Shown piece after piece: positions 1 to 37,222 of a DNA stretch of 37,222 nucleotides. The notes under the pieces are model-generated. The model was not told where the DNA came from and did no database searches. It saw only the letters and a program-made list of their open reading frames with translations. The stretch comes from Acidimicrobiaceae bacterium (GTDB lineage: Bacteria; Actinomycetota; Acidimicrobiia; Acidimicrobiales; Aldehydirespiratoraceae). The position numbers and the translations under genes are program-made. The stretch's first letter is position 1; each line of letters begins with the position of its first letter. The stretch lies in contig VYBO01000050.1 of the NCBI GenBank assembly GCA_009844405.1, positions 1-37,222 on the forward strand, given 5' to 3'.

Positions 1-783
1 CGACGCCGACTTGGCCACCAGGTCGGCCTCCAGCCCGTGCCCGCAGGCCTCGTGGAACAGCACCCCGCCGCCCCCGGGCCCCACCACCACGGGCATCTCG
101 CCGCTGGGCGCGGGTCGGGCGGTGAGCTTGGTGAGGGCCCGCTGCGAGGCCCGGCGGGCCATCTCCTCCACGTCGTAGAGGTCGAACAATTCGAAGCCGA
201 CGGTCCGTCCCGCCGACTCGCGGCCGGTCTGCATGCCGGTGTCGCCGGTGGCCACGCACGACACCGAGAACAGGGTGCGCACCTGGTCGTCGCTGGTGAA
301 CAGCCCGTCGCTGTCGGCCACCAGGATGCGGCGGCGACCGTCGCCGTACCGGGCTGAGACCTGGGTGATGGCGCCTCCGGCGGAGCGGGCCGCAGCGTCC
401 GCGGCGGTGAGCAGCGCCACCTTGCGGTCCTTGGGCACCTCCTCGGGAGGGATGCGAACCTCGAGGCGCCGCGGCGTCCGGACGGCCGACACCGCGACGG
501 TGCGGGTGCCGCCGCCGCCCCGGCGGGCAGCCGCCGCGGCCGCCCCGGCCGCCGAGGCCAGGCCGGACTCGCTGAGGTCCGCGGTGTGGGCGAACCCGGT
601 GGTGTCACCGGCCACGACCCGGATGCCGGCGCCGCGGTCGCGTCCCGACACGACCTCCTCGACACGGCCGTCGTCGAGGATCGCGGAGGACGAGCGCCTG
701 TCTTCCGCGAATATCTCGGCGAAGTCGGCTCCGGTGCGCATCGCGACCGCCAGGGTGCGGTTCACAAGATCGGTATCGAGCAT
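1..783 (-). CDS. tldD: TldD/PmbA-family metalloprotease, N-terminal part (runs off left edge)
   Basis: The first 261 codons are present and the rest lies beyond base 1. The protein starts MLDTDLVNRTLAVAMRTGAD. Near residue 245 it carries HEACGHGLEAD, which matches the HExxxH zinc-protease motif of TldD; PmbA partners lack it, so TldD is the better name. TldD acts with PmbA (TldE) to degrade or mature unstructured peptides in the cytoplasm. Its start codon overlaps, head to head, a possible alternative start of the PAP2 gene. A TACAGT box (792-797, minus strand) lies 8 bases before the ATG, so the transcript is probably leaderless. Family assignment is firm; completeness cannot be judged from this window. 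Confidence 0.88.
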   Translation of the reverse strand, partial: MLDTDLVNRTLAVAMRTGADFAEIFAEDRRSSSAILDDGRVEEVVSGRDRGAGIRVVAGDTTGFAHTADLSESGLASAAGAAAAAARRGGGGTRTVAVSAVRTPRRLEVRIPPEEVPKDRKVALLTAADAAARSAGGAITQVSARYGDGRRRILVADSDGLFTSDDQVRTLFSVSCVATGDTGMQTGRESAGRTVGFELFDLYDVEEMARRASQRALTKLTARPAPSGEMPVVVGPGGGGVLFHEACGHGLEADLVAKSAS

Positions 784-790
784 GACCGAC

Positions 791-797
791 TACTGTA
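791..797. promoter_or_regulatory. Overlapping divergent -10 elements between tldD and the PAP2 gene
   Basis: The 7 bases TACTGTA read as a TANNNT box on both strands: TACTGT on plus (791-796) and TACAGT on minus (792-797). The plus box ends 6 bases before ATG 803 and the minus box ends 8 bases before ATG 783. Only 19 bases separate the two start codons, so both transcripts would be leaderless or nearly so. The role is inferred from spacing; there is no expression evidence. Confidence 0.45.
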
Positions 798-802
798 ACG
801 CG

Positions 803-1681
803 ATGGCTTCGGGGGCCACTGACGTCACCGACGACGCGGACGCCGGGCGGGTGTCGGGACCGCTCAGCGACTCCGAGAGGCCCCAGGCCCGAAGCTCCGC
901 GGGCGGCTCGCTGCACTGGTGGAGCGAGCTGATCATCGTCGGCGCCTTCTACGGCGTCTACACGTTCATCCGCAACCGGTTCGGATCGGACCTGGGCCAG
1001 TCGGTGAAGCAGACGGCCATCGACAACGCCTACGACGTGATCTCCTGGGAGCGGGCGGTGCACCTCTTCGGCGAGAAGGGCATCCAGGACCTGTTCATCG
1101 AATGGGACTGGTTCATCCAGTTCTGGAACATCTTCTACGGCCTCTGCCATTTCGCGGTGACCATCTCGGTGATGGTGTTCCTGTTCCTTCGTCATCCGGT
1201 GCGCTACGGCATTCAGCGCACGGTCCTGGCCTTCACCACCGGGCTGGCGCTGGTGGGCTTCGCCCTCTACCCGCTCATGCCGCCCCGGCTGCTCAACGAC
1301 TGCAGCCCGTTCGGCGCCTGCGACTCCAACTACTCCTACGTGGACACTCTCGTGGACCCGGGCGGGTTCTGGTCGTTCAACTCGAGCGCCATGATGGACA
1401 TCTCCAACCAGTACGCGGCCATGCCCAGCCTGCACATCGCCTGGGCGGTGTGGTGTGTGGTGGCGGCCCTGCCGGTTCTGCGCCGCCGGGGGGTGCGCCT
1501 GGGGATGCTGGCCTATCCGTGGCTTACACTGTTCGCAGTGATGGTCACCGCCAACCACTACTGGATTGACGCCGTCGGAGGTCTGCTGGCGGTCGTGATC
1601 GCCTACCCGGCGGGGGTGCTGCTCGCCCGCAGGCTCCCGGCGTGGCTGGCGCCCCGGCCAGTCGGCGCCGTCCCGACGTAG
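803..1681 (+). CDS. PAP2-superfamily membrane phosphatase / phosphotransferase
   Basis: This is a 292-residue membrane protein of the PAP2_3 (inositol phosphotransferase-like) type. It has about six hydrophobic segments. The C-terminal half holds the PAP2 catalytic signatures: PSLHIAW near residue 209 and NHYWIDAVGG near residue 253, which supply the paired histidines and the aspartate. Such enzymes remove or transfer phosphate groups on lipid head groups at the membrane; the substrate here is unknown. Start 803 is chosen because a TACTGT box lies 6 bases upstream. An in-frame ATG at 782 would add seven residues (MTDYCNA). The gene runs toward dxs, 12 bases downstream. Confidence 0.8.
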   Translation: MASGATDVTDDADAGRVSGPLSDSERPQARSSAGGSLHWWSELIIVGAFYGVYTFIRNRFGSDLGQSVKQTAIDNAYDVISWERAVHLFGEKGIQDLFIEWDWFIQFWNIFYGLCHFAVTISVMVFLFLRHPVRYGIQRTVLAFTTGLALVGFALYPLMPPRLLNDCSPFGACDSNYSYVDTLVDPGGFWSFNSSAMMDISNQYAAMPSLHIAWAVWCVVAALPVLRRRGVRLGMLAYPWLTLFAVMVTANHYWIDAVGGLLAVVIAYPAGVLLARRLPAWLAPRPVGAVPT

Positions 1682-1693
1682 GAGGGCAGACCG

Positions 1694-3535
1694 ATGCAAC
1701 TCGACGCGATCACGGGTCCTGACGACCTGCGCGAGCGCTCCCACAGGGAGCTCGACGACCTCTGCGGGCAGATCCGCGCCCGCATCATCGAGGCTGTCAC
1801 CGCCCGGGGCGGCCATCTTGGATCGAACCTCGGGGCGGTGGAGCTCACCGTCGCCCTGCACCGCATCTTCCACTCGCCCCACGATGTGATCCTGTGGGAC
1901 ACGGGCCATCAGGCCTACGTCCACAAGATGCTCACCGGGCGGGCCTCCGACTTCGACTCGCTGCGCACCGCCGGGGGCCTCGCGGGATACCCGTCGCGAG
2001 CCGAGTCCCCCCACGACTGGATCGAGAACAGCCACGCCTCCACCGTGCTGTCCTACGCCCACGGCCTGGCCACCGCGTTCGAGTTCTCCGACACGCGGCG
2101 CCGCGTCGTGGCCGTGGTGGGTGACGGAGCCCTGACGGGAGGCATGGCCTTCGAGGGGCTGAACAACATCGGCCACAGCGGCCGCAACGTGATCATCGTG
2201 CTCAACGACAACGGCCGCAGCTACGCCCCAACGGTCTCGAGGCTCTCCGAGAGTCTGGTGCGCTTCCGCTCCAACCCCAAGATCATGCGCCGATCCGACC
2301 GCCTCGAGGAGGTGGCAGAGCGCATCCCCTGGGTGGGTGACACCCTCCAGCGGGGCATGAAGATGTCGAAGGCCGCCCTGCGTGAGTTGTGGGACTCGGC
2401 CGGCTTCTTCGAGAACCTGGGCGTGCGCTACCTCGGCCCCTTCGACGGGCACGACATAGCCGGGCTGGAAGAGGCGCTGTCCAATGCGGCCCAGTTCGAC
2501 GGGCCGGTCGTGGTCCATGTGCTCACCCAGAAGGGGCGCGGCTACGGCCCGGCCGAGGAGGACACCGTCAAGCACATGCACGACGTGGGCAAGGTGAAGT
2601 CGGGCACCTACACCGGCATGTTCTCCGAAATGATGGTCAAGCTGGGCGGCCTGCACCCCGAGGTGGTGGCCATCACCGCGGCCATGCCCGATTCCACCGG
2701 TCTGCTGCCGTTCCGGGAGCACTTCGGCGACCGCTGCATCGACGTGGGCATCGCCGAGCAGCACGCGGTGACCTCGGCCGTCGGCATGGCCATGGGAGGG
2801 CTTCGGCCGTTCTTCGCGGTGTACAGCACCTTCCTGAGCCGGGCCTTCGACCAGGTCAATCTGGACTGCGGCATGCACCAGGCGCCGGTGGTGTTCTGCA
2901 TCGACCGGGCAGGCATCACCGGAGACGACGGGCCGTCGCACCACGGCGTGCTCGACATGGTGCTGCTCACCAAGGTTCCCGGGATGGTGGTGCTGGCCCC
3001 GTCGTCGCTCCAGGAGCTGGAGCGGATGATGCTCGACGCCATGGACATGACCGGCGGCCCGGTCGCCATCCGCTGGCCCAAGACCGCGGCTCGCAACGTC
3101 TCGGTGGAGGAAGTGGGCTCGGGGCTGCGGGCCCGCAAGGCCCGTGCCGCGGACGGCCGGCTGTGCCTGATCGGTGTCGGGAAGATGCTGGAGGCGTGCG
3201 AGCAGGCCGCCGAGCTCCTCGCCCACGACGGCGTGGAGGCCACCGTGTGGGATCCCCGGGCCGTGAGCCCGCTGTGCGACTGGATGCTCGCCGACGCGGC
3301 AGAACACGAGATGGTGGTGACCGTCGAGGACGGGCTGCGCACCGGTGGTGCCGGCACGGCCATCCGCGACGGGTTGCTGGAGCGGGCCGAGGCCGCCGGG
3401 CAGGCTGCTCCCAGGGTCCGGGTGCTGGGTGTGCCGCTCGACTACCTCCCCCACGGCAAGCCCGACGCCATCCTGGCCGATCTGGGCCTGGACGCCGCGG
3501 GGATCGCAGCCACCGTCAAGCAAGAACTGCTGTAG
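1694..3535 (+). CDS. dxs: 1-deoxy-D-xylulose-5-phosphate synthase
   Basis: Dxs condenses pyruvate and glyceraldehyde-3-phosphate to DXP, the first step of the MEP isoprenoid pathway. The 613-residue protein has the expected layout: a thiamine-diphosphate binding part (DTGHQAYVHKMLTGR near 75, GDGALTGGMAFEGLNN near 145), a central pyrimidine-binding domain with the catalytic EQHAVT near 356, and a C-terminal transketolase domain. It is slightly shorter than E. coli Dxs (620). AGGAGG ends about 8 bases before the ATG, so this start uses a Shine-Dalgarno site, unlike most genes nearby. It is probably co-transcribed with the PAP2 gene. A hairpin follows the stop codon. Confidence 0.97.
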   Translation: MQLDAITGPDDLRERSHRELDDLCGQIRARIIEAVTARGGHLGSNLGAVELTVALHRIFHSPHDVILWDTGHQAYVHKMLTGRASDFDSLRTAGGLAGYPSRAESPHDWIENSHASTVLSYAHGLATAFEFSDTRRRVVAVVGDGALTGGMAFEGLNNIGHSGRNVIIVLNDNGRSYAPTVSRLSESLVRFRSNPKIMRRSDRLEEVAERIPWVGDTLQRGMKMSKAALRELWDSAGFFENLGVRYLGPFDGHDIAGLEEALSNAAQFDGPVVVHVLTQKGRGYGPAEEDTVKHMHDVGKVKSGTYTGMFSEMMVKLGGLHPEVVAITAAMPDSTGLLPFREHFGDRCIDVGIAEQHAVTSAVGMAMGGLRPFFAVYSTFLSRAFDQVNLDCGMHQAPVVFCIDRAGITGDDGPSHHGVLDMVLLTKVPGMVVLAPSSLQELERMMLDAMDMTGGPVAIRWPKTAARNVSVEEVGSGLRARKARAADGRLCLIGVGKMLEACEQAAELLAHDGVEATVWDPRAVSPLCDWMLADAAEHEMVVTVEDGLRTGGAGTAIRDGLLERAEAAGQAAPRVRVLGVPLDYLPHGKPDAILADLGLDAAGIAATVKQELL

Positions 3536-3548
3536 GCCGCGCCGCGAG

Positions 3549-3568
3549 CCGGCTGGCGTCGCAGCCGG
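3549..3568. terminator. Hairpin between convergent dxs and Nfu-like genes
   Basis: CCGGCTG (3549-3555), a six-base loop, then CAGCCGG (3562-3568) form a perfect 7-bp GC-rich stem. It lies between the dxs stop (3535) and the Nfu-like stop (3586), where a bidirectional terminator is expected. There is no T tract, so intrinsic termination is not proven. Confidence 0.5.
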
Positions 3569-3585
3569 TGCAGGGGCTTGAGCCG

Positions 3586-4236
3586 TCAGCTGTAGTAGGG
3601 GCTCTCCCCCGCGTCGTGATCGGTGACGTCGATCACTTCACTCACCTCGGGAATGGCCTCCATGATTGCCCGCTTGATGCCGTCGGACAGCGTGGCCTGG
3701 CTCATGGCGCAGCCCTGGCAGCCGCCGCCCATGGTGACCACCACCGTGTCGTCGCCCTGCACCTCCACCAGGCTGGCGTAGCCCCCGTGCGAGGCCAGCG
3801 CGGGGTTGATGCTCACGTCGAGCAGCTGCTGAACCTTGTCGCCGATGCCGCCGATGAGCTCCAGACGACCCACGTCGCCCAGCGGGTTGGGGCGGTTGGG
3901 GTTGCGGATGACGAGACCGCCCTGGCCGGCCACCGACGGCACGTCGAGGGTGGAGCCCCGGAGCCGGCTGACGCTGGCGTCGGGCACGATCACCGTCAAG
4001 CCGTCCGCGGTGCGGATGTGGTCGTCGGCGGCCGCGTCCGAGACGGGATCGAGCGCCAGGTCGTAGGTGTAGTCGATGCCCGCGGTGCCGGTCACCTCGA
4101 CCCTGAGCCCCAGCGTCTCGGCATCGTCCTCACGGTCGCGGATGGCCAGCACGGCTTCCCGGGCCTCTCCGGTGACGATCAGCACCTCGTCGGCAAGCGA
4201 CTCGGTGGCGTCGGTCGCGGCCGCGGTGTCGATCAT
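3586..4236 (-). CDS. nfuA: NfuA-like Fe-S cluster scaffold/carrier (IscA-like + NifU C-terminal domain)
   Basis: This 216-residue protein starts with an IscA/HesB-like domain, roughly residues 20-115. It ends with a NifU C-terminal (Nfu) domain holding the cluster-binding CQGC motif inside GGGCQGCAMSQATLSDGIK near residue 170. The architecture matches NfuA, which receives an Fe-S cluster and passes it to client apoproteins in the cytoplasm. The N-terminal domain lacks the usual IscA cysteines, as in E. coli NfuA. A TAGGCT box (4244-4249, minus strand) lies 7 bases before ATG 4236, suggesting a leaderless start. The gene faces the crotonase gene divergently, and a ferrochelatase that may also carry an Fe-S cluster follows it. 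Confidence 0.85.
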   Translation of the reverse strand: MIDTAAATDATESLADEVLIVTGEAREAVLAIRDREDDAETLGLRVEVTGTAGIDYTYDLALDPVSDAAADDHIRTADGLTVIVPDASVSRLRGSTLDVPSVAGQGGLVIRNPNRPNPLGDVGRLELIGGIGDKVQQLLDVSINPALASHGGYASLVEVQGDDTVVVTMGGGCQGCAMSQATLSDGIKRAIMEAIPEVSEVIDVTDHDAGESPYYS

Positions 4237-4322
4237 GCATCCGAGCCTACCGACATGCCTCCGGCGGGCGGCAGTGGAATGGGCGGGCGGGCGAGTGAGG
4301 CGGGTGCGGTACGGTGCACTCC

Positions 4323-5024
4323 ATGACTTCGAAGACCTCCTATGAAGTCGTCGACGGCGTCGCCGTCCTGCGCCTGGACGACGGCAAGGCCAACGCCGTG
4401 GGCTACGACACGCTGGCGGCCATCGACGCCGCCCTGGACGACGCCGAGCAGAACGCCGGAGCGCTGGTGATCACCGGCCGGGAGGGCCGTTTCAGCGCCG
4501 GCTTCGATCTCGGCGTATTCGACGAGGGTCCTCAAGCCACCCGCGAGCTCGTGGCAACGGGGGCCCACACCGCGATGCGGCTCTACGGGGCGGCTGTGCC
4601 GGTGGTAGCCGCGTGCACCGGCCACGCGCTCGCCTTCGGCGCGATCATGCTGCTGTCGAGCGACGTTCGCATCGGGGCCGACATCGAGGCCAGGATCGGA
4701 CTCATCGAGGTGTCCATCGGCATGCCGCTGCCCATCTTCGGGATGGAGATGGCCCGGGACCGGCTCAGCCCCAGGCACTTCACCGCCGCCACCGCACTGG
4801 CCACGGCCTACTCGCCCCGCGGCGCGGCCGAGGCCGGCTACCTCGACGAGGTTGTCCCTGCCGACGAGTTGGACGACGCGGCGATGCAGCGGGCCACCGC
4901 TCTGGCCGAGCACGTGCGCCGGACCGCGTTCGGGCTGACCCGCCGCACCGCGAGGCAGAAGACCATTGGCCGCATCCTGTCGACGCTCGACGAGGACCTG
5001 AAGAACTTCGGCGTACTGGAGTGA
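4323..5024 (+). CDS. Crotonase-fold protein (enoyl-CoA hydratase/isomerase family)
   Basis: The 233-residue protein has the crotonase fold. The first oxyanion-hole segment is GRFSAGFDLGVF near residue 58 and the second is GHALAFGAIMLLSSDVRIG near residue 103. Family members act on acyl-CoA thioesters, and the precise reaction cannot be read from the sequence. The segment where classic hydratases carry catalytic glutamates reads IGLIEVSIGMPLP, so hydratase activity itself is uncertain. A TACGGT box (4310-4315) lies 7 bases before ATG 4323, which makes this start better than the GTG at 4314. The stop overlaps the outermost ferrochelatase start (GTGA at 5021-5024). Confidence 0.82.
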   Translation: MTSKTSYEVVDGVAVLRLDDGKANAVGYDTLAAIDAALDDAEQNAGALVITGREGRFSAGFDLGVFDEGPQATRELVATGAHTAMRLYGAAVPVVAACTGHALAFGAIMLLSSDVRIGADIEARIGLIEVSIGMPLPIFGMEMARDRLSPRHFTAATALATAYSPRGAAEAGYLDEVVPADELDDAAMQRATALAEHVRRTAFGLTRRTARQKTIGRILSTLDEDLKNFGVLE

Positions 5025-6130
5025 CTGCCGCAGTCCGGCCAGGGCCGAGGACTGTGGACAACTTCACCCGGCGAGCTGTGGACAACTTGACGGAGCCTGT
5101 GGATCAGCTGGGAAAAGTCCCCGCCTACGACGCGGTCGTGATCGTGTCGTTCGGAGGTCCCGAAGGCCCCTCCGAGGTCGAGCCGTTCCTCGCCAACGTC
5201 ACCGCGGGACGCGATGTCCCCGCCGAGCGCCTGGCCGCGGTCGCCCGGCAGTACCAGCACTTCGGCGGAGTCAGTCCCCTCAACGCCCAGTGCCGACGGC
5301 TGCACACGGCTCTGGCTCGCCGGCTCGCAGCCGCGGGCCCCGACCTGCCGGTGTACTGGGGGAACCGCAACTGGGTGCCCTACCTGGCCGACGCCGTAGG
5401 TGAGATGGCCGAGGCCGGGCACCGCCGGGCGCTGGCCGTCGTCACCTCCGCGTACTCGTCGCACTCGGGCTGTCGCCAGTACCTGGACGACATCGAGGCG
5501 GCCCGGGTCGCGGTTGGCGAGACCGCACCGGCCATCGACAAGGTGCGGGCCTACTACGACCACCCCGGCTTCGTTGAGCCCTTCCGCGACGCGGTCATCG
5601 CGGCCCGTGAGAGCCTGCCCGCCGAGCTCCGATGGGAGGCTCGGCTGGTGTTCACCGCCCACTCCATCCCCGAGGCCATGGCCGCAGGCTGCGACTACGA
5701 GCGTCAACTGACGGAGACCGCTCGCCTGGTGGCGGGCGGGGCAGGCTTCGACGCCTGGACGATGGCCTGGCAGAGCCGCAGCGGCCCGCCCTCGATGCCG
5801 TGGTTGGAGCCCGATGTGAACGAGTGCCTGGAGCGCCTGTCCCGCGACGACGGCGTTGAGGCCGTGGTGCTGGCCCCGATCGGCTTCGTCACCGACCACA
5901 TGGAGGTCATGTGGGATCTCGACGTCGTCGCGGCCAGCACCGCCGCCGATCTGGGCATGCGGCTGGCCCGGGCCGTGTCCCCCGGCACGGGGCCCGACGA
6001 CCGCTTCGTGGCCATGTGGCAGGAGTTGATCTCCGAGCGCATCGTGCCCGGCGCGGCCCGGCGCTCCCTCGGCCGTCTCGGCGCCGGCCCCGACGCCTGC
6101 CCCGCCGGCTGCTGCCCGCTGCGTTCTTGA
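5021..6130 (+). CDS. cpfC: Ferrochelatase (coproporphyrin III type expected in actinomycetes)
   Basis: This enzyme inserts iron into a porphyrin late in heme synthesis. Seen motifs are VIVSFGGPEGPSEVEPFL at the core N-terminus, HFGGVSPLN, SHSGCRQYLDDI and the catalytic-histidine segment FTAHSIPEAM. The C-terminus DACPAGCCPL clusters three cysteines; with the internal cysteine of SGCRQY they could hold the [2Fe-2S] cluster known in actinobacterial ferrochelatases. In actinomycetes this enzyme normally makes coproheme, hence the symbol. The start is uncertain. GTG 5021 overlaps the crotonase stop, but the first 26 residues are encoded by three DnaA-box-like sequences. GTG 5099, with GGAG just upstream, gives a more ordinary N-terminus (VDQLGKVPAYDAVV). 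Confidence 0.9.
   Translation: MTAAVRPGPRTVDNFTRRAVDNLTEPVDQLGKVPAYDAVVIVSFGGPEGPSEVEPFLANVTAGRDVPAERLAAVARQYQHFGGVSPLNAQCRRLHTALARRLAAAGPDLPVYWGNRNWVPYLADAVGEMAEAGHRRALAVVTSAYSSHSGCRQYLDDIEAARVAVGETAPAIDKVRAYYDHPGFVEPFRDAVIAARESLPAELRWEARLVFTAHSIPEAMAAGCDYERQLTETARLVAGGAGFDAWTMAWQSRSGPPSMPWLEPDVNECLERLSRDDGVEAVVLAPIGFVTDHMEVMWDLDVVAASTAADLGMRLARAVSPGTGPDDRFVAMWQELISERIVPGAARRSLGRLGAGPDACPAGCCPLRS
5053..5106. promoter_or_regulatory. Cluster of three DnaA-box-like 9-mers
   Basis: TGTGGACAA occurs at 5053-5061 and 5077-5085, and TGTGGATCA at 5098-5106. All have the same orientation, at 24- and 21-base intervals, about two helical turns. The reverse complement TTGTCCACA is a common DnaA box in high-GC actinomycetes. 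They span the 5' end of the ferrochelatase reading frame. Control of that gene or titration of DnaA are both possible roles, and both are inference. Confidence 0.45.
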
Positions 6131-6134
6131 CGGG

Positions 6135-6158
6135 TATCCACCACTCAGCCTGTGGATA
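6135..6158. promoter_or_regulatory. Inverted pair of DnaA-box-like sites / terminator-like hairpin after ferrochelatase
   Basis: TATCCAC (6135-6141) and GTGGATA (6152-6158) form a 7-bp inverted repeat with a 10-base loop, starting 4 bases after the ferrochelatase stop. The right half lies in TGTGGATAA (6151-6159), a perfect DnaA-box consensus. A T-rich stretch (TGTATTTT) follows, so the same sequence could work as an intrinsic terminator. I cannot tell the two roles apart. Confidence 0.4.
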
Positions 6159-6211
6159 ACTGTATTTTCGGTAGCTGTATACCGTCGAATCCCGGGATCG
6201 AACATCTCAAG

Positions 6212-6520
6212 ATGAACCACACCCGCATCGCGGCCGAGGCGATCCGATTCCGCATCTCCACGATCCGCCGTCCCCTCGTGAGCAGCGAGACGGTCGATGT
6301 GGAGGCCATGGCGGCGGCCGCGGTCACTTCGGCCACTCCGGAGGTCGACCAGGCGCTCCGGATAGTGGCCACCGCCTGGCAGCGCGCCGGCTTCGAGCCG
6401 GAGGGCTTGGTGCAGCCCTGGAAGGGCGAGCAGGTCGACTACTTCAGGAGACAGCCCGACCTCATCGACGCCATCGACGTGATCGTGCGGGGCGCCAACG
6501 GAGCAACCGCCGCAGCCTGA
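6212..6520 (+). CDS. Small protein of unknown function
   Basis: I do not recognise this 102-residue protein. It begins MNHTRIAAEAIRFRISTIRR, has no membrane segment or metal motif, and holds a moderately charged C-terminal half (WQRAGFEPEGLVQPWKGEQ). It reads as a small cytoplasmic alpha-helical protein. A TATACC box at 6178-6183 could drive it with a leader of about 20 bases, and no Shine-Dalgarno site is visible. The frame stays open up to a GTG at 6152 inside the DnaA-like box, but that extension (VDNCIFGSCIPSN) looks non-coding. A copy of the palindromic repeat follows its stop codon. Confidence 0.5.
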   Translation: MNHTRIAAEAIRFRISTIRRPLVSSETVDVEAMAAAAVTSATPEVDQALRIVATAWQRAGFEPEGLVQPWKGEQVDYFRRQPDLIDAIDVIVRGANGATAAA

Positions 6521-6533
6521 TCCCTTCTTGACG

Positions 6534-6581
6534 GAATTGGCAGCGGTGGGTGCCGTTCCGGGCGTTCCCGGCTGCCAACTC
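6534..6581. repeat. Palindromic repeat, copy 1
   Basis: GAATTGGCAGC, 26 variable bases, then GCTGCCAACTC: 48 bases, with one change in the right arm relative to the other copies. It lies 13 bases after the stop of the small unknown gene and ends about 25 bases before the fpg promoter box. Confidence 0.85.
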
Positions 6582-6620
6582 CCCAGAAGGACGTTGCAGG
6601 CTCCGGTACGGTGCGGGCCG

Positions 6621-7436
6621 GTGCCCGAGCTTCCCGAGGTCGAGACCATCCGAGCCCAGTTGGACCGGCGCCTGGCGGGGCGCTCGATCACCGACGCAGG
6701 CTCCCACCCCTCGGAGAAGTTCCTGCCGGCCATGGACGCGGTCGGCGGCCAGATCTCAGCCGTCGGCCGCCGCGGCAAGTATCTCATCGTTGCCTTCGAC
6801 GACGGCAGCGAAACCGGATGCGAGCTGGTCATCCATCTCGGGATGACCGGCCGGCTCTCCATCTCGCCCGACGCCGATCGGGACCATCCGCACTTGCGGG
6901 CCTGGTGGCGCCTGGACGGCGACGAGTTGCTCACGCTCCACGACATCCGGCGGTTCGGCCGGGTGCACGTCGTGGAGGCCGGCCGCTACGAGGCCATCGC
7001 CACCCTCGACCGCCTCGGGCCCGAGCCCTTCAGCGACCAGTTCACCGGCGACGGCCTGTGGCGGGCGCTCAGCGCCAGCCGGCGCCGCGTGAAGACCCAG
7101 CTGCTGTCGCAGCGGCCGGTGGCGGGCGTGGGCAACATCTACGCCGACGAGGCGCTGTGGCTGGCGCGGATCAACCCTGCCGTGCGCTACGTGTCGAGAC
7201 CCCGGGCCGGACGGCTGGCCGACGCCATCCGCACCGCGCTCACGTCGGGGCTGCGCCACGGCGGCACCACGCTGCGCGACTACGCCACCCTGGACGGATC
7301 GTCCGGGCGCAACCAGCACCATCTGCGCTGCTACGGGCGGGCGGGCGAGCCGTGCGAGCGCTGCGGCGCGGAGCTGCGCCGCCGGATCATCGACGCCCGG
7401 GGCACCACTTGGTGCCCCACCTGCCAGCGGCGGTAG
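6621..7436 (+). CDS. mutM: Formamidopyrimidine-DNA glycosylase
   Basis: Fpg/MutM removes oxidised purines such as 8-oxoguanine and nicks the abasic strand. The enzyme needs proline directly after the initiator, and starting at GTG 6621 gives exactly (M)PELPEVETIR, with the catalytic proline and following glutamate. RRGKYLIV near residue 55 holds the conserved lysine. The C-terminal zinc finger CERC-x16-CPTC is complete. At 271 residues the length is normal. A TACGGT box (6607-6612) lies 8 bases before the GTG, so translation is probably leaderless. The promoter box of the next gene overlaps the stop codon of fpg. Confidence 0.96.
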   Translation: MPELPEVETIRAQLDRRLAGRSITDAGSHPSEKFLPAMDAVGGQISAVGRRGKYLIVAFDDGSETGCELVIHLGMTGRLSISPDADRDHPHLRAWWRLDGDELLTLHDIRRFGRVHVVEAGRYEAIATLDRLGPEPFSDQFTGDGLWRALSASRRRVKTQLLSQRPVAGVGNIYADEALWLARINPAVRYVSRPRAGRLADAIRTALTSGLRHGGTTLRDYATLDGSSGRNQHHLRCYGRAGEPCERCGAELRRRIIDARGTTWCPTCQRR

Positions 7437-7446
7437 GTTGGGACGC

Positions 7447-7806
7447 ATGGAACTCGGGCCGGTACACCATGTATCGATCAACGTCCCCGACGTCGAGGCG
7501 GCCGCGCCGTTCTACACCGACGTGCTGGGCATGGCCGTGCTGCCCCGGCCCGACTTTGCATTCAACGGCCGCTGGCTGCGGACCCCCGGCGGCGGTGAGG
7601 TGCACCTCATCGAGGTCGAGGGCTGGGTGGCGCCCGAGGGCCAGCACTGGGCCTTCAAGGTCGACGACATCGACGCCGCGGTGACGGAGCTGCGGGATCA
7701 AGGCGTGGATGTGGCCGACCCCAAGCCGCTCCCGGGAACGCCGGCCCGCCAGACGTTCTTCTTCGACCCCGCCGGCAACATGATCGAACTAAACCAGCCG
7801 GGTTGA
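7447..7806 (+). CDS. VOC-family (glyoxalase/bleomycin-resistance fold) protein
   Basis: This 119-residue single-domain protein contains the two beta-alpha-beta-beta-beta modules of the vicinal-oxygen-chelate fold. It opens with GPVHHVSINVPDVEAAAPFY and ends FFFDPAGNMIELNQPG. Candidate metal ligands are the histidine of HHVSINV, the HLIE histidine/glutamate and the final MIELNQ glutamate. Reaction and substrate cannot be told. A TAGGTT box (7434-7439) overlaps the fpg stop and lies 7 bases before ATG 7447. The gene therefore appears to have its own leaderless promoter although it abuts fpg. It converges with the protease gene 15 bases downstream. Confidence 0.8.
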   Translation: MELGPVHHVSINVPDVEAAAPFYTDVLGMAVLPRPDFAFNGRWLRTPGGGEVHLIEVEGWVAPEGQHWAFKVDDIDAAVTELRDQGVDVADPKPLPGTPARQTFFFDPAGNMIELNQPG

Positions 7807-7821
7807 GCACCACATGGTCGC

Positions 7822-8187
7822 TCAGACCGCGGCCAGCATGAACGCGTCCACGGGCATTAGCCGCCCGTTCACCGGGTCGACGGCCAGACCGAAGATCTCC
7901 AGGGTGACCGCCCCGAGAAGGGGCATCGAGTCCTCGTCCCAGAACACGACCGGCGACATGGCCTGCCTGCCGTCGAGCCGCATCCGGGTCTCGCCGAAGC
8001 CCCGCTCCACGCGGCTGCCGTCGGCCAGGATGAAGCCCCTCGACTCGTGCGGCGTCACCCCCAGGCCCTCGAGGATCGAGGCCGGCAGCACGGTGTACGT
8101 CGCGCCCGAGTCGACCATGACCTCCACCTCCTCGTAGCGGCGGCCCTGCGGATCGGCGACGCCCAGCGTCACCGCGAATGTCCCCAT
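7822..8187 (-). CDS. Retropepsin-like (clan AA) aspartic protease
   Basis: The 121-residue protein carries one retropepsin-type active site, VMVDSGATYTVLP, near residue 29. The second signature is LLGAVTLEIFGLAVD near residue 92. Single-domain clan AA proteases work as dimers. There is no signal peptide or membrane segment, so it should act in the cytoplasm; the target is unknown. Start 8187 is supported by GGAGG 5 bases upstream. That ATG shares its A with the stop of a 9-codon leader ORF (TGATG), so the two are probably translationally coupled. The frame is open upstream to 8286, but those codons lie across the promoter and do not look coding. Confidence 0.78.
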   Translation of the reverse strand: MGTFAVTLGVADPQGRRYEEVEVMVDSGATYTVLPASILEGLGVTPHESRGFILADGSRVERGFGETRMRLDGRQAMSPVVFWDEDSMPLLGAVTLEIFGLAVDPVNGRLMPVDAFMLAAV

Positions 8188-8216
8188 CAGTCCTCCAAGC
8201 TCATGCACAACAACAT
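8187..8216 (-). CDS. Leaderless 9-codon upstream ORF (MLLCMSLED)
   Basis: A TACGGT box (8224-8229, minus strand) lies 7 bases before ATG 8216, the same spacing as the leaderless genes in this window. The ORF encodes MLLCMSLED and ends in TGA, overlapping the protease ATG as TGATG. The Shine-Dalgarno site for the protease (GGAGG) lies inside the last codons of the leader. It could be a regulatory leader peptide or simply a device that loads ribosomes. No family signature is possible at this length. Confidence 0.5.
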   Translation of the reverse strand: MLLCMSLED

Positions 8217-8275
8217 GCGAGGGACCGTACCCGCTCCGTCCCCTGCCCACAACATTGAAATGCACCCAAATAGAA

Positions 8276-9702
8276 CTATAGATCAAATCCCGTAGCTGCC
8301 GGCTGCCGAAGACCCGGAGCGGACTTTGATCCGTTCTCGGTCGCCCTGAAGACGTACCCGGGCTGTCCGTGCTCGAAGATGTCGAGGCCGCTGATCTCCA
8401 CCTCGGGCGGCACCCGGAGTCCGACCGTGTGCTTGATCACTGCGAACAGGATCCCGGTGGTGGCCGCCACCCACACGAACACCAGCGCCGCGCCGATGAA
8501 CTGCACCAGCAGATGGTCGAAGCCGCCGCCATAGAACAGCCCGGCGTTGTCGGTCGCCACGAAGCCGTCGCCGTGGCGGGCGAACAGGCCCACCGCGAGC
8601 GTGCCCCACAAGCCGCACACGCCGTGCACCGAGATGGCGCCCACCGGGTCGTCGATGCGGACCCGGTCGAAGAACGCCACCGATCCCACGACGATCACAC
8701 CGGCGACCGTTCCCGCCAGCACGGCGCCCACCGGGGTCATCGTGGCCGTGCCCGCGGTGATGCCGACCAGTCCGGCCAGCACCCCGTTGCCCGTCATGGC
8801 CACGTCGAGATGGCCGGTCCGCAACCACACGGCTGCGGCCGCGGTCACGCCACCGGCCGCAGCCGCCAACATCGTCGTCACTGCTGCTCTCATCACGACA
8901 TCGTCGGCAGCCAGTTCCGAGCCCGCGTTGAACCCGAACCAGCCGAACCACAGCACCAGGACGCCGACCACGACGAAGGCCACGCTGTGTCCGGGCATTG
9001 TCCGCGACTTGCCGTGACGGTCGTACTTGCCGATGCGGGGCCCCAGGAAGATCGCCCCCATCATCGCGGCCCAGCCCCCGGTGCTGTGCACGATCGTCGA
9101 GCCGGCGAAATCTCCGAACTTGGCGTCGCCGATGGCCAGGTCGGCCAGCAGCCCCTCGCCGCTCCAGAACGAGTGGACCACCACCGGGTAGATCAGAGCA
9201 GTCATGAAGAAGCTGAACACCAGGTAGGCCGACATCTTGGTCCGCTCGGCCATGGCCCCGAAGCGATCGTCACCGCAGTTGCCGCGAAGACCACCTGGAA
9301 GAAGAAGTCGGTGTACATGCTGAGGCCGCCCTCGGCGCTGAACCCCAACTCGGCACCGCTGAGGAAGAAGGTGTCGGTGCCCAGCAGCGAGCCGGCGTCG
9401 GTGCCGTAGGCGATGCCGTAGCCGACGGCGAAGAACGCCAAAGCGCCCACACACATGTCAGCGAGGTTCTTGGCCATGATGTTGCCGACATTCTTGGCCC
9501 TCGTCATGCCGGCCTCGACCATCCCGAACCCGGCCTGCATGATGAACACCAGCACACCGGCCATCAGCACCCAGAGATTGTCGATGACGACGGTCTCCGC
9601 CGACACGCCGACGTCCTGGGCCACAGCCGGGGCCGTGTTCAACACCACGACGCCAGCGGCTATAGCCGCTCCCACCCAGAACTTCCTGTGTATCCTTCGC
9701 AT
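8276..9702 (-). pseudogene. amt: Ammonium transporter, interrupted by a single-base frameshift
   Basis: Two adjacent frames together make a full Amt/AmtB channel of about 475 residues. It has a signal peptide ending near APAVAQ, then about 11 membrane segments. The first frame runs from ATG 9702 to SMYTDFFFQVVFAATAVTIAS and then loses homology. The second resumes at AMAERTKMSAYLVFSF and runs to the stop at 8276. The junction is a C run at 9256-9259 on the plus strand; one more base would restore IASGAMAERTK. AGGAGGG precedes the ATG by 9 bases. Real inactivation and a homopolymer sequencing error are both possible; everything else in the gene looks functional. No glnK follows it. Confidence 0.85.
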
Positions 9703-10011
9703 CCGACCTGCCCTCCTGAGCTGTCCGGCCGCGGCCGCCCCCGCTGACGCCGCGTCATCCGCAGGAGGATGGCCAGACTGTGTTTCCCGGAGGTTTCAGC
9801 AATATGAAACGTCTATGACGACACCCCGCGCCTCGACGCCAACGGCACCGGCCGATCCCCGAGCACCTCACCCGCAATGCAGACAGAGGCGCCCCGAGCC
9901 CTACATCCGTCGGGTCTTCGACGTCATCGCTGAGACGCCCCCATCACCAGTGACGAGGTCTTGCCCAGCTCATATGACTAGTTCAGAGCCTGTTTCTTAG
10001 ACCGGCAGTTG
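9703..10011. other. 309-base intergenic region between amt and tRNA-Glu
   Basis: This stretch holds the amt Shine-Dalgarno site next to base 9711 and the spaced GTTTC/GAAAC sites listed separately. Reading frames across it have non-coding composition. I see no terminator hairpin after tRNA-Glu and no RNA gene. Confidence 0.5.
9782..9810. promoter_or_regulatory. Spaced GTTTC/GAAAC half-sites upstream of amt (possible GlnR-type operator)
   Basis: GTTTC occurs at 9782-9786 and 9793-9797, with six bases between. GAAAC follows at 9806-9810, completing an inverted GTTTCA/TGAAAC pair with a six-base gap. Actinobacterial GlnR boxes use GAAAC-type half-sites with six-base gaps, and amt is a classic GlnR target. 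The GTNAC partner half-sites are not convincing, so this is only a candidate, 80-110 bases upstream of the amt start. Confidence 0.3.
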
Positions 10012-10084
10012 CACCCCGTACGGGATTTGAACCCGTGCTACCACCTTGAGAGGGTGGCGTCCTAGGCCGCTAGACGAACGGGGC
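10012..10084 (-). tRNA. tRNA-Glu (anticodon CTC)
   Basis: The 73-base cloverleaf on the minus strand starts GCCCCGT and pairs with ACGGGGT. The first/last acceptor pair is G-U. The anticodon stem is CCACC/GGTGG with loop CTCTCAA, giving anticodon CTC (glutamate, GAG codons). The T arm is ACGGG-TTCAAAT-CCCGT. CCA is not encoded. It lies downstream of tRNA-Gln on the same strand. Confidence 0.95.
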
Positions 10085-10133
10085 TGGTGCGGGCCTCAGG
10101 GCCCGCGGGCGGGCGAAGCCTATCGCCGGGTTG

Positions 10134-10171
10134 CCCGCTCCTGTTCGCTGCGCTCACGGGCCGCTCGGGCC
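10134..10171 (-). repeat. 38-base dispersed repeat, copy A (between two tRNA genes)
   Basis: Read on the minus strand, this sequence begins GGCCCGAGCGG and ends GAGCGGG. It matches 26590-26627 on the plus strand at 37 of 38 bases. It contains no gene and separates tRNA-Gln from tRNA-Glu. Confidence 0.85.
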
Positions 10172-10177
10172 CTAGGG

Positions 10178-10249
10178 TTCGGGGAGGAGGACTCGAACCC
10201 CCAATGGCTGGACCAGAACCAGCAGTGTTACCGATTACACCATCCCCGA
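10178..10249 (-). tRNA. tRNA-Gln (anticodon CTG)
   Basis: This is a 72-base cloverleaf on the minus strand. The acceptor stem TCGGGGA/TCCCCGA is perfect, with discriminator A. The anticodon stem is GCTGG/CCAGC with loop TTCTGGT, giving anticodon CTG (glutamine, CAG codons). CCA is not encoded. It is followed by tRNA-Glu on the same strand, a pairing often seen in actinomycetes. Confidence 0.95.
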
Positions 10250-10300
10250 AGGAGCGGCTCAGGCTACCCGACCGGGCCGGGGCACCCACGGCGAGGACGG

Positions 10301-11341
10301 CTAGACGCCCGCCCTGGAGTTGAGATCGGCGAGTTGATCCCGAGTGCCCAGCGCAATCAATACATCGTCGGCTGCCAGCACGAAATCGTCCGGCGGGCTG
10401 GTCACGAAGGACCCGTCGCGCCGCACGGCCAGGACGGTTGCACCGGTGGACTCGTCAATCTCGCACGCGGCCAAGGCCCGGCCGGCGAACGGCCCGTGGG
10501 CGGTGACGGGCGTCTCGGCGAGGCGCACCGAGAGTTCCTCGGCTTGCATGACCACCCCGAGGAACTCGACAACGCCGGGCTGGAGCACCAGAGCGGCCAT
10601 CCTCGACCCGCCGATCTCGTGGGTGTTGACCACCCGGTCCACACCGGCCTGGCGCAGCTTCGGCTCCGCGGAGGAGCTGTTGGAGCGGGCCACGATGAAC
10701 AGGCTCGGACGCATCGAGCGGGCTGTCAGGGCGATGTAAAGGTTGTCAACGTCGGAGTCGAGCGCCAGCACCAGCGTGCTGGCCCGCTGGAGGCCGGCCG
10801 CCACCAGCACGTCGTCATCGGTGGCCTCGCCGACGACGGTGTGGGGCAGCGCTTCCTCGTCCAGTTCGCTGCGGTCGATCACCACCACCGTACGGCCCTC
10901 GGCGGTCAGCTCGCGGTAGATGGCCCGCCCGACCTGCCCGTAGCCGCACAACACGACATGGTCCCTCAGCCGATCGATCTGCTTCTGCATGCGCCGCCTC
11001 CGAATCTCGTCATCGAGCCGGCCCTCGAAGAGAGACTCTATGAGAACGCTCAGGGTGTAGAGGGCCGCGCCAACCCCGAACATGATCAGCAAGATGGTGA
11101 ACACCCGGTAGCTGTCGGTGACCGTGCCGATCTCCTCGTAGCCGACCGTGGTGATCGTGATGACGGTCTGGTAGAGGGCCTCCCCCACCGTCAGCCCGAG
11201 CCGGTGGTACCCGAACGTGCCCACCGCGGTCACAAGCACGAGCACGCTCAACCCGGTCCAGAAGCGGCCCCAGGGATCCTGGGGGGCACCCCTGACCAGA
11301 TACGGATGACGCGCGCCGCGTCCGCGAACCCGGAACCTCAC
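10301..11341 (-). CDS. Two-TM potassium channel with RCK (TrkA-N/TrkA-C) domains
   Basis: The 346-residue protein has the plan of an MthK-like or Kch-like K+ channel. TM1 is near residues 25-45, the pore loop carries the selectivity filter TITTVGYEEIG near residue 70, and TM2 lies near 85-105. A charged linker leads to an RCK/TrkA-N domain with the Rossmann motif HVVLCGYGQVGRAIY, and then a TrkA-C domain. It conducts K+ across the inner membrane, gated by ligand at the RCK ring. The start is set to GTG 11341 because a TAGTCT box (11350-11355, minus strand) lies 8 bases upstream. The open frame extends further but runs into the divergent methyltransferase gene. Confidence 0.88.
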   Translation of the reverse strand: MRFRVRGRGARHPYLVRGAPQDPWGRFWTGLSVLVLVTAVGTFGYHRLGLTVGEALYQTVITITTVGYEEIGTVTDSYRVFTILLIMFGVGAALYTLSVLIESLFEGRLDDEIRRRRMQKQIDRLRDHVVLCGYGQVGRAIYRELTAEGRTVVVIDRSELDEEALPHTVVGEATDDDVLVAAGLQRASTLVLALDSDVDNLYIALTARSMRPSLFIVARSNSSSAEPKLRQAGVDRVVNTHEIGGSRMAALVLQPGVVEFLGVVMQAEELSVRLAETPVTAHGPFAGRALAACEIDESTGATVLAVRRDGSFVTSPPDDFVLAADDVLIALGTRDQLADLNSRAGV

Positions 11342-11398
11342 CGGGGCCAAGACTAGATGGACCGGATGCACCGGAGGGGTGCTTGTACCTTGGGCAGC

Positions 11399-12010
11399 GT
11401 GAGCGAGACGGTCGGCGTCGGCCCCCATCCCGAGCCGTGGCCCCCCGGCGACCACCTTGATCCTGAACTGCTCGCCGGCGGCGACCGGCGCAACGTGGTC
11501 GACCGGTACCGCTACTGGGGCGTGGACGCCATCAAGGCCGACCTGGACGCCCGACGGCACCCCTTCCATGTGGCCATCGAGAACTGGGAGCACGACCGCA
11601 ACATCGGCACGGTGGTGCGCACTGCCAACGCCTTCGCCGCCGCTGAGGTGCACATAGTGGGGCGGCGACGCTGGAACCGGCGCGGGGCGATGATGACCGA
11701 CGTGTACCAGCACATCCGCCACCACGACACGGTGGAGGAACTGGCCGCCTGGGCCGCGGCCGAGGGGCTGCCGGTCGTGGGTGTCGACAACCTTCCCGGT
11801 GCCGTGCCGCTGGAGACCGCCGACCTGCCCGAGCGCTGCGTGCTGCTGTTCGGTCAGGAGGGCCCGGGCCTGTCAGCGGAGGCCCGGGCCGCGGCCGCCC
11901 AGGTCCTGTCCATCTCCCAGTTCGGCTCGACCCGCTCCATCAACGCGGGCGTGGCGGCCGGCATTGCCATGCACGCCTGGATCCGCCACTGGGCCGCGCC
12001 CGCCGACTGA
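11399..12010 (+). CDS. SpoU/TrmH-family RNA 2'-O-ribose methyltransferase
   Basis: The 203-residue protein has the three SPOUT motifs of the TrmH family: NIGTVVRTANAF near residue 72, VLLFGQEGPGLS near 150 and SISQFGSTRSINAGVAAGIAM near 172. Members fold as a trefoil knot, bind S-adenosylmethionine and methylate a ribose in tRNA or rRNA. The target here cannot be told; a tRNA target is as likely as rRNA. GTG 11399 is chosen because TACCTT (11386-11391) lies 7 bases upstream. The gene is divergent from the K+ channel gene and convergent with the metallophosphoesterase gene, with palindromic repeat copy 2 in between. Confidence 0.9.
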   Translation: MSETVGVGPHPEPWPPGDHLDPELLAGGDRRNVVDRYRYWGVDAIKADLDARRHPFHVAIENWEHDRNIGTVVRTANAFAAAEVHIVGRRRWNRRGAMMTDVYQHIRHHDTVEELAAWAAAEGLPVVGVDNLPGAVPLETADLPERCVLLFGQEGPGLSAEARAAAAQVLSISQFGSTRSINAGVAAGIAMHAWIRHWAAPAD

Positions 12011-12023
12011 CCCCACCCATCCC

Positions 12024-12070
12024 GAATTGGCAGCGCTGTGCACGAATAGCGTGCATCCTGCTGCCAATTC
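12024..12070. repeat. Palindromic repeat, copy 2
   Basis: This is a 47-base copy with perfect 11-base arms, GAATTGGCAGC and GCTGCCAATTC. The 25-base interior holds its own inverted pair TGCACG/CGTGCA. It lies 13 bases after the methyltransferase stop and 6 bases before the stop of the convergent gene, a position typical of bidirectional terminators or REP elements. Confidence 0.9.
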
Positions 12071-12076
12071 CTGGGG

Positions 12077-13174
12077 CTAGCCCACCAGGTCGATTATCCC
12101 GATCGATGGCCTGACGCCGAAACGAAGCTGGGGGGCGTTGTCCCGCTCACGACCCACTCCGGTCGAGACGTAGACGGGCGTTCCGTCCAGTACGTGCAGT
12201 CCACCGGCTGCGACATGTCTCGGCACGTCCGAGAGCGTCAGGGGAGGCCCGAAGAACGGCAGCGAAACCTGCCCGCCGTGGGTATGGCCCGATACCAGCA
12301 GGTCGACGGACCGTCCCTCGAGCAGTTCGATCGCATCGGGCTTGTGGGCGAGGAATATGCGCACTCCGGCCTGGTCGTCGTCGGAAAGCTGGTCGGCGAC
12401 CCGTTGAGCCGCTCTCTCATCGCTGAACAGGGTTGTCCCGCCGACGCTCACGACGTTGCCGTTGACCACCAGAGTCTCGACCTCGTTGTCGAGCACCCTG
12501 GCGCCGGTTCCCTCAGTGATGGCCCGAAGGCCGGCGACCGTGTCGGTGTTGCCGCTCACCAGGAAGACGGTCGACGCTGCATCGACCAGCCGCTGGATCA
12601 CTTCGGAGAATTGCGGCGCCCGCTCGTCGAAGAGGTCCTCATCGAACTGGTAGAGATCTCCCGGAACGAGAACCATGTCCGGCGCCGCCTCGATCAACCG
12701 GTCGACCGCCTCATTCTCATAGGACCCGATCGCGGTGGTCTGGAGATCGGCCAGCACGCCGACACGGATCGGCTCCCCGATGCCGTCGACGGTCAGCTCC
12801 GCGGAATCCGTCCTCAGCCAGAACGGCTCGATATGGGTCGCATAGATGCCCACCGGGATCGCCAGCAGGGCCGCGATACAGAGAGCCGTGATGACGCCAG
12901 AGCGCTCACGAACCAGCACCAGCACGATCGCGCCGGCCAGCGGCACACCGATGGTGAGCACCAGATAGACGACATGGATGACGGTGAACCCGTCGAGCGC
13001 GGTGATCCCGAGCGCACCGGCGCTGAAGATGAGCGAGCCAACGATCCCGACGGCGGCGCCACGAACGGCTACAAGCCCGGCGTGGACCCTCCCGCGGATC
13101 CAGACAACCGAAGCGATGCCCGACGCCGCGCCGACAACGAGGGCGGCTGCAATCGCGTAGTAGTTCAGGAGCAC
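12077..13174 (-). CDS. Membrane-anchored metallophosphoesterase (calcineurin-like)
   Basis: The 365-residue protein begins with about four hydrophobic segments (residues 1-130). A calcineurin-type metallophosphoesterase domain follows, containing VGVLADLQTT near 155, LVPGDLYQ near 185, FLVSGNTDT near 220 and LVSGHTHGGQ near 290. The domain is of the YkuE/YaeI-like kind that may act on phospholipids outside or at the membrane. One oddity is that the first motif reads D-L-Q, where D-x-H is usual for metal binding. The start is GTG 13174, with TATCGT (13182-13187, minus strand) 7 bases upstream. It is divergent from valS. Confidence 0.85.
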   Translation of the reverse strand: MLLNYYAIAAALVVGAASGIASVVWIRGRVHAGLVAVRGAAVGIVGSLIFSAGALGITALDGFTVIHVVYLVLTIGVPLAGAIVLVLVRERSGVITALCIAALLAIPVGIYATHIEPFWLRTDSAELTVDGIGEPIRVGVLADLQTTAIGSYENEAVDRLIEAAPDMVLVPGDLYQFDEDLFDERAPQFSEVIQRLVDAASTVFLVSGNTDTVAGLRAITEGTGARVLDNEVETLVVNGNVVSVGGTTLFSDERAAQRVADQLSDDDQAGVRIFLAHKPDAIELLEGRSVDLLVSGHTHGGQVSLPFFGPPLTLSDVPRHVAAGGLHVLDGTPVYVSTGVGRERDNAPQLRFGVRPSIGIIDLVG

Positions 13175-13316
13175 CAGCCGAACGATACGACCACATCGGC
13201 CAACCCTCGGACGGCGCCGACCTCGACCCAGGCTTGAGCTGTTGCCGCCGAGCCGGCTCGAACCCGCCGGGCGAGTGGTCGGGCATGCTCGGTGAGCGGT
13301 TAGCGTTGGCGCCCGC

Positions 13317-15914
13317 ATGAGCCGACTCGCTGACGAGACGACCCAGGCCGCGGTTCCCGACAAGCCTGTCCTCGAAGGCCTCGAGGCCAAGTGGGACGCC
13401 GACTGGGAGGCGTCCGGGATCTACCGGTTCGACGAGACGCGGCCCAGGGCCGAGGTGTTCTCCATCGACACTCCCCCGCCGACCGTGAGCGGCTCGCTGC
13501 ACGTGGGCCACGTGTTCAGCTACACCCACACCGACATCATCGCCCGCCACCGCCGCATGGCCGGCCAGGCCGTGTTCTACCCCATGGGCTGGGACGACAA
13601 CGGGCTGCCCACCGAGCGCCGGGTGCAGAACTACTACGGCGTGCGCTGCGACCCGTCGCTGCCCTACGACCCGGACTTCGCGGCCCCGCCCGACGCGGGT
13701 CGCCCATCCGCGGTGGCCAAGCGCCGGACCATCGCAGTGAGCCGGCCCAACTTCATCGACCTGTGCGAGGAGCTCACCGCCTCCGACGAGCGAGCCTTCG
13801 AGGACCTGTTCAGGCGGATCGGGCTGTCGGTGGACTGGACCCGCACCTACGCCACCATCGACACGCACTGCCGCCGGGTGTCGCAGCTCGCCTTCCTGGA
13901 GAACCTCGAGCGGGGCGAGGCCTACCAGATCGAGGCCCCGTCGCTGTGGGACGTGACCTTCCAGACCGCGGTGGCCCAGGCCGAACTCGACGACCGGGAG
14001 GTGCCCGGCGCCTACCACAAGCTGCGCTTCGCCGGCACCGGCGGCGCTGAGGACATCTGGATCGACACCACCCGGCCCGAACTGGTGCCGTCGTGCGTGG
14101 CGCTGGTGGCCCACCCCGATGACGGCCGCTACCGGCCGAGGTTCGGGTCGACGGTGCGCACCCCGGTGTTCGACGTCGAGGTGCCGGTGGTGGCCCACGA
14201 GCTCGCCGACCCCGACAAGGGCACCGGCATCGCCATGATCTGCACCTTCGGCGACACCGCCGACGTGACCTGGTGGCGCGAGCTCGACCTGCCGGTGCGC
14301 ACCGTGATCGGGCGCGACGGGCGCCTCGCGGCCGAGCCGCCCGCGGCCGTCGAGTCGGCGGCGGGCCGGGCCGCCTACGCCCGCCTGGCCGGCAAGACGG
14401 CGGTGCAGGCCCGCACCGAGATCGCAGCCGTCTTCGCCGAATCCGGCGACATCGACGGTGAGCCCCGCCCCATCACCCACCCGGTCAAGTTCTTCGAGAA
14501 GGGCGACAAGCCGCTGGAGATCGTGTCCAGCCGCCAGTGGTACATCCGCAACGGCGGGCGCGACGACGACCTGCGCCAGGCCCTCATCGACCGGGGCAAC
14601 CAGATGAACTGGGTCCCCGGCTACATGCGGGCCCGCTACGAGAGCTGGATCGCGGGGCTCAGCGGCGACTGGCTCATCAGCCGCCAGCGCTTCTTCGGCG
14701 TGCCCATCCCGCTGTGGTACCGCCTCGACGCCGACGGCTCGCCGGACTGGCACAACCCGATCCGGCCCGACCCCGGCACCCTGCCGGTGGACCCGTCCTC
14801 GGACTGCCCGCCCGGCTACGACGAGTCCCAGCGGGGCCGGCCCGGCGGCTTCGCGGGCGACCCCGACGTGATGGACACGTGGGCCACCTCGTCGCTCACG
14901 CCCCAGATCGCCACCGGCTGGCGCACCGACGAGGCCCTCTACGCGTCCACCTTCCCGATGGACATGCGGCCCCAGGCCCACGACATCATCCGCACGTGGC
15001 TGTTCTCGACGGTGGTGCGGGCCCATTTCGACGCCGACGCCGTGCCCTGGCACAACTGCGCGCTGTCGGGCTGGATCCTCGACCCCGACCGCAAGAAGAT
15101 GTCCAAGTCGAGGGGCAACGTGCAGGTGCCCACCGACCTGCTGGAGCGTTACGGCGCCGACGCGGTCCGCTACTGGGCCGCCTGCGGCCGCCCCGGCACC
15201 GACACCGCCTTCGACGAGCAGCAGTTCCGCATCGGCCGCCGCCTGGCCGTCAAGCTGCTCAACGCCTCCAAGTTCGTGCTGCGCTTCGACGATCCCGGCG
15301 ACGGCGATGTCACCGAGGCTCTGGACCGCTCGATGCTGCACCGCCTCGCCGACCTGGTCGACGAGGCCACCCGAGCCCTAGACGCCTTCGACTACGCCCG
15401 GGCCCTGGAACGCACCGAGTCGTTCTTCTGGTCCTTCACCGATGACCATCTGGAATTGGTGAAGGCCCGGGCTTACGGGGAGCAAGGCCCGGACGCGTCG
15501 GTGTCGGCCCGGCGCGCGCTGCGGACCGCGCTCGGCGTGCTGCAGCAGTTGTTCGCGCCGTTCATGCCCTTCGTGGCCGAGGAGGTGTGGCGCTGGTGGC
15601 ACCCCTCCTCCGTCCATGCGTCGGCGTGGCCCCAGTCCGGGCCGCTGCGAGCCGCCGCGGGCGACGCGGGGGCGCTGCCCGGCGCGGTGGCCGCGGCGGT
15701 GCTGGGCGAGGTGCGCCGGGCCAAGTCCGAGGCCAAGCGGCCGCTGCGCACCGAGGTTGACCGGGCCACCGTCACCGACACCGCCGAGCGGATCGCGGTA
15801 CTAGAGGCCGTTGCCGACGACGTCTGCGCCGCGGGCCGCGTCAGTGAGCTGGTCACCGCCGAGGGGCGCGAGCTGGCGGTGGCCTGCGAGTTGGCCCCCG
15901 AGGCAGCCGCCTAG
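13317..15914 (+). CDS. valS: Valyl-tRNA synthetase
   Basis: ValS charges tRNA-Val. The 865-residue class I synthetase has the HIGH-type signature PTVSGSLHVGHVFSYTHTD near residue 58 and the KMSKS loop DRKKMSKSRGN near 595. An editing (CP1) domain lies between them, and an anticodon-binding domain follows in the last 230 residues. The C-terminal arm is compact. ATG 13317 follows a TAGCGT box (13301-13306) by 10 bases, a little longer than elsewhere in the window. No T-box leader is visible in the 142-base divergent gap. Three palindromic repeats in tandem follow the gene. Confidence 0.96.
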   Translation: MSRLADETTQAAVPDKPVLEGLEAKWDADWEASGIYRFDETRPRAEVFSIDTPPPTVSGSLHVGHVFSYTHTDIIARHRRMAGQAVFYPMGWDDNGLPTERRVQNYYGVRCDPSLPYDPDFAAPPDAGRPSAVAKRRTIAVSRPNFIDLCEELTASDERAFEDLFRRIGLSVDWTRTYATIDTHCRRVSQLAFLENLERGEAYQIEAPSLWDVTFQTAVAQAELDDREVPGAYHKLRFAGTGGAEDIWIDTTRPELVPSCVALVAHPDDGRYRPRFGSTVRTPVFDVEVPVVAHELADPDKGTGIAMICTFGDTADVTWWRELDLPVRTVIGRDGRLAAEPPAAVESAAGRAAYARLAGKTAVQARTEIAAVFAESGDIDGEPRPITHPVKFFEKGDKPLEIVSSRQWYIRNGGRDDDLRQALIDRGNQMNWVPGYMRARYESWIAGLSGDWLISRQRFFGVPIPLWYRLDADGSPDWHNPIRPDPGTLPVDPSSDCPPGYDESQRGRPGGFAGDPDVMDTWATSSLTPQIATGWRTDEALYASTFPMDMRPQAHDIIRTWLFSTVVRAHFDADAVPWHNCALSGWILDPDRKKMSKSRGNVQVPTDLLERYGADAVRYWAACGRPGTDTAFDEQQFRIGRRLAVKLLNASKFVLRFDDPGDGDVTEALDRSMLHRLADLVDEATRALDAFDYARALERTESFFWSFTDDHLELVKARAYGEQGPDASVSARRALRTALGVLQQLFAPFMPFVAEEVWRWWHPSSVHASAWPQSGPLRAAAGDAGALPGAVAAAVLGEVRRAKSEAKRPLRTEVDRATVTDTAERIAVLEAVADDVCAAGRVSELVTAEGRELAVACELAPEAAA

Positions 15915-15926
15915 CTCACCAATACG

Positions 15927-16118
15927 AAACTGGCAGCCACAGGCGCCCAATTGTGAGCCCACCGCTGCCAATTCCCGAACGGCCCCGGCCCAATCACAGA
16001 ATTGGCAGCCACAGACGCTCAAGACGGCACTCCCGGCTGCCAATTCCCCAGCAACCTGGACTCACCCGCGGAACTGGCGGCCACGAACGCCCATTAGGGA
16101 ACCCGCCGCTGCCAATTC
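15927..16118. repeat. Tandem array of three palindromic repeats (copies 3-5)
   Basis: The copies are at 15927-15974, 15999-16046 and 16071-16118. Each is 48 bases, with 11-base arms around 26 variable bases. Both linkers are exactly 24 bases and differ in sequence, so the period is 72. Copy 3 has an AAACTGG left arm and copy 5 has GGCGGC. The array fills most of the 287-base gap between valS and the sugar dehydrogenase gene. Confidence 0.9.
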
Positions 16119-16201
16119 CCGAAGGGACGGCTCAACGCAGAAGGCCGCAGACCTCGCGGGCGTGCCCGTCGGCGCGGCCGCTTGGCTACGGTGGCCATCT
16201 G

Positions 16202-17872
16202 ATGTCACTCGTCGGCCCGCAACTCGAACAGTGCGCGCCGATGGCCCGCTCCGGGCACCGACATTGTCTGACGTCGCTCGTCATGCGATACGGTGTCTGG
16301 GTTGCGCTGCTACTGATCGGAGCGTGTGCGTCCGACGATCCGGCCTTGCTTGGCGACGGCGGACAGGTCGTCGAGACTTCCGCCGGCACGGGATCAGTCG
16401 CCTTGACCGAACCGACGCCGCCAGACGCGGCGCCGGCCGAGACTTCCGCCGGCGGGGGATCAGTCGCCTTGACCGAACCGACGCCGCCAGACGCGGCACC
16501 GCCCGAGACGGCGCCGGCCGAAGCGCCGGACGGCGGGCGCGACGCTGGCAACCGCGCCCCGTCGAGTGCGCAGGCGCCTTCGACGACGGGGCCGCTGTCT
16601 GCTGACCGACCCGAGTCGGAGAGTCCCGCCCACTCAGGCTCCGCGCCCGACTGCGCCGGCCAGCGGGCCAAGTGGCCCGCCGCGCCGTCGAGCGGCACCA
16701 CACCGCCAGCAGAGCCCTGGAACGGCCCTGCCGTGTTCGATCTCGAACGCGCTGTCAACGACACCACGCGCGCCGTCGAGTTGGTGCCCCAACCCGGCAC
16801 GGGCCGGCTGTTCGTGGTCGGCCGCGACGGGATCATCAGCGAAGCGCGTGACGGCGGGCTGGTCGAACCCGCGTTCTTGGACATCGAGGCTGAAGTTCTG
16901 TCCCAAGCCGACGCAGACGACGAAGACTCGGCTCCGCCCCCCGGCGCGGGTGTCGAGTCGCTCTCCTCCGAGCAGGGCCTGCTCTCGCTCGCGTTCCACC
17001 CCGACCATGAGGCCAACGGGCTGCTCTACACCTTCCACACCCGTTTCGGCGACGGTGCCAGCGTGGTCACCGAGTGGCGGATCCGATCCGGCGGCGACAT
17101 CGACATGGGCTCGGCTCGAACCGTCATCGTGTTCGAACAGGACCAGGCCGAGCCGACACACAAGGGAGGCCAGCTGAGATTCGGGCCGGACGGATACCTG
17201 TACATCGCCGTCGGCGACGGCGGAGCATCCGGCGACCTCTACTGCCACGGCCGCAACCGGCACACGCCCCTGGGGGCGATCGCGAGGATCGATCCAATGC
17301 CGTCACCCACCGGGCCGTACACGATCCCGGCCGACAATCCGTACGCCGATGGAGCATCGGGCCATCCCGCCCTGTGGGCCAGCGGTCTGCGCAACCCGTG
17401 GCGCTTCACGATCGACGGCGACCTCCTGATCATCGCGGACGTCGGGTGGAACGATCGCGAGGAGATCAACTCCGCCCGCCTCAACACCGACGCAGGCATC
17501 GACTACGGATGGAGCGCGTTCGAGGGAGAGGTCTGCATCCGCGCCGACTACTGCGACGAGCCTGGCGCCCCGCCCGCGGTGCGCTACAGCCACGACGAGG
17601 GTGCGGCCGTGATCGGCGGCCATGTGTACCGGGGCTCAGCCATCCCCGAACTGGCAGGCCGCTACCTGTACGCCGACTTCACCGGAGGATGGCTGAGGTC
17701 GGTCACCTTCGGCCCCGACGGCCGGGCCGCCGAACACACCGATTGGACGGCCCAACTGTCCGAGCCAGAGCTCCTCCAGGGCGTCTACGGGTTCGGCGTC
17801 GACGCCGCCGGCGAGGTGTACGTGGTGACGGGCTGGGGCCAGCGCGCCTACAAGCTCGTCCCTGCCGGCTAA
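16202..17872 (+). CDS. Glucose/sorbosone dehydrogenase-type (PQQ-dependent) lipoprotein
   Basis: A lipoprotein signal (MRYGVWVALLLIGAC, lipobox LIGA-C) is followed by a low-complexity Pro/Ala/Glu linker of about 120 residues, and then a six-bladed beta-propeller of the soluble aldose dehydrogenase family. Motifs include SSEQGLLSLAFHPD, PTHKGGQLRFGPDGYLYIAVGDGG, ALWASGLRNPWRF and GIDYGWSAFEG. The family oxidises sugars with pyrroloquinoline quinone outside the cytoplasm; the substrate is unknown. A TACGGT box (16187-16192) lies 9 bases before ATG 16202, but the best signal peptide begins at ATG 16283, so either may be the true start. The stop overlaps that of the convergent cytochrome c gene, a possible electron acceptor. 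Confidence 0.85.
   Translation: MSLVGPQLEQCAPMARSGHRHCLTSLVMRYGVWVALLLIGACASDDPALLGDGGQVVETSAGTGSVALTEPTPPDAAPAETSAGGGSVALTEPTPPDAAPPETAPAEAPDGGRDAGNRAPSSAQAPSTTGPLSADRPESESPAHSGSAPDCAGQRAKWPAAPSSGTTPPAEPWNGPAVFDLERAVNDTTRAVELVPQPGTGRLFVVGRDGIISEARDGGLVEPAFLDIEAEVLSQADADDEDSAPPPGAGVESLSSEQGLLSLAFHPDHEANGLLYTFHTRFGDGASVVTEWRIRSGGDIDMGSARTVIVFEQDQAEPTHKGGQLRFGPDGYLYIAVGDGGASGDLYCHGRNRHTPLGAIARIDPMPSPTGPYTIPADNPYADGASGHPALWASGLRNPWRFTIDGDLLIIADVGWNDREEINSARLNTDAGIDYGWSAFEGEVCIRADYCDEPGAPPAVRYSHDEGAAVIGGHVYRGSAIPELAGRYLYADFTGGWLRSVTFGPDGRAAEHTDWTAQLSEPELLQGVYGFGVDAAGEVYVVTGWGQRAYKLVPAG
16373..16504 (+). repeat. 66-base in-frame tandem duplication in the lipoprotein linker
   Basis: Bases 16373-16438 and 16439-16504 are nearly identical direct repeats. 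They encode two copies of a 22-residue unit containing GSVALTEPTPPDAAP. Only a few bases differ, so the duplication is recent or recombination is keeping the copies alike. It lengthens the tether between the lipid anchor and the propeller. Confidence 0.85.
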
Positions 17873-18270
17873 CCGGAGTAGCGCAGCTCCACGGTGTCGG
17901 CCGCGACCGCTTCGATCTCGGTCTCCGTCAGGGTTCCCGCGAGCGGGGGCATCGACGGCGGATCCACCCCGGCCCGCACCAGCGCGGCGACCTCGCGGAC
18001 ATCGAGCGCCATGGTCGTGAGCGCTGGTGCCCATTCGCTGCCGCGTCCCCCCGCGCCGTGGCAGTTGGAGCAGACCTCAGCGTAGATCCCGGCGCCCGCG
18101 GCGGCGAGTCGAGGGTCGGGGCGCACGGTCTCCCGCGCGCTCAGTCCGGTGTGGGACGGTTGCGGGAGCGGAGCCTGGCAACCCGTCGCCAGCGCGGCGA
18201 CGGCCAGTGCGAACGCCACCGCGCGGAACCGAGGAACACAGCCCGGCGGGCGGGCGCTTGTCGCTGGCAT
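17869..18270 (-). CDS. Class I c-type cytochrome, probable lipoprotein
   Basis: The 133-residue protein starts with a signal segment (VAFALAVAALATGC) ending in a lipobox cysteine near residue 31. The mature part is a small cytochrome c: heme site CSNCH near residue 67 and a likely axial methionine in PPSMPPLAG near residue 106. It would carry electrons outside the membrane. A TAGGCT box (18280-18285, minus strand) lies 9 bases before the ATG, although it may also be read from the amine oxidase gene 46 bases upstream. Its stop overlaps the sugar dehydrogenase stop by three bases (CTAA, 17869-17872). Confidence 0.85.
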   Translation of the reverse strand: MPATSARPPGCVPRFRAVAFALAVAALATGCQAPLPQPSHTGLSARETVRPDPRLAAAGAGIYAEVCSNCHGAGGRGSEWAPALTTMALDVREVAALVRAGVDPPSMPPLAGTLTETEIEAVAADTVELRYSG

Positions 18271-18316
18271 CCCCCGGCGAGCCTAGTCGTCGACCAGGGG
18301 ACGCCCGGTACCCGTG

Positions 18317-19759
18317 TCAGCGCAGGAGGCCGTAGATCTGGCGGGCGGCCCGGCGGCCCGACAGCAGGGCACCGTGCACGGTGGACGGGAACCGGCTGTG
18401 GGTGGCCTCTCCCGCGAAGAACAAGCGCTCGCCCACCGGCCTCGACATCTCCCGGTAGATCTCGAACTCCACGCCGACCGGCAGGTACGAGTACGAGCCC
18501 CGGGTCCACGGATCCGATCCCCAGCGGGTGCTGACCGCGTCGACGGGCTCGGGCACGTCGCCGAACATGGCCCTGAGGGCCTCGACCGCCCGTGACGTGA
18601 GCTCGGCGTCGGAGTACTGCTCGGTCTCGGCCCCGAACGATCCCGGGTTGAACATGGCCAGCACCGGCTGCTGAAGGTAGGGGTACAAGTTCAGCGTCTC
18701 GGACCACTGGCCCGCATGCTCGCCCGCATAGCCGATCCACTCGATGTATCGGTCCCAGAAGGGCTCGTCGAACAGCAGAACCGTCCGGTTGAGGATCCCC
18801 ATGTCCAGGGCGGCGATCGCCTCCCGCATGACCGGCGGCAGTGCCGGGCTGAACGAGATCGCATCCGCCTTGAGCACGCCGAGGGGAACGGTGACCACCA
18901 CCCGGTCGGCCTCGAAGGCGCCACCCGACTCGGTGGTGACCACGGCGGTAGACCCGGAGTGGTCGATCCCCGCCACCGGATGATCGAGCCTGATGTCGCG
19001 GCCCGCGGCCAGCACGTCGGTGATCTGGCTGTACCCGCCGGGAAACACGACATCGCCACCCCGCAGCGTGCTCGGCCCGTCGTAGCTCATGATCGACAGG
19101 TCGCTGATGTCCGCTCCGAACTCGTGGGAGAACATCGACGCCAGCGAGTGCAGCCACAGGCGCCGCTCGTCGCCGCTGAGGCCGTGGGTGGCCGCGAATC
19201 GCTCGAAGACACCGGCGAGGGACTCCTCGGGCATCTCGTAGGCCAGCGCCATGTAGGCGCCCCACAACGCCGGGTCGACCGACTCAGCCGGCAGGCCGTC
19301 GTGGTCGTAGAGGACGGCGTTGTCGTAGTCGGTCTCAGCCGTGGCGATGCGGTTGCTCTCGACGATGTCGCTGATCGGGTTGCCCCGGACTCCGTGCATC
19401 CAGGTCGCCCCCAGTTCCACGGGAATGCCGTCGCCGATGCTGGAGGTCCAGATGCGCCCGCCGACCCGGTCCCGGGCCTCCAGCAGCACGACGTTGTGGA
19501 ACCCCCGGATCTGGAGCTCGTCGGCCGCAGCCAGCGCCGCGGCCCCGGCGCCGACGATGACGATCCGCTCGTCGGTCGCAGCCGGAGCGTCCGCGGGCAG
19601 TGGGTCCGCTGCCGGCACGTCGTCGCCGCGATCTCCGTCGTCGCCATCGCCGCAGGCCGCCAACAGGGGCACGGCTGCGCCCAGGCCGGCCACGGCGAGC
19701 CCGCCCTGGACGAACCTCCGGCGACCCAGTTCATTGCCGGTCACTCCCCCGCCCGTCAT
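18317..19759 (-). CDS. Exported flavin monoamine oxidase (FAD-dependent)
   Basis: The 480-residue protein begins with a Tat signal (GRRRFVQGGLAVAG) that ends in a possible lipobox (PLLAAC), so it should be a secreted, perhaps lipid-anchored, flavoenzyme. The FAD-binding motif is RIVIVGAGAAALAAADEL near residue 65, followed by LLEARDRVGGRIWT. The amine-oxidase C-terminal signature is GERLFFAGEATHSRFPSTVHGA near residue 442. It would oxidise amines or amino acids and release peroxide and ammonia; the substrate is unknown. It starts 11 bases after the sensor kinase stop, so it probably belongs to the operon of the two-component system. Confidence 0.9.
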   Translation of the reverse strand: MTGGGVTGNELGRRRFVQGGLAVAGLGAAVPLLAACGDGDDGDRGDDVPAADPLPADAPAATDERIVIVGAGAAALAAADELQIRGFHNVVLLEARDRVGGRIWTSSIGDGIPVELGATWMHGVRGNPISDIVESNRIATAETDYDNAVLYDHDGLPAESVDPALWGAYMALAYEMPEESLAGVFERFAATHGLSGDERRLWLHSLASMFSHEFGADISDLSIMSYDGPSTLRGGDVVFPGGYSQITDVLAAGRDIRLDHPVAGIDHSGSTAVVTTESGGAFEADRVVVTVPLGVLKADAISFSPALPPVMREAIAALDMGILNRTVLLFDEPFWDRYIEWIGYAGEHAGQWSETLNLYPYLQQPVLAMFNPGSFGAETEQYSDAELTSRAVEALRAMFGDVPEPVDAVSTRWGSDPWTRGSYSYLPVGVEFEIYREMSRPVGERLFFAGEATHSRFPSTVHGALLSGRRAARQIYGLLR

Positions 19760-19770
19760 GATCTCAGGCC

Positions 19771-21162
19771 TCAGTCGTCTATCTCGGGGATCTGTAGCAA
19801 GAAGGCTGCGCCTCCCAGCGGCGACTCCCCCACCGTCGCCGTTCCGCCGTGGGCCTCGGCCACCTGGCGCACGATGGCCAGGCCGAGGCCCGATCCGGGT
19901 CGGTCCCGGTCAGGGTCCAGGCGGTGGAACCGCTCGAAGACCCGCTCCCGGTCGGCCTCGTCCACGCCCGGTCCGGCGTCGTGCACGGTCACAGAGCCGC
20001 CGTCCACTGCCACCTCGACCGGCCCGGTGCTGAACTTCACTGCGTTGTCCACCAGGTTGCGCACCGCCCGGGCCAGTGCCTCCGGACGGCCCTCCACCGG
20101 CACTCCCCGCCGCACCCGCACCACGACCTGGCGCCCGCTGCGGCGCCGGGCCCGCTCCACCACCGGCTCGACCACCCCGGCCATGTCGATCAGCTGGAGC
20201 TCCTCGTCGGTCTGGACATCGGCGGCCAGGTCGACCAGCTCGGTCACCAGGTCGGTCAACTCGCCCAGTTCGGCATCCACATCGTCGAGCACGGCGGCCC
20301 GCTCCTCGGGCTCCAGCTCGTCGGAGCGACGCAGCAGGTCGACGTTTGTCCGCAGGCTGGTGAGCGGGGTGCGCAGTTCGTGGCTGGCGTCCATCACCAG
20401 GCGGTGCTGCTGGCGGCGGCTGGCGGACAGGGCCGCAAGCATCGTCCGGAAGCTGCGGGCCAGACGCCCCACCTCGCCGGCCTCCGAGCTCTCCACCGGC
20501 AGGTCGACATCGCCTGTCTCGGCAATCTGCTCGGCCGTGTCCGTCAACCTGACGATGGGGCGCACCGCTCGCCCGGCCAGGAACCAGGCCCCGGCCGCGG
20601 CGACCGCCACTGCCAGCAGACCGAACAGCAGCACCTGACGGCGGAGATCCTCCACTGCGCTCTCCACCTCGTCCAGCGGGCGGGCCACCTGGACGAACAC
20701 GCCGTCGGCGGCTCGCACGGTCATGAGCCGCAGGCTCATCCCGTGCGCCCTTACGGTGTCCACCACCGGTCCCCGCTGCCGGGCCCGCTCCAAGCGCTCG
20801 GTGTCGGGCACGGTTCCGATGTCATCGTCGAGGGCGACGATGACCTGGCCCCTGATCACGCCGTCGGCACCGGGGTCCAGGTCGGTCACGACGACCCGGG
20901 CGTAGGCGTCCAACGACACCAGCGAGCCCAGCGGGTCGGTCCGCAGCAACGACCCGATCCCGGTCGAGCGCCGGGTCAGGCTGCCGGCCCAGAAGTCGCC
21001 GCGGGGCTCGGCGAACACCAGGGCCGCCCTCTCCAGCAGGTCTTGGTCGACTTCCTCGGTCAGCTCTGCCCTGGCCGAGCGCACCGCGGTCCAGCCCACC
21101 GCGGCAACCACCACCGTCACCACCGCGGCCACCAGCAGCGCCACCCGGACCCGAAGCGTCAC
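19771..21162 (-). CDS. Sensor histidine kinase
   Basis: The 463-residue kinase has TM1 near residues 5-27, an extracytoplasmic sensor region of about 150 residues, and TM2 near 175-195. A HAMP domain and HisKA with the phospho-acceptor H in DASHELRTPLTSL (near residue 265) follow. The HATPase domain has LVDNAVKFS, DAGPGVDEADRERVFERF and GSGLGLAIVRQVAEAHGG. The layout resembles MprB/CseC-type actinobacterial kinases; the signal is unknown. Start GTG 21162 follows AGGA by 7 bases. This segment is a direct copy of the 3' end of the response regulator gene, 41 bases away. The frame extends further upstream, but only across that gene. Confidence 0.9.
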   Translation of the reverse strand: MTLRVRVALLVAAVVTVVVAAVGWTAVRSARAELTEEVDQDLLERAALVFAEPRGDFWAGSLTRRSTGIGSLLRTDPLGSLVSLDAYARVVVTDLDPGADGVIRGQVIVALDDDIGTVPDTERLERARQRGPVVDTVRAHGMSLRLMTVRAADGVFVQVARPLDEVESAVEDLRRQVLLFGLLAVAVAAAGAWFLAGRAVRPIVRLTDTAEQIAETGDVDLPVESSEAGEVGRLARSFRTMLAALSASRRQQHRLVMDASHELRTPLTSLRTNVDLLRRSDELEPEERAAVLDDVDAELGELTDLVTELVDLAADVQTDEELQLIDMAGVVEPVVERARRRSGRQVVVRVRRGVPVEGRPEALARAVRNLVDNAVKFSTGPVEVAVDGGSVTVHDAGPGVDEADRERVFERFHRLDPDRDRPGSGLGLAIVRQVAEAHGGTATVGESPLGGAAFLLQIPEIDD

Positions 21163-21217
21163 CGGTCGATCCTGGCTAAGTGGCCAGCCCCTCGCCTGCT
21201 CACCGGTCGATCCTGGC
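21159..21217. repeat. 18-base direct repeat at the regulator/kinase junction
   Basis: The same 18 bases (TCACCGGTCGATCCTGGC) occur at 21159-21176 and 21200-21217, offset by 41. One copy holds the regulator's last codons and stop; the other holds the kinase start. A 41-base tandem duplication would explain this and would have separated genes that originally overlapped by GTGA. Confidence 0.75.
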
Positions 21218-21985
21218 CACGTAACCGACCCCGCGCACGGTGTGGACGATCCTGGGCGCGCCGCCGGCCTCGGTCTTGCGGCGCAGGTACCCGACGTAGA
21301 CATCGAGGGTCTTGGACCCGGTGTCGAGGGTTCCCTCCCACACATGCTCGTAGATGTCGAACCGGCTCAGGACGACACCGGCGTTGCGCACCAGCAACTC
21401 GAGCAGGTCGAACTCCTTCACCGACAGATCGATGGGCCGGCCGGCCCGCTCCGCCAGACGGCCCACCACGTCGATCTCGAGATCACCGAGGCGCAGCACG
21501 CTGTCGCGGCCCGACGGGATCGCGGTCGCACTCCGGCCTCTCCGCCCGGCACGCTCGCCCCCGTCGGCCGCCGCCCTCAACCGGGCCCGCACCCTGGCCA
21601 GAAGCTCCTCGACGGCGAAGGGCTTGACCAGGTAGTCGTCGGCGCCCGCGTCGAGCCCGGCCACCCGGTCGTCCACCTCGTGGCGAGCAGTGAGCATGAG
21701 GATCTGGGTGTCGCAGCCCTTCTGTCGCAGCATCCGGCACACGCTGAGCCCGTCGGCGTTCGGCATCGAGACGTCCAGCACCAGCAGGTCCGGCCGGTGC
21801 GCGTCGTGAGCGGCCAGGGCCGCGGCCCCGTCGGGCACGGCCACCACCTCATAGCCCTCGAGCCGCAGGTACCGGTCGAGCGAGTCCCGCACCCGGCGAT
21901 CGTCCTCTGCGATCAGGATCGTGGCCGCGGCCTCTCCCCCTTCGGCGGACTGCACCGTCACATTGTGGTCCCGCAAAGTGAACAT
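21200..21985 (-). CDS. OmpR/PhoB-family response regulator
   Basis: This is a 261-residue regulator. The receiver domain has the acidic pair AEDD near residue 28, the phospho-acceptor aspartate in LLVLDVSMP near 71 and the lysine in DDYLVKPFAVEE near 122. The C-terminal winged-helix DNA-binding domain includes SVKEFDLLELLVRNAG and KTLDVYVGYLRRK. It pairs with the kinase downstream. The start is uncertain. A TAACCT box at 21987-21992 (minus strand) ends one base before ATG 21985, which would leave that ATG outside the transcript. GTG 21961, preceded by GCGGGA, gives MTVQSAEGGE and fits a short leader. Confidence 0.92.
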   Translation of the reverse strand: MFTLRDHNVTVQSAEGGEAAATILIAEDDRRVRDSLDRYLRLEGYEVVAVPDGAAALAAHDAHRPDLLVLDVSMPNADGLSVCRMLRQKGCDTQILMLTARHEVDDRVAGLDAGADDYLVKPFAVEELLARVRARLRAAADGGERAGRRGRSATAIPSGRDSVLRLGDLEIDVVGRLAERAGRPIDLSVKEFDLLELLVRNAGVVLSRFDIYEHVWEGTLDTGSKTLDVYVGYLRRKTEAGGAPRIVHTVRGVGYVARIDR

Positions 21986-22044
21986 CAGGTTAGAACTTCG
22001 ACCGGCGCAGCTTCGAGGTGAACCTTCACGGCTAGGGTCGGTCG

Positions 22045-22869
22045 GTGCGAATTCTTGTCACCAATGACGACGGCATCGACTCCATCGGGCTGCACGTGCT
22101 GGCCCGGGCCATGGCCGAGATCGGCGAGGTCGTCGTGGTGGCGCCCGACAAGGAGTACTCGGGCTACGGCGCAGCCTTCGGACCCCTGCACCTGATCAAG
22201 CCCGAGGTCCACCGCGCCCGCATAGACGGCTTGGACGACGTGTGGTCGGTGACGGGGCCTCCGGCGCTGTGCGTGATGTTCGGTCGCCTGAACCTGTTCG
22301 GGCACTACGACCTGGTGGTGGCCGGCATCAACCCCGGCGCCAATGTGGGCCGTTCGGTGTACCACTCCGGCACGGTCGGAGCGTGCCTGACTGCCCGCAA
22401 CGGCGGCGTGAGCGGCGTGGCCGTCAGCCAGACGGTCGAGTCGTTCGGGGTGGAGGGCCAGGGCTGGGAGGAGATGCTCGCCGACCAGCACTGGGAGACC
22501 GCCGCAACCGTGGCCGGCGCCGCGGTTGCGGGCCTGGCCGCCGCGCTGCCGCCGGAGCCGATAGTGCTCAACATCAACGTCCCCGACCGGGAGCTGCGCG
22601 ACATCAAGGGCTGGAAGCGCACCGAGGTCGGCATCGAGCCGCCCCGCTCGATGGCCACCGCACAGCTCGAGCCCAGGCCCGGGCACACCGACGCATACCG
22701 GGTGAAGATGGACTGGGGCGACGCCATCGAGCTGCCCGAATATACCGACGGGGGCGCGGTGATGGCCGGATGGGTGTCGGTCGGCTGGCTGGGTCGCCTC
22801 GAATCGGTCGAGCCGGGTTTCGCCGCGGTGACCGAGGCCGAGACCCGCCTCGACAAGCTGCTGAGCTGA
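22045..22869 (+). CDS. surE: 5'/3'-nucleotidase SurE
   Basis: SurE dephosphorylates nucleoside monophosphates and is linked to stationary-phase survival. The 274-residue protein starts MRILVTNDDGIDSIGLH, holding the metal-binding aspartate pair. It continues with VVAPDKEYSGYG, VAGINPGANVGRSVYHSGTVGA and a normal C-terminus. GTG 22045 is supported both by protein alignment to the family start and by a TAGGGT box (22033-22038) 6 bases upstream. The gene is divergent from the response regulator. Confidence 0.93.
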   Translation: MRILVTNDDGIDSIGLHVLARAMAEIGEVVVVAPDKEYSGYGAAFGPLHLIKPEVHRARIDGLDDVWSVTGPPALCVMFGRLNLFGHYDLVVAGINPGANVGRSVYHSGTVGACLTARNGGVSGVAVSQTVESFGVEGQGWEEMLADQHWETAATVAGAAVAGLAAALPPEPIVLNINVPDRELRDIKGWKRTEVGIEPPRSMATAQLEPRPGHTDAYRVKMDWGDAIELPEYTDGGAVMAGWVSVGWLGRLESVEPGFAAVTEAETRLDKLLS

Positions 22870-22952
22870 ATCCGCCTGCCGGCTGGGCTGAGTCCGGTTC
22901 GGTCGGTTCAGGCCCTGGAGGCCGGGCCAGCCGGTAGCCGTAGCGTTGGACG

Positions 22953-24920
22953 GTGAGCCTGACCGCGTCCGGCCTGTCCAAGGGCTACGGCACCCGCCAA
23001 CTCTTCGAGGGCGTGACCCTGCATCTGCCCGCGGGCCGGCGCGTCGCGCTCGTGGGCGGCAACGGCACCGGCAAGACGACGCTGCTCGAGATCATGGCCG
23101 GGACTCGGGAACCCGACGCAGGCTCCGTCACCAAGCCCCGCGACGCTCGGATCGGGTACCTGCCCCAGGACCTGCGCGACATCTCCGATGGAACAGTCCG
23201 CCAGCATGTGATCGCCGGTGCAGGCCCACTGGCCGAGTTGGCAGGCACCCTGAAGGAGCTCGAGAGTCGGCTCGGCCGCTCAGCGGACCCTCAGAACGAC
23301 CTGGTGGCCCGCTACGGAGAGGTCCAGGCCCAGTTCGAGCAGCTCGGCGGCTACGCCCTGGAGGCCGAGGTAGCCAAGGTTCTGGCCGGTCTCGGCTTCT
23401 CGGCGGCCGACTCGGACCGGCCCGTGGCTGAGCTGTCGGGAGGCTGGAGGATGAGAGCGGCCCTGGCCCGCCTTCTGGTGTCGGAGCCCGACATCCTGCT
23501 GCTCGACGAGCCCACCAACCATCTCGACGTCGACTCCATGGCGTGGCTCGAGCGGCGCCTGGCGGCATGGCCCGGCTCGCTGCTCTTCGTCAGCCACGAC
23601 CGCGACTTCATCGACGCGGTGGCCGACCGCATTGTCGAGCTCGCCTCCGGCGCGGTCGTCGCCTACGAGGGAGGGTTCGCCGAGTTCGTCGTGGCCCGCG
23701 AGGAGAACCTGCGGCGCATCGAGGCGGCCGCCGGCCGCCAGGCCCCCGAGGTAGCTCGCATCGAGCGCTTCGTCGAGCGCTTCCGTTACAAGGCCAGCAA
23801 GGCCCGCCAGGTGCAGAGCCGGGTCAAGACCCTCCAGAAGCTGGAACGGATCCAAGTCCCCAGCCGCTCCGAGCTGGCCGCCCGCTTCGATTTCGGTGCA
23901 CCTCCCCGCTCCGGCCGGGTGGTGGCCGAGCTCACGGAAGCGACCGTCGGCTATCCCGACGGCGACGGACCGGTCGTCTCCGGCGCGACCCTGGCGGTGG
24001 AACGGGGCCAGACGGTGGCTCTGGTGGGGCCCAACGGCGCGGGCAAGACCACTCTGCTGAAGATGATCCTGGGCGAGCTGTCCCCGAGTTCCGGCACGGT
24101 GCGGGTCGGTGCCAACGTGCGCGTGGCGGCCTTCAGGCAGCATCAGGCCGACGAGCTGGACGGCACCAAGCGGGCGATCGAGGTATTCTCGGCCGGCATC
24201 GACCCCGGACGGCGCAATTTGCGCACCGTGCTCGGCGCATTCGGCTTCACCGGAGACGATGCGGACCGGCGGGTAGCGGAACTCTCCGGTGGTGAGCGCA
24301 CACGCTTGGCCCTTGCCCGGCTGATGGTGGAGCCCGTGAACCTGCTGGTGCTCGACGAGCCCACCAACCATCTCGACCTGCCCAGCTGCGACAACCTCGA
24401 GGACGCGCTGGGCGCCTATCCCGGCGCCGTGCTGCTGGTGACCCACGACCGGCACCTCATCCGGGCCGTGGCCGACGTGCTGATCGAGGTGCGGCACGGT
24501 CGGGCGGTGTGGCACCTGGGTGCCGACGAGTCGGTCCTGTACCCGGACGACCTGTACGACCAGCCGGCCCCGGGCTCGGACGCATCCCCGGCACCGGGTC
24601 AGCCGCGGGCCGGATCCAGTGCCGAGCGGGCCGAGCGCCGCAGGGCAAGCGCCCAGGCGCGGGCGGCTGCCAGCAAGCTTCGCCGCCGGGTGGCCGATCT
24701 GGAGCGGGCATGGGCTGCGGCCGACACCGAAGTGGCAGAACTGCACCGCAGGCTGAGCGATCCCGCGGTCTACGACCGGCCCGAGGAGGTCCACGTGCTG
24801 GCATCGGCGCACGAGGAGGCCGCCGACCGGGCCGCGGCGCTGCTGGCAGAGTGGGAGGCGTCGCTGGCGGAACTCGAATCGCTCGGCGAGCGCCAAGAAG
24901 GAGTATCAGCGGCAACATGA
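22953..24920 (+). CDS. ABC-F family ATPase (Uup/EttA-like, ribosome-associated)
   Basis: The 655-residue protein has two ABC ATPase domains and no membrane segments. Walker A motifs are GGNGTGKTT near residue 36 and GPNGAGKTT near 353. Signatures are LSGGW and LSGGE, and both Walker B segments end in [10 protein letters not shown] or [11 protein letters not shown]. The region around 240-290 is the positively charged linker of ABC-F proteins. The last 90 residues form a coiled coil as in Uup. ABC-F proteins act on the ribosome as translation factors or antibiotic-protection factors; which one this is cannot be told. GTG 22953 follows TAGCGT (22941-22946) by 6 bases. Confidence 0.9.
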
Positions 24921-24999
24921 CCATCCCGCGCAGCCTGCCCGAGGGGTACGACACGCCGCGGTGACGCCGATCCGGCAGCGACGCGCTAGACCCGGCCCG

Positions 25000-26553
25000 A
25001 TGCTGCTAGCCGACCTCGTCGCCTGCGCCGAGGCCGTGGCCGCCACCTCGGCCCGCATGGAGAAGATCGAGTCTCTGGCTGAACTGCTGCGGGGCGCAGA
25101 CGGTCGCGAGGCCGGCGTGGTGGCCGGCCTGATCGCCGGTGATCCGCGCCAGGGACGCATCGGAGTGGGCTGGGCCACGGTCGCCGCTCTGCAAACCGAC
25201 AGCGCCGGGGAGCCGACGCTGTCGGTGGCTGATCTCGACGCGATGCTCGACGAGGTTGCGGGCGCTGCCGGCGGCGGATCGACCCAGAGGCGCCTCGACC
25301 TGCTCGAGGATTTCCTGGCCCAGGCCACGGCTGCCGAGGCCGACTTCGTGAGGCGTCTGCTTGTTGGAGAACTGCGCCAGGGAGCCAGCGAGGGGGTGGT
25401 GGTAGAGGCAGTGGCCCGAGCTGCGGGCGTGGCGGCGCCGGTGGTCCGTCGAGCCCTGATGCTGGTTGGCGACCTCGGCGAGACGGCCGGCATCGCTCTC
25501 ACGCAGCGAGCCCCCGGACTGGAGGCGGTCCGGTTCGAGGTCTTTCGACCGATCCGGCCCATGCTGGCCTCCACTGCCGACCACGCGGCCTCGGCCGTAG
25601 CCGAACTGGGCCGGTGCTCGGTGGAGTGGAAGCTGGACGGGATCCGCATCCAAGTCCACCGCCGGGGCGAAGAGGTGCGGATCTGGACCCGCAACCTGAA
25701 CGACGTCACCGACCGCCTCGGCGAAGTCGCCGACCTGGTTCGCGGCCTTCCCGTGAGAGTCGCGGCGTTCGACGGCGAGGTGATGGGAATAGCCGACGAT
25801 CTGGCACCGGTTGCCTTCCAGGACACGATGGGCCGTGTCGGCACGAGAGGCACCGGCGAGAGGGTCCCCTCCCGTGCCGACATTGTGAGAGTCACGCCCA
25901 TGTTCTTCGATGCGCTTCACCTGGATGGACGAGACCTGCTCGACGAGCCGCTCGAGGTCCGGCTCGGCTTCCTGGCCGAAGCAGCCGCCGACCATCGGGT
26001 GCCGGGCATCGTTACCGCCGATCCCGACGAGGCTGAGCAGGTGTTCGCCGCCGCGGTGGGCGCCGGCCACGAGGGCGTGATGGTCAAGGCCGCCGGCTCA
26101 CCCTATGCGGCGGGACGCCGGGGGAAGGCGTGGCGCAAGGTCAAGCCGGTGCACAGCCTCGACTTGGTGGTGCTAGCGGTGGAGCCCGGGAGCGGGCGCC
26201 GTCGAGGCTGGCTGTCCAACATCCATCTGGGAGCCCGGGACCCCGGCGGCGGGTTCGTGATGGTGGGAAAGACGTTCAAGGGCATGACCGACGAGATGTT
26301 GCGCTGGCAGACCCGACGCTTCGACGAGTTGGCCACCGACCGCAGGGCCCATGTGGTGGAGTTGAGGCGCGAGCAGGTGGTGGAGATCGCGGTCGACGGC
26401 GTACAGCGATCGAGCCGCTACCCAGGCGGCGTGGCTCTGCGCTTCGCCCGGGTGGTGCGCTACCGCCGCGACAAGTCCGCCGCCGAGGCCGACACCATCG
26501 ACACGGTGCGCAGCCTCCTACCGGGCCCCAGAGGCCGAGCGGACGAGCCGTAG
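25000..26553 (+). CDS. ligB: ATP-dependent DNA ligase (archaeal/LigB type)
   Basis: The 517-residue protein matches the three-domain ATP-dependent ligases of archaea and mycobacterial LigB. An N-terminal DNA-binding domain covers about residues 1-190. The adenylation domain carries the catalytic lysine in EWKLDGIRIQVH near residue 211 and the motif AFDGEVMG near 265. A C-terminal OB domain includes GKTFKGMTDEML. It seals nicks using ATP; the essential NAD-dependent LigA is presumably elsewhere. ATG 25000 (MLLADLVACAEAVAATSARM) aligns with the family start. A weaker TAGACC box lies 7 bases upstream. GTG 24961 would add 13 residues that do not look like the family. Confidence 0.93.
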   Translation: MLLADLVACAEAVAATSARMEKIESLAELLRGADGREAGVVAGLIAGDPRQGRIGVGWATVAALQTDSAGEPTLSVADLDAMLDEVAGAAGGGSTQRRLDLLEDFLAQATAAEADFVRRLLVGELRQGASEGVVVEAVARAAGVAAPVVRRALMLVGDLGETAGIALTQRAPGLEAVRFEVFRPIRPMLASTADHAASAVAELGRCSVEWKLDGIRIQVHRRGEEVRIWTRNLNDVTDRLGEVADLVRGLPVRVAAFDGEVMGIADDLAPVAFQDTMGRVGTRGTGERVPSRADIVRVTPMFFDALHLDGRDLLDEPLEVRLGFLAEAAADHRVPGIVTADPDEAEQVFAAAVGAGHEGVMVKAAGSPYAAGRRGKAWRKVKPVHSLDLVVLAVEPGSGRRRGWLSNIHLGARDPGGGFVMVGKTFKGMTDEMLRWQTRRFDELATDRRAHVVELRREQVVEIAVDGVQRSSRYPGGVALRFARVVRYRRDKSAAEADTIDTVRSLLPGPRGRADEP

Positions 26554-26589
26554 TTCACCTGCGCTTGGCAAGACAGCGAGCGAGGCCGT

Positions 26590-26627
26590 GGCCCGAGCGG
26601 CCCGTGAGCGCAGCGAACAAGAGCGGG
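26590..26627 (+). repeat. 38-base dispersed repeat, copy B
   Basis: It begins GGCCCGAGCGG and ends GAGCGGG. It matches 10134-10171 (opposite strand) at 37 of 38 bases. It lies in the gap between the ligase gene and the DUF3039 promoter, ending 14 bases before the TAGGAT box. Confidence 0.85.
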
Positions 26628-26654
26628 AGACACAGGATCTATAGGATCGGCGTC

Positions 26655-26945
26655 ATGACCGGCACAGCCAGCCTCTCCGCCACGGACACGACCGAGCACC
26701 GCCCGACCCCCGCAACCACCACCGTCACCGAGCCCGACATCCGGCCGGTTACCGACGACGGCGATCACGACCGCTTCGCCCACTACACCCGCCGGGCCGA
26801 CGCCAACCGGGCCTACGTCGAGGGCACGCCGGTGCGGGCCCTCTGCGGCAAGGTCTGGGTACCGAGCCGGGACCCGTCCCGATACCCGGTCTGCCCGGAG
26901 TGCGCCAAGATCCGGGAGCGCCTCCGCAAGCGGGCATTCAACTAG
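26655..26945 (+). CDS. DUF3039 family small zinc-ribbon-like protein
   Basis: The 96-residue protein has a disordered Thr/Pro-rich N-terminus and a conserved C-terminal half (HYTRRADANRAYVEGTPVRALCGKVWVPSRDP, then YPVCPECAKIRERLRK). The cysteines of ALCGK and CPEC could bind one zinc ion. I recognise this as the actinobacterial DUF3039 family; its function is unknown. A TAGGAT box (26642-26647) lies 7 bases before ATG 26655. The next gene starts at the base after its stop codon, so the two are surely co-transcribed. Confidence 0.82.
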   Translation: MTGTASLSATDTTEHRPTPATTTVTEPDIRPVTDDGDHDRFAHYTRRADANRAYVEGTPVRALCGKVWVPSRDPSRYPVCPECAKIRERLRKRAFN

Positions 26946-27392
26946 GTGGCCGGCGAGGGGCTGGCACCTGAGACCACGATGCGCACCCACCTGCAGGGCA
27001 CCTTCCTGCTGATCGTGCTGCTGCTGGTCTTCTGGTGGACGCTGAGCTGGGCCGTCCCGATCCTGGACAGCGCCGTGTTCGGCGAGGACGGCGCCGTCGT
27101 GGCCCGGGCGCCCCTGGAGACCGACGACCAGGCCGCCGCCGACCGTGGCCTGGAGCCGGACCAGCCGCTCGACGGCAACGAAGTCGCCGATCTGCAGAGC
27201 GCGCTGACACAGCTCGGCTACAGCCCCGGCCCCATCGACGGCATCATGGGCGAGCTCACCCGCCAGGCCATCGACGAGGCCAAGGTCGATGTCGGGCTAG
27301 TGGAGGCGTCCGACCGCAGACTCCTTGAGACCCTCGATGCCGCCTTGGAGGTCCTCAGCTCCGCACCCGACCCGGAAACGCCGGGACCCTGA
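26946..27392 (+). CDS. Membrane-anchored peptidoglycan-binding-domain protein
   Basis: The 148-residue protein has one N-terminal membrane segment (TFLLIVLLLVFWWTLSWAVPIL, residues about 19-40). A PG_binding_1-like repeat follows: NEVADLQSALTQLGYSPGPIDGIMGELTRQAI near residue 80. It should sit in the cytoplasmic membrane facing the cell wall. GTG 26946 abuts the DUF3039 stop; ATG 26979 (MRTHLQGTF) is an alternative with a shorter cytoplasmic part. The gene runs directly into the AlkA-like gene, one base after its stop. Confidence 0.75.
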   Translation: MAGEGLAPETTMRTHLQGTFLLIVLLLVFWWTLSWAVPILDSAVFGEDGAVVARAPLETDDQAAADRGLEPDQPLDGNEVADLQSALTQLGYSPGPIDGIMGELTRQAIDEAKVDVGLVEASDRRLLETLDAALEVLSSAPDPETPGP

Positions 27393-27393
27393 G

Positions 27394-28320
27394 ATGCCGC
27401 GCCCCGTCGACGCCGCACCGGCCGCCCCGAGCGCCGCGCCGGACTGCTCGACGGTCTTCCGGCCCAGCTACGACCTGAACCTGAAGGTGACGTTGATGTG
27501 GGTGAAGACGTCGCAGCGTCGCAGGGGGGTCGGATGGTGGGCCACCGAGACCCCCGGAGGCCCGGCCTCGGTGGCCTTCCGGGCTGCCGGCGGCGAGGTC
27601 CTAGCCGACGCCTGGGGTCCCGGCGCCGAGTGGGCCATCAACGGGGTGCCGGCCCTGCTCGGAGGCGACGACGATCCCAGCGAGTTCCGTCCCCTGCACC
27701 CGGTGGTGCGTGATCTAGTGGCCCGGCTGGGCGTGCCCCGACTGGGCGCCACCGGCCGCTGGTTCGAGGCCATGGCCACCGCCGCGGTGTACCAGCGAGT
27801 GGTGAGCGCCGACGCCAGGACGGCGGTGGCCCGGATGGGCCGGCTGCACGGGGCCGAGGTTCCCGGAGCGGGGCCGTTGCCGCTGTTCCCCCGCCCCCAG
27901 GAGGTGTTGCGGGTACCCGACCACGGATTCCACCGGGCCGGCGTCGACCGGGGGCGCGCCCGGGTGATCCGGGTCGCCGCCAAGCACGCCGACCGCCTCG
28001 AAGGGTTGGGCGAGCTTCCCGCCGCCGAGGCCCGCCAGTGGCTGCAGCGCCTGCCGGGCGTGGGCCCGTGGACCGCGGCCCGCACGACGGGCGCGGCCGC
28101 GGGCGACCCCGACGCAGTGCCGGTGGGCGACCTGCACGTGCCGAGGCTGGTTACCTACGCCCTCAGCGGCGCCACCGACGGCGACGACGACTCGATGCTG
28201 GAGCTGCTGGAGCCCTACGCCGGCCACCGGGGCCGGGTCGTCCGCCTGGTCAAGGCCGCCGGCATCGGCCCGCCGAGACACCACCCCGCCCCCACCCGCT
28301 TCGACATCAGCCGCATCTAG
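27394..28320 (+). CDS. AlkA-like DNA-3-methyladenine glycosylase (HhH-GPD superfamily)
   Basis: This 308-residue protein resembles actinobacterial AlkA/HhH-GPD glycosylases that excise alkylated bases. The helix-hairpin-helix is LQRLPGVGPWTAARTTG near residue 215, and the catalytic aspartate is in VPVGDLHVPRL near residue 243. The N-terminal part (FRPSYDLNLKVTLMWVKTSQ) lacks the Ada methyl-transfer cysteines. It is downstream of the peptidoglycan-binding gene with a one-base gap. Its stop overlaps the stop of the AlkD-like gene on the other strand (CTAG, 28317-28320), so two predicted alkylation-repair genes meet tail to tail. Confidence 0.85.
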   Translation: MPRPVDAAPAAPSAAPDCSTVFRPSYDLNLKVTLMWVKTSQRRRGVGWWATETPGGPASVAFRAAGGEVLADAWGPGAEWAINGVPALLGGDDDPSEFRPLHPVVRDLVARLGVPRLGATGRWFEAMATAAVYQRVVSADARTAVARMGRLHGAEVPGAGPLPLFPRPQEVLRVPDHGFHRAGVDRGRARVIRVAAKHADRLEGLGELPAAEARQWLQRLPGVGPWTAARTTGAAAGDPDAVPVGDLHVPRLVTYALSGATDGDDDSMLELLEPYAGHRGRVVRLVKAAGIGPPRHHPAPTRFDISRI

Positions 28321-29027
28321 CCAGCGCGGCGCTTAGCGGCTTGGCGTGCGGCTTTGGCCTCCCGGTGGGCCAGGGTGCGCTCCACGTAGGGCGCCACTTC
28401 TGGGGTCTTGCAGCCGGTCTGGCCGTGGTCGACCTTCACCGGACCGATCCGTGCCGCCGCGGCCAGAACCGATCGGCGCAGGCTGCCGTCCCGCAGGGCC
28501 ATCACGATGAGGGCGCCGTTCATCTCGTGGCGGACCCGGTTGGGCCGCACGGCGATCTCGGCCTCGATCTGGCTCAGCAGGCCTCGCAGCTCCTCGACCG
28601 ACCACACCTGCGGATCCTCGGCGGTGCACATGACGATGAACCACCCGACCGACGCTGGCCACTCTCTGGGATCGTCTCGCCAGGAGTCGCTCAATGTCCG
28701 GGCGTGCGGCGTCTGGGCGCACAGCCCGCCCAGGCCCTCGGCCAGGATGTAGTTGTCGAGGTCTCCCAGCCACCGGCGAGCCAGCGGCTCGTCCAGAGCG
28801 GCGGGATCGGCCGCCCGCAGCGCCAGCACCCGGGCGTCGTGGTTACCGGTTTCCCAAAGCTGCTGGGCCAGCCCGTGATCGGTCTTGATCCGCTTGGCGA
28901 TCTTGCCGAGTTCGGCATAGCTGACACCGAACATCGGAGCGGACGCGCCGTGGCGGGCATACACCTTGCGGTTCTGGGCCGTCCCCGCGGCCTCGAGCGC
29001 CGCCATGACCTCCGAGAGTTGCGCCAC
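28317..29027 (-). CDS. AlkD-like DNA alkylation repair protein (HEAT-like repeats)
   Basis: The 236-residue helical protein matches the COG4912/AlkD family from NRKVYARHGASAPMFGVSYAELGKIAKRIK onward, and ends in a basic tail (REAKAARQAAKRR). AlkD glycosylases remove bulky or cationic alkylated bases without base flipping. The segment aligned to the AlkD active site reads DNYILAEGL, which seems to put Tyr and Glu where AlkD has the catalytic Trp and Asp. Activity is therefore uncertain. GTG 29027 lies 9 bases after the stop of the MBL gene, so it is the third gene of the formaldehyde operon. Confidence 0.8.
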   Translation of the reverse strand: MAQLSEVMAALEAAGTAQNRKVYARHGASAPMFGVSYAELGKIAKRIKTDHGLAQQLWETGNHDARVLALRAADPAALDEPLARRWLGDLDNYILAEGLGGLCAQTPHARTLSDSWRDDPREWPASVGWFIVMCTAEDPQVWSVEELRGLLSQIEAEIAVRPNRVRHEMNGALIVMALRDGSLRRSVLAAAARIGPVKVDHGQTGCKTPEVAPYVERTLAHREAKAARQAAKRRAG

Positions 29028-29036
29028 CAGCGTGTC

Positions 29037-29666
29037 TCAGGTCAAACCCAGCTCGGACATGCGGTCCAGCACCCGTTCCGTCTCCGCTCCGATGGTGGTG
29101 TTGTCGCCGTGGCCGGTGTGCACGACGGTGCTGGACGGCAAGGTGAGGAGGCGGTTGCGGATGCTGCGCAGGATGGTGGGCTCGTCGCTGTAGCTGCGGC
29201 CAGTGGCCCCCGGTCCGCCGCAGAACAGGGTGTCGCCCGACAGCACCCGGCCGTCGGATGCGTCGTGGAAGCAGCAGCAGCCCGGCGAGTGGCCCGGCGT
29301 ATGGATCACCCCGAGATCATGGCCGCCCGCGGCCAGCACCGAGCCCGGCTCCAGGTCGCGGTCGGGCGAGTCGCCGGGATGGACCACGTCCCACAGCATC
29401 CGGTCGCTTGGATGCAGCAGCACCGGTGCGTCCACCGCGTCGCGCAAGGCGACCGCCGCGTTGATGTGGTCGTTGTGGCCGTGGGTGCACACGATGGCGG
29501 CCACCCTCCGGCCCGCTGCTGCGGCCGCGATGGGCTCGTGGTCGTGGGCCGCGTCGAAGATCATCACCTCGCGGTCGTCGCCCACCAACCAGATGTTGTT
29601 GGTGACCTCCCACTCGCCGCCGTCGAGAGCGAAGATGCCGTCGGTGGTGACCAGCTCGATGGGCAT
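29037..29666 (-). CDS. Metallo-beta-lactamase-fold hydrolase (glyoxalase II-like)
   Basis: The 209-residue protein has a complete dinuclear metal site: CTHGHNDHI near residue 60, HTPGHSPG near 112, LSGDTLFCGG near 138 and VHTGHGDN near 188. The order matches thioester hydrolases of the glyoxalase II type. In mycobacteria an MBL protein is encoded next to the mycothiol-dependent formaldehyde dehydrogenase. By analogy this enzyme may hydrolyse S-formylmycothiol or a related thioester; that is inference from context. The start is 27 bases after the dehydrogenase stop, and the two are probably one transcript. Confidence 0.85.
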   Translation of the reverse strand: MPIELVTTDGIFALDGGEWEVTNNIWLVGDDREVMIFDAAHDHEPIAAAAAGRRVAAIVCTHGHNDHINAAVALRDAVDAPVLLHPSDRMLWDVVHPGDSPDRDLEPGSVLAAGGHDLGVIHTPGHSPGCCCFHDASDGRVLSGDTLFCGGPGATGRSYSDEPTILRSIRNRLLTLPSSTVVHTGHGDNTTIGAETERVLDRMSELGLT

Positions 29667-29693
29667 GGCCTCGGTCGCCGCCGCCCCGCCGCC

Positions 29694-30779
29694 CTACAGG
29701 ACGACGACGGAGCGCAGCACCTCGCCCCGCTCCATCTTGTGGAAGGCATCCTCCACGTCGCCGAGGTCGATCGTCTCCGACACGAACCCGTCGAGGTCGA
29801 GCCGGCCCTGGAGGTACAGGTCGATCAGCATGGGGAAGTCGCGGGTCGGCAGGCAGTCCCCGTACCAGCTGGACCTGAGGGCCCCGCCCCGCCCGAACAC
29901 CTCGATGAAGGGCAACTCGATGGTCATGTCGGGGCGGGGCACACCCACCAGAACGACAGTCCCGGCGAGGTCGCGAGCCTCGAAGGCCTGGCGGTAGGTC
30001 ACGGGCAGGCCGACCGCCTCGATGGCCACGTCGACCCCGTTGCCGTCGGTGAGGGCCTTGATCGCCTCCACCGGATCACCCTGCGAGGAGTTGATGGTGT
30101 GAGTCGCTCCGAACCCCCGGGCCCACTCCAGCTTGCGGTCGTCGATGTCCACGCCGATGATTGTCGAGGCACCGGCCAGCTTGGCGCCGGCGATGGCGGC
30201 GTCGCCCACTCCCCCGCAGCCGAACACGGCCACGCTGTCGCCACGGCCCACACCGCCGGTGTTGATCGCCGCGCCGATGCCGGCCATCACCCCGCAGCCG
30301 AGCAGCCCGGCCGCAGTGGCCGGAGCGGCCGAGTCGACCTTGGTGCACTGGCCCGCGGCCACCAGCGTCTTCTCCACGAAGGCGCCGATGCCCAGCGCGG
30401 GCGACAGCTCGGTGCCGTCGGCCAGGGTCATCTTCTGGGACGCGTTGTGGGTGCTGAAGCAGATGTGGGGCCGGCCCCGCAGGCACGAGCGGCACTGGCC
30501 GCAAACCGCCCGCCAGTTGAGGATCACGTAGTCGCGGGCCGCGACCTCGGTCACCCCGTCTCCGACGGACTCCACCACCCCGGCAGCCTCGTGGCCCAGA
30601 AGGAAGGGGAACTCGTCGTTGATGCCGCCCTCCCGGTAATGCAGATCGGTGTGGCACACGCCGCAAGCCTGGATGGCCACCACCGCCTCTCCCGGACCGG
30701 GGTCGGGCACCACCACGTCGGTGATCGTGACGGGCTCGCCCACCGCCATCGACACCACTCCTCGCACGGTCTGGGGCAT
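29694..30779 (-). CDS. mscR: S-(hydroxymethyl)mycothiol dehydrogenase (NAD, mycothiol-dependent formaldehyde dehydrogenase)
   Basis: The 361-residue zinc alcohol dehydrogenase matches the mycothiol-dependent formaldehyde dehydrogenase family in length and motifs. The catalytic zinc site is [10 protein letters not shown] near residue 38, the structural zinc site is [15 protein letters not shown] near 87-101, and the Rossmann motif is [12 protein letters not shown] near 180. It oxidises the adduct of formaldehyde and mycothiol; nitrosomycothiol reduction is a known second activity of the family. AGGAGG lies 8 bases before the ATG, and a TTGATG/TAGTGT promoter (30820-30847) gives a leader of about 33 bases. 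MBL and AlkD-like genes follow. Confidence 0.9.
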
Positions 30780-30819
30780 GTCTCGGTCCTCCTGATGTTC
30801 CGACCGGCTTGGTCCGGGC

Positions 30820-30847
30820 ACACTACCGCGACAGGCAGCGCCATCAA
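30820..30847 (-). promoter_or_regulatory. Promoter of the formaldehyde-detoxification operon
   Basis: On the minus strand TTGATG (30842-30847) and TAGTGT (30820-30825) are separated by 16 bases. Transcription would start near 30812, leaving a leader of about 33 bases with AGGAGG before the dehydrogenase ATG. This differs from the leaderless promoters in the window. Confidence 0.5.
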
Positions 30848-30922
30848 GTAGTGAGCCGTCCCGGCAGGACGGTGGCATTCCGCGTCTGATCGCCGCCACG
30901 GCAACGGCGTAGAATCATGGCC

Positions 30923-31189
30923 ATGTGCCGCAACATCACGACCCTGCGAGGTCTGGCCCCACCTGCCACCGCTGATGAGATCGAGGCCGCCGCCCGGCAG
31001 TACGTCCGCAAAGTCAGCGGGGTGCAGAAGACTTCCGCCGCCACCGAAGCCGCCTTCGAGCAGGCCGTCGCCCTGGTCGCTGACGCCACCGCCGACCTGC
31101 TGGCCACGCTGCCGCCCCGCCGGACGCCGCCACGCAGCGAGCCCCCGCTGCGGCGGCTGGCCTCGGCCGCGGCCGCAAGCGCGCCCTGA
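30923..31189 (+). CDS. DUF2277 family protein
   Basis: The 88-residue protein starts MCRNITTLRGLAPPATADEI, the hallmark of DUF2277, and has a helical middle (AAARQYVRKVSGVQKTS) and a basic, Pro/Ala-rich tail. Its function is unknown; the invariant N-terminal Met-Cys-Arg-Asn suggests a role for that cysteine. An upstream in-frame ATG at 30917 would begin MAMCRN. However, TAGAAT (30910-30915) lies 7 bases before ATG 30923, and the family begins MCRNI, so 30923 is the true start. pcm follows 7 bases later. Confidence 0.88.
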   Translation: MCRNITTLRGLAPPATADEIEAAARQYVRKVSGVQKTSAATEAAFEQAVALVADATADLLATLPPRRTPPRSEPPLRRLASAAAASAP

Positions 31190-31196
31190 GATCTGG

Positions 31197-31895
31197 ATGC
31201 GAGGTTCGACGCGGCAACTGTCCGACCTCGTCGACCAGGCGCGCCGATACGGCGTGCGCGACGAGGCGGTTCTGGAGGCCATCGGCCGGGTGCCGCGCCA
31301 GCAGTTCGTCCCCCGCCGGTTCGTGTCGGCCGCCTACGACGACGGTCCGCTGCCCATAGGCGAGGGCCAGACCATCAGCCAGCCTGCCATGGTGGCCATG
31401 ATGGCCGAAGCAGCCCGGTTGAACCCCCACGACTGTGTGCTCGAGGTCGGGGCCGGCTCCGGGTACGGCGCGCTGGTGCTGCGGGCTCTGGCCGGCCGAG
31501 TGGTGACCATCGAACGGCGACTGGCACTGGCGGAGAAGGCCAGGGCCGCTCTTGCTGGGCATGGACTGGGAGACGTGACGGTCGTGGTCGGCGACGGCAC
31601 GCTGGGATGGCCCGAAGAAGCGACCTACGACGCCATCGTCGTCACCGCGGCCGGTCCGGTGCCCCCGCCTCCCCTGCTGGAGCAACTCGCGCCCGGCGGA
31701 CGCCTGGTGATACCGATCGGCCCGCGGTACGGCCACCAGCACCTCATGCGCTACACGCGGCGCGGCCAGGAGGACCCTGATAGCCCCGACGGCGGCGGGA
31801 ACGGCTCGCCGGGCGAGGAGTACCGCGAGGAGCGTCTCACGCCCGTCCGCTTCGTGCCGCTCATCGGGACCCACGGTTTTCCCGGCAGAAAGTGA
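31197..31895 (+). CDS. pcm: Protein-L-isoaspartate O-methyltransferase
   Basis: Pcm methylates isoaspartyl residues in aged proteins so that they can return to aspartate. The 232-residue protein has the family motifs VPRQQFVPRRF, the loop GEGQTISQPAMVAMMAE near residue 57, and the SAM-binding VLEVGAGSGYGALVL near 82, then APGGRLVIPIG. Its C-terminus carries an unusual Gly/Asp/Glu-rich insertion (residues about 188-210). ATG 31197 lies 7 bases after the DUF2277 stop, so the two form an operon; the Shine-Dalgarno site is weak. Confidence 0.9.
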   Translation: MRGSTRQLSDLVDQARRYGVRDEAVLEAIGRVPRQQFVPRRFVSAAYDDGPLPIGEGQTISQPAMVAMMAEAARLNPHDCVLEVGAGSGYGALVLRALAGRVVTIERRLALAEKARAALAGHGLGDVTVVVGDGTLGWPEEATYDAIVVTAAGPVPPPPLLEQLAPGGRLVIPIGPRYGHQHLMRYTRRGQEDPDSPDGGGNGSPGEEYREERLTPVRFVPLIGTHGFPGRK

Positions 31896-31920
31896 CCCCT
31901 CGACCGCCGATGAGTCGTCG

Positions 31921-32727
31921 ATGACACCGACCCGCGTCTGCGTGCTCGACGCCGATACCCCCGGCATCCCCCGCGATCACGGCCGCCTCAACCTGAACGG
32001 GCCGTCGGTGCTGGCTGCACCCGAATGGATGCCCGACCGGCCGGGCCGCTATCTCATGTACTTCGCGCACCACGTCGGCCAGTCGATCCGCCTGGCCGCC
32101 GCCGACGAGCCAACCGGGCCGTGGCGCACGGTCGAGCCCGACGTGCTCAACGTGGGAGACACCCCGTCGGACCGCCAGCCCCACATCGCCTCGCCCGACG
32201 TCCACGCCGACCACCAGCGGCAGCGCTTCGTCATGTACTTCCACGGGATGGTCCCTGAGTCGGTCGGCGGCCACCTCCCTTGCTGGAACGTCTACCCCTC
32301 GTTGAACCAGAAGACCACGGTGGCCACCTCGGGCACCGGCCGTCACTTCGCGCTGGTCGAGCCGGTGGTGGGAGTGTCCCCCAGCTACCTGCGGATGTTC
32401 CACGCCGGCGACGCCTGGTACGGCGTGGCCATGCCGTCTCAGGTGGTGCGCTCGGCCGACGGCCTGAGCGGCTTCGAGTACGGGCCGATGCTGTTCGACG
32501 ACGACGAGATCCGCCACAGCTGCGTGTCGTACCGGCCGGAGCACCAAGAACTGGAGTTGCTGTTCACCCGCTGCTATGAGGCGCCGGAGCGGATCTACCG
32601 CACGGTGATCGACACGTCACCGGACTGGCACGACTGGAAGCCCGGACCGGTCGGCGCTCCTAGGCCGAATTGGCAGCACAATGCACGCTATCCGTGCACA
32701 GAGCTGCCAATTCTCGATGGGATGTGA
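31921..32727 (+). CDS. Glycosidase-like five-bladed beta-propeller protein, 3' end truncated by a repeat
   Basis: Residues 1-250 match a family of GH43/GH32-like predicted glycosidases: YLMYFAHHVGQSIRLAAAD, GPWRTVEPDVLN, HIASPDVHAD, then the FHAGDAWYGVAMPSQVVRSADGLSGFEYGP segment and DWHDWKPGPVGAPR. From base 32667 the frame is encoded by palindromic repeat copy 6 (NWQHNARYPCTELPILDGM), so the real C-terminus is missing. From memory, homologues continue for roughly 60 residues with a final blade (LRDPYVFEDDGR...LLYSVAGE type). The gene is therefore probably non-functional or altered. No promoter box is visible, and it follows pcm by 25 bases. Confidence 0.65.
   Translation: MTPTRVCVLDADTPGIPRDHGRLNLNGPSVLAAPEWMPDRPGRYLMYFAHHVGQSIRLAAADEPTGPWRTVEPDVLNVGDTPSDRQPHIASPDVHADHQRQRFVMYFHGMVPESVGGHLPCWNVYPSLNQKTTVATSGTGRHFALVEPVVGVSPSYLRMFHAGDAWYGVAMPSQVVRSADGLSGFEYGPMLFDDDEIRHSCVSYRPEHQELELLFTRCYEAPERIYRTVIDTSPDWHDWKPGPVGAPRPNWQHNARYPCTELPILDGM
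32667..32713. repeat. Palindromic repeat, copy 6 (inside the 3' end of a broken gene)
   Basis: This is a 47-base copy with perfect arms and an interior TGCACG/CGTGCA pair. The upstream glycosidase-like frame reads through it and stops 14 bases later, at 32727. The sequence after the repeat turns abruptly AT-rich. Confidence 0.9.
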
Positions 32728-32757
32728 AATTTAAATCAGTTACATATATTCACAAGT

Positions 32758-33690
32758 ATGATTGAAGGAGAGAACTGGGCTGCGCTAGGTGAACTCGCGT
32801 CTGCCCAGCACGGAGTCTTCACTGGGCGGCAAGCCGTCAATGTCGGGCTGTCCCGCGGCATCGTCGGCCGGTTGGTCCAGCGAGGAGCGGTTGAACGCCT
32901 CCATCCAGGTGTATTCAGGTTCGCGGGCGCGCCCCGCACATGGCGCTCCAGGCTGATGGCGGCCACGTTGGCAGGGGGCGAGAGCCATGCTTCGCACCGA
33001 GCCGCAGCCTGCTTGCACCAACTAGATGGATTCGACGAACCTCAGCCCATCGAGGTGACCGTGACCCGCGGGCGGTACCCCACTCGCGGCGATGTCATCG
33101 TTCACCGCTGGACGGGACCCGATCCTCAGGATTACACCCACGTCGATTCCATTGCGACGTCGGGCGTGGCCTCCACTCTGGCCCGTCTGGGTGCGGTCGT
33201 GCCCCGAACCCAGGTAGAGCAGGCCCTGGACGATGCCCTACGGCGCGGCTACTCCCTCAAGTGGATCGAGCAGACGGTTGAACGTCTACACCGGCCTGGC
33301 CCAAGCGGTACCGGCGTCCTGCTGCGGCTGTTGCGCGATCCCAGGCGCCTGGGAGCCACCCCCGACTCCATCTTCGAACGCATGACGGCACGAATACTGG
33401 ACACGGCAGACTTGCCCCCGCCCGCCCTGCAACATCCGGTCCGGCTGCCGAACGGCCAGACCGCCCGGATCGATATTGCATGGCCCTCGGTCAAGTGGGG
33501 CATCGAGTGCCACTCCCGCAAGTACCACTTCGGCGCGGCCTACACCGCAGCCGATCACGACCGCGATCACCAGCTCACCATGGCCGGCTGGCAGGTCACG
33601 TACCTCACCTGGCACCAACTGCAGGACTCCGACTATGTAGTTGAACTGGCGCGATCCATGCTGGACCAACGAGGCCGCAGATCAGCCTGA
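32758..33690 (+). CDS. AbiEi-like N-terminal domain fused to DUF559 (Vsr-like) nuclease domain
   Basis: The 310-residue protein begins with a winged-helix region like the type IV antitoxin AbiEi (AALGELASAQHGVFTGRQAVNVGLSRGIVGRLVQRGAVERLHPGVFRFAG). It ends in a DUF559/Vsr-type PD-(D/E)XK domain (ARIDIAWPSVKWGIECHSRKYHF, then DRDHQLTMAGWQVTYLTWHQL). Such fusions are common in actinomycetes, often as solitary genes; a DNA-linked or defence role is suspected but unproven. No AbiEii toxin gene is adjacent. Its promoter is AT-rich (TATATT at 32745-32750, 7 bases before ATG), unlike the rest of the window, which suggests transfer. Repeats flank it on both sides. Confidence 0.78.
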   Translation: MIEGENWAALGELASAQHGVFTGRQAVNVGLSRGIVGRLVQRGAVERLHPGVFRFAGAPRTWRSRLMAATLAGGESHASHRAAACLHQLDGFDEPQPIEVTVTRGRYPTRGDVIVHRWTGPDPQDYTHVDSIATSGVASTLARLGAVVPRTQVEQALDDALRRGYSLKWIEQTVERLHRPGPSGTGVLLRLLRDPRRLGATPDSIFERMTARILDTADLPPPALQHPVRLPNGQTARIDIAWPSVKWGIECHSRKYHFGAAYTAADHDRDHQLTMAGWQVTYLTWHQLQDSDYVVELARSMLDQRGRRSA

Positions 33691-33695
33691 TACCT

Positions 33696-33813
33696 GAACT
33701 GGCAGCACAATGCACGCCACCCGTGCACAACGCTGCCAATTCGTTGAGCGGCCTGTGCCCAAACCCGAACTGGCAGCACAATGCACGCCACCCGTGCGCG
33801 ATGCTGCCAATTC
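33696..33813. repeat. Tandem pair of palindromic repeats (copies 7 and 8)
   Basis: The copies at 33696-33742 and 33767-33813 are 47 bases each and separated by exactly 24 bases (period 71). Both have GAACTGGCAGC left arms and GCACG/CGTGC inner stems. They are close in sequence to copy 6, as if amplified locally. The first starts 5 bases after the AbiEi/DUF559 stop. Confidence 0.9.
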
Positions 33814-33848
33814 TGGGCGAGGCGGTCGGGCAGGCGTAGCCTGATGTC

Positions 33849-34862
33849 GTGATCGACCTTCGCTCTGACACCGTTACCAAGCCCACGGCGGCCATGCGGG
33901 CGGCCATGGCCTCAGCCGTCGTGGGCGACGACGTGCACGGTGAGGACCCCACCGTCAACGAACTCCAGGAGGCCACTGCGGCGCTGCTCGGCAAGGAGGC
34001 CGCGTTGTTCGTGACCAGCGGTACGCAGGGCAACCTCTGCGGGCTGCTCGCCCACTGCGGGCGCGGCGACGAGTGCATCGTCGGAAACCATGCCCACACC
34101 TACATGTACGAGGGTGGCGGCGCGGCGGTGCTCGGCTCCATCCAACCCCAGCCGGTGCCCACCGGTGACGACGGCATGATCGACCTCGCCGCGGCCGAGG
34201 CTGCTGTGAAGGCCCCCGACCACCACTTCGCCCGCACCCGCCTGCTGTGCCTTGAGAACACGACCGACGGCAAGGTGCTCACGCTGGACCAGATGGAGGC
34301 TTCGGCTGAGGTGGCCGCCCGCCACGGCCTGTCCCACCACCTCGACGGGGCCCGGCTGTGGAACGCGGCGGTGGCGCTGGGGGTCTCACCAGCGGCGGTG
34401 GCCGCACCGTTCGACTCGGTGTCGGTTTGCCTGTCGAAGGGTCTGGGTACGCCGGTGGGATCCGTGCTGGTCGGGCCGGCAGACCTCATCGACGAGGCGC
34501 ACAAGTGGCGCAAGATGCTCGGGGGCGGGATGCGGCAGGCCGGCATCGTGGCGGCCGCCGGCCTCTACGCACTGGAGCATCACATTGAGCGCTTGGCCGA
34601 CGATCACGCCAACGCGGCCCGCCTGGCCGAGGGATTGGACGCCATCGACGGTGTGAAGATCGACTCGTGTGCCACCAGCATGGTGTTCATCCGCCTCGAC
34701 GACGAGGCGCGCGACGGCGGGCCGGACCTGCGCAGCCGGCTAACCGATCGCGGCATCCTCACCCGCTGGGACGGCTCACGATCCCGGCTCGTCACCCACT
34801 TGGACATCTCCGCCGAAGACATCGAGACCGCTGTCGACGCCTTCACCGAGCTGCTGGCCTGA
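33849..34862 (+). CDS. ltaE: Low-specificity L-threonine aldolase
   Basis: This PLP enzyme cleaves L-threonine or L-allo-threonine to glycine and acetaldehyde. The 337-residue protein starts [20 protein letters not shown], as the family does. It has [28 protein letters not shown], the LDGARLWNA segment with the cofactor-binding aspartate, and the Schiff-base lysine in [13 protein letters not shown] near residue 199. GTG 33849 follows TAGCCT (33837-33842) by 6 bases. It is flanked on both sides by tandem palindromic repeats. Confidence 0.93.
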
Positions 34863-34863
34863 C

Positions 34864-34978
34864 ACGCCGACCGCCCCCGCCTACCCGGAACTGGCAGCAC
34901 AACGCACACAAACCGTGCACAACGCTGCCAATTCACGCCGACCGCCCCCGCCTACCCGGAACTGGCAGCACAACGCAC
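34864..34978. repeat. 71-base tandem duplication carrying palindromic repeats 9 and 10 (10 is a half copy)
   Basis: A 24-base linker plus copy 9 (34888-34934) is followed by the same 24-base linker again and a copy 10 that starts at 34959. Copy 10 matches copy 9 only through 34978; its right arm is missing and unrelated sequence follows up to the guanine deaminase promoter. The identical linkers show that the unit duplicated as linker plus palindrome. Confidence 0.85.
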
Positions 34979-35025
34979 GGCCACATTCGGCCATGCGAAC
35001 CGCCTGCGATGAGTACGGTGGCGCC

Positions 35026-36370
35026 GTGACGCTGGCAGTGGCGGGAACGCTGATGCAGGCACCGACGCCCGACCGCCTCGCGGTGATCGATGCCGTGGTG
35101 GAGGTCGATGACACCGGAATGGTCGCCGCGTTGCACGACCGATCCAACACCGAGGGAGCGGCCCGCAGCACAGGCCGCTCTCGACTCGGCCACCGAGCGG
35201 GTGGAGTTGACGCCGGGCACGTTCCTGATGCCCGGACTGGTGGACCTTCACATCCATGCGCCCCAATGGCCCCAGCTCGGCACCGGGCTCGACCTGCCGT
35301 TGGAGCGCTGGCTGTTCGATTACACCTTCCCGCTTGAGGCTCGCTACGCCGACACCGAATTCGCCGCAGCCGTCTGGGACGACCTGGTGCCGTCGTTGCT
35401 CGCTATGGGCACCACCACCGCGGTCTACTTCTCGTCCAACCATCTGGAGGCCACCACCGCCCTCGCCCGAGCCTGCGCCCGTCACGGGCAGCGGGCCCTG
35501 GTGGGCCGGGTGGCCATGGACCACCCGGACGGCACCCCCGAGTGGTACCGGGACGCAACCGCCAGCGCCGGCGTCGAGGCGTCGAAGGCCTCCATCGAGG
35601 CCGTGAAAGCCGTGGGCAGCCGGCGGGTCGAGCCGATCATCACCCCCCGTTTCGCTCCAGCCTGCACCGACGCTCTGCTCGAAGGGCTGGGCGAGCTGGC
35701 TGCGGCCACCGGGGTGCGGGTGCAGACGCACTGCGCGGAATCGGACTGGCACTGCGACTACGCCCTCGACCGCTTCGGCGTCAGTGACTCGACCGCCCTC
35801 AACCGCTTCGGCCTCGTCCGCCCGCACACCGTGCTGGCTCACAGCGACCACCTGACCGCTGACGAGATGGCCATAGTGGCCGGGCAGGGCGCGGGCGTGG
35901 CTCACTGCCCGCTGTCGAACGCCTACTTCGCCAACGCGGTGTTCGGTGTGCGGAAAGCACTGGCCGCCGGAGTGGGCGTGGGGCTGGGCAGCGACATCGC
36001 CGGCGGCGCCCGCCCCGGCCTGCTGGGAGGTTGCCAGGACGCGGTCACCGTCTCCCGCATGCTAGAGGACGGCGTCGACCCAGCGCTCGGCGCGCCGCAG
36101 CGGGGCGTGCCCGAGTCTCGCATCGACACCGTTGCCGCCCTCTGGCTGGCGACCGCCGGCGGCGCCGCGGTGGCGGACTTGCCGGTGGGGCTGATCGAGT
36201 CGGGCCGCTGCTTCGATGCGATGGCGGTCCGCACCGATCGGCCCGGCGGCGCCATCCGGCTGTGGGACGGCATCGACGACGAGGCCCGAGCCTTCGAGAA
36301 GGTCGTCCGCCTGGCCACCACGGACGACATCAGCCACGTCTGGGTGGACGGCAAGAGCGTCAAGCAGTAG
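35026..36370 (+). pseudogene. guaD: Guanine deaminase-like amidohydrolase with an N-terminal frameshift
   Basis: GTG 35026 follows TACGGT (35014-35019) by 6 bases and opens a normal amidohydrolase N-terminus (VTLAVAGTLMQAPTPDRLAVIDAVVEVDDTG). That frame loses homology near 35150-35175. The next frame then continues AQAALDSATERVELTPGTFLMPGLVDLHIHAPQ to the stop at 36370. Metal and catalytic motifs are complete: HIHAP, QTHCAESDWH, LAHSDHLT and GLGSDIAGGARPG, the last typical of guanine deaminases. One extra base, or two missing, explains the shift. It may be true inactivation, a sequencing error, or a downstream re-start near ATG 35090, which would lose the first beta strands. Confidence 0.8.
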
Positions 36371-36373
36371 CCG

Positions 36374-36421
36374 GAATTGGCAGCGTTTGGTGCCCTATTG
36401 GGGGCATTCTGCTGCCAGTTC
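36374..36421. repeat. Palindromic repeat, copy 11 (at a gene-truncation junction)
   Basis: This is a 48-base copy whose right arm is GCTGCCAGTTC. The inner pair TGCCC/GGGCA replaces the TGCACG/CGTGCA of other copies. It starts 3 bases after the guanine deaminase stop. Immediately after it the haloalkane dehalogenase homology begins in mid-protein, at TGG 36423. Confidence 0.9.
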
Positions 36422-36422
36422 C

Positions 36423-37173
36423 TGGGGCTACCTGTATCGCAAGATGATCCCGGTGCTTGCCGGTGCCGGCCACCGGGTGCTCGTGCCGGATCTGATCGGC
36501 TTCGGCCGCTCCGACAAGCCCGCGGAGCGCTCCGCCTACACCTACGCCGGCCACGTCAAGTGGATGCGCGGCTTCCTGGAGGCCACCGCGGCCGAGCGGG
36601 GCGACGGGCCGCTGCACCTGTTCGGCCAGGACTGGGGCGGCCTGATCGGCCTGCGGCTGGCCGCGGAGAACCCCGACCTAGTCGGCTGGCTGATCCTGGC
36701 CAACACCGCGCTCCCGGTGGGCGACTCCCCCGGCGCGGCCTCGACTTCTGGCGGCAGTTCAGCCAGGACGTCCCTTCCTGGACTGCGGCCGGCTGGTCGA
36801 GAACGCAACCGCCAACGAGTTGAGCGACGCCGCCATCGACGCCTACCCCGCGCCGTTCCCCGACGAGCTGTACAGGGCCGGTGCCCGCCAGTGCCCGCCA
36901 GTTCCCGCTGCTGGTTCCGGTCTCGCCCGACGACCCGGCCGTGCCCGCCAACAAGGCCGCCCGGACGGTGCTGGAGCAGTGACCAAGCCCGTGCTCACGC
37001 TGTGGGCGCCCGGCGATCCGGTGCTGGGCGGCCTTCAGCCCTTCATGGTCGAGCGGATCCCGGGCCCAGCCAACCAGCCCCACGCCCAGTTCGAGCCGGC
37101 CAGCCACCTCATCCAGGAGGACCAGGGCCCGGCCCTGGCCGAGGCCGTCAACGCCTGGCTCGCCGCCGCTTAG
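36423..37173 (+). pseudogene. Haloalkane dehalogenase (HLD-I-like alpha/beta hydrolase) pseudogene
   Basis: Homology begins at WGYLYRKMIPVLAGAGHRVL, so the first 40-50 residues, including the first strands and the oxyanion region, are gone. The nucleophile elbow HLFGQDWGGLIG, the cap start (DFWRQFSQDVPS) and the catalytic-histidine segment ASHLIQEDQGPAL are recognisable, but in different frames. Visible lesions are a one-base loss near 36742, a one-base loss near 36777, a 10-base tandem duplication (GTGCCCGCCA) near 36890-36910 and a one-base loss near 36980. The last two cancel, so the C-terminal frame is restored. Four lesions in 750 bases argue for real decay and against sequencing error. 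Confidence 0.88.
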
Positions 37174-37194
37174 AGGCCCCGCGGATAGGCGGGC

Positions 37195-37213
37195 GACCCG
37201 GCCCATACGGGTC
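37195..37213. terminator. Hairpin after the dehalogenase pseudogene
   Basis: GACCCG (37195-37200), a seven-base loop, then CGGGTC (37208-37213) make a 6-bp stem. GGCCCCG/CGGGGCC flank it and could pair as an outer stem. There is no T tract. It lies 22 bases after the pseudogene stop and is a possible leftover terminator. Confidence 0.4.
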
Positions 37214-37222
37214 GGGGCCGTG

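Follow-up and report, generated by a model that had tools for sequence, protein, structure and literature searches.

Organization of the protease locus

The window, by which we mean the whole 37,222-nt stretch of DNA that was analysed, is contig C56 of an Acidimicrobiia MAG of 3.35 Mb in 150 contigs. On its minus strand, it carries a gene for a clan AA (retropepsin-like) aspartic protease of 121 aa with a DSGA motif (7822..8187). The product matches PF13650 with a score of 28.1 bits, above the cut-off of 24.3, and its TIGR03698 score of 41.5 bits lies under the curated cut-off of 57.35. The gene closes with a TGA codon at 7824-7822, and we take the ATG at 8187-8185 to be the right start codon because the MGTF start is common to the close homologs.

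What lies in front of this start codon? Read from the sequence, all the elements of the junction are on the minus strand. A -10-like box of the form TANNNT, TACGGT (8224..8229), is located 36 nt 5′ of the protease ATG, and a -35-like TTGTGG (8247..8252) is found 17 nt 5′ of this box. The box is followed by a 7-base spacer, CCCTCGC (8223-8217), and then by an ATG (8216-8214) at the inferred transcription start. This ATG opens a mini-ORF of nine codons, MLLCMSLED* (8187..8216), whose stop codon TGA (8189-8187) shares one base with the protease start in the overlap TGATG (8185..8189). The Shine-Dalgarno (SD) site of the protease, GGAGGA (8191..8196), falls within codons 7-9 of this leader. The initial annotation had described the box, the 7 bases, the ATG, the peptide, the stop/start overlap and the internal SD site exactly, without naming the strand. 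Another -10-like sequence, TATAGT, occurs farther upstream (8275..8280).

The gene upstream encodes an ammonium transporter (8276-9702, minus strand). Compared with the sister species G009, one base is missing near position 9262, producing a frameshift, and the C-terminus of the transporter in the window is truncated and altered. Judging from this alignment, the gene may be a pseudogene or may reflect an assembly error.

Protease family and close homologs

The protease belongs to a multi-copy family, with 12 matches in its own genome and matches in 18 of the 100 genomes searched, and the copies often stand in tandem as pairs or triplets (e.g., G000:C6, G008:C1 and G003:C10). There were 100 family matches including the window; the window and 73 others were used, and 72 copies were left after two duplicates were taken out. 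The 26 excluded matches were late-starting or divergent, plus one full-length copy omitted inadvertently (G008:C15:298934); on later inspection, the TGATG junction was absent from this copy and from six other excluded ones. The 8-mer TGAAATAT is found upstream of 11 of the 72 copies, together with overlapping neighbours (GCATGAAATATA), and it is possibly a promoter or operator element shared by family copies.

Only three close full-length homologs were found: C28 in the same genome (78% at the amino acid level), G004 (81%) and G003 (77%). The search of genome contigs for close homologs returned 4 loci, the genus search at E <= 1e-30 found 4 places, spread over 3 of the 16 genomes, and no close homologs were found in viral contigs or in plasmids. 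All three homologs adjoin a tRNA-Val(cac) gene, and the window copy adjoins the ammonium transporter gene.

The copies in the window and C28 are close paralogs, with 86% nucleotide identity and 80% identity at the third codon positions of the protease. In C28, TATATT is followed after 7 nt by ATG TTG CTG AGC ATG GAA GGG GGT CTC TGATG, which encodes MLLSMEGGL*; the length of the ORF (9 codons), the spacing of the box and the TGATG overlap are unchanged. Between the two copies, 13/15 positions are identical in leader codons 1-5, 3/12 in codons 6-9 and 2/17 in the promoter spacer, and farther upstream the identity is 18/80, which is unalignable. The promoter skeleton is present in three homologs: in addition to the window, it is found at a nearly equal distance to the protease start in C28 (TTGCAG-17-TATATT) and in G003 (TTGCGG-17-TACGTT). 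The same three sequences have in common a block, GTTGYTG-N2-CA, just past the start point (GTTGTTG-N2-CA in G003). In G003, AGG occupies the position of the leader ATG, the junction reads GTATG with no TGATG, and the nearest upstream ATG lies 2 nt past the box. G004 has an 11-codon ORF closing in TGATG, with no box and with non-homologous upstream sequence, and this ORF is preceded by a 3′ fragment of a gene from an unrelated coiled-coil family. The fragment lies between tRNA-Val and the protease in L039 (G004:C2) at about 2700-2830; the coiled-coil family is itself multi-copy, with matches in 14 of the 16 genus genomes.

The locus is also present in the sister species G009, with about 93% identity on both flanks. 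Of the protease, nothing but the final 18 codons is left there (L124, G009:C19, about 2904-3045), directly 3′ of the ammonium transporter gene, which is intact and has a longer tail. Because the protease has nearly been lost in G009, the protease unit seems to be dispensable and subject to fast turnover, and this too makes fine tuning by a regulatory leader less likely.

Leaderless-type starts and chance expectation

Are leaderless starts used by this organism? We sampled 209 kb of its genome, in which 129 genes were crudely called. Of 785 start candidates, 23 had TANNNT at a distance of 6, 7 or 8 nt upstream, compared with 4 of 2679 internal RTG codons in the same 209 kb. The modal spacing in this sample was 7, which the TACGGT-7-ATG of the window matches. 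In a genus sample of 609 kb from three genomes, 76 of 442 crude genes had a leaderless-type start; in both samples, the genes were open frames with GC3 skew, called with no gene finder. From these counts, leaderless initiation is very probably in use in the host, with a spacing of 7 being typical.

Within the protease family, TANNNT-6..8-RTG in frame with the protease was found in 13 of the 72 copies (e.g., G013:C227, G006:C70, G008:C1 and G012:C13), compared with 0.93 expected and with 0 of 200 shuffles reaching 13, although some of these copies are closely related to one another and the independent cases are fewer. In these 13 copies, the N-terminal extension often reads MT..RGR..LPF.DWEGPVG. 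An SD-like GGGAGGGA precedes an internal GTG in several of them, and dual starts are possible in these in-frame copies as judged from their sequences.

How often would such a junction arise by chance? When the 120 nt upstream were shuffled 20,000 times with dinucleotides preserved, 10% of the shuffles contained an ATG mini-ORF that closes on the start codon, and in 0.7% such a mini-ORF was also preceded by TANNNT at 5-9 nt. Three of the 72 family copies (the window, C28 and G004; 1.45 expected) have an ATG ORF that ends in TGATG, and two have a box with a coupled mini-ORF (0.07 expected; 0/200 shuffles reach 2). Because the window and C28 are close paralogs, however, these two full-layout matches amount to about one event. 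The full layout was found in 0/68 of the more distant family copies and in neither of the other close homologs, G003 and G004. Mini-ORFs behind a box occur in 9/72 family copies against 4.6 expected, a count reached by 12 of 200 shuffles. In the 609-kb genus sample, 4 of 24 box-preceded mini-ORFs that end close to a gene start were coupled, compared with 10 of 55 when the box was moved away, which is no enrichment; the four cases comprise one TGATG (the window itself) and three RTGA. On these counts, selection on the coupling is weakly supported. The window leader has G or C at 8/8 third positions and 2/8 second positions (p=0.007). We set this GC skew aside as proof of coding, since G003, with no closed ORF, gives 7 versus 3 of 8 in the same register.

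The initial annotation had proposed a leaderless leader, with its conservation across related protease loci as a check. The proposal gains from the frequency of such starts in the organism and in the protease family and from the leader frame kept in the C28 paralog. It loses from the absence of the frame in G003, from the non-homologous, boxless ORF in G004 and from the lack of coupling enrichment in the genus sample.

Interpretation and comparison with known systems

We consider the best explanation of the junction to be a coupled leaderless mini-ORF that delivers ribosomes to the protease, a reading that we hold tentatively, at somewhat less than an even chance. From the layout, we infer that the first base transcribed from the promoter TTGTGG-17-TACGGT would be the A of the leader ATG or a base beside it. 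The message would then open with AUG and be translated from its 5′ end by leaderless initiation. The nine-codon ORF would have no function as a peptide. Instead, the leader ribosome would cross the protease SD site, terminate at UGA and be able to restart on the overlapping protease AUG. This coupled delivery would add to direct SD-led initiation, so that the mini-ORF would serve as a ribosome-delivery device, with a putative benefit. In favour of coupling, C28 keeps the box, the 7-nt spacing, the nine codons and the TGATG despite unalignable upstream DNA; against it, the protease owns a good SD site, so that coupling is not needed. The initial annotation had suggested that translation of the leader would expose or occupy this site. 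Exposure is unlikely, there being no strong predicted structure that hides the site (predicted folding of the mRNA 5′ end is no stronger than that of shuffled sequences, z +0.4 to +0.8), and occupation or ribosome delivery fits better.

A serious rival, close behind this explanation and with a substantial if smaller chance of being right, is that the protease is an ordinary SD-led gene. Its promoter would give a 29-nt 5′ UTR with a good SD site, as in many other family copies; the ATG at the start point and the TG before the start codon would be coincidental, and it would be of no consequence whether the mini-ORF is translated. Many family copies have a box 32-39 nt before the start and no mini-ORF (25 of the 115 TANNNT boxes within 150 nt upstream of the 72 copies lie there), and the restriction of the full layout to the window and C28, the number of mini-ORFs behind boxes and the absence of genus-wide coupling enrichment all fit this view. 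It is less easily reconciled with the 0.7% frequency of the full layout among shuffles of the locus, with the retention of that layout in C28 even though the spacer and codons 6-9 have diverged, and with the mycobacterial rule, which predicts that an AUG at the 5′ end is translated.

Could transcription start elsewhere? If TATAGT (8280-8275) were the real promoter, the mRNA would start near 8268 and the leader ATG would be internal, or a GTG at 8265 would serve as the start and add 26 aa at the N-terminus. TATAGT is the better -10 match, with 5/6 consensus positions, and in-frame leaderless-type extensions are known from the 13 family copies described above, but it has no convincing -35 element (CCGGCA at 16 nt) and there is no box at that distance in C28 or G003, and we regard this reading as improbable. 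The N-terminal extension from GTG 8265 is disfavoured, in that its spacing of 9 lies beyond the 6-8 peak and the extension shows no coding GC skew (13/25 GC3, 11/25 GC2). Equally improbable in our judgement is that the GTTGYTG-N2-CA block is a DNA or RNA operator and the ORF a by-product of it: the block does persist in G003, which lacks the start or stop codon of the leader, but the comparison comprises only three sequences, the block has no known regulator, and no dyad common to all three was seen by eye. Finally, the cysteine-responsive control that the initial annotation had considered, in which ribosomes would slow at the Cys codon under cysteine shortage and alter protease expression, is rejected as highly implausible: the leader does contain a UGC codon at position 4, but this is its single Cys codon, with no Cys run and with Ser in C28, the Rfam search of the window gave no family except tRNA and no leader family, the 5′ fold is not unusual, the one site from a simple terminator scan (8234-8217) is at chance level (0.6 expected), and the downstream gene encodes an aspartic protease outside sulfur metabolism.

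Returning to the ribosome-delivery reading, we can also place it in a wider speculation, which we think unlikely. The retropepsin-like protease genes of the genus might be fast-turnover units, each with a promoter of its own and two points of entry for ribosomes, the first a leaderless 5′ codon and the second an internal SD-led codon. The level or isoform of the protease might then depend on how initiation is divided between the two, for example under stress. On this reading, the first entry would be in frame in 13/72 copies, giving an N-terminal extension, and out of frame in the window and C28, giving a delivery mini-ORF. If the ribosome-delivery reading is true, the range of coupled leaderless small ORFs would reach beyond mycobacteria into a further class of actinobacteria, and one gene family would have both in-frame and out-of-frame leaderless starts; taken alone, the finding is modest. 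Among the titles listed by our literature searches, none dealt with this protease leader or with leaderless coupling in Acidimicrobiia.

Three known systems come closest, one being the coupled leaderless small ORFs of mycobacteria. According to Shell et al. (2015, PMC4633059), mycobacteria need an RTG at the start point for leaderless initiation, and such a codon suffices; small ORFs coupled by RTGA are over-represented in them, and the linkage can persist while the peptide diverges. A 2025 review (PMC12548453) describes, in its account of short upstream ORFs, the delivery of ribosomes to the coupled gene, and we propose this mechanism for the window mini-ORF. Like the small ORFs described by Shell et al., that of the window has an RTG at the inferred transcription start and a stop/start overlap, and its nine codons directly before the gene are inside their range of 5-50 codons; its peptide is also poorly conserved, with the layout kept in one paralog. 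It differs in that the overlap is TGATG (one base) instead of RTGA (four bases), the host belongs to the Acidimicrobiia and not to the Mycobacteriales, coupling is not enriched in the genus sample, and the start point and translation of the mini-ORF are predicted. Because of its TGATG, the window mini-ORF would work like this class but stand beside it, not strictly in it. It does have the features of the wider class of leaderless small ORFs upstream of a gene, namely a -10 box and, after about 7 nt, an RTG opening a small ORF. The polycysteine leaderless short ORFs, which have contiguous Cys codons according to a review (PMC9031893) that covers Canestrari et al. 2020, resemble the window leader as short leaderless-type ORFs that precede a gene and contain Cys; unlike them, the window leader has no contiguous Cys codons, its Cys is not conserved and its target is unrelated to cysteine. 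A further parallel is the 5′-terminal AUG of E. coli ptrB (Beck and Janssen 2017, as cited in PMC9031893), where, in another species and before another gene, an AUG at the mRNA 5′ end can likewise alter the translation of the gene directly downstream.
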